Assembly: GCA_018873225.1 (NCBI GenBank)
Contig: JAEILZ010000009.1
Coordinates: 1,045,501 to 1,109,500 of the forward strand
Origin: [Phialemoniopsis] sp. UDSM-2020
Taxonomy: Eukaryota > Ascomycota > Sordariomycetes > Thyridiales > Thyridiaceae
DNA length: 64,000 nucleotides
Reading direction: 5' to 3'
Below are positions 1 through 64,000 of the stretch, one piece after another; position 1 is the stretch's first letter, and the number at the start of each line of letters is the position of its first letter. The notes beneath the pieces were generated by a model. It was not told where the DNA came from, searched no databases, and worked only from the letters and a program-made list of their open reading frames with translations. Both the position numbers and the translations under genes were made by a program.

Positions 1-367
1 GATCGGAAAGCCTCAAACCGGGGAACTGGGGAGCGACAGGGCTATTGGTCGCAGCATTGGAGCTGCAGCCCCAAAGATTACAACATCCATGGCTGCACGG
101 GATGTAGTTATTGTGCAGATCTCCAACTCTCGGTCCACCACGTATTTTCGTACATCGTATCTCGTTCGGTTTTCGCACACCGAGGCGACTCGATGATCCC
201 CTCTAGGCAGCCACAATCCCCTTGTCAAGTAGCAGAGGGAGGCTTTCTAGTGCCAGGTCGAAGGAAGAACCAAAGGACACTAGACCAAATCCAGGGCGCT
301 CGTTATTACATTAAGATTAAAATTGCACAATTTGTACGCGCGTGTTATGAATGTAAAGCCAGTCTAA
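1..367. other. Window edge and 3' flank of the GST gene
   Basis: No supportable gene. The open frames here are short, lack family signatures and run into the antisense of the GST coding region. The segment probably contains the GST 3' untranslated region. Confidence 0.6.
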
Positions 368-1242
368 TTAGAGGCTCGCTTTGGGGGTCACGGAGAAATC
401 GCCCTCGATCTCGCGGATCTTCTCCGCCGACCTCTTCCACCCGGCCTCGGCCTCGATCCGCGCAATGTACTCAAAGAGCTTCGGGTAGGTCGCCTGCGGC
501 GTGCCCTTGTCCCAGCTGCCCAGATCCTGCACCCGGCCCTTGCCCGCGATCAGCGGGTAGCTCAGCAGCATGTCGGCGGCCGTCAGGTGCTCGCCGCAGA
601 TGTACTTGCCGCCCGACGTCGACAGCATCTGCTCGAGCAGGGCGTAGTGGCGCTTCATGTTGGGCAGGACGACCATCGAGATGATCTTGTTGGCCGCCAT
701 GCCCGTGATGGGCCGCACGAAGAAGGGCACGTTGGGGCCCTTGAGGCTCGAGATGATGAGCGTCAGCCACAGGTAGGGCATCAGGCTGCCCTCGCTGTAG
801 TACAGGATGTACTGGTACCGCATCCACTCCTCCGTCTCGCCGCCGACCCGGCCCTCCTGGCCCTCCTTCCACCGCTTCGGGACCAGGGGCTTGCCCTGGC
901 CGTAGTGGTCGCACAGGTACTGGATGATGAAGCCGCTCTCGGCCAGCACGAAAGGCTCCGCGCCGGGGCCGGGCGGCGTGACCGTCACCAGCGGGGACTT
1001 GCCGAGCGGGTGGACCTTCTCAAGCTCCGGGGGTGCCAGGAGGGTCTTTTGGCGGTGGTATATCTCCAGCTCATAGGGGATGGACAGCTCCTCGAGCAGC
1101 CAGAGAATGGACTGCGCGCGGGAGCCGTTCAGCCTGGCGTTGCATGTCAGTCGGTGTCTAGTGTTGCCACCACGAGCGAACTATGGGTGAAGACGGGGCC
1201 TCACCAGTGAAGCTTGATCTTTGCTTGCTCTTCAGCTGCCAT
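368..1242 (-). CDS. Glutathione S-transferase, GTT1-like
   Basis: Predicted cytosolic glutathione S-transferase of 267 aa, which would conjugate glutathione to electrophiles or act as a peroxidase. Exons on the minus strand are 1242-1205 and 1133-368, with a 71-bp GT-AG intron between them; the join rebuilds a Trp codon (KLHW|LNGSR). The N-terminal thioredoxin-like half shows the fungal GST pattern WLNGSRAQSILWLLEEL, then KVHPLGKSPLV and ESGFIIQYL, where the ESG-type turn normally holds the glutathione gamma-glutamyl group. The all-helical C-terminal half contains the GEHLTAADMLLSYPL motif with the conserved buried Asp. The start is the only Met in the short first exon and has a good context. 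The C-terminus (ASL) is not a convincing peroxisomal signal. Substrate specificity cannot be told from sequence. Confidence 0.9.
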
Positions 1243-1953
1243 GATTTCGATGTAATAGTGGATGAGACGATTTCAATTGGTATATTAAGGTCAAAGATAA
1301 AAGAGGAGAAGCAGTTCATAGTAAGGAGAAAAGCCTTGCGTTTATCACCATTTCTATGCCATCATCGCCCACTCCAGATATGAGCTTGGCACGTGTTAGA
1401 CGAGTGCGAAACCGAGGCGTTGCTAAGTGTTAGCTCGGTACCTGAATCGGTAGTTACATCACAGTGGAGCTAGCATCGTGAGCCATGTAGATCCATGTAG
1501 TCTACTACCAGATCTTGAACAACATACGGCATTTGGCATTATCATGAAGTAGAGCAAGGAACTAAACATACTCGCTAGCCTTTAAGGGGTAGTAGAAAGG
1601 TCTTGATTCGCTATGCATTGATACTGACAGGTGTGGGCGCCTCGACTTCGATGCTTGGAAGTTGGACTAAAATCGTATGCTATACAAAGTCCATAGGCTC
1701 ATAATTGCAAGTAGATACCATGATTTACGTGTAATTGTCTGGTCGTGTTGTCAACCCATACCCATGTCTATTTTTGGTAGCTGTCTAAACTGCTAGCAGA
1801 AATGGCCTTTCTGTCCAAGACTGCAGTGTCACAGGAACCATAGTCCTAATGTATTCGCCTTTTCGCATCCTTCACGTCATTAATAACATCAACTCGTGGG
1901 TGGGCAAAGCTGCCGCTGCCTGAGCTCACATGCGGTCCTCAACTTGGCTGACA
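1243..1953. other. Intergenic: GST promoter side and delta-COP 3' side
   Basis: Tandem minus-strand spacing between the delta-COP stop and the GST start. I see no coding structure, RNA gene or repeat. Base composition is more AT-rich than in the flanking genes. Confidence 0.6.
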
Positions 1954-3753
1954 TTACTCAATCAGATAAGTATCAGCATGCGACTTGACTTCCTTGGAGA
2001 AGGTCACCTCCTCATTCATTTCCACCAACTCCACAGACGTGACCTGCGTAGTGTGTGTTAGAGAGTTTGATCCAGATATGGCAATGGTAAGAAGCGAAGG
2101 TAGGAAGAGTCAACTTACATCAATGTCGACATATGGAGAGCTCTTGGAGAAGCGGACTTGCATCGGGAAGAAGTCGTTCTCGTCATCGGTCTGAGCCTCA
2201 AACTCGAAAGACCCATTGGGGTTTTCGTCATCCACATTTCCGATCGACCACTCGAGGCTGTCACCCGAAACCTCGTAAGTTGCGTCGAAGCTCGAGACTA
2301 CAGGCTCCACGCTCGAGTAAGGGATGACGACGCTGACGTCTTTAAGAGCGTCACCTCCCGTCAACTCGTACTCTACGGTCATGTTGCAGTTGCCGTCCGA
2401 GCCCTTGTTGACCCAGACGGTAAAGCTGATCGGCAGAGCGCTAGAATCATCCGTCCTCGGGGATGCTCGCCACCGCAGCACGGCCACGGTGTTGTTGACA
2501 GGGAAACCTTGCGCGTTGCTGCTCATCTGGATAACCTTGGAGCTGTTGAACTGGTTGCGGTCAACCTTGGGGTGAGTCCGGAACTGAGCGCCATGAGATG
2601 GTTGAGCGTGGAGGTTCATCTTGATCTTAGTAAGAGAAGCATCTGAGACGTGCAGGTTCAGGTCTCCGCTGACGGAAAGCGAGTTCAGTGCGCCATCCCT
2701 TGAAATCTTGGCCGTAATGGTCTCGTTGATGGTCACATGGATAGCATCCCGATCCAGCGCCGTCGACGCGCGAGGAGCTGCAGCAGGCTCGGCCACAGGC
2801 GTCGAAACAGCCGGAACCAGAGGGGTATCGTCGACTTCGGAGCCCATCTCGCCACGGACCCGCTCAAACATATCTGTCGTCTTTGACTTCTTGCCAAGCT
2901 GCATACCCTTACCCTTGGGCGCAGTGAATCTGGAGGAAGATGTCGGTTAGCGCAGAGCTCTTCCATATAAAAAGGTTGGATAACCCACTTGGACTTGTTC
3001 TTCTCGGCTTCATAGCTGTCGTAGGTGTCGGTGACGGTAGGCCGAGTAGGCGGTGTGTAGGTCGGGTATACGGGAGTGCGAGGGATATTTCCACGTCCGC
3101 TCCGTGCCGACTCCTTGCGCTGCATCTCCAGCTGCTTGGCTTTCCTCTTGCGCTCCTCGGTGGCCTCCAACTCCTTGTTCTGCTTGGCATTAGTCCTGCT
3201 CCTTGGTTTCCACGTAATGACCAGGGTATTCTTACCCGAGCGATGATTTCTTGGATGCGCTCCTCGTGACTCTCCATCTCCAAGAAGGTCTTGATCTGGC
3301 TCAGGGTCAGGTTCTCCCTGTAGCCTAGGGTGACAAGTTCGTCGAATGCGCTGAGAAGCTCGTAGGCATTCCTGACAATCTCCCTCTCGTCAAGGCTCTT
3401 GCACGTGCTAGTGACAACCTGAGCAAACAGGTGGAGAGAGTCGATGTCCTGGAGGATGTTGGACTGGCGGTTGGTGATGAGCACCATGTAGAGCTCGTCG
3501 AGGGGCTGGTAGACGAAGCGGACGTTATCCTGTTCGACGGTGGTGTGCTGAGTACCGCTGTCGGCGAGCTTGGGGAACGAGGCCAGAAGCGCCTCTATCC
3601 TCGAACGAGGCATCTCGCGGAACTGCCTCGAGAGAACAGCTTTCCCTCCACGGGTGCAAATCGAGGCGGCGAGGACAACCTGGGGCAAGAGGTTAGTGGG
3701 GGTCCCAGGCCACAGCAGCAAACCAGCAATATGTGATGAGAGCATCTTACCAT
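1954..3753 (-). CDS. RET2: Coatomer subunit delta (COPI)
   Basis: Delta subunit of the COPI coat, which drives retrograde Golgi-to-ER vesicle traffic. The protein is 512 aa in five exons: 3753-3751, 3679-3236, 3179-2989, 2929-2119 and 2043-1954. Introns are 71, 56, 59 and 75 bp, and the summed length is an exact multiple of three. The first coding exon is the ATG alone. The N-terminus MVVLAASICTRGGKAVLSRQF is the conserved longin-like start of delta-COP, followed by the helical stretch LSQIKTFLEMESHEERIQEIIARNKELEATEERKRKAKQ in pieces across exons 2 and 3, a Pro/Thr/Ser-rich linker, and a C-terminal mu-homology domain from about residue 273. The last exon encodes SHADTYLIE, a typical delta-COP end. 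The length agrees with the family. Confidence 0.95.
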
Positions 3754-4584
3754 CTTGACTGCAGGCGCTCTGCGAATACAGGAGTGAGTGATTGAGATGT
3801 TTTTGTTGCAGAGGAGCAAAGAGGATGAATAGTTGCAGTCTCCCTGGTCTGGTGTCTGGACGCCTCTTGTCTGCTGGTCTCTGGAGGGACGGTCAAGTGC
3901 AGCAGTCAGTGCCTGTACTGGTTGGTGTCCTCATCCCAAAATGTGGGCTTGGTCCGTGCGCCAAGCTCCCCTTTCTAGCTGGCCAGCTTGCAATAATCGC
4001 TGGTGACACAGGACCTTGTGCCTAACAAGCCCACTAGCCTACACGCGGTCAGACTGTTAGCGTTTCGTGCACGGCTACACAGACCTTGTGTCATTTTCGT
4101 GTCACTACTTTACTTTACTTCACCCTCCATCTCCGATCTTTGAACGCGTTCATTGTTTCCACCCATCATCCACCAACCCCCGTATCAATCAAAGCCTTTT
4201 CTTCACCCACTTCCCACATCCCCTTTTTGTGCCTGGAGCGTGTGTAGCAAGCCATCTTCTTGTCGTTTATAAAGGCGCGGTGCCTTCTTTCTGCCGTCGT
4301 GGAAAGACTATCTCTTCAGCCTCCATACCCCGCTTGCCAACCATACCACCAGTATTTCTCGAGCTCGCTCGACCTTGACTTCAATCTCCCATCCGCAATC
4401 AGGACGACTTCACATCTAGTTCTCATACCTCTGGGATGCCGAAATTATTGATCATACAGCCCACGGTAACCTCAGTTCTGCACACAAAGCTGTGCGCGCC
4501 GGCCTAACTTGTCGCACCTAACCTACGAAATCACTTTGCACTCTCCGAGATTGTGAATCCATCAACCACCTGTAGACACCAGCC
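3754..4584. promoter_or_regulatory. Divergent promoter region, delta-COP / acidic protein
   Basis: An 831-bp spacer between two genes transcribed apart, so it must hold both promoters. The side nearest the plus-strand gene (about 4080-4580) is rich in pyrimidines, as is usual for fungal leaders. I could not single out specific binding sites. Confidence 0.5.
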
Positions 4585-6846
4585 ATGGCAGAGGCTATGG
4601 CCGACCCCGGTCATTCCGACCACACTGAACATATCGATGTTGATCTGGCAAATGTCGATACCAATAACATCGATCTAATCGGCTTTGACGATGACTTCGA
4701 CTTCTCCAACACCGACCAACCCGCCGGCATTTCCGATACGACCCCTAACACACAGGGAGTTGAAGTAGCGACCGAGAATGATCCAGCCGCAGATACCGGC
4801 AATCATGCCACTGAGTTTGATGAGATAACCTTTGATGAGGACGATGAAATGCCAACCGACGGAAAGTCTATGGATGCCCTGGCTGCTGAGACAAGCCAGC
4901 AGAATCTGGAAGATTTCGATGAGATTACCTACGAAGGATACGAGGCCGAGGACGCGGGGACTGGAGCATATGGCGATGAACCCCTGCAGCATGTTGGTGA
5001 GGGAGAGACTTTGGATCATAACGGACAGTCCCAGGCTGGTGCAACTCCCTCGCTCAGCACGGCCGCGCAGCCGACCGATGACGGTTCAGGAGCTGTGCCT
5101 GAGCCTCAGCCATCGGCTGATTTATCGGCCTTCGCGATTGATGGTGCCTACGATGATGTGGACAGGCCGCAGGATGCAGGTGGCGTCGAGACTGTCAACG
5201 TTGGCGAAGTTGAGGCTGGTGCTGTCGACATTATGGGAGACATGAGTCTTGAGTTCGATGATGCAAGTGCTTCATATGACGGCGAGGGCGAGGGCGAGGG
5301 CGACAGTGACCGGCAGGAGAGCCCCTTTGCAGCCTCACCTCCCAATGTCCAAGTAACATGGGCCGATGAGGTGTGTCCTTTGTTCAAGTCCTCCGAGACC
5401 CAGGAGCCAGGCTCCTACTACCTCGATAACGTCGAGTATATCGACCGACCGCTCTCGGCTTTCTTGACTAGAATTCGAGAATCTATTGCAGAGTGGCTGA
5501 ACCCGAATGATGAACTGCATGTCCGAATACAGGAGCTAGGGCTAGATTTTGCAGAGGTATGTAGCGACCGTCCCTTTCCCATTTCATTCACAATCCACCG
5601 AATCTCAATACTAACAATCATTAGACAACAACCGGTGCTATCCTCGAGCAGTTCACTTTTGGACAGCTGTTGGGTTTGCACAATACGTTGGCCATGAACG
5701 ATGGTCAGATCCCTGCGCCGGGATTGCACATCATTCTGACGACCAGGCCGAATTGTAGCGTGAGGATCCAGAAGCTGGTTGAGGCTGCCAATGAGGGCCG
5801 AGGCCTCTCTGCTTTGCAATCGGAGCAGTCATCCAGTGCCTCGCTCGATGCCAATGACAATGAACCTGCCTCTGAGATGTCGTCGCCTGCCAAGCCTACT
5901 TTGCATTATGACACCGAGCTCACGTCTCACCAGCACTCGGACGCTCCCTCAGTCGACGAGAATGGCGAGGACTTGATCTTGGGAAATAATGAGGCCTATC
6001 TGCAGACAGACATGGATGTTGGCGAGGCAGGTGATGGAACGACTGAACATGCCGGCAGTCACTATGGTGATGAAGTCGCCTTTGCACCTGTTAACGATGC
6101 ATATGAGGTCGAGCATTCGACCGACGTTCCGGAGGGCTTGCAATTTACCGAGGGCGATGATTTCACTGGAGCTGTCGAAGACACAGACTTTACAGTCGAT
6201 TACCATGAGACGGCTGGACATGATGCAGATGCGCTTCTGCAGGATCACCAGCCTCAGGTCGTTCAAGACGATGCCGAGAATCAGATTCAAGACGCAGATT
6301 ATCTCGACTTCGGGGATGATGACGTTCAGCAGACCGACCTTCCAGAGGTATCGGGCCACGAGCAAGGCGATCCCGGCGCCACACAGCCAGGCGTGGTTGA
6401 TGGCGGAGAAGATGGACTAGAAACCACCAGTAAGGTAACAAACCCGGAATTGGTAGATCACTACGATATCGTCGACTACGGCCAGGATCAGTCCAGCGTA
6501 AGCAATACGCTGAGCGGCGAGGAGCTTGGCCAGGATGATCAAGCGACGACAACAGTTGAGCCTGAACTCGCGCAATTCCCCGCCTCCGTAGAAGCACCTC
6601 ATGACCCCGGAGCTGCCCGCAAGGACGATGACCTGGACGAGATCGACTGGGACGACGATGAGGAGGACGACACATCTGCGAACAAAGCGCAGGCATCCAC
6701 CCCGACAAGCATTACCGGAAAACGTGGCCGTGAGACGGAGGACGGTGAGGGTCTGGCTGACGAGCACGGTATGTTCCCCTTCTTGGATGTTGCTTCAGGA
6801 CCATGAGACTAACATCTTTGTAGACGTCAAGCGGCATCGGGCTTGA
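4585..6846 (+). CDS. Acidic protein of unknown function
   Basis: Three exons (4585-5556, 5625-6768, 6824-6846) encode 712 aa; both introns (68 and 55 bp) have clear donors and acceptors. Function not recognised. The protein is extremely rich in Asp and Glu. A central segment of about 130 aa (from WADEVCPLF through SYYLDNVEYIDRPLSAFL to LHIILTTRPNCSVRIQKL) looks folded and is probably the conserved core. Three copies of a short motif, DEI followed by T/D and an aromatic residue, lie near residues 78, 112 and 663, the last inside LDEIDWDDDEEDD. The C-terminus (KRGRE, then VKRHRA) is basic and could be a nuclear localisation signal. Likely a nuclear or chromatin-associated acidic protein, but that is inference only. 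Confidence 0.8.
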
Positions 6847-9445
6847 GGCCGACCATGCCGTTCTTCCGACATTTGCCTCGCTCCAGCACCCCATTTGCTT
6901 GACATGAAAAGGTTGTAGTGCAACCCCTTCAGTCTTGTTTGAACATCATCTCCTGGCCCTTTCTACACCGAACGACCCATTTGAAGCACCTCTTCCCACG
7001 AGACTACTAACCATTGATATGGCACCGAGAGAATCTCCTGGTTCCAGCAAGAACCGGAACTTGCTGGATATGCCAGCTAGGTAAGTATGTGGGAGCTTGG
7101 TCGACTACAGGTCAAAAGTTTCTTTGTTGTTTTTTGTTGCACTTACGGTTTCCCCCACGGTTGATACCCTCTGCATTCGCGCAGACAATGGCTGGCCACG
7201 TATCCGACAGGATGTCCGTCAGTTCACGCTCTAGAAGGCACTGATTTTCACCTTCGATGTTGGGATGGCCATGAAGAAAAGGCCCGGAAAGGAGTTGAGG
7301 TTGTGTATTAGTATCTGTACCATAGCTTCTACTTTGGGGTTTTCCGCATCAGTCGCTCATGGAGGAGACATTAAGTGATGTTACCTCCGAACAGCAGGAC
7401 AGGTCATGGGCGGCGCAGAGTTGAACTGTTGTTAGGCTGGAGGAAGGCCACAGCACGCAAAGCCCAAGGGACGAAAGGAGAACTAGCCGATGGAAGGTGC
7501 AAAATCCACCACTTTAGCAGCGCATCACCAGATTCTACACATGTTGCAAAGACTTTGACTGTTGACACAAGTACTTTGTTTTCTAATTGTGGGTGACAGT
7601 CTGACAGTTCGTATTGATGTGCTGCAGCTGGTTGGCGAACCGCGTTATGGGCTGTTGTGGACACGCCGTCGTCATCCCTAATCTCCTTTCGGGTCCAGTC
7701 TGGGTGTACAAGCAGAGCTAGCAGCCTTGCCAGATCATCCCTCGCATCCATCAAGTACAAGTACGTACGTGCATATGGATAGATGCTAAACGTGTAGGTG
7801 TATGTATGTAGGTAACTGCACGAAGGCTGTCTTCACTTTCCATGGTAGCAACTCCTGATGAGAGCCAGTGCACATCAAAGTCCACTGTTTAGTATGGGCA
7901 GTTTTCTGCCAGTACATTAAGTTAGAGATTGGGATGTGGGAAAGTTTGCAATCTGGGTTCAGTCCATGTGTGACATCCACTTGCATCTTGAAGATCTCTT
8001 TCTACCCTTGCTGCAACATGCCGGATTGGCCCATTGGCTCCCTCACTTCGGGGCTCCGCGGCAAGGTAGGTGAGCACCTCGTACATACAAGGGCACAGGG
8101 CATGCTACAGAGCCTTCAGTGACGCCTACAGAGGTGGTAAGGGTAAATAAGACGTCCCTGCCAGGTATTGACCTGTATGGCGTTGGGTACTGGGATAGTC
8201 CTCCATCTAGCAGTCGATACCTTCGTAGGTACTCGAGGCCCGTAACTATGTAAGTAGATACGTAATCTCGTCGAGATTTCGTCGGCACTAGAGGAAAAGA
8301 GTCAGGGGTTCAATCTTCTTTAATGGAGAACCCCTGGATCACTGTAAGAATTTGGTGGCGCGAAATCCCTGTGCAGCGCGGTCGGCATCCACCGTCCCGC
8401 CCACTAAATTCCCAAAGATAGGCCTACGAAGTAAGCCAGCCCATACGACGCGCTCCCACCCCTCCCTTTGGCTCGTAATGTGGGCTTTTTGTTGCAAGGG
8501 AGAGGGAGAAAAGAGGATGGCAAGATGGGTAAGAGACCGAAAAAGGGCTTGGGAGGGGGGCGGAGTTCATCCAAGATCGCGCAGCGAGGACCAGAGACCC
8601 CTGACGGTTTGCGTGAGGTTTAGGTAAAAGGTCTTGGAAAGTACACCTTTCCTTGCGAGAATGCACAGAAGGCCAAGATCCAACCAGGGGTGAGCTTCTG
8701 AAACCCGTGCTTCGTCGTCGGCTGGTGCCCATTCTTTTTTCTCTTGGTACTGTCCACTACCCGCACCCTGCCTGAAGATTTGTTTCTCGTCATATTGGCC
8801 CTGCCCTGTCTTGCCTGTCTGTGCCTGTGCTGTGTGTGTGTCAACTAGCTCAACCCGCCGCGCGCGACCCAGACCACCTAGAGCTTTTGCTGGTTTGCTT
8901 GGACTCGTGGCCACTATTGTAACTTTATCCGTCCCCCAGGATCTTTCGAAACAAAAAAAGAGAGACGACTATTAACGACCGAGACCAATCCATAACAAAT
9001 ACACTTCGACCTTGTTTGAGGCGGCTGTCACAAAATACCGTTAAACCCCCAGCCCGAATACGACGCCATCAACCTCAAAGGATTGTACTTAGTTCGTGCC
9101 CACGCATGCAGCGAGGACTTCCATCCAGACACAGCCAGGGATCGTGATTTCGTCGGCCCATCATTCGCTCAGAGCCGACCTTCGCTCTCTCCAACTCTCG
9201 AAACATCACGAGATATCTATGGCTCTCATTTGAGAACGGCACGGTTCCTTCTCGACTCGCGAACAGTTCTTCTTGCGACGCGGATCGAGTTGTCGATTCC
9301 CCTCCCCGCTCATTCCCGCCCTTGCGCACTTCCACGACCGCCGCAGTTGCCGGGTTTTTGGACCACGACGCAAAGAACGGTCGCGCACACGAATGCATTT
9401 AATGATATAGCATTGGTTGATCGACGATATCGTTCGTTTTGCAAC
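6847..9445. other. Gene-poor spacer and probable NIPA leader
   Basis: A 2.6-kb stretch between two plus-strand genes. No open frame shows a recognisable domain, and the longest ones (around 8567-8914 minus and 9083-9463 plus) look like chance frames. About 8900-9445 is pyrimidine-rich with several small upstream open frames and probably belongs to the 5' leader of the next gene. Confidence 0.5.
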
Positions 9446-11113
9446 ATGATGGAGGACAAGTAAGGCGATCACCCCAGCCATCCAACGCCCACGATGCGAA
9501 GCCTGTCTGCGCTAGATGGTGAGAGGGCGTGTGCTGACAAGCAATCTCCAGGTATATTGGTCTGGCTTTGGCCATAGCGGCTGGATTTGCTATCGGTAGG
9601 TGTACCTGTCAAGGTTGATGAGAGACATGCAGATAGCTAACCAGATATGTTTCCTTGTAGGCACCAGTTTTGTCATTACGAAAAAGGTACGACCTGGTCT
9701 ACTCTTCTGAGCAGTCGAGCGCAGCTGCCCGCGCGTGAACACACGGTGCTGACAGGAGTCGACGTAGGGCCTGATACAAGCAGAACAAAAACATGGCTTC
9801 GAGGGCGACGGCTTCGTTTACATGAAGAACCCCCTGTGGTGGGCGGGAATAATAACATGTAAGCGGCAGCCCACTGGCAACTCATCTCGAGCTTCCGCGG
9901 TTTGCGATGACTGACCCTTCTCCCTCCCCGCAGTGGTCGTCGGAGAGTTGTGCAACTTCGCGGCCTACGCCTTCGCGCCAGCGATCCTGGTCACCCCCCT
10001 CGGCGCATTGAGCGTCCTAGTCGGTGCCGTTCTGGGCTCATATTTTCTCAACGAGATTCTTGGTGTGCTAGGTCGGTTAGGAAGCGCGATCTGCTTGATA
10101 GGCGCCGCCATCATTGTGCTGCATGCCCCTCCAGATGAGGACATCACCACCATTGACGAGATCTTGCATCTTGCTATCCAGCCAGGTTTGTCTAACGCGA
10201 CACATCCCTAGCGAGTATCACAAGCTGACTGTCTTAGGCTTCCTCCTGTTTGCCATCGCCGTCACGGTATATTCATTTGTCGCGATATACAAGATTGCGC
10301 CGGCCCACGGCAAGAAGAACCCGCTCATCTACCTGAGCATCTGCTCGCTTGTCGGCTCCGTCTCCGTCATGGCTATCAAGGCATTCGGCATTGCCTTGAA
10401 GCTGACCTTTGCCGGCAACAATCAGTTCACACACCCCTCGACCTACGTCTTTATGATCATCACCGCCGTGAGCATTCTCACGCAGATGAACTACTTCAAC
10501 AAGGCTCTTAGCCAGTTCCCGACCAATATGTTCGTGTTCCCTGACTGTCCAGACTCTTGGTTTTAGGCGTATTGCTAACATGCTCAGTGTCAACCCCCTC
10601 TACTACGTAACCTTCACGACTGCCACCCTCTGCGCCTCCTTCATCCTCTTCGGCGGCTTCAACACGACCGACACTGTCAACACCATCTCCCTCCTGTGTG
10701 GCTTCCTGGTCACTTTCACCGGCGTCTACCTCCTCAACCTCTCCCGCACCGACCCGGACGGCATGCGCATGCTCGCCGGACAACATGGCTCCGATGTCAC
10801 GGGCACCGATCTCGTCTCCAGCCTGCAGACACGCATGAGCATGGAGGCTCGCCGCAGCTTCTCTGCCAACCACCGCGGCCACCGCCGCAGCATCAGCAGC
10901 CAGATGGGCGATCGGCAGGGCCTTATTCGGGCCTACGATGAGGAGGAGGCCGCCGGCTTCGGGCTGACGGACCTCGCCGAGGACAGCGACGAGGAGGCCA
11001 ACGGCAGCAATGGCAGGCAGATGAACGGTGGTGCCAACGGCAACCCCCACAACTCGGACAAGGAGCGCTCCGAGGCTATAGAGATGCAGCCGCCCAAGTC
11101 TTCTGACAGATGA
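9446..11113 (+). CDS. Magnesium transporter, NIPA family
   Basis: Multi-pass membrane protein of the NIPA family (414 aa), predicted to carry Mg2+ at endosomal or plasma membranes. Seven exons: 9446-9459, 9552-9595, 9661-9686, 9768-9858, 9934-10185, 10238-10529 and 10588-11113. The first three are only 14, 44 and 26 nt long, yet all joins keep frame. Family hallmarks are YIGLALAIA, GTSFVITKKGL, HGFEGDGF then NPLWWAGI, GELCNFAAYAFAPAILVTPLGALSVL and QMNYFNKALSQF. About nine hydrophobic helices are visible up to about residue 300. The hydrophilic C-terminal tail of about 110 aa is rich in Ser, Arg and acidic residues and is probably cytosolic. A second Met directly follows the first; I took the upstream one. 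Confidence 0.92.
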
Positions 11114-12097
11114 TGATAATGAAGACCGCTTTTATACGGCCTGTTCTTCTCCTCTGCAACGAGATCTGGATGGCGTTGAATACCCGTTCCGCAGTTGCGA
11201 TCAGGCCACCATTGCATTTAGAAGGAAGGACGAAACACACACATATATGTACATTTCCCTCGCCGCCTATATAGCCAAAGGCTCCAAACCTTTGTGCAAA
11301 AGTTACGTTATTTCCTTCCTACAAAGCACATCAACGAGAGGGGAAGGCGATCAAGATCTGGAGAACTGGGCAACTTTTTAACGACATATTACCAAGGCGG
11401 CAACGACTCTTTCCGGAGGGATGGGATACTGGGAGGGAAAGGGGATCGATTTTCATCTTTCATCATCTTTTTTCTTTCCATGGAAAATCTCATACCAGGA
11501 TGGGCGTTCAGGGCGCGGGAAACATAGTGTGCTTTACTCGAGAAGTGAGAAGAAGAGAGGGACGGAAGGACTCTGGCTTTGTTAATTGTTTTGCTCATTT
11601 TCTTTCCTCAAACATTATTAGGCAAACGCATCGGGAACTCGGGCTCTTTGTACGATCATGTGGAAGAAGAGGATGGGTCTGGTATAGGGACGACGGGCCT
11701 GGGTGCTCTGGACAGGCTGCCGGCGCGGTGGCATTATTCACAGGAGCTACATAGCGAGAGACAATTGATTTGCCCTTCGGCCAACTGCAAGCTGAAAAGT
11801 AACAAGTGTGTATAGATGTCATTCAAGATGGAAAGGCCGCTCATGAGCATTTGGGAAGAGGCCATCAGAAGGATTGTCATGACACTTGTATGCTTGACTG
11901 CTTCAAAGGGTTTTTAAAAGGGGGTATTTCTTTGGTTCGTCAGATATTATTGCTATCTGTCTTCATGGGCTTGCACAAGTTACAAAGCCCTTTTCTGAGG
12001 AAAGCAACTTTCCTTTACCAGTTCCCACCGTTTCGCAGAATAATGCAGAATGATTTCATCGAGAGACGCCGTATGATTGATCGACCCAACCCATCCA
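11114..12097. other. Convergent spacer, NIPA / RPS3
   Basis: Lies downstream of both flanking genes and should hold their 3' untranslated regions. No gene, RNA or repeat is recognisable. The part from 12098 to 12349 is treated separately because it is open in frame with RPS3. Confidence 0.6.
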
Positions 12098-12349
12098 TTA
12101 CCATCGATCAGCAGCCAACTCGTCCCAGCCAGCAGAAAACGCGGACGGGGCAGCGGGGAGACCAACTCGGACCGTGGAGTCGTTGTTGAAGTTCTCGTCG
12201 CCAAAGTCCATGTCAAGAGATCCATCATAGCCTCCAATGGGGCGAGCGCCACCAGAAGGAAGCCCAGGGATCATATTGATGACGTCGTCCACAACCGGCA
12301 CGGCAGCCACGACACGCTGGTCAGGATCTCCTCCAACCTCCGAAACAGC
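12098..12349 (-). other. In-frame open extension after the RPS3 TAG stop
   Basis: Directly after the RPS3 stop codon the same frame stays open for 83 sense codons before TAA. The codons have a strong RNY pattern, mostly starting with G or another purine and ending in C or T, which is typical of real coding sequence here. The encoded peptide includes VVDDVINMIPGLPSGG and ends in WDELAADRW. It could be a readthrough extension, an alternatively spliced tail or a chance frame. I found no convincing intron that would skip the TAG and keep frame. Confidence 0.4.
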
Positions 12350-13341
12350 CTATTGCTCGGGGGCAGCTTCCTCCTCACCACCCTGCTCTGCCTGTCGCGC
12401 AGCCTCGGCCTGAGCCTGGGCCTGGGCGGCCTTAGCGCCGTAGTCCTGGCTAACGGGGGCGAGGACGGCCTGCTCCTCCTTGGGCTCGATGATGGTGACG
12501 GCGTCGGGCAGGGACTTCTGGGGACCAGACTTGCCCTCGGGGTCGGAGCCGCGCATGATCTTGACCTTAATACCCAGGACACCCTGGCGCAGCAGGACGT
12601 GGCGGGTAGCGCTGTCGATGAAGTCCTTGGCGGGCTGACCGGAGTGGATCATGAAGCCGTCGGTGAACTTCATGGACTTGGCACGGGCGGCACGGAGCTT
12701 GCCAGAGACGACAACCTCGCAACCCTTGGCGCCGCTCTCCATGATGAAGCGGAGGACACCGTAGCAGGCACGGCGGACGGCGAGACCGTTGAGGAGCTTG
12801 TAGCGGAGGGACTCGCACTGGGCGACGGCGGACAGACCGCGGTTCTGGACCTTGGCGGCGTAGAGGGAGACGCTGTTCTCGGGGAACTTGAAGCGCTTCT
12901 GGATGAGCGAGGTGAGCTCGCGGATGCGGCGACCCTGCTCACCGAGGACCTCCTGGGTGTGGGTGGCGCGGATGATGATGTCGGTGACGGTGGGAGTGAC
13001 GCGGACCTCGACGCCGGAGTATCCCTCCTCGGCCAGCTCGCGCTGGAAGAACTCGTTCAGCTCGGCATAGAAGACACCGTCGGCGACGAACTTTCTCCGC
13101 TTGGAACTGTAGAATCGCGAAGACAAATGTCAGCAGCCATTCATTATTTTCCTGTCTCCAAAAGCCCGTCCTCCTGTCGTCCCAGGTTCCTCGTCCTCCT
13201 CGTTGTTTTGTGCGTCAAGACATTCCCTTCTCGCGACTCGACCATTGACCCCTCTCAAGAAACATGTGCCGCCTGGAACCCGGGTGTAGATCGGATGAGG
13301 GAGGTTTAGGAAACTTACATCTGAGCACCGGGAGTGGCCAT
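12350..13341 (-). CDS. RPS3: 40S ribosomal protein S3
   Basis: Component of the small ribosomal subunit at the mRNA entry channel (uS3). Exons 13341-13319 and 13106-12350 give 259 aa. The 212-bp intron falls after codon 7, a usual arrangement for ribosomal protein genes. The join rebuilds [14 protein letters not shown], the conserved S3 N-terminus; a Met inside the intron ([12 protein letters not shown]) is not the true start. The KH domain is visible around [27 protein letters not shown], followed by the S3 C-terminal domain ([30 protein letters not shown]). The Ala/Gln/Glu-rich tail ends in AAPEQ before TAG. The frame then stays open for 83 codons (see separate entry). Confidence 0.97.
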
Positions 13342-14096
13342 TTTGACTCAATTCCTGTGTATGTGGTCGGGAATCGATGGAAAGGTCGGGGGATGGTCGA
13401 AGGTGGGTTGAAGTATCTCTCGATGTTGGTCGCTGTCGATGCTGGCGGCCAAAAAATTAATTGAATTGCGAGGACACACCAAATTTTCGGGGCAGTGGTG
13501 GGGGGGAAGCCCTAACTCGCTAACAATGGGGTTAAAGAGGTCAAAGGTGGGAGCGAGCAGAGGTGCGATTTGGTTGGTCGAAATTCAAGCTGGTCAGCTC
13601 CAGATTTTTCCGATCCGGGCTCAATAGTTAGTTACTCAGTCTGCCGATAAGATAAGGAAAGATTCATGTCAACATTGAACATGTGGATTGAACATGAAGT
13701 GCATACTGCGTGTGAGTCTGCGTATTGGCAAAACTGCCATGAAACCACTGACATGACAGTAAATTCTACCGAGATGGGATCTGTAAGTCCCCGATGTTAT
13801 AGCACGGCAAATCGAGCAGCTTCCCAGCTTTGATTGAACGACTCGTTTAATCATCTACACCTGGCCGTTGTCTGTATGACATGCCGTTCGGCTTGTAAGC
13901 ATGAGCAGAACTCGAAGATACCTGGGGTGAGCCAGGGACATTCGCGATATGGTTACATCCTGAGTAAGAAAATGACACTGCAATAACCTTGTATTGAAAG
14001 TTGAATATTTCTGTCCAACAGATATCCGCAGCAGCCTTTCATTACAAGCGTAAGCACTTCATGATGGCTAGATCTCTCTGTTCCCGACAAGTTCCG
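13342..14096. promoter_or_regulatory. Divergent spacer, RPS3 promoter / tRNA-Gly
   Basis: Holds the RPS3 promoter. A G-rich tract (13498-13506) precedes an AGCCCTAA element. The segment 13620-14090 is AT-rich without recognisable features. Confidence 0.5.
13508..13515 (+). promoter_or_regulatory. Candidate Tbf1-type (telobox) site upstream of RPS3
   Basis: The octamer AGCCCTAA fits the ARCCCTAA consensus known for the yeast Tbf1 factor, which controls ribosomal protein genes in several fungi. It lies about 170 bp upstream of the RPS3 start codon. An octamer can occur by chance, so this is only a candidate. Confidence 0.35.
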
Positions 14097-14232
14097 ACAC
14101 GTATGGTCTAGCGGTAAGCAGAGTCACTTCTCTGAAATTTGAAAACCACCAACTAACAACTCCCAGGTTAGGATCCTCGCCTTCCAAAGTGTCGCCCAGC
14201 GAGGGGCAGGGGTTCGACTCCCCTTACGTGTA
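14097..14232 (+). tRNA. tRNA-Gly (UCC) with anticodon-loop intron and D-loop insertion
   Basis: After removal of two interruptions the sequence folds as a full cloverleaf. The acceptor stem pairs 14097-14103 (ACACGTA) with 14225-14231 (TACGTGT), with A73 at 14232. The D-stem is GTCT/GGAT, the anticodon stem CTCGC/GCGAG with loop CTTCCAA (anticodon TCC at 14183-14185), and the T-arm AGGGG-TTCGACT-CCCCT forms a perfect B box. Interruption 1 is an 11-nt intron at 14187-14197, at the canonical position 37/38. Interruption 2 is a 53-bp insertion at 14114-14166 in the D-loop; without it the loop reads AGCGGTTA, as in normal tRNAs. The insertion begins GTAAGC, has CTAAC at 14153-14157 and ends CAG, exactly like a spliceosomal intron. 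A T13 run follows as a Pol III terminator. The A1-U72 pair is unusual for glycine tRNA. Confidence 0.85.
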
Positions 14233-14245
14233 TTTTTTTTTTTTT
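14233..14245 (+). terminator. RNA polymerase III terminator of the tRNA gene
   Basis: A run of 13 T residues starts directly after the discriminator base of the tRNA, as expected for Pol III termination. It supports the view that the tRNA gene is or was transcribed. Confidence 0.85.
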
Positions 14246-14901
14246 GAGGTCTTGAATCCTTCTTCTGTTTCTCTTTTTGCTCCATCGGTTTGGCTTTCGA
14301 GGAACTTCATCCGTAGACTGCAGTAAGATAGAAGGCGGCTTCTCGTAAATGCTGTGATGGCCCGAATTCGTATGTTTTGCGAGCTGAAGACAAAGAGGTT
14401 TGGTGGGATGATATCTTTAGTGACCATCCACGGGCCTGTGCTTCCAAGGTTCCAAGGTTGCAATTCATGGGGAGCTCCAGAAGGTCGAGCCCCACTGTCA
14501 AGCCAAGCTCCCACGACCTCAGCGGCGGTCATTTGCTACCTCTGGAGATCGTCAGAGGGGAGTCCAGTCCACATGCTCAGCAGTCAGGACCAAACAACAC
14601 CTGAATGACCTGCTCCAACTCCTTGCTCAGTCGCGTCGCCCATTGCATACTCGTCTGCTTTTACATTCAGTCTCTTGTTCTCTTCATCTCTATGTTCTGA
14701 AGTCACTCAAGCAAGCCCTTCTTCCTATCTCTGTTTGTCTGTCGCCTGTCGCAAGTGCAGGTCCTACCCCTCCGACCTGGATCTAGCTTCATGGCCTCCT
14801 TCTGCGTGCATGTGAGGTTCTGACATCGACCCTCAACCACGCACACTCACAGACACAAGCTATCCTGGGCACTACCCATCTTGCACTGCAGGGCTTGAGG
14901 G
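14246..14901. other. Spacer and myotubularin promoter
   Basis: Short spacer between the tRNA and the myotubularin gene. Its second half is pyrimidine-rich as in fungal leaders. No other feature seen. Confidence 0.5.
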
Positions 14902-17379
14902 ATGGAGATCAAACAGGTCCGTATCATTTTATATAACTAGCTCTTCTTCATCTCTTTGCCTATTTGCTAAGTTTCAAACCAGACCATAGAGAATGTGCAT
15001 GCTGTATCAGCTGGCACGCCCACATTGGGCACCCTCAAACTCACCAACTTCCACATCATCTTTTGCGCTCCCTTTCCTGCGCCCAAGGAGCCATCACAAA
15101 TCCACGAGGGCCGACCGCCTCGACAAAGAGAATCGTGGATCACCTATCCCATAATATCCCATTGCACCTTCCGACCGACGCCTCCGACGAGTGGGATACC
15201 CTCGACAATCCGCATACGATGTCGCGACTTCAACTTTGTCACCTTCAACTTTTCCGACGACAAGCAGGCGAAAGATGCCTTTGAATTCATTCGAAATCGC
15301 ACATGTCGCCTAGGCAGTATCGATAAGCTTTACGCTTTTCATTATACCCCCGCGAAACCCGAAAAGGGATTCAACGGGTGGGATCTCTACGACCCCCGGG
15401 CAGAGTTTCGTCGCCAGGGCATCAGTGAGAAGTCGTCGGACAAGGGCTGGAGGATATCGACGATCAACCAGGACTATGTCTTCTCTCCGACCTATCCGGC
15501 GCTCCTGGCTGTCCCGTCCAAGATCTCAGACAACGTACTGAAGTACGCTGCCAACTTCCGGTCTCGAGCCCGCATCCCCACACTATCCTATTATCACCCC
15601 GTGACCAACTGTACCATCACGAGGAGCTCTCAGCCTTTTGTTGGGTTGAGGAACAACAGAAGCATCCAGGATGAGCGTTTGGTTGGAGCTTGCTTTTACC
15701 CATCAACGGATTTCATGAGCAACCCTGCCAATGGCCAAACGGACGGCAGCCCGGCATCGAGTCAGCAGGACCTCACCGCTCTACCGCAAGCAGACTCGGA
15801 GCTCTCAGAAACCGAGAAGCTCGAGGAGGATATGCTCGCAGCTCCTGAGATCGTTTACGACGAGGAGACTGGCCAGAGGATAGTAGGCGCTCGGCGCGAC
15901 AACTTGATCGTCGATGCACGCCCGGCCATAAATTCCTACGCAATGCAGGCGATAGGATACGGATCAGAGAACATGGAGTACTACAAATCCGCGAAGAAGG
16001 TGTTCCTTAGTATCGACAACATCCACGTGATGAGAGACTCCCTTAACAAGGTGATCGAGGCCGTCAAGGATGCAGATATCTCTCCCTTTGCCTCAAATAG
16101 AGAGCTGCTAGCCAAGAGTGGTTGGCTGAAACACATCACCGGAATCTTGGATGGCTCGCAAATAATAGCACGCCAGGTCGGTGTCCACGCAGCTCATGTG
16201 CTGATTCACTGCTCGGACGGTTGGGACCGAACAAGCCAGCTCAGTGCACTCTCACAGATCATGCTCGACCCTTTCTACCGGACTATTGACGGTTTCATCA
16301 TCCTCGTGGAGAAAGACTGGCTATCCTTTGGACACATGTTCCAACAACGATCCGGCTTCCTCAATCACGACAAGTGGTTTGTGTCGCAGAGTGACGCAAT
16401 GGCCGGGGCAAGGATAGAACCCGGGGAGAATGACGGACGGAATGATGCAATTGAGAATGCAATGGCCAGTGCAAAGCGATTCTTTAGGAGAGGTCAAGAG
16501 AAGGATGAGTCCGATGCAGACAGTGTGGCAATATCAGACGAGCCCACGGCGAAACAAGCACCCATCACCGACAATCAGGCTACTCGCCCCAAGGAGATCA
16601 GCCCAGTGTTCCATCAATTTCTGGATGCCACATATCAGCTCCTGAGACAGCATCCCTCTCAGTTCGAGTACAACGAACGATTTCTGCGCCGGCTGTTGTA
16701 CCACCTGTACTCTTGCCAGTACGGGACATTCCTTTACAACAACGAGCGTCAGCGGCGGGACGCCAAGGTGAAGGAAAGGACGTCCTCCGTCTGGGATTAT
16801 TTTCTCTCGCGGCGCCAGGAGTTCACGAATCCTGAATACGACCCGACCATCGACGAGCATATCAAGGGCAAGGAGCGTCTCATCTTCCCACGACTAAAAG
16901 AGGTCCGCTGGTGGCACCAGGTCTTCAACAGAACAGACGAGGACATGAATGGCGGTATCAATGCTGCTCAGCTTCAAGCAGAGAAGATTGCAACGTATCA
17001 ATCTGCTACTCCTGTGGCGTTCAGCCCCAAGCCAGGCGGCAGCGCGGCAAACAGCCAGCCCGGCTCTCCTCGAAGAGGAACCAGCCCCAGGCCTCCAGGG
17101 TTGCCCACGAGCCAGTCCGTATTGACAAGCGTCGAGACTGCCCACTCAATTCTTACTCCCGGATCACCTTCACTCACCAAGAGTGCATCAGCGGGTGCTG
17201 CCGACCCTGGCGCCTTTGCCTCTTTGAGAGACGGTATCGCGGGCCTCGGTATAGGACAGAAGGTCGGCGGCGTCCTGGGCGGACGGGGTAATGTTGGCAA
17301 CAAGGACAGATCTGGCATCAACCAGGACGGGGCAGGCTCCAGCGGAAGCGGCGAACAGGAAATGAGAGAGATGTCCTAG
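14902..17379 (+). CDS. YMR1: Myotubularin-family phosphoinositide 3-phosphatase
   Basis: Removes the 3-phosphate from PI3P and PI(3,5)P2 and so controls endosomal and vacuolar traffic. Exons 14902-14916 (MEIKQ) and 14983-17379 give 803 aa, with a 66-bp intron. The N-terminal PH-GRAM domain starts at GTPTLGTLKLTNFHIIF. The phosphatase domain contains the signature HCSDGWDRTSQ, with nucleophile Cys415 and Arg421, preceded by KKVFLSIDNIHVMRDSL and followed by GFIILVEKDWLSFGHMFQQR, all diagnostic of active myotubularins. The C-terminal region is low-complexity (Ser, Gly, Pro) and ends EQEMREMS before TAG. The frame stays open for another 108 codons after that TAG, and a possible in-frame intron (17288-17416) could join to it. 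Confidence 0.95.
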
Positions 17380-17706
17380 TGGGGGTCTCTGACAAGATGC
17401 CTCACTCCCCAGCCAGACACCTCGCCACCTTTGACCTACAGTCTGGAGGCAGATGCCATGATGTCGAATTTGGGAGTGAACTCGCGGGCTAGGGGGCTGT
17501 CTGACACAGCTAGCAGCATCAATGAGTGGCTGCACGCTGACGAGATTCTATTCGACTCTCAGAGGGACAGTCTCGAGACTAATCGTCCCTTTGATCTCGA
17601 CAGCTCGGCGTACTTGAGGATTGTTGGGCATGACCTTCCAACGGAAGGCTCACTGGGCGACTTGCCCAGAGTCACGACGGCTCCTCTCTTCAACAGTGAT
17701 TCTTGA
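17380..17706 (+). other. In-frame open extension after the myotubularin TAG stop
   Basis: A 108-codon stretch in the same frame as the upstream gene, from the codon after TAG to TGA. It encodes a peptide with regular composition, including SSINEWLHADEILFDSQR and a SAYLRIVGHDLP segment. It may be 3' untranslated sequence, a readthrough tail, or an alternative last exon: an intron with donor GTAATG at 17288, branch-like CTGAC at 17389-17393 and acceptor CAG ending at 17416 would be 129 bp, skip the TAG and preserve frame. Confidence 0.4.
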
Positions 17707-18351
17707 AGGGCCGACCGAGCAACATCAATGCTGAAGATGGGCCGCAGAGTACTCTCACGGAAGCGCATCGCCCTCATGAAGTCTAGCCAGGCGCTCCCCT
17801 TCCCTGGGCGTGGAAGCCAACCGACACAACGATGCCTACACCTGACTATGCTGCCAAAAACGCTTGAATTCTTCGGTATCCAGGCAGTTTGAAATAAAGA
17901 AGAGTCAGGGAGCCAGTTCAATAGCATGGGCCTATCAGTCTTTAGATAGCGATGAAATAGCATTGTCTTCTAATAATACGAGGAAATGACATCTCTGTTC
18001 TGCCCTGCCACATCGGCAGCTACGGCAGCCTTACTGTATTACGCTACTCTCAGAAACCAATTTGCATGCCTCCAGCATTCTCGTGATATCAAGACCGATG
18101 AATTGCTCTATAGCAAAGGGCCAATGACTGGATGATGCTGGTGTGTAAGTCGTTTTGGTGATGATAGACCGCCCAAATAATTCTGCCGTCTGCCCCTCCA
18201 TGACTTTTTTTATCGCAACCGTTATCACCACCACTACCTCCTCCAAACAATCATTCATAACCTCAGCTCCGCAGCAGCCGCGCCTCTTCTTTCCAGCCCT
18301 CTCACGCAAAGGACCCCCCAGCGGGCGCACGCGCATTCCCGGCCCCTTGCA
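17707..18351. other. Spacer, myotubularin / methyltransferase
   Basis: About 645 bp with no gene. It should contain the end of the myotubularin transcript and the promoter of the methyltransferase gene. Confidence 0.55.
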
Positions 18352-19251
18352 ATGGCGGACTCCCACCCCGCCACCTCGTCCAACCGACCAGCACACCTCG
18401 AGCCCTCCAAGCTAGGCACGAAGCAGTAGTACGTCCCCCTTGCACCTCTTGCCAAGGTCTTTCCCCCCCCTCCTCCTCCTCCGATCTTATATACACAAAC
18501 TTTGTCTAACACACTCTTGTTGTCTTGTGTGTGCAGCTGGGACACCCTCTACGCGCGCGAGCTGACCAACCACGCGCACGACCCCTCCGACACGGGCACC
18601 GTCTGGTTCGACGACTCGGACGCCGAGGCAAAAGTGCTCGCCTTCCTCGACGACCCGCTCTCCGAAGGCTCTGATACCGACCTGTCGCTCGACCGCGGCT
18701 CGACTTCCTTTCTCGACCTCGGCTGCGGCAACGGCAGCCTGCTGCTCGCCCTGCGCGCCGACGGCTGGCGCGGCCGGCTCCTGGGCGTGGACTACAGCGC
18801 CGCGAGCGTCGACCTCGCGCGGCAGGTCGCCGCCACCGCCCAAGCAGAAGTGGACGAGGAAGAGGCAGCGCCGGCGCCAGAGTTTGTAGAGTGGGACGTC
18901 CTGGGCGGCGACTTCGCCACCGTCGGCGGGCAAGGGGCGTGGGACGTGGTTCTGGACAAGGGCACCTTTGACGCCGTGAGCCTGAGCGCCGGATCCGGGT
19001 GCGAAGGGTACGGGTCCCGCGTGTTGGCCCTGCTGCGCGAGGGCGGCGTGTTCCTCGTGACGAGCTGCAACTGGACCGAGGCGGAGCTGAGGGGCTGGTT
19101 CGAGGACAAGGAGGACGGGAGCGGTGGTGAGCAAGGGGCGCGGCTGGTGCAGGTCGGCAGGGTCAACTACCCGAGCTTCAGCTTCGGAGGGGTCAAGGGG
19201 CAGACCATCAGCACCGTGTGCTTCATGAAGAAGACCGGGAGCTCGGGGTGA
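18352..19251 (+). CDS. EFM4: eEF1A lysine methyltransferase, EFM4/METTL10-type
   Basis: S-adenosylmethionine-dependent methyltransferase of 263 aa, related to yeast Efm4 (See1), which methylates a lysine of elongation factor 1A. Exons 18352-18428 and 18537-19251; the 108-bp intron has donor GTACGT, branch CTAAC and a polypyrimidine stretch. The join rebuilds LGTKQYWDTLYARELTN, the typical start of the family (YWD..Y..E). Motif I is FLDLGCGNGSLLLAL at about residues 84-98, then LLGVDYS and WDVVLDKGTFDAVSL, where the DKGT(F/L)DA block is characteristic of this group. VFLVTSCNWT follows, and the C-terminal block YPSFSFGGVKGQTISTVCF is also conserved. The assignment to Efm4 rather than a sister methyltransferase rests on these blocks. 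Confidence 0.9.
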
Positions 19252-19524
19252 GAGGGTGTGTTAGCGGTCGCTGGGGACGATGGTATTTGTGAAGTCTGGC
19301 GGCAATAGTAACGAGGAAGATCGGTAGCGAGAGTAAAACGATGATACCCATGACGAGGAGGGCAGATAGGTCTTGTAAGTCGGCAACCCATGTTTGATCG
19401 CATACATGTACAGCGAGACGGGGCCGGCCATGTCGGATAAAAAGAAAATAGACATTGCATTCAACTCGTCTCACAGCTAGACTCGTGTTATTCTTACATC
19501 TCCCTCGTTCTTCCTGAGCCCTGC
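19252..19524. other. Convergent spacer
   Basis: Lies between the 3' ends of the methyltransferase and the open stretch behind the PP2A scaffold gene. No feature seen. Confidence 0.55.
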
Positions 19525-19818
19525 TCACGTCTGGCGTGACGGCTCCTTTCCCCCCTCCACATTGGACGCACCCAACAATCCATTCATCACCATCCATCCT
19601 CCACACACTCTACGGTTGTCTCTATCCGGAACGAGCTCTAACCCAGCCAAGTCGCCGTCGTAGCAACAACGTATGCAGGTAAGCCACAGCTTGGTAGTAG
19701 TAATGGTCTCCGTTGCGCACACATCCCAAGAACACAAAGAAGAGCAAAAGGCAAGAGTGTATGCGACAAAAAACTGGAATTGCTTCATTACGGCCATTTT
19801 TTTCTTTCTTCTTCTCGT
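19525..19818 (-). other. In-frame open stretch after the PP2A scaffold TAG stop
   Basis: The frame of the PP2A scaffold gene remains open for 97 codons after its TAG, ending at TGA. The predicted peptide starts with a basic run and is rich in Cys and hydrophobic residues. Codon periodicity is weaker than in the RPS3 extension, and this is most simply 3' untranslated sequence. Confidence 0.25.
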
Positions 19819-22150
19819 CTATGGGGATGTGCTCATCGGTTCACCACTGGGCGCGGTGCCGCCATTGGCCACGGCAGCAGCTGTCGTGGCAAAGTACCGC
19901 ACGTCGACATCGTCGTCCTTCTGCAGCTTCTCCAAGCTGGGCATGACCCGGTTCTGGATGAGCTCTTGACCCCGCGGGGACGGGCTGAAAGTGGTCCCTG
20001 CCTTCTCGAGCGAGTAGATGGTACCCTCCTCCGGTAGGCGCTTGAGCACGTCAATGAGAACGGAGTACGTCTTGGCAACGTTGAACCGGATGTTGGGGAT
20101 GTCGTCCACGACGAGCTTATCGAGCATGGGCAGGATGTTCTTGCCAATGACATCCATGCTGACCACGCTTGCCAGGGTCTAGAGTACGGTTAGCAGACGA
20201 ATCGAGAAACAAGCCTTAGTACGGTACAGAAAACTTACGCTGATGGCGAAGCAAGTGGTCATCCGGTACAAGTAGTTCGGGTGGTTGCCCATGGCCATAA
20301 CCTTGGGAATGATGGCCTCGCTGGCCCACTCGACGCCAAAGACCTCGGTCAGCTTCTTCAGGTTGTGGGTGGCAGCCTCTCGGATGGAGAAGACGGTGTC
20401 GCCAAGCCAGCCCATACAGAGACCGCTGAGCTTCTCGTCGAAGAACTTGACGCCGAGTTGGCTGGCAAGCAGCGGGATGTACTCGATGATAGCCAGGCGC
20501 ACGCGCCATTGCTTGTCCTCGGCGAGCTGCACGATCGCGGGCAGGAGTGATTGTGAAAGCAGATCGATGCCAATGACTGTGGCGTGTCAGAAAAAGATGC
20601 CCGTGACGGCATATAAATTCATGGTGCCATTCTTACCTTGGTTGACTAGCTCGAGCTTGGAGATGATGTGAAGGCGGACTTCAGGGAACTCATCCTTGAG
20701 CATCTGAAGGAACATGGGCAGCAGGTGGTCGATAGTCCTACGTAAGATGCGTTAGCCATAGCTTTGGCATGTGAATGTTAGGTACCGTGGCTTACTCCTG
20801 TTTGCCAAGGATGGGCGCAAGGCCAGAGATCTGTGTTCCCAAGGCAGCGCGGACGTGCTGCGAGCTGTCCGAGACGAGATCCTCGATGCTGCCCATGATC
20901 TCGTTCAACAGGGTATCGTGATCCACCAGAGCACAGAAGCCGGGGATCTGGCCTGCTATGGCGGTGCGAACCTCGGCCTCGTTATCCTTCAGCAGCTTAA
21001 CAAAAGCTGGCACCAGGTCGCGAGACACAACCTCCTCGTCTACTGCCTTGGCAATCTGTTCATCAAGACATTAGTAAATTGCGCGACTCCTCATCAGTTT
21101 TGGGGCGCCCAGTTCGTACCTTCTCAAACCTGTCTGCAATCATATACCTGACCCTCCAGCTCTTGTCCTCTATCAGGCTCCGCAGTGACGTGAGAAGCAC
21201 ACCGTGGCTAGCCTGCTGTTCCTTGGGGACGACTTCGGCAATGGAAATCAAGATCTCGACAGTTAGCAGACGGACGCTGTCCTGGTCATCTTGTGCCAGG
21301 TGCTGGAACAGGGGTATCATCTCTTCAACAACAATCGTGGCGGGCATCTCCTTTACAAACTTGGCCAGGTGGGTCGCCGACTGTCGGCGGACCATGGGAG
21401 TCTCATCGTGGACGAGCTGTCCAAACTGCTGGCGTAATTGTTCTTGGACGGGAGGCGAGACCTTCTTGTAGGGCGTGGTGTAGAGGCCGCATCCCGAGAC
21501 TTTTGATGTGAACCAGTCAGCCTTGGACAGGCGGAATGTGAGGGGCACGAAGTATTCTTCGACTTGTTTTGACGAGAGCTGCTCGCAGATCTTGTTGAGA
21601 GACTCGACGGCCTTTTGACGCACGTTAGTCAACTAGAGAAGACATGATGGCCAGGCGATGCCTGCATACCTTGTCCCGCACTACAGGCTCTTCGATAGCA
21701 GCGAGGTTCTCTAGCGGGGAGAGCAGAACATGACCCCACTGAGGGCCACCGACGTAGTCGATAAAGCTGCCGAGCTCTTCGCTCAGGGCGACGAGGACCT
21801 CGTCTTCATCCTCAACGGACTCTGCGTCACTGTGTTAGATAGATGAAGTTGCATGTGTTGGCAAGTTTGGGAGGCTGCCGAGGGGTAAACGAGGCGCACG
21901 CACCATCTAGGAAGGGAATGAGCTCGTCGCGGGTGCGCTCAGCGCCCAGGGCGAGGGCGATAGTTGAGAGGCGGTGAATGGCATTCAGACGGAGGAGAAC
22001 ATCGTCGTGCTAGGTCAGGATGGGTCAGCTAGGAGATAAAGGGAAGGCCACAGGGGCAAAACAGCAAGGCCGTCACCGCCATACCTTGAGCTCGTCGATG
22101 AGAACGGCGATGGGGTAGAGCTCGTCGTTGGCATTGGGCGCGTCTGCCAT
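19819..22150 (-). CDS. TPD3: Protein phosphatase 2A scaffold subunit A
   Basis: HEAT-repeat scaffold (PR65) that brings together the catalytic C and regulatory B subunits of PP2A. Eight exons: 22150-22085, 22009-21904, 21821-21670, 21611-21120, 21055-20796, 20737-20637, 20576-20239 and 20178-19819, totalling 1875 nt (624 aa). All seven introns are 58-82 bp. The join between exons 3 and 4 uses an AAAG acceptor after a CTAAC branch site and gives [13 protein letters not shown], matching the conserved PR65 sequence; the earlier CTAG would insert extra residues. Further blocks are [13 protein letters not shown] at the N-terminus, [41 protein letters not shown] and [14 protein letters not shown]. 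The tail of about 30 residues after the last HEAT repeat is low-complexity, ending in TAG. Confidence 0.95.
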
Positions 22151-23340
22151 GGCGAGCAATGATGGTAGATGCGCGTGGATTGAGTGTGTTTGGGCAGATA
22201 CGGGTGGAGGCGGGGCTGGACGGTATTGGAGAGTCGCAATTGCAGGTCGTGGATGTTTTTGAGGTGTCGCGTTGTGATGAAGGGTGATGCAATGACTTTG
22301 CAAGCCAACCTGTTGTGCCTTATTTTGGGCAGGTGGATTCCGAGGCGAGACAGGCAGGCGGTAGGCTGGCTGGCTGGCTGGCGGGCAGGTGGGCTGGGCT
22401 GGGCTGGGCAGGCTGGCTCGTCCTAGTAAGCTGGGTCAGTTTTGGGTTGACGTGCAAGCGTGGGTGGTGCGTGCGTTGCTTAAGGTGGTGGCGGTAGGGA
22501 GTGGCCAAGGTGGGCTAGCTTTTTAGGTGGTTTTAGGACCCGGGTCCAGCACTGATGAGGGACAAACAATGAGGTGAGATAAGGGGATTGTGGGTAGGTA
22601 CTTTAGCTAAATCATATACCCCACGTCCTGAACCCAGATACCCAGATCTGGGTAGCATTACAGCCCACAGTTCAATCGAGGATACTTGACTGAAAGCTCA
22701 AAATTTAAGCCTGCCACGCCCGTCCCCTTGAAAGAGGGGGAGGCGGGATTGACAGAACGACTGGTTGGAGCTTCAAACCCCTTCAACTCTGTTTTAAGGT
22801 TGACCTGCAGGTCGCAATATCCTACGGACTCGAAGAATATCAGAAACTTGATACCCGTGATCCTCAAGCAAGGCACATGTGAAGATCCAGAGCAACAGAC
22901 TTCCCAAGATTTACAATCGGATTCAATACAAGTACAGTTGCATAGCAATCCATACAATTTGTCATGTTATTCATGTTTTTCACTATCAGGAACTCTTCCC
23001 ACAGATACACAAATCATATCATAACCTAAATCGTCCCCTCTCATAGTATCCAACTCATTCCTCCTCGAAGTGGGCAGGCAGCATCACAACTCTGCATTGC
23101 CGCCGTCGCATCTGTGCGCGAGCACCCTTTGCCGGTATATATGTATATACGCATGAACAGGAAAATAATGTGGAAAGCTTAGTTCATCATCAACAACTCT
23201 GCAAGACCGGGTATCGTTAAGCCTGTTCCCTCAGAACACATCCTCGGGCTTTCATCTACCACGTTGGAATCCCAAAGTTTCATCGACACTATATAAGAAC
23301 CGCCCGACTTTTTTCACCGATACGCAAAGAAGATAACCCT
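22151..23340. promoter_or_regulatory. PP2A scaffold promoter region
   Basis: Spacer of 1.2 kb upstream of the PP2A scaffold gene and downstream of the Q/P-rich gene. It contains simple tandem repeats of GGCT and GGGCT type at about 22355-22420, including a G-quadruplex-like motif. Opposing frames at 22658-23024 look like chance frames. Confidence 0.5.
22383..22408 (+). repeat. GGGCT tandem repeat with G-quadruplex motif
   Basis: Five GGG runs separated by spacers of 2-5 nt satisfy the standard G3N1-7 rule. They sit inside a longer GGCT/GGGCT repeat tract about 235 bp upstream of the PP2A scaffold start codon, with the G-rich strand opposite to the coding strand of the gene. Confidence 0.6.
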
Positions 23341-26217
23341 TTATCCAAGTGTCCATACAGGAGCCTTGAGCAGCACCTGCCTGCCGCGCACCTCAACTGC
23401 CATGAAGCCTGCGAAGCGCACCTTTCCGGCGTCCTTGGGAGGTAGTCCTGGAGAAGTCGACATGTCAGCACCAGCAGACTTGGAAGAAACGAGGTGAGTG
23501 GCCGATGCGCTGCTCCCCTTTTGACCTCGTTGGGAGGCTTCCGGTGGGCCGGCGCGGCGGACTAATTTTGCGGACGTACCACTTCGGCTCTTGTCACCCT
23601 TACGGTCCTTGCCGCTGTTGCCCTTTTTCTCGGCCTCCTTGCCGCCGTCCTCCTCGCCGCTGTCGTCGCTGTCTAGGTTGCGCGTCTCGATAGGCGGTAA
23701 GCCAGTCTTCTCGACCTCCATCAGAGCTGGCTGGATGGGATCCAACGGGAGCGGATACTTGATGGCAACATCACGACTCTCCAGCGGGAGATTGGCGGCG
23801 AGACCGACCGCCAGCTCTACGATCATCGAAGCACTACCATCCACGCCGGGCGGTGGTGGGTCGTTTAAAAACTGGAACAATCCGGCCGTTAGGTTCGTCG
23901 TGGCCATCCGGATGAAGTCGGCCTTGTGTTCCGCACTCTCTGGTGAGTTGAGAGCCGGCTGCAGCCCTTCCAGGGTGGCCATTCTCCATCCCAGGATCTT
24001 GGCTGTCAATGCGTCAAACTCTTCCTGGCTGTTCATCTTGTAAGAGAGCCTGCGAATATTGTGTTCGATGTCCTTCAGTTGCCGACTGAGGTCGGGCTCC
24101 AGACCAGGGTGGAAGCAGCGATTGAAGATCTCCTCGACCACCCATCGCGTTATCACGGCGCGTCCGACAGCGGTCATTTCCTGCTTGCCGGTGTTCAGCG
24201 CGTCCGTGCTAACGTAAGGATCGAGCCACGTCGGTAAAGATGCCCAGTCCTTGCGAATATTGAACGACAGATTATTGATCGCCCCATTGAGGCGACCGAA
24301 TCGCGTCGAATACTCACTGTCGTCGAGAGAGGTCCGCGATTGCGACATGCGCTGGTTGGCAACGGCATTCTGCAGCTGCTCGACCTGGCCATTGAGTTGT
24401 TCGATTTGACTCTTGCCATCGAAATAGAGCCTCTTTACATTCTTGTATTTGACGACTATGCGGCACTATGTCAGTCCTGCCACGGCATGGTGCAGAGCTC
24501 TTGGTGGAAACATACCTAGTTCTTTCAGCGCCTTCTCCGGGTCTTGGCCATCTGCGTTCGAAACCGGCGGCTGTGGGCTATTGCGGCCCTCCGGCTGTAT
24601 CCCTTCATATTGACGGTCCTGAATTGTGCTATGCCTGTAATTGGGGTTTGTACCGACCGCGCTTGGCGGGCCGGCATTGGGGTTCAGGTTAGGGGCTTGG
24701 CTGTGACGGTACCCCGGGGGTGGGCCTGTCGGAGGCTCAACCTGGCCTCGCAAACTCTTTTCATTCTCCTGCGGCCGCCGAGATCCTGGTCCTCCCGGTG
24801 GCGGAGCCATAGTCTGCTGTGATCCCTGTTGTTGCTGTATCTGAGCTGCGTCGGGGTTTGGGGCTTGATGCTCTTGGCTCTGACGCGGGGCGTTGAAGTT
24901 ACCTGAAGACGGATTGTCTCCGGCTGGAAACGTGTGAGTTGACTGCTGATCGGTGTCAGTGGCAGGCGACTCATGCGACAGCTGTGACACAGTCTCAGGG
25001 TTGGGGTGTTGAGCGTTGGCTCCCAAATGGGTGGTCAGGATCTGCTGGCCAGCTCCTTGGTACTGCTGCTGAACCGTGTGGAAGGGATATTGCTGCTGGG
25101 TAGAATCGTACGAGCCTCCCTGGCTGTAGGGACTCTGCGGCTGCTCCGATGGAGAGGCCTGTTCACGAATCTGGGGTGGGACTGTCCCTCGATAAGCGGC
25201 ACCGACGTCGTCCGGTCCGTAAGCGGCCCCCTCTACGTCGCCTGGCACCGGGCGGATCGAGGGAAGCTGGGCAGCCTGGGGGTTTTGGTTCTGCAAGTAG
25301 ATGTCTTCGTTAGAGAGGATGGTGGAATATGGATCTGTGTATTCTCCTACGCCTTGAAGTGGGGATGGCTGCGTGTGCTGGCCTTGAGTTTGCCACTCAA
25401 CGGGGTGTTCCTCGAGCGAGACCTGTGATGGACCAGTACGGATTGCAGGAGGCTGCTGCGTGCTAATACGCTTCGAAGGCCGGCGTGCAAGACCGGAGGT
25501 GTTGTCGTAGGAGTGCTGCGGTGGGGGCGGTTGCGAATATCCTCCTCCGCTCTTACTGCCCGAAGAGCCGCTCAGAATATTCTTGATTAATTTCCGAGTC
25601 GAGCGCCGTGATTCAGGTGCAGGGGTGGGATATTGCTGGTGCTGCTGAGCTGGAGGAGGAGGTAGAGGATGGCCCTGATTGAGCGCCTGAGAGTTCGTGT
25701 TCAGGGTGGTCGCTAAGTCGTCGTACGAGTTGGAAGCAGGGCCGTACTGATGCTGTCCCTGCAGAGCGGGAATCTGCGGGTAACGCTGGGACTGAGATCG
25801 CGAGACTTGGTCGGCAAAATCGTGGGCTCTTTGTTGTTGGTGGAGCTGCTGCTGTCTAGCATCAAGAGCCGGCGGTGTGGTGCCAGCTGAGTGCAACGCC
25901 TGGGGATCACGTTCACCGACCCCAGAGCCCTCGTTGGAGAAAGAAGGAAGGTTCTGAGATTGCGGTGGCGGCACCTGGTGTTGATGTTGCTGCTGCTGCT
26001 GGTGCTGGTGAGGTGGTGGAGGAGGTTGTTGGCCACTTCTGGAGTCGAAGGATTCGTTGGGGCTGAAGTTGTTTGGCGAGGCTGGAGGGAGATTGTTTGC
26101 AGTACTAGGTGCAACAACGGGAGAGCCAGCAGCACCAGAACCAGAACCGCCAGAGGTCGGCTCAACCAGGGCGTGTTGAGAGCGGTTGTTCTGTCTGCCA
26201 GTGCGACCGAAAGGCAT
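23341..26217 (-). CDS. Q/P-rich protein with conserved C-terminal helical region, function unknown
   Basis: Two exons, 26217-24516 and 24455-23341, encode 938 aa; the intron is 60 bp and the total is an exact multiple of three. The N-terminal half (about 570 aa) is low-complexity, rich in Gln, Pro, His and Ser, with a Q/H tract encoded at about 25960-26035. The C-terminal half begins with a coiled coil (VVKYKNVKRLYFDGK then IEQLNGQVEQLQNAVANQR) and continues with a folded-looking region (DWASLPTWLDPYV, VGRAVITRWVVEEIF, CFHPGLEPDLSRQL). Acidic and Lys/Ser-rich segments precede a hydrophobic end (GFMAVEVRGRQVLLKAPVW). I do not recognise a named domain. Such a layout would suit a cytoskeletal, membrane-linked or RNA-granule protein, but there is no direct evidence for any of these. 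An upstream near-cognate codon could add three residues; I chose the first ATG. Confidence 0.85.
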
Positions 26218-29200
26218 TATTAGCAAGGGTTGAGACCAGCTCCGATTCGGAGGCGTGATGGGTCGTCTCTCGAACTGCTCGCTCTGTTACTCCTTTGGGG
26301 GGGGGAATTGGGGAGGGGAAATGGCGGCACAGAGTGACGAGGTGTAAGACTTGAGTTTCAAGGCGGGATAAGCAGAGCGAAATGACAATCTATCTTGCTC
26401 GGGAGCCCTGCAGTGCAGCGCCGCGCGCGGATGGACGAGCGAGAGAACCTGCTGAACTGCGTCTGCGCCTTTTCCCCTCCTCGACGGGTTCCAAGGTTGC
26501 AGGGATCGCTGCCGCCAGCGAAGCTTCGGGAGGGGCTGTGTAGCTTTGGCGCCCTTTTACCCCTTCTGAATCCCAAAAGCTCCACGTTTGGCACTCGTTC
26601 CTTTTATTAGTTAGCGCCCAATGCAGTCGAGGCGTTGCGCATCGAGGATCCAGATGGCTATTGCGAAAAAAAAGCAACACCAGCAGCGTAAAGTAGGGAG
26701 AAGGAGAGGTATACACCTAAAAAGAATACTGAGCACGACGATCAACAACACTACTTGGCTGGTATGTACAATTAGAGGCGGGTGTCGGCAATGTTGGACT
26801 CCAAAAGAGTCATTCAAGCGACAAGACACAGCACGACATCAGACAAGGATAGCATGCGGATCAGCGAAAGAGATGCCCGCTGATAAGCATGTGTCTTACG
26901 CAAAAGGCAGGCTGTAAATTACGACTCCTTTTTACCATTGCGCCCACACTCTTCCTGCCCTATCATCCTGCAACAGCCAGGCAAGGTACAAACTTATTTA
27001 CTTAGTAAGGTACTGTACAAGGCCTCGAGCAGCTTGACGACATCATCGTGTGTCTGCAACTTACCTTGCCAATCCTAGTCGGCGAGAGCAGAAGCAGACA
27101 GCTGATTGCCAGTACTTTTGAGCAGCTGGTTACGAACTAAGCCTGGGGCGTTCAAGGCATATTCAGCTCATTTCTGATGCTGAACAGAAATGAGCTAGCT
27201 TCATGTCCTGGTGGGAGCCCGAGGATCATAATGGTGGGGTAGCTCAATTTTGGAGCTTACAGAAAAGACGCAGCCCTGGAGCCATCACCATCCTTTACTG
27301 GGCCTCGGAGCACGGCTTTCCCCTTTGGAAACCGCACATCCATCATTTTCATGTTGATACTCGCTTTTCTCCTTACAGCTTCATTCGCAATTGCCGCGGG
27401 GCGATGTTTTCCATACTTTGCCAAGGATCACACCTACCAGAGCAGCAGAGGTAGTACTTGCTGGCGCCCATTTGAGGTCCAGCTCCAAGTGCTTAGTGGC
27501 TTTGAGGTTGCGTCTGTGGGGAATATGGTCTCTCTGGAAGGCGTCAGCTGGAGAGGTGGGGTCTTGTCATGGGCGTCCATGGCATGGGATTGGAATGCTC
27601 TGGCGTCGCTAATAATAGATCCTGGCTTAGTCAACTTATTGCGTTTGCTTTCACTCCATCGAGAACTCATGCAGATGCAGATGCAGATGCATATGTTCAA
27701 CGTCCTTACAGCTCCCTTCTCTTGCATACACTGCATATGGCGTTCTTCTCCACGGATAACCGTCCGAACTGAGCAGCTATTGCCTCGCCCATCGCCGGTG
27801 ATTGTCGCGATGTCGCAACAAAGGCCCATATCAGTTGCTCCCGATGCCGCACAACAAGAAAGCATGCCAAGCTCACATGGATTCGTTGGTGATCCGGTAT
27901 GTCTATGATATCGGCACTATGGATCATTCCCTGTAAAAGTGAATATCATGTGTACAAAAGCTCCCGCTTACAACCAAACACATGATCGGAGCGTAAGGAG
28001 ATGTCGACCTAGTTAGGTTGTGGGATAGTCTACTTAGTCAATATCGAATTACCTACTGAGACGCGGAGACCTTCCATGGCAGCTCTGATCTTATTCACTC
28101 AGCATGACAACGATCATCCGAGCGATCCACAAACAATCATTAAGCCTTGGCTGTTTATTTTTATGTCTTCCCTTGCATGATCATGTCACAGGGTCCAGGG
28201 GCCCTGAGTTGTGTTCGCTACACCACATCAGGAAGTTGAGATAGTATCCCTCAGATGTTCTCGTGAAATGCTGAAGAAGTGGCGCCTTGGTACTTGGTGG
28301 GTGGCTTGAATCAGCGCACTTCGGACACAATTCTTCTTTTCGCCCTTGAATAGATCCCTACTCAAGTACACAAGTATCGATTTCAGTTCTTGTGAGCAAA
28401 TACGGTCGCGACACAAGCATAACTGCAAGGTACCGTTCCGGTGTGATCCCAACGAAAAGAAAACGGGCTGAGACACTTGCATGTCTCTGAGTGCCGGGAA
28501 ATAGTCCGTATATAGAGATTCTGGAAACTTATGGCGAGACAGGAGCACCTACTCCCGTGGAGACTGAAGGCCTGGGTGTACGAGACCGGGGTTGGACAGT
28601 CCAATTTGAGGTCTCAGCTGGTCTATCTATGCCACGCGGTCGTGCGAAGGAAATAGAGGCTATGACCTGCAGGGCCCCGAGACAGCCATGGCACATACGA
28701 ATAATATCGGTGCAGATCGAGAAAGACAACACAAAATGTCGAGGGAAGATAGTCACCACTTTAGATTCTTCTACTGTAGGTATTCGGGAGATAGAAGTTC
28801 CAGATGTCGTGCCTGTGGTCTGAAACGTTGATCCGGGGGGAAAATGGCTTCTCTTCCTGTCAAGCAAAAGCAAAAGATAAGAGGAAACAGAAGTCATTCA
28901 ATTCTATGACACCGCACTACCTAGTATCGGTGCCTCTCTCTTCAACTGGCACCCGCCAGTCTTGGGCCCTCCAGAAGCACCTGCCGTTACAGCTATTAGA
29001 GGTGCAATGGATGATTTGCAAGCCATGTCGATTTCGGACGTAACCATGGAATCAAAGAGAATGTCGCTCCAACCCCTCATCTTTGCAATGGCTCAGTTGT
29101 GACAACATGGCTCGGCTGGGACCTCTAGCATGCCTTATCCTGGATAAGCATTGAGTGGTTTGACAGCATCAATGAGCCACGAGGTTACCTTCCACGAAGC

Positions 29201-29763
29201 ACCCGCTTGTGAAACTCGGACGACAGCAACGGGGAGCACAAAACATCACTCATGGCAACTGCTAGACGCACAGTTGCCTTGTCCCTCTTGCTAGTCACCT
29301 TGGAAGGTAGCACATGCGCCTACTCTATCTCTGAAAGCTTCCGCCCGTATTCAAGATCCTGCTTCTTATGGGCAAAGTCAATATGGGACGGCTCACTGCA
29401 GTAAGAGCTCGTCATCACCTTTCACTGCAGTACAGCCGCGAATCACTAGCATATTCAGGTACCAACGGGACCCTTGTCAGGACTCGCACCACCATGCACA
29501 ATGACAATGACTTCCTGTAATCGGTTACCTCGTTCACTCTTGCCAAGCGGCTGATGCTTGCGTAGTAAATACAGCATGGCAAGCAAAGTATAAAGGAGCA
29601 GAGCAAGCCATTCCAAAGCCTCGCGTACCAACCGGCTATCTCACCTACTTTGTTGACAGATCCTTCTATTCTTTAGCACAATACACAGCAGCATCAACGA
29701 CTCTATCACCAAGACCAGTCAGAGAACCACAAGCGCCAGCTTCACGCGCCGGCCTATTCCACG
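26218..29763. other. Gene-poor region
   Basis: A 3.5-kb stretch with only one doubtful candidate gene (27351-27908). A G-rich tract lies at about 26297-26320 in the promoter of the Q/P-rich gene, and a short GATGCA repeat at about 27668-27690. No transposon domain, terminal repeat or RNA gene was recognised. Confidence 0.5.
27351..27908 (+). CDS. Doubtful small secreted protein
   Basis: An intronless ATG-initiated frame of 185 codons. The first 17 residues (MLILAFLLTASFAIAAG) form a good signal peptide with an Ala-rich cleavage site. The rest has no recognisable domain and includes a repeated MQ unit (MQMQMQMHM) from the GATGCA repeat. In this amount of DNA one frame of this length is expected by chance, and codon usage is not clearly coding-like. 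The signal-peptide-like start is the only positive evidence. Confidence 0.25.
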   Translation: MLILAFLLTASFAIAAGRCFPYFAKDHTYQSSRGSTCWRPFEVQLQVLSGFEVASVGNMVSLEGVSWRGGVLSWASMAWDWNALASLIIDPGLVNLLRLLSLHRELMQMQMQMHMFNVLTAPFSCIHCIWRSSPRITVRTEQLLPRPSPVIVAMSQQRPISVAPDAAQQESMPSSHGFVGDPVCL

Positions 29764-30464
29764 ATGCTTCTTTTTACAGTGCTCTTTCTCGGCCTCATTT
29801 TTTCTGCGGCCGCCAGGCCCAGAGACCTGTCTACCTCATCGGTTGCACAGCGGCGAGGCCTGGGGATGCTAGCTGCCGACCAGTCGCAGTTCGACTTTGA
29901 ACCATACGAGATGAGGGACGTCTGTCTTGACTGCACTCGGCCAGATCCAAGTTCACTATATGCATGCCAAATCAAATGTGAGCAGTAACACATATCATGA
30001 CCATGCCGAAGCATGAACTGACATCAAAATTCAAGTCAAGTGGTTCGACCCTAATTCGGCCAGGGAGAACAATGTCACGGCCTGCAGCTGTGCATATTCA
30101 TGGTCTTGGGATGGGGTCACCACAGAACCAGGTGCACGAAATACCTTTGAACCCAAGGCCTATATCACCTGTCTCAAAGAAGTCCCCGTGTATTTCGAGA
30201 TGGCAGTCACTTGGTTGGCCGGAGCAAATAACTTCAGCTTGGCCATGTCTCACCACTACAAGGATACCTCGTAGGTCATACGCACGCTGGTTAGGGCAAC
30301 CCAAGTCTGACAAATTCCACAGGATTGAACCCAATAGCCCGTTCAGTTGGTTCTCGACGTATGCCTACCCCCAGCTCAACTTGCCGCTCGTCATACAAAA
30401 GGAGAATTCGATGACGCACTACCATCCGGGTCCGATATTCGCCAAGATCGTGGCTATTGACTAA
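29764..30464 (+). CDS. Small secreted cysteine-containing protein
   Basis: Three exons (29764-29977, 30036-30270, 30323-30464) encode 196 aa. Both introns (58 and 52 bp) have good donors (GTGAGC, GTAGGT), CTGAC branch sites and AG acceptors, and frame is kept throughout, which strongly supports a real gene. The N-terminus (MLLFTVLFLGLIFSAAA) is a signal peptide, and RR at residues 30-31 is a possible Kex2 site. The mature part has six cysteines (54, 57, 68, 88, 90, 117), enough for three disulfides, and two N-glycosylation sequons (N84, N137). No catalytic motif is visible. No family was recognised; size, secretion and location in a gene-poor stretch fit a candidate secreted effector or host-surface protein, which is inference. 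Confidence 0.8.
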
Positions 30465-30876
30465 CGGATGGAGGGCGACGCTTGATGCTGGCATTGGGCG
30501 ATCCCGGCCTTGACAATGTCGACGCCGACAGATCTTGACAGACTCAACCTAGGCGAGCGGTGGCATTGTGCTCTTATCGTAGAGGCCAAGGTTTTCAGTC
30601 AAAGGAGGGAGGAATGTAAGGATGAGCTGGCAGGGTAATTTCATGCCTGAATGCATACTTGGAGCTGATATATCGAGTCATCAGCAATTTGGTAGCTTGC
30701 GCAGATTAGTAGATGCTGAATAAAGTCGAGTCTTGACTTGAATGGTTGCCTTCGAACAACGTGCTATGATCAATTTGGAAGACAGTGGGAGCCTTATCAA
30801 GCACAAATCCATTGACTGTATCGTTTTATGTACACTAGTTGTAACAACCTCCACACCAACTCGAACGGCTAGGAAT
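30465..30876. other. Convergent spacer
   Basis: Between the 3' ends of the secreted protein gene and the complex I subunit gene. Nothing recognisable. Confidence 0.6.
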
Positions 30877-31539
30877 CTATGACAGAGGGTACGAGGTCTG
30901 AGGTAGTGACTCGAGGTGTTTTCGGTGGTGCTCGTTGGCCTGGTCACGCCTGTTGTCAGCAAAGATTCTTTGAGGCCGAGATAAATCATAACATTGAGAC
31001 CGCTCTGCACTCACAAATGGCAGGCCGCAATAGCCGCAGGCAGCGATCTCGGGCTTGTCTGTGTTGATGAAGATGCGCGGGTGGCCGGCAGGACCGCCAC
31101 CACCGTCGCAGGCGACGATGCGGTCGTGAGTCCATCGCACGGGCTGCTTGTGTACGAGCTCCATGGCAGAGTAGGGTTGCGGCTATATCGTCCCTTGTCA
31201 GCATGTCCTTGCATCCTCGTTGCTTCCGACCAGGTGCGCTTCTCGAGTGTTCCTCACCTGTAGGCTGAAGTCTGTCTGCTCGAAGCGGGGGCCCGTCATG
31301 GCCTTGTTGCGCGGCTGCTGGCTCTTGGCCCAGATGCCGGCACGGTTGGGCGCCTGTTCGATGTCGGCGGGCGGCTGGGCGGCCGGGTCGGCGACGGCGG
31401 CGCCGGGGGAGTTGGACTCGGCGGGCACCGTGTTGGATTGCTGCTCCAATTGGCGGGCGGTGGTTGCGAATGAGCGCTGCGCGAGGCGGAGCTGCTGCGG
31501 CAGCCGATACGCTGCGCGCAATCTAGTGGCGGACATCAT
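30877..31539 (-). CDS. Mitochondrial complex I zinc-binding subunit, NDUFS6-type
   Basis: Accessory subunit of NADH:ubiquinone oxidoreductase in the matrix arm. Exons 31539-31258, 31182-31015 and 30939-30877 give 170 aa; the introns are both 75 bp. The N-terminus (RLRAAYRLPQQLRLAQRSFATT) is an Arg-rich, acid-free mitochondrial presequence. The C-terminal half holds the zf-CHCC zinc site: Cys119, His128, Cys143 and Cys146 in VACDGGGGPAGHP and AACGYCGLPF. The last intron must be removed to give LPFANEHHRKHLESL, the standard end of this family; reading through its GTGAGT donor gives a false tail. Two consecutive Met codons start the frame, either of which may be used. The gene shares a short divergent promoter with the zinc-knuckle gene. 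Confidence 0.93.
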
Positions 31540-31988
31540 CGTGGCGGTGTGTTTGGTGGGGGAGGAAGTGCGGTTGTCACCGATTGCAACGACGAGAGTC
31601 GCCTTTGGAGGACGTCGAGGTTGGAGATTTGGCCCGGTTGTTCTTCGGGAGAAGTGCCTGCTAGTCAATTGGCGACATTGGACTGGCTGAGAGACCTGCT
31701 TGGCTCCACTCACCAAAGCACTGAAGACAGCACTGACAACGATGGGAGCGCGTTATCGATACCGAACATTGAACGTCAAATTTTAGCGGGTCGCAACTCA
31801 AGGAGCTCTCACCTTGCTTCATTCATCCTGCTTGCCAACCAGCCCTCCTCCAATAATCGACTTAGCAACTCAAGTGCACTGAAGAACGCAAGATTTCACC
31901 TTTCTAGAGCTTGGCTGTATAGGTGCATACCCATCCCGTTGGGCATCAGTGTATCCTTATTCTTCGCAAAACCAACGAGCCCATCAAT
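31540..31988. promoter_or_regulatory. Divergent promoter, complex I subunit / zinc-knuckle protein
   Basis: A 449-bp region shared by two outward-facing genes. No individual elements could be assigned. Confidence 0.5.
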
Positions 31989-32902
31989 ATGAGTGCCGAA
32001 ACTCCTAAAACGATATCTTCACGACTTCTGTCGATGAAATTTATGCAGCGAGGATCTTCGTCTGCACCTAGTTCGCCTTCAACACCTCCGGTAAAAGAGG
32101 ACCAGTCTGCAAAGAGGCGCAAAACCTCCCATTCAGCAACAAAGAAGAGCGAGCCTGTAGCCCAGATCATTGACCAGAAGGCATTACAGGCTGCGCTGGA
32201 AGAAGAAGAGAGGGCTCGTCAGGCTGCGGTTGAGAAGCGCGCTGTTGAACTGGGAGACTCGCACTGGGTTCTGCAGGTTCCCGCGCCGACTGGAAAGTCA
32301 GGCAAAGCAGTCCAAACACCGCTCAATGTCGTGCAGATCGGGTTCTCCCAGATTGATACTAAGAGTGCGGAAGATGACGCTTCGCTGGACGCGTCGGAGA
32401 TCAGAGCTGCTACCGAAAGCAAGTTCCGACGGTTCAATATGAAGAAGAGACCTCGCAAGGCACGCCTACCCCTGAGTCCTTTAACCTCGCACCACCGTGG
32501 TCAACATTTATGCTAATCGTCTTGCAGAAAGTCGAGGATTCTGCCGAATCTGCTAGCGACGACTCCGATGCGAATGACGATGATGATGACGAAGACGAAG
32601 CGAGCGGCTTATCGTCCCCAGCGACACAAGGTGGGGAGCTTCGTGGACGCAAATTCACCGCATCGGCTGAGGACCGCGATCGAGCGAGGTCTGCCGCTTC
32701 GAGAAAGCGAAACGCTGAGCGGGCCAAAGCACAAGAATTTGCTGGGAAGAGGCGGAAGAAGGAGGTCAAACTTAACTCGTTGACGTCAATCTCATCCTCA
32801 ACCCCCCAAAAGTCAGATTCGTGGAAGGCCAACATCACATGCCACCGTTGCCGCAAAACAGGCCATCTTGCAAACGAATGTGAGTCCGGGCGCGGCCGCT
32901 GA
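31989..32902 (+). CDS. CCHC zinc-knuckle protein, function unknown
   Basis: Exons 31989-32459 and 32528-32902 give 281 aa. The C-terminus carries one complete zinc knuckle, CHRCRKTGHLANEC (C-x2-C-x4-H-x4-C), typical of proteins that bind single-stranded RNA or DNA. Before it lie a Ser/Pro-rich N-terminus with a KRRK cluster, a short folded-looking core (SHWVLQVP, LNVVQIGFSQID), an acidic run (DANDDDDDEDEA) and a basic helix-rich segment (SAASRKRNAERAKAQEFAGKRRKKE). These suggest a nuclear RNA-binding or ribosome-biogenesis factor; that role is inferred. The intron appears to be a GC-AG type (donor GCACGC, branch CTAAT, acceptor CAG); no GT donor gives a better in-frame join, though a GTCCTT donor paired with an AAAG acceptor is an alternative. 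Confidence 0.8.
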
Positions 32903-35900
32903 GTGTTCCAACCTTCAGAGCTAGCGATTCGCTACTCATTGCTTCGTACGCCTATCAATATTGGTATCACTATGAACGATGCCGGTTCTCGAAGAGAATT
33001 CTCAGAATCTATCATGAATGAATCAAGCCTGGCAGCAGACATGGCAGTTTATTCGTCCTCCCGGACATGTCAGTATCCCTAGGGCCCCCAACATCCCTGA
33101 TGGAGCTTGCCCAAATCCCGTGGGAAGGTCCGCTGGCGCACGATGCCGTCCCTTGCTCCCGCGATCGTTAGAGACAATACCTTCAAAAGGCATCTCTGGT
33201 CACAGTCTACAAGAAACACGACGGGGACCCAATGGCTTTTTGGTAGCGGGCCAGAGGGATCTCGGCCGTTCATCTATGGCAGAAAGACGCGGTCCCGGCG
33301 ATAGTGGGCTGGAAGGATATTGACTGTCTCGATGCATTCGGTCCGGTAGGTCAAGTCTCGCACATGGATCTAATCGAGTCGTTGTGCAGCTTTATGATAT
33401 CCGCATAGCCGTAGGAACCGAGGGTGTGGTGTTGATAGAGATGGTCGCCAATCCTCGCGATCCCACAACATCGTCATAGGCAGAATACAAAACAAACATC
33501 GTTACATGCAGGCTACTGCACAAAGTCTTGAGTCGAAGGAGCGACTTGTGGGTGACCCAATCTACTTGAGCGGGAGAGGTGCCGCGCCGTCCCTTTCTCC
33601 CCCTTGGATAAAAGACCCAAAACCTGGCGCTGGATGTTTGAGATTTCCAAACCAGCGGTCCGCGGGTACCATCCTCTTTGCAGCTTAACAATCAGGCCCA
33701 AAAGGGTCTTGATGCCCAAAGTGGCAATCTTCAACGCGATTTATAGCTCGGTGAAGGGGGATATACACGGGACATGCCGTCCACTATCGTTTACTGGGAT
33801 TTTATATCATGTGAGTGATAGCGCTAGACACTCAATCTGCTCGTTAGGTTCTTCCAAGGCACCGCTCTCGATCTAGCGACCGGGCTACAGAAACAAGGAG
33901 GGTCTTTGAAAAGAGGAGCATAGAACCATCGCGAAGACCCGAGTATTCAGAAGCTTGGACGACGTTGTCCTGCCCGGCTGCATTACCCGGATCGTCAGCC
34001 GCCCCCAGTTGTCAACATTGCATTGAGCGTACCGTGTTGCCCCGCCCTCCTTCTTGAGCCGCTCTCCATTTCCAAACAGGGCGTCGTGCATGTCCGAACC
34101 ACAGCCTGAGATGGGAAGGATCCCGGCCGTGCAAAAGGTGGAGTCCCTCAGCCGAACCGGTTCTGGGCTCTCGCTCGCTGGGGCCGGTGATATGTGTGTG
34201 GCCTCCAGCTTGGTCGCAGCCGACGGGTATCATGTGGGATGGGATGGGAAACGACCCGCAGATGGGAACGACGACTTATACGGGGACGAATTGACGAGCT
34301 CGTTTTGTTCCTGCGTCTCACCAAGGGGAGGTGCAGAAATCTATCTAAATGGCCTGCCAGCCCTGCGTATTTCTATAGATCTAGCCGAAAATGAGGCCGG
34401 TAAAAACCGCATTTTGTTGCACAGGGACGACTTGCGAAGGGGCCGGTCAAGGCTCTGGTCTGCCGTACCCGCGTCACAATACCTCGAACAGGAGCTCTTG
34501 TCATCCCCACAAAGCATATGAAGATTTTTGACCGAGATCGATTTGACGAATACGCATCTAAAGAGACCTAAACCAATCTCGGTGTGATCGGATCTCAAGA
34601 AGCGTGTTAGTGCATGATGTATGTATGGATCTCGGAGCCGGGGTTGACTTTTTGGTACGGAACGGCTAAGGACGTCCCCAAGTCTTGGATGCATCTTCCA
34701 TCTACACACTTGTACTTGTAATAGACCTTAGCTGGAACTCCACACACCGACTTCTGGCTCTGTTTTGGTACGGGATGAAAGTAAGGTTGTCATAAATGCG
34801 GTTGCATCGCGGTAATCGATCACATTATGACATGCCACCACCGTTGAGACGTCGCTTGGCGGATCCTAGTCACCCAGTGACATTTGCGAGTCTACACACT
34901 CTCGAGGCTCAAGATGCCCCATCTTGCTCTTGTTCGACCTATGGACAGACTCACCATTTCCGGTAGACCCAAATGAAAGTCCTGGACGATAGTGTGGCCA
35001 GATTGGGAAAGCCGACAGCAACATGCTCTCCATAAACGGACAAGGTAAATGTCAGCAGCAAGAAAAGAGGAGAAGAGGCACGGAGGACAACGTCTGAGAG
35101 AGCCGGTCATGATGCTGGCTGCATGGTCAAAACAGCCAGAACGGCAAAGACTATGTATCCCTGCTCCATCGCTAAACCTCTTCGAGTTTGGCACGCCCTG
35201 TCACTTGTTCCCGATCCCTCCAGTTAGCGCGATCTCCGCGTGAAGGGGAAAGAGATGTATCATGCGATTCTCTCCTGGTCACGACACCAAGCTTGCAAGC
35301 TAGCCGGAACGATGTGTAGTCAAGATGTCTCCTGAAGGACATGAAGTAGACATTCGGAGTGGGGGTTCTGTGCCCTGGCCTCGGAAGTGTCCCCAGTGCT
35401 TGAGCTGCTGTGTGTGGGCAGCTTGTACGACAAGGTTGTCAAAGACTTCCAGGGCTTCCACTGGTCTGGAATCCCAGGCTGGATATCCACCAGCGTACAT
35501 ACAGTACATCTGGTGTTTGAGTATACGCCAGACCGCTTCATATGCCAATACAAGCCAACTCCTGCGGTCCTGGTTATATGCAAACTCATATATAGTAGCG
35601 CGCGCGTCTGAACGCATCCAATCAAGTCGGCTTTGCGATGTGATAGATGCAAGCTTCCTCGCATCATGCAGGATCATATACCTCGTCGATAACTGAGCAA
35701 AATGGACCGACTGTTGACTCGCCAGAGCCGTGAGACCGCTTCACCCTAGTCTGCCGCAACACTATCACTCTGCAGGTGAGGCGCCGCGAGTTTCGATCCG
35801 TGGGTGTCGTGCCGCAGACAGCGTCGCCGTGGCGGATCGAATGCAGAAGAGATATCTCCGGGCTGCAACTGGAGCGAGCATGACTGCGATTGGCAAGACT

Positions 35901-38328
35901 GACCACGGCAACCTCTACAGACCCGCTTCCCGGCGCCACGGTGAAATTGTCCCTGGCCTGGTCAGGGCGGGAAGAGAATCCCACAAGATAGGACCGACAA
36001 TCAGACCAAATCCAATTCTGTATGGCTGCGAAAGTAGAGTAGAGAATACCGAGACAGGGCGGATGAGAATTGCGTACGTACTTCGTTGGGTCGTGTTGTC
36101 AAACTAGCAGAGCGGGCATAGCCAACAGGGTTGCTCATTTGTTGTGACAATCTCATCTTTCTCCATAGGCGCCGTCAAATGATACAAGATTCGTGTTGAG
36201 AAGCTTTGCTGACCACAGGAGCTGCGGATATAACTCGCCAGCTTGAGCCATATGCTGAGTTGGATGCAGGTAAGCCGCTCTGCTTGCGGTCTGTTGGAGC
36301 TGGAAGGCCGATCACGTTTTCAGGTGCAATTCTGTGTGGCTATCATTCCTCGATGGCTCTCCGAGGCTGTCATACGTACCTGTCTTCTTCGTACTCCATA
36401 AGAATATCTCTCAAGTCCAACCGTCGCCGACTCCGCTCTTCCAAAGTCCATCATCTCCCCAGAGTGGGGATGTCGCGCTAGATTCCAGCACTTCTTTAGG
36501 TCTACTTACTTTAGCTGGGTGCGAGGCCGACCAGACATCTTTATATCGTTGATGCTACCTCAGCAGATAGAATTCAAAGTCACGCACAGACGATCTGTCA
36601 CAGCCACAAGAGACTCGGCAGACGTGTTCCCATACCTCACGAGACTTCCTCTCACCGGCCTTTTTCTACACTCTCATTGGTAAGCATATTTCAGTCTGTT
36701 CATTCCATCGACAGATCTGCCGTCCAATACGCCCTTCATATGCCCCCGGCAGTGTTTTGACGATGGCTGGTCGTCGTGCCGCTTCTGCCCGTCACAACCT
36801 TGTGCTCCGTCCAACTGAGACCGATCTGTCCAGTCCAACCAGGACACAGATATAAACCGGATAGAAGACAGGGAGATTCCGTGTCCGCTGAAGTATGTGA
36901 CTTGGTATCAGCCGGGTTCCTTGACTTTCTGGATAAGTTTCAGGCTATGGAACGCGGAACGGGCAATTTGAGTCTAGACATATGTCTGGATATCTCTCGC
37001 GCCCCAAGTGAGGACGAGTGAGCTTCGAGCGCCCACGAGCACGTCACCGGTACTTCACAAAGACTGCATATAATGACAGCACTGTACTTCTGTATTTTCT
37101 TTTCTCGTTGTGACTAGTCTTGCTTTCATTGCTGCTTTCCCTTTTCCTTTCCAACACACCCAGCTATGGCTTCTCTCATACATTTCATGATCAGCGGGAC
37201 GCCACATCCCCCAGTGTATCTTGTTGACTCAATATCAGACTTGACCGTTTCCACGCAAACCAAGTTCGCCTGGTTTCAGAGTCTTTAGAACAATCCGTGG
37301 AGCCGGACCGGGCACCAGGTGCTTGACTGTGCTGTACACCGTACGAAAAACGAGGGGATAAGCAAAGATATCCCTGTGGCTCTCTTAAAACACCCTGGTC
37401 CTTAATTCCCAACATACCAGACCAGAACAACGGAAACCGGCTTGAATTCGGGTCCCAGAGCCTCGATCATCCTTCATCTCTGCAATCAAGATATTTCGAG
37501 GTAAGGCCTTGACTGAGTGTGCGCGTCTTGAAAAGCCTATCCTATTGAATATAAGAGGGCTGCGAGAGGGCCCCCTCGAGTTGGATGCCCCATTGTCCAG
37601 CTTCAATTATCTTGAGAATCCCGGCCGGCAGTTGTGGCCGCAAAGGAGCGGTGCGAACCTCGATTCAGGGCTTACCCGCCACCACCGGTCCCGTCACAAG
37701 TGCATCTCGTCGTCACCGACTCGAACAACGCCACCACCGACCCCGGCAGCTTGAGCCTGTCGTCTGGTCTAACCCGCGCCGCCTGTGCAACTATCTCAAC
37801 CCGCTTCGTGCTGTCTTCGGCTCGACGCTCAATCGCTCCTGCAGTCACTCCCCCGTTCCCTCCTCTCACATTCACGTCCACATTCACATCCACAACCACA
37901 GTCACAACCACAACGGCAAGCGAACGACTCGGCGGGCGCCACTAGACTGCCGTGCTACTCCTGACGGTACATTGCCCAAGCCATCGATCCCTCTTTCCGA
38001 CTCGTCGGTAAGCCGGACGACCTGGCCTAGTCGTGCTGTAGCGGCTCCACTGCTGCACAGACCCTATCGTTGTGTGCTAGCGCGCCACAGACTTCCCCAT
38101 CCGTCACTACCTCCAACGCTATCACAGACCACCTCTCTAGCCCTGTCGCCCCCAACAGGAACAGCAGCAGCCCTAGGTCAAGCTTCAGAAGCTCTACTTA
38201 AAGTTGCAACCATCCACAATCGCCTTGTGTCCTCTTCGAGTAATCTCCGGAAGGGAACCCTGCTGCCTTCCCTACATTCGCCGTCTTGCTTTCACACATC
38301 TCGGCCTCGCCCGTTCTCAACCGTCACC
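32903..38328. other. Large gene-poor region and IDE leader
   Basis: About 5.4 kb. Between 32903 and 37584 no frame has a recognisable domain, splice-supported structure or transposon signature, and composition is too GC-balanced for heavily RIP-mutated repeats. From 37585 to 38328 the frame of the downstream peptidase is open and starts with an ATG; this part includes a CA-rich repeat coding for alternating His (about 37868-37917). Confidence 0.5.
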
Positions 38329-41300
38329 ATGCCGCCCCCTCAGCAGCAAAACCCATCCAGGGCGGACCGGACGGTGCCGATTCAAGCAAAATCGGGGCAA
38401 GTGGTGAGGGTTACAGACAAACTGGAGACACCTTCCCTCGACGACCGATCCTATAGGGTCATTCGCCTTCCAAACGAGCTCGAGGCACTGCTGGTCCATG
38501 ATGACGATACCGATAAAGCGAGTGCCTCACTTGATGTCAATGTCGGTAATTTCAGCGACGAAGTGGAGATGCCGGGTATGGCCCACGCTGTTGAGCATGT
38601 AAGTTGCAGACAACCTCTCCTCAATGGAAAATCTTGGCTTTCCATGCCGTGCGTGTCTTTGGTACTTACTGCGGATCATAGCTCTTATTCATGGGCACCA
38701 AGAAGTACCCAGAGGAAAATGCGTACTCACAGTACCTCTCCTCCAACTCTGGCAGCTCAAACGCCTACACGGCGGCCACCTCCACCAATTACTTCTTTGA
38801 TGTCTCTGGCAAGCCGCACGATGATGGGGACGCCTCAGCCGAGAACCCTTCGCCCCTGTACGGCGCGCTGGATCGATTTGCTCAATTTTTCATTGAGCCT
38901 CTGTTTCTTGCTTCGACACTGGATCGCGAGCTCCAGGCCGTCGACTCCGAGAACAAGAAGAACTTGCAGAGCGACCAGTGGCGATTACATCAATTAGAGA
39001 AGTCACTGTCAAGCCCCGATCACCCCTACTGTCACTTTTCTACAGGTAATCTGGATATCCTGAAAAATCAACCCGAGGCTCGTGGTATCAAGGTTAGGGA
39101 GAAGTTCATCGAGTTTTACGAGAAGCATTACTCGGCCAATCGAATGAAGCTCGTCGTCTTGGGAAGAGAGCCGCTCGACGTCCTCGAGGACTGGGTCGTT
39201 GAGCTATTCTCGGATGTCAAGAACAAGGGGCTCAAGCCCAACAGGTGGACAGAGGCAGTACCCTTCGGACCTGAGCAGTTGGGCATGCAATGGTTTGCCA
39301 AGCCAGTCATGGACTCGAGAGAACTTAATCTGTTCTTCCCCTTCCTGGATGAGGATGAGATGTATGAAGTACAGCCTAGTCGGTATATCAGCCATCTCAT
39401 CGGCCATGAAGGTCCTGGCAGTATTATGGCATACATCAAATCCAAAGGTTGGGCTAATGGTCTGAGTGCCGGTGCCTACCCGGTCTGTCCTGGCTCACCT
39501 GGCATTTTCGATTGCCAGATTCGCCTCACTGAAGAGGTATGCAAGCAGTACTACTACTCCTAAAAATAGGCCAAAGCTGACCTATGTGTACAGGGCTTGA
39601 AAAACTACCAGGAAGTCATCAAGGTGTTCTTTCAATACGTCTCTCTCCTACGAGAAGGACCACCGCAAGAGTGGATCTTTGAGGAGCAGAAGGGTATGGC
39701 CGAAGTCGATTTCAAGTTCAAGCAGAAGACGCCTGCGAGCCGATTCACAAGCAAGGTGTCGTCGGTGATGCAACGGCCATTTCCACGAGAGTGGCTTCTC
39801 AGTGGAAATAGTCGTCTACGGAAATTCGACGCAGAGCTCATTAAGCAAGGCATAGATTGCCTGCGTCCGGACAATTTCCGCATGTCCATCATATCCCAGG
39901 TATTCCCCGGAGACTGGGACCAGAAGGAGAAATGGTACGGAACGGAGTATAAATGCGAGAAGGTTCCGGATGCATTTATGAAAGAGCTCAAGGCGGCGCA
40001 CTCCATCTCCTCGAAGGACCGGATTCCCAACCTTCACTTGCCGCACAAGAATCAGTTTATTCCCACGAAATTGGAAGTCGAGAAGAAGGAAGTGAAGGAG
40101 CCAGCTGTTGCGCCTCGCATGATTCGCAACGACGAGCTGGCCCGGACTTGGTACAAGAAAGACGACACCTTCTGGGTCCCCAAAGCCAATCTGATCGTCA
40201 GCTTCAAGAGTCCTCTGATCTACGCATCGGCAGAAACCTCGGTTAAGGCCCGGATCTTCACCGATCTCGTCAGAGACGCTCTAGAAGAGTATTCGTATGA
40301 TGCGGACCTGGCGGGTATCAACTACAGCGTCTCGCTGGACAGTCGGGGTGTGACGGCAGAGGTATCTGGTTACAACGACAAGCTCCCTGTCCTTCTGGAG
40401 CAGGTTCTGATCACCATGCGAGACCTCGAGATCAAGTCAGATCGATTCGAAATCATCAAGGAGCGATTACATAGGAGCTATCGCAATTCTGCGTTCCAGC
40501 AGCCCTATCACCAACTTTACGATTATCTCGCTTGGCTTACCTCCGAGAACGATTATGTCGTGGAGGAGCTCGCAGCTGAGCTGCCCAATATATCCGTTGA
40601 GTCGACCAAAAGCTTCCACAAAGAGCTTCTCTCACAGTTGCACATGGAGGTCTATGTTCACGGCAATCTGTACAAGGAAGACGCCCTTACCCTTACGGAC
40701 ATGATCGAGTCGACTTTGAAGCCGCGTCCTTTGCCCCGACCTCAGTGGCCCATCTTCCGCTCCCTCATCTATCCCCCTGGGAGCAACTTCATCTATAAGA
40801 AAGATTTGGAGGACCCTGCCAATGTTAACCATGCAATCGAGATGCTGCTTCACATTGGTGACAAGGCGGATCGACTGCTCCGTGCCAAGACCCTGCTCCT
40901 AGATCAGTTCATCCACGAGCCCGCCTTTGACCAGCTGCGGACGAAGGAGCAGCTTGGTTATGTCGTCTTCTCTGGTTATCGGGGAACTCTGACTACAGTG
41001 GGCTTCCGATTTATCATACAGAGCGAGAAGAACCCCAAATATCTCGAAACTCGCATCGAGACCTTCTTGACGAACTATGCCGACACACTGGCGAACATGA
41101 GCGAGGCTGACTTTGAGAGTCACAAGAGGAGCCTGATGGTCAAGAGATTGGAAAAAGTTAAGAATCTCGACCAGGAGACTGGCAGGCATTGGACTCAGAT
41201 CTATAATGAGTACTATGATTTCAATTTTGGTAAGCCCCTCAACCTCTTGAGAAGCCCCTATCCTAGTGAAACTAGTACTGACCTATTCCCAAGCCCGCGA

Positions 41301-41811
41301 GGAAGCCGCACTCATCAAGGAACTGACCAAAGCGGATATGATCGAGTTCTTTGACCACTACATCAACCCCAAGTCTCCAGCCCGGGCAAAGCTCGCTATC
41401 CACCTGTTCGCACAGGAGCAGAGCGACGTCTCTACCGGCCAAATTTCAGAGCTGATCAAGACTCTAAGCCTTAATGACGAGCTATCCCGACAGGCGGCCA
41501 CTGATCTCCAGGCGAAGCTCACAGCGGCTCACCATAACTGGGATGAAGAGCGCGACAGCATGCGGGCGTACCTACTCAAGGATCTCCAGGTTGCGGAGGA
41601 CAAGGTGGACGCAGCAGTGAACGCCTGGAAGAAAATCTCGACAGAACACCAGGCTGACTTCGAGACGTGGGCAGAGGCGCCTTGTCTCAACGGAACCAGC
41701 CCGGTCTGGATCTGTGACGTGCGCGACTTCAAGCAAAGCCTGGCGGTCACTGCTGGGGCACGACCTGTGGTGGACCTCAGCGAATACGAAGACTTGGATG
41801 CGAAATTGTAG
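38329..41811 (+). CDS. STE23: Insulin-degrading enzyme / Ste23-type M16 metallopeptidase
   Basis: Large zinc peptidase (inverzincin, M16A) that degrades small peptides and, in yeast, processes a-factor pheromone. Exons 38329-38598, 38682-39536, 39594-41229 and 41294-41811 give 1092 aa; introns are 83, 57 and 64 bp. The inverted zinc motif HxxEH is split by intron 1: His86, Glu89 and His90 in MAHAVEH, followed by LFMGTKKYPEENAY. The third ligand is Glu179 in AVDSENKKN. Compared with IDE there is an extra acidic loop (GKPHDDGDASAENPSP) just after NYFFDVS. The later M16 half-domains are complete (LRTKEQLGYVVFSGYRG). The C-terminal tripeptide AKL is a peroxisomal PTS1-type signal also known from animal IDE. 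The chosen ATG sits in a strong CACC context, but the frame is open 248 codons further upstream. Confidence 0.95.
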
Positions 41812-43579
41812 AGCTGTTGCTCAAGTCTAGACTCGACGGGAGAGCAGTCTGAAGGGGAGCAGTTTGAGGAGTGCAGTCTGCAATGGGCGTCGTGACTTGG
41901 TAGAATCAGCCATTGTCTGATTATTTTCTCTACCATCACTGGGCTAGACAAGGGGCAGGCAGGGTGCTGAGCTTGACGAGAGCCCAAGAAACACATATCC
42001 AACCACGAAGGACCTGAATACGACATATACTTTTGGAAGGCGATCCACGGAGGCAAATTCTACGGCACGGGTTACGCGCAAGCGTGCGTCATCTTGGAGA
42101 ATATAACTAGACGGTCTTTGCGATGGAAGTAGAGAGCAGTGAGATACAAATAGACCTCGTTTGACCAGAACTCCAACAGGGAAGGGGACATGGCCAGGTT
42201 GACAGACGTGCCCTTGGTTCTTGGTGCCGGATCGACAGCTTCCTCGCCGTCACGAGAGACTAGCCGAGTTGTTTAGGACTTGTTGACCGCCTCCGTTGTT
42301 AGCCGTCCAGAGAAATCCACTGCAGGCAGAATAGGTTGATCACGACTGTACAAGTGGGTGTCAGAAAGGTTTATGGTTTTGGGTCAGTCTATACCCTAAT
42401 TACTAACGGGCTGAATGGTCCATTCATGCTTAGGCAGTGGGATAACCCTGGTTCATTAATTGATGCTCGGTGTACTCCATACAACTATGAGTAAAGCCAT
42501 TAACTAATTTATCACCCACTTGCCTTGATACTTACTTAGTAGTGTCAAGAGATGACTCTCAGCTAAGGCACACTTCCACTGAGCAATCGTCTAGTTTGCT
42601 TATCCCATTATGATTTCTTGTTTGTCCGCCAAATCAAGCCACTCCAGCAATGAACAAAAACAACAGGGCGAGTTGGTGTTCTCTCTAGTAAAAAGCATAA
42701 AAAGCATTGTTCGTAGCGGGTCTTTCATCGGGCGGGGGGGTTTCGCAGCAAGTGATTTCCGGTCAACTCACGGATCAAGGTAAGGCTGAACGATCTAAAT
42801 TTCTGGAATTGGGATTTCACGTGGTAATACATGCCGTCTCTGTAGACCACATGGTGCTCGATACGAAGCTCAGCTACTAACTTGCAAACATATTCTGATC
42901 ACTTGAGTTGTTGCGCTGCAGTTTCATGAGCCCTGCTCACTAAGAAGGGGTAGTCAGGTGTGTCAATAGGTGCAAACTGAATCACCTTGTGGTTCCCTTG
43001 GTCCCAGTGGGGCCCCTAAGCCACACACTGGAAGGGCTTTCCTGTCAACTCCCTTGCCTTGGAAGACACCCATGGCTTTAGCTTCATCTGACTTCAAACT
43101 CAGCGGACAGGAAAGCGAATTTGCAAATTCAACGAGTTCTCAGATCTCATTCTAATATTGTTGTATCGGACTTTAAGACGAAACCCCTTGCTCTTACTGC
43201 TACCTCGTTGAGTTAATCACTGCGTCACGGCCAGCCCTTTATTAGTGGCCTTCAGTGGATCACTGTTGCCGCCCCCCTCGTTTAAACCCGCCAGGATAAG
43301 GGCCTTATCAACACCTTTTTCCAAACGTGTTTTACCACCACCAGTACATGCGCTAGGCAGGGCCAAATCCAGAGAACCGAAAAAAGTCTTGGAGATTGAC
43401 TGAGAAGGCCGACCTTTGCTCAAGTCGCTCTCTTTCGCCTGACAAACCTACTTGAGTCTTTTCAAGCAAGCACAGCACAGCACAGTCAAGCGGGAGATGC
43501 ACCGCCCGTCCCCCTAGCTGTCGCGCCTGCCTATCACTAATGCAGAAGAAACTTCGGCTGTTTCTTCCCAGTCCACTGA
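41812..43579. other. Spacer, IDE / deubiquitinase
   Basis: About 1.8 kb without a recognisable gene. It is AT-rich between roughly 42350 and 42900. The part after 43200 probably includes the deubiquitinase leader and its unresolved first exon; a short CAGCA repeat lies at about 43468-43482. Confidence 0.5.
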
Positions 43580-46500
43580 GCTGTGACCGCATGCTCAGCC
43601 CTTCGCCTGTTTTCGGCGCCCCAGACCGACGACCAGCTCCTTGCCCCAGAGCTGCCCGCGCAGCTCGCCTTCACGACGTCTTCCCTAAAGAAAAGAAAGG
43701 TTACACGTCAGACGACAGGGGACCAAGTTGAATCCCCCGACTTGATCCTCCCATCCACCGAGGTGGACCCCGACCAACCGGCTGTGTCCTTCTCTGAATC
43801 CCTACCTTCAGGCTTAGCAACTCCCACCTACGTCCGTGGCGACTCGGTACCAGCCTCAAGCTTGCCTCCGCGGCTGCAGACCAACCAGTACAACCAGTCT
43901 TTCACGTCCGACTACGCCGACTCGACGGCAAGTTCGCCAGCTGCTGCTTCCGCTGACCTCTCCGTCGACAACGACCGCGGCGACGATATCTTCCCTTCCG
44001 AGCCAACATCAGCCACTTCTCTCCCTTCTCTTACCGCCAACGGAAGCCACCTCTCCCTAGCCTCGGTCACCCGCCGTGCGATAATGGTAGCAGACGGCGA
44101 CCTGCCCCAGAGGTCGTCGTCTCCGTTGAAGCGTCGCGCCTCCAGCATGGAACCCGAGACCAGCGCGGATGCGCGCGAGGATGTCGATATGATCTCACTG
44201 CCGCCTGAAGATGGTACAGAGACGAATGTTGCGGCGTCATCAGGCCAACTCGCCGAGGAACAGCCCAAGGTGAACTCTGCTAGCGATGTCGACACCGCGA
44301 ATGGAGCGAGTGCGCTTCCTATGATCAATGGTACGTTTTGAGAGCGCAGTATTGTAGTCTTGTCTTACTTATCTTACTCTCAGGCCACCCGCCGATTTCT
44401 GAACAAGTCAAAACTATACAAACCCTGCTACGCGCCTTTAGCGAGCAGCAGATGCAGGAGGGGGACGTTGTTTATCTGGTTTCGCGAAAGTGGCTTGAGA
44501 AGGCCTTGGCCCTCGATACAGCGACAAAGCAGAAGGCGACCGAGCCAGAACACCAGGTTACGTTGGGCCCGGTCGACAATGCGGATATCATTCAAGAGAT
44601 TGTCAAAGACGTAAACGGAAACGATGCCGTTCGCTTGGTCCCGGGCACGGGGCTCGACCACTTTGAACTCTTCCCCAAGGATGCTTGGGACCTACTCTCG
44701 ACCTGGTACGGTGTGGCCGAGGGTCAACTGCCCATCCTTCGGCTGGCCCACAACACCGCATTCGACTCGTCACTGCCCAACATCCAAGTTGAATTTCATC
44801 CCCCCGTCTTTACTGTCCACCGCCTCTGGTCGGAGATCAGCCCAAACCCGATAGAGCAGAGTTTGAAGGCCAACAACCCCCCCGCGCCAGTAATCATGTG
44901 CAGCACATCGCACAACCTACAAGGCTTTCTGAAGCGAGCGAAGCAGCTATTGGACATTCCTATGGACAGAAAAGTTAGGGTCTGGTCTATCCCGCCTAAG
45001 GTGTCCGCTGGCGAGCCTAGTTCCTCAGACGCCAAGGTCTCACTGCTCTCAACCCCTCCTGACTCCCCAAAGCTGGAGGATGGCGGTGCCCGGGTGAATG
45101 GTACTGAAGACCCCTGGAAACGAACGCTGCTTGGTGTCGATGAGTTCATGAAGCTGGAGAGAGGTACTGAGAGGGATCTGTTGACAGAGGTCAAGGACAA
45201 TACCGGCAACCCCAACTACAACGGCCGCTCCACTTTGGCCTTCTATTCACTTGCCATGGATCAAGAGCTCATCCTTGACGAGAACATCGATACCACGAGG
45301 CACTGGGTCTCCACCTACAGTTCCGCAATGGCTAGCAAGGACAAGCGCAAGCCGCTACCGACCAAACAAAACGCTGTGACAAGCCTAGCCAGCAAAGCTT
45401 CGTCCATCGCGAGCGGCCGCAGTAGCCCTGCGCCTCAGGGGCCGATGACTCGTGGACGGACAAAGCAAAAGTCGGGACGGACAACTGGCTGTACGGGGTT
45501 GAGCAACCTCGGGAACACTTGCTATATGAACTCAGCTCTACAGTGCGTTCGGAGTGTCGAAGAGTTGACCAAGTATTTCCTGGTGAACGAAGCCGACGAC
45601 GAGGTCAACACCGACAATCCTTTGGGTTTCGGCGGCAATGTTGCTATGGCCTATAGTAATTTGCTTCATGAGATCTATAAGGATTCGTCTGCCGGATCTG
45701 TCGCACCGAGGCATTTCAAAAATGTCATTGGTCGCTACGCTCCGGCGTTCTCGGGTTACGGTCAGCAAGACTCCCAGGAATTCCTTGGTTTCCTCCTTGA
45801 TGGCCTGCAAGAAGATTTGAGCCGCATCAAGAAGAAGCCCTACATCGAGAAACCCGACTCTACGGACGAAATGATCAACAACCCGGCTGCCATCAGAGAA
45901 ATGGCGGACAAGGTGTGGGATATCACGAAGCGCCGGGATGACTCTGTGGTCGCCGATCTTTTCACTGGCATGTACAAGTCAACCCTGGTTTGTCCCGTGT
46001 GCGAGAAGATCAGCATCACTTTTGACCCCTTCACAAACCTGACACTGCCGCTGCCTATCCGGAATGTCTGGAGCTCCAAGATTAAGTATTTTCCCCTCAA
46101 CGACACTCCCGTCTACATCGATTGTGAATTGGACAAGACGAGTAGCATGAAGGCTTTGAAGGATTTCGTCTCTGCCCGTGTTGGCGTCCCAGTGGAGCGA
46201 CTGTTCGCTGCGGAAGAGTACAAAGAAAAGTTTTTCAAATACTATGAGGATTACTCCTGTGTTTCGGAGGAGATCCACAACAACGACACACCAGCAGTGC
46301 ACGAACTCGAGGCAGTGCCTACGAACTTGTCGTTCAAGCAGCCCAAGAAGCAGCACTACCGGTCATTACTGGACCCAGTCGATAGCGACGACGCCGAGAC
46401 ACCCAGCTGGGACAGCCCTGCCGCTGAGCGCATCCTCGTACCTGTCATGCACCGCGTCCTGCTACAAGAGTCTGGATTTGGTGGCAAACGCCAGCAGCTC

Positions 46501-48827
46501 CGAGATCTCGGGTCGTGCGTACCGCCGCACTTCGTTGTTGTCACCCGCGAAGAGGCGCGAAGTGAGGATGCCATCCGACGCAAGATACTGGAGAAAGTCG
46601 CCACGTGCTCCTCGTGGGCTGAATTCTCGGCCGTAGAGGACTCAGAGACAGACGCTGCCAACACTGATGGAGACCTCATCACTGCCACTGCATCTGATGC
46701 TGACTCTGCTGGCGATGGTAAAGTCGTTGCTAAATCTGTGGAAGGGGAGGAAGACATGGTCGATGTGACGATGAAGGATGCAAACGAACCCGCCAAGATG
46801 TCAAACAAACCCCTCAAGAAATTCAACAGCACACGCCCGAAATGGATTACTCCAAAGGAGTGGCTTAGTCCGCAACTCCAGAACCTGTTCGAGCTGAGCT
46901 ATTTCCACGAGGCTGGTAGTGCCATCCCTACGGGCTGGTCTAGCTACTCGGACGATAAGGAGTATCCTCGGCTACAGACAAGAGCACCTCCGCCCCCATC
47001 CGACATGCAGAGTCCCAACAGCTGGAGCAACAGCAGTGAGAACGACAGCGATGGCGAGCAAGTACCGGATTCGACTGTTGAGACTTTGACTCGCATGGCG
47101 GAAGAGTCAGATGACGAGGACCTTCCAGCTGTCAAGAACATCGCGTTGCGTCCTGTCGGCGGCAAGACGAGTCAAAAGTTCGCCCCCGTCAACCGAAAGG
47201 GGAAGATGCCAAGGACTTACGGCCGGAAGAACAAGCGCCGCGCAAAGCAGGCTCATTTGCCAGAGAAAGCACCTGAGCAGCAGCAGGTCTACGACAGTTT
47301 TGATGTTCAGGCTCCGGCTCGTGCCGATGGCGGTCCTTTGATTCGCCTCGGCGAGGGTCTTGTGGTTGACTGGAATGAGCAGGCATGGGAGATGGTCTTC
47401 GGCAAAGAGGACGAGAACGATGCCCGTGGCGCACCGCTCTTTGCGCCTACAAAGCTCGAGACCCTTTTGGACCCTGTCCTCGACGAGAAGAGGAAGGCGC
47501 GCAACACGCGCCGCAAAAACGGTCTCACTCTGGGCGAATGCCTTGATGAGTTCGAGAAGGAAGAGATTCTCTCCGAGAACGACACCTGGTACTGCCCTCG
47601 CTGCAAGGAGCACCGGCGAGCCAGTAAGAAGTTTGACCTCTGGAGAACCCCAGACATTCTTATCGTCCATTTGAAGAGGTTCAGCTCTAGTGGATGGCGT
47701 AGGGATAAGCTCGACACAAAGGTGGACTTCCCCGTCGAAGGCCTTGACTTGACTCGAAGGGTACTCGATAAGGCATCCGGAAAGGAGGAGATCTTCGACC
47801 TGATTGCCGTGGACGATCACTGGGGCGGCCTGGGAGGCGGACATTACACTGCCTTTGCAAAGAACTTCATCGACCACAAGTGGTACGAATACAATGGTAT
47901 GTGACGTTGGAGCTAAAAAATTTTCGGTTTTGGATTCGGCTAACCTCTTGATATCTAGATTCATCCGTCTCGAAGGTCAGTGATCCGGATCGTGTCGTCA
48001 CCCAGGCAGCATATTTGCTCTTTTATCGCCGCCGCTCTACCGGCCCCCTTGGCGGCCCTAGATTCGAGGCAATTGTAGATAAGTATGAGGCTAGTGAGTC
48101 CTCGGCCTCCGACGAGAACATGTCGGACGCGGGGGAAGGTCAGCGTCTCGGCCCCGGCTCCTCCCTTCGTGGGTCGTCGAGCGCTTTGACAGGAGCCGAA
48201 GCAACTCTCCGTCAGGGAGGTCGTGGCTTGCCTAGCAACACAGTCTCCAGCACAGTGAATGCAACTGCGAACCAGGACCACCCACCGTCATACCAACAGA
48301 CTAACGGCACTGGCGCCGGATTTGGCGACGCAGATGAAGACGACGATCCGCCAACCGGCACTCGAGTCCTGGATTTTGGTAATACTCGCCTGCATCAGAG
48401 CATCGAAGACGATGAGGGCATCGGCGGGATGGCGGAGCATCACGAGAATTCGTGGCCGGCGCAGAAATGGAGCTTTGAAAATCTCGGTGGCGACCAGAAC
48501 GCCGACGAGATCGCTAGCGATGGAGCCCATGGCAATTCGTCCGAGACGGCCAACGATGCCGACAGCATGACAATGGGTCACGACGGGCAAGACCGTGATG
48601 CCACGATGGCCTTTGCCGAAGATGACGACCTCTACAGGGAGCCCGAAGCTCCCGTGGGAGACTACGAGGAGCCACCACCGCCACTCGACCCGTTCAACCA
48701 GGCGAACATGGATGACATCCGCGATCAAGTATGGAATTCGCACACAGTGGAGCAGGTCAGGGGCGACCAGTCCTCGGAGAAGGCGGTCGACATCCACATC
48801 AGTGAGGAGGATCAAAAGATGGTCTAG
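43580..48827 (+). CDS. UBP12: Ubiquitin-specific protease, UBP12/USP15-type (5' end unresolved)
   Basis: Cysteine protease that removes ubiquitin from proteins. Visible exons are to 44330, 44384-47896 and 47959-48827 (introns 53 and 62 bp), about 1709 aa. Domains in order: a low-complexity N-terminus with a basic KKRKVTR signal; a DUSP domain starting at HPPISEQVKTI; a ubiquitin-like region; the USP catalytic domain with Cys box TGLSNLGNTCYMNSALQC (about residue 628) and His box GGGHYTAFAKNF (about residue 1402), then WYEYND. Two CxxC pairs (CPVC and CPRC) form the zinc ribbon. The acidic insertion between the halves is typical of the UBP12/USP15 group. The frame opens after a stop at 43577 and has no Met until 44084, so an upstream exon probably carries the start. 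The listed start is where the frame opens. It ends in QKMV-TAG, followed by 31 coding-like codons. Confidence 0.9.
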
Positions 48828-48923
48828 CAGCCCGTCAGTCCGACTGTCTCTGCGGAGGGAGCAGCAACATCTGCGACCGTCTCTAGCGGTACAGTCGCCG
48901 CGGAGACTCCTCGTTCAGCTTAG
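48828..48923 (+). other. In-frame extension after the deubiquitinase TAG stop
   Basis: Thirty-one sense codons in the frame of the deubiquitinase, then a second TAG. The peptide QPVSPTVSAEGAATS... is Ser/Thr/Ala-rich, like many fungal protein tails. The sequence after the first stop is TAG-CAG-CCC, close to the CARYYA context known to make stops leaky. It may be a readthrough tail. Confidence 0.4.
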
Positions 48924-51900
48924 TGGAGCTTGTTTTTGACGACCCGGAGTTTGGTCGAAGCCGGGAAGGCAGCATTGTTCGGAGTTTCTGACAGAAGAGC
49001 TATGGGATGAGCCGTCATGGCTTGCTTGCCTGCCCACAGAGCTTTCTACATACATCGTACACACTGTACATGAGCCGCACCCGTTGCCTGGTTTAGGCAT
49101 GTCTCCCGACATTTGAGTGCGGGAAAAGCATCGCTCGGGATTCATGTGCGATTGCACTGGAAATGGTGGTTTCTTGCTTCACACTGGGAGTCGCGTTCTG
49201 TAGATAGGGGATCATGATGCACTTAGAGAGAAAGACCCTCGCATGGGAATTGGTTTTTCGCGGGAAGAGCGAGATTACATTGTCGGGATGTCTCTGGCGA
49301 CTCCTGGGGACAGCAGGCGGAGGAGGGATTCATTGTCAGAGGCGCGTATTTGTCGATTTGCATACGTATTTGCATCCATATGGGAGCTTAGCAGCCCTGT
49401 GTGTACGTACCCTTTCTACACAAAGAGAACGAGCATTGTCCTTTACATCCATGTCTTTCTTGATAACCTGGGGGTGTTTGGGCCTTGACCAGACAGGTAT
49501 AGACGTTGGCTTCAATGTTGTACGAGTTGATTATGTGCAACAGACACCTGTGGTCAGGTGCTCGCCTTGCGATGCGTTACATACCAAACAGCAGAGTAGC
49601 AGCACTCGGTGTTTCTGATATTTGCTGTTGGGTCTGATCAGACTCATGGCTGGCGGTCACACCAAAATGCTTATTTCAAACAAAGATGCGGACCGCTTTT
49701 TGCTTTTCCTCGTGCTCTATAGACGGGCCGTGACACACACGTAGGTACAATACCTTACACAGGCACGAGGCGACAGCATATTGCAAAACGTGCCTGCTGT
49801 GTACGTGTGTGGTGGTGGAGCACGAGGAGTAAAATAAATGGCACGAACTACACCGCGTCGTGGACCGAACTCTGCTATGGAGTGGTCGAGACGGTTTCGT
49901 TTGGTGCTTCATCGGCGCCGCTGCGCCTCGAGGATGCGTCTGAGGAAGGGCGTCGAGGCGGGCGGGCGGGCTGTCGGTACTACCTGCATACAGCTCTTTC
50001 TTTGAGGTGCCATTTCAGTAGGAACCGGTCGAAGGAGCTGAAAGCGAGGGGACGCTTTCTTTTTCTTGCTATTTCCATTGCTTTTTTTTCCTGTTCCTAC
50101 TGACCTTAGTCCCGAGATGTGCGGTCTCGAGGCGGTCTACGAAACTCAAGCCCACAGCTTGACTCCGCTGCCTGCCAGGTACCAGAGTCTTGCACGGCGG
50201 CTTATCTCACTAAACGATCTTCTAACCTGCCGGCGAGTCGAGCACGTGGGTGGAGATCTGGGAAGGTTGGTTGTCTTCCAAACGATGGCAGCGGCTGCTG
50301 GGCCCCTGGTAAATTTCCTATCGTCGGGCCTCCGCCCGGGCGTGCGTCGTTAGTTCTCTGGGAACACAATGGTAGGCTACCCGGGTGTCTGGTTTGGTGG
50401 CGCCGAGCGAGCGGGAGCCTCGGTGGTGGTCCTGGGTGTGGTTGCGATGTGCGCTGATGTTGCAGGGAACATCGCTGTTCGGTGCTCCGTTAGACTTCTG
50501 GAAAGCGGGTACGGACTTGCCGGTAGGGCCAGAGGAGAAGGTGGTTCTCGAAAAGGGTTTCTACGGAGCACAAGGTAAAGTGCGTACGAAATACGTGCAA
50601 GGGGGGCAATCGGATAATCCTGGAGCATGCGAATTAAAAAAACATGGCGACCTTGTGCACATGGACATGGGCATGGCGAAATTCCCGGCCAAATCAACAG
50701 CCTGGGGTTTCAGCAGCTCCTTGAGTGCCGGCGAATACATTGCTGGATTGAGAAGGTAGACGGGCTTTTAGCAGCGAGACGTCACCAAATACATTGGTTC
50801 CTGTTCAGCCAGAGAGTTGCAGCCTCGGACCCTCTGCCCGCAAAGGCTTGCTGTCTCTCATACCCTGATGGGGAAGGTCGGTAGTGCCAGTAGTGCCAGG
50901 CCCTGCCCAACGTGCCGGAGAGGGTAAATACTCCGATTGCCCCCTTCGGTGTGTCTAGTCGGAGCTGGTCAAGCTGGTGTCCCCATCGTCGAGAGCTGCT
51001 GCTCCATCGACGAGTGCGACAAGCGCACAATGGACACCGAACATCTTTGCCTGGAAGGGACATTTACTTGGTGGTCTGGTGTTCAGCTGTCAAGGTCTGG
51101 GATTCGACAGCGTTTTGTTTGCTTCGCCACACCACCACTCTTTCTCTCACCAGATCTCGGTGATCTTTCTAGTCTGGGGTAGGGAGATAGCGTCCAGGGT
51201 CGCGCACCACACCAATCTAAAATGGGCTCCAGTCGCCGCCGCCAGTTCCGGACTGCACTATGCCATTCGTGAACGAGATGATGGAAAAGGATGCAGATTG
51301 TGCGACGGTTTCGAAAGCCAACTCGATTTTCTGGGTGAGGCTGCAGGGAGAAGGCGATCTTGCACCCCTGCGTGTTTCCAGATGGTGGCCTGAACGCGCA
51401 CGCCCTCGTCCCTCGCGCTCCGAGAAAATCGAAAGGGGGGAGGGGCTAATGGATCTGACATACCTAGACAAGACAAGATACGACCTTCGTAGACCCAGCC
51501 CAAGCTAAAAAGGAATGTGTCAAGTCAAGCTTTTACTGGCACCTGGCTTGGTGTTCCCGGAGACGAGGACCAGGCGTCGCAATGGAGACGCGCGGAAAGA
51601 TGACAGATCGATCTAACAAGGCGCGCCGTCATGGGATGATAGGGTCCTCCGGTATTACTCGGTGCTCTTGCTAAGCAAGTCGTGTGAGTGAGTCGGTTCG
51701 AGATGCCATTGGATTGGCGGCAATTGCAAAACACCATTCGGGTATCTTGTCTGGAATACGGGCAAACATGGTGCAATGAATAACAGAACTGTTATTATAC
51801 GGATATAGCTCGGCGAGGAAAGAAATGTGGTTGCAGCGGATGAGACGTCGCCGCTGGCAGTTTTGTGGTCGTTGATCATTTTGAACCCGCCCGCACACGG

Positions 51901-54900
51901 CAAGAGGCGATGGAGGCTGATAATGCTCTGAATGTCGCCCTCCATCTCGTCATCTTTCATGCGGTAGTCGCCAGAAAGCGTTTCTGATTGTCAAAATTGA
52001 TTTGCCTTGTTTTGTTTCCTTGCTCGGGTTGATGCCGTCTTTACCAGACTCAGTCGGCACCACATCTAAGTACTCGAACATACATAAATCAATTAATTGA
52101 TGCGTCGAACGGTTTTTGGTGGATTGGGTAATAACCATGCCCACTAAAATACAGGGAAGTCTGGGCAGTTGCTTACTTTGTGAGCCTATCGGCAGATTTG
52201 AGTGGCCCTGGTGTGGGAAGGGGGCACGGGGGGTTCGATGCAGGCTTCGATGGGCCTTCTGGAAGGGGGCCAGAAAGCCCAGAAGCCTTGGAAGGAGTGG
52301 AAGGGTGCTTAGAAGCCTGGGGGAAGGAAGGCCCCCCCAGGATCGTCCGGCCTGTCGACGCCGCACGCTGTGACGAATTTAGTGGCGCACGACCCCCCCT
52401 TTTTTGGCAGGGCCTGCAAGCACGCAACAGCGAGTGACCGGTGGATGCCATGGATGCTAACCACTGGCGGCCCGCCGGGGCGCACAACAAAGAAGGACCG
52501 GCAGGGCGTGCTTGCTGGGTGGGCGCCGCTGGGCACGCATGGCACGCACATTGTTCGCTGCACCCGACGCACACTGCAGCACGCTAGGTTCGTCTTCTCT
52601 CCCCCACATCTGCCCTTCTCGAATTTCCATTTGCTCCCATCCACCCTTTCCCTCGAAATCAGGCATGATAGGCGGCCTTGACGTAGTACTTTGGGTACCT
52701 GTCTGCTATATTGTTTTGGGGGATGACAAAAAAGAAGACAGATAGGCACCCCGGGTTGGTTGGAGCGCCCAACTTCGAATGTCACATTCAACCAAATAAC
52801 GCCTTTGCATTGATTGATTGAGGGGAGGTGGTGCGGCGTGATGGATGGACGGCTTATGTAGGTACTTATTTCAGTGTACTCAAGATATGGTAGGCTGACG
52901 AGGGATTCCCGTCGCATGGGGGCTCATGTAGAAGAAAGGAGGCTCTATCTCTTCCACCCCTTCTTGTCTTTTCTTTGGATACAAGACATTGTGATTACAA
53001 CATCCTACCTACTTACTTTACTCTAAGAGATTGAGAGATAGTAATCCGAGTAAAGAATAGCCCAAGCACGCTATCCTGTCTTACTGTACCTACCTCGCTG
53101 GGCCTACAAGGTCTAATAAGCAAACCACCAGAAACACCCCCGTCCCTAGGGATCTCCACTTTGGCACCCGCGAGTCACCATCGATGGTCGATCAATCAAT
53201 CGCTACTCCGTAACCGTCCAGGGCCATCCTTTCTTCTTTTCCCCCCTCCCACGTCTGTCTCTCTCTTCACACACACTCGAGAGAAGTTACATTCGCCCCG
53301 GGGAATCCACACTCTTGACTCTCCCTGACTTGGACCGTCGACGAGAGCAACCTCTTACTGCTGCGATCTGCAGGCTCTAGTCGAGGTTTCCCCCATCTAT
53401 CTGCCAGTATCGTTCCCGGCGACCCTATCGGCTTGTTCTCCTACCACTTTACATTCTTCCATTCACTTCACGACACCTTTGCGACCTGTCTGCACATACT
53501 TACTTACACACCTGGACGGCCCTGATTCATGCCACGGGGTTCCCACCGTTAAGCCCAGGTCAATTTTGTCCAGTCCACTCACCAGTAATCAACTCCTCCT
53601 CGGACAGATCACGATCCAGGCATCTTACCTGTCCTTCCCTTCATCCAATCTCTCGAGGCTGTCTTTTCGCTGGTCTTGTCGCGACTCCTCGACCAACGCC
53701 TTTCGACTGACAAAGCTGCGGTTTCTACGAATCTCGCATCACCCGTTTCTCCCGCCTTTCGAGACACACAGCATATTTCAAGGCCATTCCGACGTTCCAC
53801 CCCGTCCCGGTTGCATTACACCATCCCCTCTCTCCCGTTTTCGCGCGCCGCCGAGCAATTGACGGCAAGGGCTGCTTTCCACCTGCCACCCACACTTTAT
53901 TTTCCTCTCTCGACGAACCGACAGGCGCTGAGATAAACCTCGTGCATCAGAGCGTGCTGAGGACCTCTCCCAAATTAATCCACTTACCCGCCTGTTGGAC
54001 AGCCGGGTCCTGCGTCCTGCCATTCGTCCCAGCGTCTTCAGCCTAGGCCTGACAGCCGTTGAGAGCGACCGGGTTATTACTTCGAGCGGTCCTGAAATAC
54101 ATCGAGGCAACGAGATTGGAGAAGGCTTCTACGAATTTTGGGAAACGATACAAGAAATATCACAGGATCCGACTTTCATTGTCGTCTTGCGACGTTTCGC
54201 GACACCATCGACGTCAACCATTGCACCGACTGGTGGAGGCTTGTCCTGGTAAGCTCGTCTTGTCTCCTCCACGACTGCCGTTGCATCTCTCCCGTCTGCC
54301 ACCCCGATGCCGTGCCGGGTCCTTGTGGCCAGTAGATTCGCTTCCCAAGTCCTCATAACAGCTCCTGTATACATTCCTGGCACCTTCCCATTTTCCTGCA
54401 CCTTCCCGCCCGCACAATTACAATCGCCGTCGTTCATCCCACCTTCTTTACTTGGCTGGCCGAGAATCGTCAACCCGAGCATCGCATGAACGCCGTCGCA
54501 ATCGCAATTCCTTCTCTTGCGCACTGCTCATGATCATTCGTTTGTCCTATCGGGTTGCTAACTGCTTTTTCTGGTTCTCTAGATTGGAGTCAATTTTACT
54601 CCACTGCCTCGATCTTTGGACTCGGTTGTTCATGAAGTCCATGTACTCAGCCTCGTCAACCTCTCACTCTTCTCAAACGAGACGATAACACGGTCACTTC
54701 CTCTCCACGAGCATTCCACGAGACCGATGATTCACGCCATTTGACAAGGTCGAGGCGACACGGCGCAGATCTGCAAATATTCTGGCGACAACAGCGCAAG
54801 TCCAGACAGACTTCCAACGCCGTCATCGCTGGCCTCTAGGCGCAAGATTCGTTGTGACGAACTTTGTCGGACTGTCTGGGTTGGTAAACATCCCACGACA

Positions 54901-54981
54901 GATTGCGGACACTGAATCAAGATATTTCCCGTTGTGGCAGAGGCGTCCCGGTCGAGAGACTGGTCGCCGTCGAAAGCCACA
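48924..54981. other. Large gene-poor region and phosphodiesterase leader
   Basis: About 6 kb. No frame between 48924 and 53000 has a recognisable domain. A purine/G-rich segment lies at about 52190-52345. From about 53200 to 54980 the plus strand is strongly pyrimidine-rich with many small open frames, which suggests a long 5' leader, possibly with introns, for the phosphodiesterase gene. Confidence 0.5.
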
Positions 54982-57777
54982 ATGAATTTCACCCCATGTG
55001 ATGTGATATACGTTGATCATGCTGTTGGTCAGGAGCGGACTGTCGTGTCCTGCGCGGAGGATGTTCTTGATGCTCAGGACTGGGAGAATCCTTCCATCAA
55101 GGAGAACATTCGGCTCCTGCTCATGACTTTTGACGAAGGTAAGTCTATGTCTATGGTCAAACCCTGCTTGCCCTTCAAAGGATATTTTGCTGATATGATC
55201 CTGCGCAGTATACTTGTGTTCGACAGGCGAATCGTGTGTTTCGCGGTTGATCGACCTTCAGCAGGATTCATTGTCCGATCTGAAGCCAATTTTATTACTT
55301 CTTGACGTACCTCATGACCAGCGATTACCCAAGGAGACTCTCCGATTAGGCTCGTCATCATCAGATCTTGTTCTTCCGGACTTCGAGGCGTCAAGAGGTG
55401 AATATGGTCTCCGTTTACTGCAAAGGGTTGTCTCGGAAGCACACTTCAGAAATCTCTCGACCCTGGTAATACCTATTCCCATGATTAGCTTCTTGACGGA
55501 CCCATCCTCGTTCCCCAACGACAAGCCAGCCACTGGCGATGGTTCGGCGTCGCCTGTTCACCCCCCAGTGCTACCGAAGCGTGGGATACCAGACCGACAA
55601 CTCGTGAAAGCTTGCCTTGACTACGGCGCGGTTGATATCATGGTCAGCCCATTGCACCGTCCATGCTTGAGCGCTCTGGAGGTCATTGCCTACCGAGCTC
55701 ACAAGAACGCCTCAAGAGAGCAACGCGAAATGCTCGAAGTGAAAAGAGGCAGGAAAAGATCATGGGTTGGGGTTTCAGACGAGAAGCCGTTTGCCTATCT
55801 ACGTGAAGCCATGGTTTCCGGGCTCATGAAGGGCATTTGCCGGTTGACTGAGGAGACCGACGACCGGGCCGACACGATCAGAGTGTCAATAGCTGCCGAA
55901 AGGAAGGCCAAAGTTGCAGCGGCCATCGGACAGTGGCATTTCTGCGCGCATGACTTCTCTGACGACGAATTAGTGGTAGCCGCGTTGCTGATATTTAAGC
56001 ACGCCCTGACTTCTCCCGGACTGGAGAAGTACAGGATACCAACAGGTACGTTCATTCTAAGGCGTTTGCCTATGTTTGCCTTTCTCAATGCTTGCAGCGA
56101 CCATGCGGCTCTCCGTGTCTCGACTAACACAACGTTGCTAGATCAACTCACGACTTACTTGGTGGCCTGCCGGGCGGCTTACAATAGCTTCGTGCCGTAC
56201 CACAACTTTCGGCATGTCGTTGATGTTTTGCAAGCGACCTTCAATTTTTTGATCAACATAGGTGCTTTGCCATCATTTCCAGCCAACGGTCCGAACGCGG
56301 TGACGAGGGAGAGATCGCCCATCGCGGCTTTGCTCAACCCATTTGAAGCATTAACGTTGCTCATCACAGCCATTGGTCACGATGTTGGCCATCCCGGCGT
56401 GAACAACGGCTTCCTGGTGGTTCTCAATGCTCCTCTAGCGCAACTGTACAATGATCGTTCAGTCCTGGAGTCATTCCACTGTGCTGCCTACTCCCAGATA
56501 TTGCGAAGGCATTGGCCAGCAGCCTTTGAGGACACCAAGATGCGCAATCTCATGATCAGCTCCATATTGGCGACCGATATGGGTCTCCATTTTGACTACA
56601 TGAAGAAGCTTGGAGACCTAGAGGACAAACTGCAAGAGAGCAATAGCACAGATGGCTGGAACGGTCGCCTGATCGAGGAGCAAAAGGCTCTAGCTTGCTC
56701 GTTACTGATCAAGTGCGCCGACATCAGTAATGTGGTATGTTTACAAAATGTCTGACCCCCTGAGTTGTAGTGGCTGCTGATTACTGTTCACAGGCTCGCA
56801 AGCATGGCACTGCTCTCAAATGGATGCATATTCTGTCAGAAGAATTCTCCAGGCAAGCGAATATGGAGAATGAGCTTGAGATTGCTTCGTCCTTGATGGC
56901 CCCACCTAAAACGGACGACATGTCACTTCTGAAAGGCCAGCTGGGCTTCATGAACCTCTTCGCCATTCCTCTCTTCCAGGGGGTCGCTCATGTCCTTCCT
57001 GGCATGCAGAGTTATGTGGACGAGCTCGACACCAACAAGGCTTTGTTTGAAGCAAGAGTAGCCGAGGCGCAGGCTTCGCATGATGCAGCCCAGGGTTCAC
57101 AGAAGGACGGCGCCCTGTCTCCGCGATCGACAAGCGTGGCCAATACACCGGCGAAGGAACGTGATGCCAAGAGCGTTGCTTACCCTACAGAATCGTCTTT
57201 GGACGAACAATGCGAAAGCAGCAAGGAGTTCTCGCCGGAGCAAACATCACCAACGAACAAACCTGCACACGTCCCAGCCGTGAACGACGACTACAAGGAA
57301 GTCAATGGCATCAACACGCAGTTTGAGGCCGTGGCTGATTTCGCTGCCAGCGACCCTTTCCACATCAACGAGGCGAGACAATCTGCGTCGGCTAAGCAAA
57401 GGTGTAGTGAAGCAACAGACGGTAGCGCCTCGGTCCCGTGCGCGGGCGATTGGGCCTCTCAGGCCACGAGCGCCACGACAGGCAAGATGCCGCTCTCGCC
57501 CAGTACACAGGGGACGAGCATTGTGAGCCGAGACTCACTGGACCGACCGCTCAGTGTCCCTGTGACAACCATCACAGCACCTGATTCGTCCCAGAGCCAG
57601 TCGGACTCGAGGCTAGAGCCCCAGGCGTCTATCGAGGACGAGATGTCATCTACCTCGTCTAACGGCAAGGCGGGTGAGCTCAAGCCTCTCAAGAAGAAGT
57701 CGAGTCGGTTTCGGTTGAACTTTTTTCGCCGGCATAAGAGCGCGAGTCCACCGCTACCGGCTGCTGATGCAGTATGA
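54982..57777 (+). CDS. High-affinity 3',5'-cyclic-nucleotide phosphodiesterase
   Basis: Class I phosphodiesterase related to yeast Pde2 and filamentous-fungal PdeH; it hydrolyses cAMP and damps PKA signalling. Exons 54982-55138, 55209-56045, 56142-56734 and 56794-57777 give 856 aa. The metal-binding HD-type catalytic domain shows YHNFRHVVDV (about residue 350), IGHDVGHPGVNN (about 410), LESFHCA and LIKCADISNV, which join correctly to ARKHGTALKWM. Intron 2 (56046-56141, 96 bp) is a multiple of three and free of stops, but has GTACGT, CTAAC and CTAG signals, and its removal gives YRIPTDQLTTYLVACRAAYN as expected of the family. The C-terminal region of about 270 aa is disordered and ends in a basic cluster (KKKSSRFRLNFFRRHKS). 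Start chosen at the first ATG of the exon encoding DVIYVD. Confidence 0.93.
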
Positions 57778-58841
57778 CGGCTTGAGACAGAGCCGAGGTG
57801 AAGATATTGGAGCGTCACGACCTGACGGAAATGAGCATCGACGCACGGAGTTTTAATACAAAAGTACAAGTCACCTCGTCGTACATCGCGAGGTTTCAGA
57901 GCAAGGGAGCAACAGCGTGGAGGAGGGCCCTTTTCTCGATTCATTATTATATATACACCCCTCAAGGGGTCGATTTCTTGATCACTCGGTTACTAGAATT
58001 CTCCGAGTAGGAACGACTAGGCAGAGATGCCGCGGCGACTGATGAAACGAAGGAACATACCCCCTCATATATACTGGACACGGCGTTATCATCTGGTTTC
58101 TTCACCCTTCTTCCAGTCTCTTGACACGGTGCGGTCGGTGCTTAGGGATTCTGATCCCGCAGCAGCCGTTCTCAAGCGTTACCGAGCGGAGAGGGTGGTG
58201 TTTTATGGTGTTTGTACGTTAACTGGCTCTGGGTGGGATCGGTGGATGCTGGGCGGGCGGACACGGATGGGAGCAGCGCCCTCGGGGAAAGCGAATCAAA
58301 ACGGGACATGGCGAACGGTCGGAGTTGGCTGTTTCTTAGTGAGGAAGGGTTAGGCTGCATCCAAGCGACGGGGGGGGGAGCGAAGATCATTGTATAGTAC
58401 AAAGTGGCCTGACAGGAAAAAAGAGCCGAAAGACATTTTTTTGTTCCAAAACGCTGTTCAAGAATTATGCCACTGACATGTCGAGCATGGCCATGATCTG
58501 TTCTGAGATTGATTGAAGCAGACAAGACGTAATTGACATACCTGCAACACATACATATCCATAGATGACAAGATCAAAGGCGGAAGAATTCATCGATGAG
58601 AGTTTCTAATTATTGTGTACGCTACTATTCTGCATGTCCATACTGCCGCGTCATGAAAATACACCAACGACTCATATCGATTGCTTAGAATCGTATGCTC
58701 AATGCAGAATAAGTAAGGGATGGAAATCGAAAATCCAGAACCTCTGCAATCTCCACCTACTCGACGTTCACAGTCTGTCTGTATGGTACACACATACAAA
58801 AGAAACCCACACACACAAGCGCCACTTCATCTATCTAGCCT
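57778..58841. other. Convergent spacer, phosphodiesterase / carboxypeptidase Y
   Basis: Holds both 3' ends. No gene or RNA recognised; the segment 58370-58380 is a short G run. Confidence 0.55.
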
Positions 58842-60584
58842 TTACTGCTCAAGGAACTCGCCGCCCAACCACCGGTTGAAGAAGTCGAGCGAGTTCTCGG
58901 GCTGGTCATAGGGGACCATGTGGCCGGCATCGTAGATGCGCATAAAGGTGAAGTTGCCGCTGGCCTTGACCTTGCCGTACTCCTTCCTCTTCTTGTCGCC
59001 GCTGGCGGCAGAGGAGCCAGAGGCAAGGAGCAGATCCTTGACCTCGGCGTCGTTGAAGGCCTTCTTGCCCTTCCACTCCAGAGCCTCGGTCCAGGCCTGG
59101 TTGCCGAGCCAGTTGCAGATGTAGTCGGCGTCACCGGCGTAGATGAGGACGGGGATCTGCTCGAGCAGCTTGGGGACGAGGCGGTGGAAGGGCTGCATCC
59201 AGTCGCCCTGGAACAGGAAGTTGCGGTTGATGTCAAAGTTGCACGAGTCGTAAGAGTCGACCTCGGCCCCAAGAGCGTCCATGATGTCCTTGCGGTTCAG
59301 GTACTTGGAGATGTAGCCGAGTTGAGGATAGCAGAGGTTGCTGTTGTCCTTGCAAGGGCCGCGGATATCGTAGACGTTCATGCCAGTGCGCTGGTAGGGG
59401 CCGATAAGAGCGTTATTGCAGTAGATGGAGGCAGGGACGCAGGACCAGACGCTTCCAGACTCGTAGCAGTTGTTGATCATGGACTGGCAGCGAGGCAGAG
59501 CGTTGTCCATAGACTGGCACTCGGACTCGTCGAGGACGGCAGGCCAGCCGCCATCGCCGCAGGCCATGGGGCGGTAGTACTCGTACTGAGTGTAGCCGTC
59601 AGTCAGACCGTTGCCGATAAGGACGGACTGGAGGTTGATGTTGCGGTTCTTGTGCGACAGAATCTCCGAAGCGAAGACGGGAATGTAGTGGCCGGCATAC
59701 GACTCGCCAGCAATGTGGAAGTCCTGCTTGGCGTACTCGGGGAACTGGGTGAAGAAGAGGGTCAGGAGAGCGTAGACGTCCTTGCCAGCGGCAACGGTGT
59801 TGCTGACGGAGGAGCCAGAGTACGAGTAGCCGACGTTGACGGGCTGGTCGAGGAAGATGACGGAAGCGTTGCTGTTCCACGCGAAGGGGTTGAAGTCGAG
59901 CTTCTCCTTCTCGTTGACCCACGAGGGACCAAGCTCGAAGAAAAGACCGGTCAGAGACGAGCAGCCGGGGCCGCCGTTCAGCCAAAGAACCACGGGGTCG
60001 TTCTTGGGGTCGTTTCGCGACTCAAAGAACCCTGTTAAGATAAGAGTCAGCATACTTTGTCATTGGTAACTACATATCTGCAAAGAATAAGGCTTACAGT
60101 AGAAGAGATGCTTGTCCTCGGCCTCGTCATCAAGATAACCGCTGTACTGCTTGACCTTGTCGACGCCGAGCTTGGACGGGTCGACGGCCTTGGCGCGCAG
60201 GTTGTAGTTGTCGAGCTTGCCGCCGACCTTGCGGTGAGACTCGCCGTCCTCGCCCTGAACCCACATCTTCTGAACATCGGCGCCCTTGACGACATGGTCC
60301 CAGTGGGAGTCGGGGCGGCGAGTGTGCTTCTTAGGGCTGCTGAAGAAGGTGGTCTTGTCGCCGGCATCGGGGACCAGGAGCTTGACCTCATCCCAGAGGG
60401 CCTTGGCCTCGGAGGTCATGCCCTTCATAGCCTCCTCGAGAGACTTGAGGGCTTCATTGCCGCTGAGCTTGTCGGCAATGGGCTTGAGGGCCTCGAAGCT
60501 GTCCGACAGAACGTGCTGGGCGGGTTGATGGTTGAAGAGGGCGGTGGCGCTTCCCGCGAGGAGCGCTGATGTTGCGATCCTCAT
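58842..60584 (-). CDS. Vacuolar carboxypeptidase Y precursor
   Basis: Serine carboxypeptidase (S10) that removes C-terminal residues in the vacuole. Exons 60584-60098 and 60031-58842 give 558 aa; the intron is 66 bp and its removal yields [13 protein letters not shown]. The protein starts with a signal peptide ([17 protein letters not shown]), followed by a propeptide of about 110 aa and the mature enzyme. The catalytic triad is visible: Ser273 in GESYAGHY, Asp465 in [10 protein letters not shown] and His533 in DAGHMVP. The oxyanion-hole block [10 protein letters not shown] is intact, and paired cysteines agree with the family. High GC at third codon positions produces long antisense open frames, which are not genes. 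The start Met is fixed by the signal peptide. Confidence 0.96.
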
Positions 60585-61864
60585 GATGAACCGAAATATG
60601 TTGGGAAAGGGAGGGATACGATGGTTCAGAAGCTAGAGCAGCAGAAGAACAACACCGTCAAGATGCTGTTATGATGTTGATGGGAAAGGGAAGCTTGGAG
60701 AGGAACTGCACAGCAGATGGGAGGATGAAACATGGGGAAGCGGGTTGACGGGAAGAGGAGGAGGGCGAGGCGTGCATGTGTTGCGCGGACCGAGCACCAC
60801 CAGCCAGGCACGGGACCCATCAAGGTGCGATTGCGGGTGCGGGTACCTAGCGAGTACCACTGTTCGATAAACAGGTGGCGCAGGTCCAGGTGCATCCTCC
60901 TTCTCCAACCCCTGCAGGTCCATCCTCTCCAGCGCGTTCCCCTCGCTAAAAGGCACAGGAAATCGCCTGGACGGGGGCCACTAATCATAGACCTGCCTAA
61001 TATGCACGCGCTATCTTGGTTTACGACTCTGCTAGCTCTTATCAACAGCGGTACTCGTCAAGTACACACAGCCTACATCGCAAGACGTCATCGTCCCAGC
61101 AGCACATTGTTTTGATAGCAGCCGCCCTCGGAGCTCTGCGAGCACGCTTGGTCACGCAAATGATATCGCTACTGTCTCTCATCATCTAAAGCAGATGCAC
61201 TTTTGTCAGGAGAATTAAAATCACTATGGGAAAGACGCCGGGCGGGATGGCTAGTTGCTTTTGTTAGGACTTCGCGTCGGCGAGTAAGTCGTAGCTACTG
61301 ACTCCGGAGCAGGTACGGAGGTGATGAGTGAGTTATCGGCCAACGAGTGAGTGGGTCGATGAGTTGCACCTCCAACGCAGGCACCGTGGCACCATCACAG
61401 CGAAATAGTCATGGGATCGGCTGAGTCACGCTGGCACCAGCATCGCTAGCTAGGTCAATCTCCACTTCAACAGAGTCACCGCCGACCGCAGCTGGCGGCA
61501 GCTGCCTTCCCTACCTAGGTACTTTAGATAAGCGCTGGAGAACTGCCAAGTCCAGTCTTCAGTCTCTTCTGGCTGATGAAAAAAAATCGGTGCATATCGC
61601 GGGGCAGTGAATGGCTAAGGCGGGGCGGATTGTACAGGACGCTGTCTATATGCCATGTCATGCCCGTAATAAACATTAGAACGTCATAACTTCTCAATAT
61701 CTTAAAGCTTCTTTGTGAATACATCGTACCACGAGCGGGCGCAGACTGTTCTTAGAGATTCCCTGCTCCGAACTACGAGTCTACTCTGCCCGTGCCCAGA
61801 ACACACGAACCACTTACACGGAAATACACCCGGCAGCAGTGCGTGCTCGCCCACCGCCGCAACC
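60585..61864. promoter_or_regulatory. Divergent promoter, carboxypeptidase Y / SDO1
   Basis: A 1.28-kb spacer between two outward-facing genes. No individual elements were assigned. In the frame of SDO1 the leader is open from 61715, but the start context and homology favour the ATG at 61865. Confidence 0.5.
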
Positions 61865-62815
61865 ATGGTCATCAACCAGCCCTCCAACCAGATCAAGCTC
61901 ACAAACGTCGCCCTCGTGCGCCTCAAGAAGGGCAAGAAGCGCTTCGAGATCGCCTGCTACAAGAACAAGGTCCTCGAGTGGCGCTCGGGCATCGAGACCA
62001 ACCTCGACAACGTCCTGCAGATCCCGAGCGTCTTCCTCAACGTCTCCAAGGGCCAGACCGCCCCCTCGGCCGAGCTCGCCAAGGCCTTTGGCAAGGACGC
62101 CAAAGTCGACGACATCATCCTCGAGATCCTCAACAAGGGCGAGCAGCAGGTCGGCGAGAAGGAGCGCGCCGCCCAGACCGAGCGCGTCCACGCCGAGGTC
62201 CTGAGCATCGTCGCCAGCAAGCTCGTCGACCCCCGCACCAAGCGCGTCTACACCACCGGCATGATCGACAAGGCCCTCGACATGCTGAGCTCCCAGGCCC
62301 ACCAGCAGCAGCAGCAAAACGCAGCCGAGAGCAAGAGCGCCGCCGGAAGCGGGGCCGGCACCCCGGCCACTGGCGAGGCCGGCGAGGCTAAGCCCCGGCC
62401 GGCGCACAAGGCCATGTGGACGGGCGTGACGAGCACCAAGAGCGCAAAGTCACAGGCCCTCGACGCCATGAGGGCGCTCATCGCACACCAGCCCATCCCC
62501 GTCGCCAGGGCCCGCATGAGACTGCGCGTCACATGCTCGACCAACGTACTCAAGCAGACGGTCAAGGCTCCCAAGGGTCAAGATCCCAAGGCGGCCGACG
62601 GAGAGGAGCAAAAGGCGGCGCCGGGGACGGTCAAAGACAAGATCCTCAGCTACGTCGAGCAGGTCGAGAGCCAGGATGTCATTGGTTCAGAGTGGGAGGT
62701 GACGGGTTTCGTAGAGCCTGGTGCTTTCAAGGGCCTCTCTGACTTTATTGGCAACGAAACCAAGGGGCAAGGGAGAGTCGAGGTCCTGGATATGGCTGTC
62801 ACCCACGAGGACTAA
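61865..62815 (+). CDS. SDO1: Ribosome maturation protein SDO1 (SBDS family)
   Basis: Needed for release of the anti-association factor Tif6/eIF6 from new 60S subunits, together with the GTPase Efl1. Intronless, 316 aa. The N-terminal FYSH domain shows NQIKLTNVALVRLKKGKKRFEIACYKNK in pieces, then WRSGIETNLDNVLQI and VFLNVSKGQ. The middle domain has VGEKERAAQTER and ASKLVDPRTKRVYTTGMIDKAL. The C-terminal domain contains ALDAMRALIAHQPIPVARARMRLRV. Yeast SDO1 has about 250 aa; the excess is a Gln/Ala/Gly-rich insertion around residues 146-185 and a second, Lys/Ala-rich one near residues 232-255. The ATG follows a CAACC context, and its product matches the family start MVINQP. Confidence 0.96.
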   Translation: MVINQPSNQIKLTNVALVRLKKGKKRFEIACYKNKVLEWRSGIETNLDNVLQIPSVFLNVSKGQTAPSAELAKAFGKDAKVDDIILEILNKGEQQVGEKERAAQTERVHAEVLSIVASKLVDPRTKRVYTTGMIDKALDMLSSQAHQQQQQNAAESKSAAGSGAGTPATGEAGEAKPRPAHKAMWTGVTSTKSAKSQALDAMRALIAHQPIPVARARMRLRVTCSTNVLKQTVKAPKGQDPKAADGEEQKAAPGTVKDKILSYVEQVESQDVIGSEWEVTGFVEPGAFKGLSDFIGNETKGQGRVEVLDMAVTHED

Positions 62816-63255
62816 AAAGCAAGAACCGACTTCATGGCTCGTTACGACTATCATGCATGTATCTTGTCCTTCACATCATTAGCATGGCTCGGCGTTTGGA
62901 AGCATTACTCAAGTTGCGCAGTAGAAAAAGTCTTTGCTTAATTCAACATAGAATATTTTCCCCAAAACAGTACATTATTTAGATACTGTGTCATTGCTGT
63001 GGGCATGGCTGTCCCACATCTCGCATATCGTGAGACAACATCATCATCACGTAGAAGAATTAAGATGTCATTTTCGTCAATTGTGAGAATTTTTCTTTTT
63101 ATGCCTTGAGTCTACTCATGACCGTGAGCCACTCATTCCATGCAAAGCCATTTAAAGATGAAAACAGCCGTATCACGCCCGACCTTCCACGATGATAATA
63201 ACACCAAAGCCAGCGAAGACCCAGCCGTCCAATCCACCTCTCCCGCGTTCGTTCT
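62816..63255. other. Convergent spacer, SDO1 / RPS18
   Basis: Contains the two 3' ends; AT-rich from about 62930 to 63110. No other feature seen. Confidence 0.6.
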
Positions 63256-63907
63256 TTAACCACCCTTCTTCTTGGAGACACCGACAGTCCGGCCGCGGCG
63301 GCCGGTAGTCTTGGTGTGCTGACCACGGACACGGAGGCCCCAGTAGTGACGGAGACCACGGTGAGCGCGGATCTTCTTGAGGCGCTCGAGGTCGTCACGG
63401 AGCTTGGAGTCGACACCGTTGGCCAGGATGTGGCTGTCCTTGCCGTCGACAATGTCGCGCTGTCGGTTGAGGAACCACGTCGGGATCTTGTACTGGGTAG
63501 GGTTTTGGAGGATGGTGACGATACGCTCCAGCTCTTCGGAGGTGAGCTCACCGGCGCTGTGAGAAGAGCGAGTTAGTCCAAGCTGTCCCATGTCTCGTTC
63601 CTGTGATTTTCTTCTCCTGATCCTTCCTCTTCAGAGCTCCCCCAGAATATCGTCCACCAGACAGCCACAACCAGGCCTGCTCGATCCCACCATTCATGAT
63701 CCAGGATATTGTATTGGGGAAAGGAGTGATTGCATACCGCTTGTTCAGGTCGACATCGGCCTTCTTGCAGACGAGGTTGGAGTAACGGCGACCGACACCC
63801 TTGATCTTGGTGAGAGCGTAGACGACCTTCTCCTTGCCGGACACGTTGGTGTTGAGCAGACGGAGAATGAACTGGAAGTTCGACTTCTCCCCTGATACGA
63901 GCGACAT
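63256..63907 (-). CDS. RPS18: 40S ribosomal protein S18
   Basis: Small-subunit protein uS13 at the head of the 40S subunit, contacting the P-site tRNA and the 60S bridge. Exons 63907-63738 and 63556-63256 give 156 aa, the usual length. The 181-bp intron interrupts the Arg codon of DLNKR|AGELT. The sequence is nearly invariant: [53 protein letters not shown] and the C-terminal [23 protein letters not shown]. The Met at 63907 is the conserved start (MSLVSGEK). Only 93 bp of its upstream region fall inside the window. Confidence 0.97.
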
Positions 63908-64000
63908 GTTGGGCAACCTTTTCCGATGGACGGTGTTGGTGTTGCCTGCGATGTCAACTTTGACAGGAAGTTCGAGGTTCAGAGGGGATTGAAATTTTGC

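Follow-up and report, generated by a model that had tools for sequence, protein, structure and literature searches.

The window analysed here is a 64-kb stretch of contig C11, in a genome of 44,176,824 bases and 11 contigs. It carries a gene for tRNA-Gly(UCC) at 14097-14232, whose D-loop is interrupted by 53 bp with the look of a spliceosomal intron. The initial annotation had placed this insert at 14114-14166, and we reproduced the coordinates from the sequence, together with the GTAAGC start, the CTAAC motif, the CAG end and the 9 nt that separate CTAAC from the insert end. The additional, normal intron of 11 nt described at position 37/38 (14187-14197) is likewise present, and so is the run of 13 T. 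The gene is built as follows:

14097..14113, plus strand: exon 1 of tRNA-Gly(UCC), from the acceptor 5' strand to the D-loop, read directly from the sequence
14104..14114, plus strand: A box TGGTCTAGCGG, its final G being the first base of the insert, matched by eye to the consensus TRGYNNARNNG
14114..14166, plus strand: 53-nt spliceosomal-type intron in the D-loop, from the sequence and the ARAGORN reading after excision
14114..14119, plus strand: 5' splice site GTAAGC
14152..14157, plus strand: branch motif ACTAAC, with 10 nt from the branch A to the insert end
14164..14166, plus strand: 3' splice site CAG
14167..14186, plus strand: exon 2, from the remaining D-arm to A37, with the anticodon TCC at 14183-14185
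14187..14197, plus strand: ordinary 11-nt tRNA intron at 37/38, from the sequence and ARAGORN
14198..14232, plus strand: exon 3, with the anticodon 3' strand, T-arm, acceptor 3' strand and discriminator A
14211..14221, plus strand: B box GGTTCGACTCC, from a pattern search and the sequence
14233..14245, plus strand: T13, the presumed Pol III terminator

At default settings ARAGORN reports no gene here with the insert in place, and with introns allowed it misreads the uncut locus as tRNA-Gln(CTG); an Rfam scan of the 64-kb window gave no match at the gathering threshold. Once the insert is excised, the ARAGORN call becomes tRNA-Gly(TCC) and includes an intron of 11 nt, which bears out the earlier claim that excision restores a tRNA. 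The structure of the D-loop alone leaves the ends of the insert loose: four registers give an identical product, one of them being GT-AG, and 65 of 833 excisions reach an equal or better structure score, with seven slightly better and one of these seven also running from GT to AG. The register listed above is therefore partly our own choice.

At least 22 nuclear tRNA genes of this genome, the window gene among them, carry an extra insert of 48-72 nt, and none of these inserts lies at 37/38 (names and insert positions in tRNA numbering were assigned by eye). The D-loop is interrupted in the genes for Gly(UCC), Gly(CCC), five Lys(CUU), Arg(CCU), two Trp(CCA), Leu(CAG), Leu(CAA), Glu(UUC) and Glu(CUC). 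Other sites are 26/27 in Arg(CCG), 31/32 in Cys(GCA), 32/33 in a second Leu(CAA) (L063) and one Met(CAU), 34/35 in Ser(GCU), Gln(CUG) and one Met(CAU), and the variable loop in a second Gly(CCC). A 37/38 intron is additionally present in 17 of the 22 genes, as read by ARAGORN after excision. The genes came from tRNA matches of odd length, from B-box-plus-terminator patterns, which were examined in part, and from one Trp pattern, where they were chosen by eye among 55 rows; places matching the B-box patterns were picked by eye for tRNA-like ends, and the total of interrupted genes is a lower bound.

The interrupted share is about 22 of 82 nuclear tRNA genes, the 82 being these 22, 45 from an RF00005 search that scored 63 of 930 candidates, and 15 from patterns that covered the T-stem types G52-C62 and A52-T62 only. 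The 45 are what is left of 49 nuclear rows, out of 64 RF00005 rows in all, after subtraction of four that belong to the 22; the other 15 rows were left out as they lie on contig C3 (28,924 bases), presumably the mitochondrial genome. For four of the 15 pattern-found genes (L082, L087, L090 and L095) what ARAGORN calls is odd or uncertain. L087 and L095 have CTTATA in the anticodon loop and an apparent T-T mismatch at 31-39, are called Tyr(ata) by ARAGORN and are perhaps tRNA-Ile(UAU). L064 and L101 are related tRNA-like elements which have A-box-like and B-box-like ends and are without a sensible anticodon arm. A further place, L122 (C6:3954836-3955140), has a B box and a terminator with ACTAAC...CAG upstream, and no acceptor partner was seen in it; it is maybe one more interrupted tRNA gene.

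The inserts are uniform in length (48-59 nt in 21 of 22, 72 nt in one) and in their signals. GT-AG or GC-AG ends were found in 21 of 22, with L096 having GC-AG, and all 22 contain CTRAY with 10-15 nt from the branch A to the 3' end. In 110,000 shuffled inserts such ends and the branch motif occurred together in 0.016%, and the branch motif alone in 3.4%. The exception in respect of ends is GT-GG in L063 (C1:2349002-2349340), the Leu(CAA) gene interrupted at 32/33, where GTGAGT and CTAAC are followed by an ATGG end; the splice site may be broken, or the intron may be of a GT-GG kind. In the fetched loci ARAGORN assigned 36 introns to 37/38, five doubtful parses (L052, L064, L087, L095 and L101) counted in; none of the 36 had GT-AG ends, two had CTRAY near the end and none had both. 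The insert in the Gly(UCC) gene had also been said to resemble introns of protein genes in the same window, and this holds, since those look alike (GTAAGT...ATAG, 83 nt; GTAAGC...GCTGAC...CAG, 66 nt). The introns compared are:

38599..38681, plus strand: intron 1 of an insulysin-like gene, GTAAGT...ATAG, 83 nt
41230..41293, plus strand: intron 2 of the same insulysin-like gene, GTAAGC...CTGAC...AAG, 64 nt, its ends set by eye where the frame changes and where a scripted intron search favoured other ends
60032..60097, minus strand: intron of a carboxypeptidase gene, GTAAGC...GCTGAC...CAG, 66 nt

The carboxypeptidase reading frame is 99% identical over 98% of its length to a protein of Thyridium curvatum, which makes a Thyridium (Sordariomycetes, Thyridiales) the probable source of the DNA. 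For the insulysin-like protein the best named match is 74%, and no Thyridium is named among the 120 matches listed.

Exactness of the exon joins was examined in two ways. Uninterrupted paralogues are aligned without gaps, in local alignments, to the joined exons of Leu(CAG) (42 of 43 positions, L058), Ser(GCU) (31 of 31, L052), Gln(CUG) (47 of 50, L030) and Cys(GCA) (30 of 31, L017; 28 of 29, L025). As these paralogues fix the ends of the inserts, the ends are not a matter of choice in four genes. ARAGORN, for its part, gave the assigned isotype for 21 of 22 genes after excision versus 0 of 22 uncut, the exception being L121, whose excised form is called Met(cat) rather than Leu(CAA).

The structure score of alternative excisions is a weak test. 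Few excisions score as well for inserts of the anticodon arm (5 of 850 in Cys, 6 of 646 in Gln and 2 of 1275 in L063), and 33-65 per gene score equally well or better for inserts of the D-loop, so that structure alone leaves D-loop ends unfixed. Better-scoring excisions number 38 of 1173 for Met-CAU_a and 14 of 1224 for Met-CAU_b, and besides those of Gly-UCC slightly better ones were seen for Leu-CAG (5), Leu-CAA_a (4) and Arg-CCG (1), the last having been scored with a 3' end one base too long. In Ser-GCU 472 of 1207 excisions are equal or better and the score is identical with and without the insert; it does not discriminate there because the parser merges both inserts into one 37/38 intron. 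The range of excisions tried for Gly-CCC_b fell short of the true excision.

A second Gly(UCC) gene was sought throughout the genome. The pattern CTTCCA-N14-44-GGTTCRANYCC occurs at four places, and the wider pattern TTCCA-N14-44-GTTCRANYC-N11-A at 35, of which two, the window gene and L033, have all five T-stem pairs (five more with four of five pairs were left aside). L033 is a tRNA-Gly(GCC), and ARAGORN gives no tRNA for L032 or L035; the three were rejected as Gly(UCC) copies. The joined 72-nt Gly(UCC) sequence matched the window gene only. Within these pattern and sequence searches there is no other Gly(UCC) gene, with the limit that the patterns could miss Gly(UCC) or Trp copies whose B box is unusual or whose 37/38 intron exceeds about 30 nt. 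The codons GGA and TGG are used 36 and 52 times among 3694 codons in six reading-frame stretches of the window. L033 itself (also recorded as L080, C11:947900-948300) has a 62-nt 37/38 intron with near-copies of ACAGTTCT, and L097 resembles a decayed relative of it.

Other isoacceptors are in a similar position. Both intact Trp(CCA) genes found carry an insert, and the insert-free Trp copy L088 has, by eye, mismatches in the D-stem, acceptor and T-stem. An insert is present in all five complete Lys(CUU) genes found, L108 being a Lys 3' part only, and in both non-initiator Met(CAU) genes found. The sole Met gene found without an insert is L011, which looks like the initiator. No intact uninterrupted gene for Gly(UCC), Trp(CCA), Lys(CUU) or non-initiator Met came out of the genome searches made.

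Comparison of paralogues shows how the parts of these genes have been kept, the chance level for pairwise identity being 0.48 for random 56-mers. Lys b and c are identical in the gene (18 + 55 bases); their inserts agree at 47 of 59 positions, their upstream flanks at 54 of 88 and their downstream flanks at 40 of 82. Lys d and e agree at 18 of 18 positions in exon 1, 50 of 61 in the insert, 100 of 115 in the remaining gene with its long 37/38 intron, 53 of 100 upstream and 47 of 63 downstream. In Trp a and b the insert is near the random level (34 of 61) and exon 1 has 17 of 20 positions alike, with the site and the signals kept. The initial annotation had pointed to other intact Gly(UCC) copies and to degeneration of the locus in relatives as marks of a dead gene; no such copy was found by patterns or by the joined-sequence query, the gene of this genome is not degenerate, and in the compared paralogue pairs exons are kept better than inserts.

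Introns of the same type are present in a further gene of the Pol III class. The U6 gene of L103 (C9:708900-709300), which has the most regular core of the U6 copies, contains three spliceosomal-type introns, and its four exons give an RNA of 95 nt, whose core is GATACAGAGAAGATTAGCATGGCCCCTGCACTAAGGATGACACGC. Intron lengths are 55, 58 and 57 nt; the introns start with GTAAGA, GTGAGT and GTAAGC, hold in the same order ACTAAC, ACTGAC and ACTTAT, and end with AG. One of them interrupts ATAC|AGAGA, and the third contains the B-box-like GTTCGATTCC. The joined exons contain GATACAGAGAAGATTAGCATGGCCCC, at which the intronless copies L038 and L039 are substituted; these two, which agree with it in 82 of 106 and 74 of 102 columns of the alignment, have an altered core and may be pseudogenes.

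Three of the tRNA inserts (L066, L106 and L118) contain TTTT, which might act as a weak stop for Pol III. Depletion of T-runs is absent from the 22 inserts, where runs of at least four T occur 3 times versus 2.99 expected and runs of at least five T 0 times versus 0.70; since there is no depletion, T-runs neither support nor exclude Pol III. Also noted was a dispersed repeat, roughly 200 bp long (L075, L076, L081, L086, L089 and L098), with a B-box-like GGTTCGATYCC, a T-run and a TTATA further upstream; it is perhaps an unknown Pol III RNA or a SINE.

Judged from sequence evidence, the insert in the Gly(UCC) gene is very likely a U2-type spliceosomal intron of the ordinary kind; the gene would be functional and transcribed by Pol III, with the spliceosome removing the insert. 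Of the two possibilities raised in the initial annotation, damage to the gene and removal of the insert from a Pol III transcript by the spliceosome, the latter is strongly favoured, 21 further tRNA genes sharing the same anatomy. Pol III would read the gene from its A and B boxes to T13. The spliceosome would then recognise GTAAGC, the ACTAAC branch and CAG, and join G14113 to G14167, as we infer from the signals and from the exon joins. The 11-nt intron at 37/38 would be removed by the tRNA splicing endonuclease and a ligase. Most or all of the 21 other interrupted tRNA genes, and the three-intron U6, would be handled likewise, and a repeated entry of U2-type introns into Pol III genes is the most economical account.

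It is improbable that the interrupted genes are instead dead, that is, that random insertions or captured introns lie in pseudogenes and that the tRNAs are supplied by other intact genes. An interrupted D-arm should spoil the folding of a tRNA, uninterrupted paralogues exist for Leu(CAG), Ser(GCU), Gln(CUG), Cys(GCA) and Glu(CUC), the L063 insert ends in GG, and according to the available portion of a review most eukaryotic genes that have odd introns are supposed to be pseudogenes (PMC4090602). Against this stand the recovery of the assigned tRNA by ARAGORN in 21 of the 22 genes after excision, L063 being doubtful for its GG end, the failure of the searches made to find intact uninterrupted genes for four of the specificities, the identical exons of Lys b and c beside inserts and flanks that drift, and the splice signals that diverged inserts still keep. 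A single dead gene was rejected on the recurrence across 22 genes.

We consider it highly unlikely that a relaxed tRNA splicing endonuclease cuts the inserts at bulge-helix-bulge motifs. Introns that are cut in this way are not known to need spliceosomal ends or a branch motif, but the former are found in 21 and the latter in 22 of the 22 inserts, and the fetched 37/38 introns lack such ends altogether. In a crude test for the central helix, all four pairs were found in 1 of 22 and three pairs in 7 of 22, both above the 1.5% and 12% of shuffles; with relaxed offsets the equally crude count of full helices was 3 of 22 versus 12.7% expected, which is no excess. What speaks for this mechanism besides is that archaea, Cyanidioschyzon merolae and nucleomorphs have introns of this kind at odd positions, as described in the portions of PMC4090602 and PMC3978253 that were available. 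There is also very little probability that a mobile introner family has spread copies into the tRNA genes. The high density of the inserts and their narrow range of lengths would fit such a family, but strong local matches among the 22 inserts are limited to Lys d/e and Lys b/c, then Lys a/b, with every other pair scoring at most 10, and a query of the genome with the whole gene as DNA gave no second copy of the Gly insert.

With the inserts read as spliceosomal introns, the same processing in the other genes and in U6 would make several indispensable tRNAs dependent on the spliceosome. The cell probably needs its mRNA-splicing machine for essential tRNAs, contrary to what reviews hold, as far as gene sequences can tell. 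We think it likely that the spliceosome is obligatory for tRNA-Trp, elongator tRNA-Met, Gly(UCC) and Lys(CUU), would act beside the endonuclease in many genes, and that the three-intron U6 closes the loop. If this is true, the loop would consist of a spliceosome that makes its own catalytic RNA as well as the tRNAs for translation. Such genes are easily missed or misnamed in annotation, as the absence of any correct ARAGORN call on uncut genes illustrates, and if they are real, a class of essential tRNA genes has been hidden from it. A coupling of splicing and translation would then be open to direct test, and the genes would offer a system in which one could study the way introns come into non-coding genes and ask if the spliceosome can be fed by Pol III transcripts.

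Introns of mRNA type in fungal U6 and U3 are already known, and for tRNA genes we found none reported in a literature search of partial coverage; with such coverage a report elsewhere is possible. Term searches found no 'spliceosom' in the text of a review of tRNA introns (PMC4090602), and neither tRNA nor introns mentioned in the text of the closest genome paper (PMC6658679). In archaea, C. merolae and nucleomorphs, introns of the D-arm, anticodon arm and variable region sometimes occur together with one at 37/38, as they do here (available portions of PMC4090602 and PMC3978253). Those introns are tied, in the same portions, to bulge-helix-bulge motifs and the tRNA endonuclease, whereas the inserts described here have spliceosomal signals. 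The canonical 37/38 introns which accompany them in most of the interrupted genes differ in being without GT-AG, at another position and the substrate of another enzyme. The inserts are of the same type as the introns of fungal U3 snoRNA, for which the available portion of PMC5832005 gives an RCTRAY branch, 6-36 nt to the acceptor and nearly always GT-AG ends, with one GC-AG and one GC-GG; U3 introns, however, have a mean of 92 nt and lie nearly all in the 5'-most stem-loop, in contrast to inserts of 48-72 nt in tRNAs. U6 of fission yeast and other fungi likewise has an mRNA-type intron within a Pol III gene, and reverse splicing has been proposed as the origin of the one in fission yeast (available portion of PMC10484740). 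The introns of fungal U6 split a spliceosomal RNA, whereas those described here split tRNA genes, at several positions and often in addition to a 37/38 intron.
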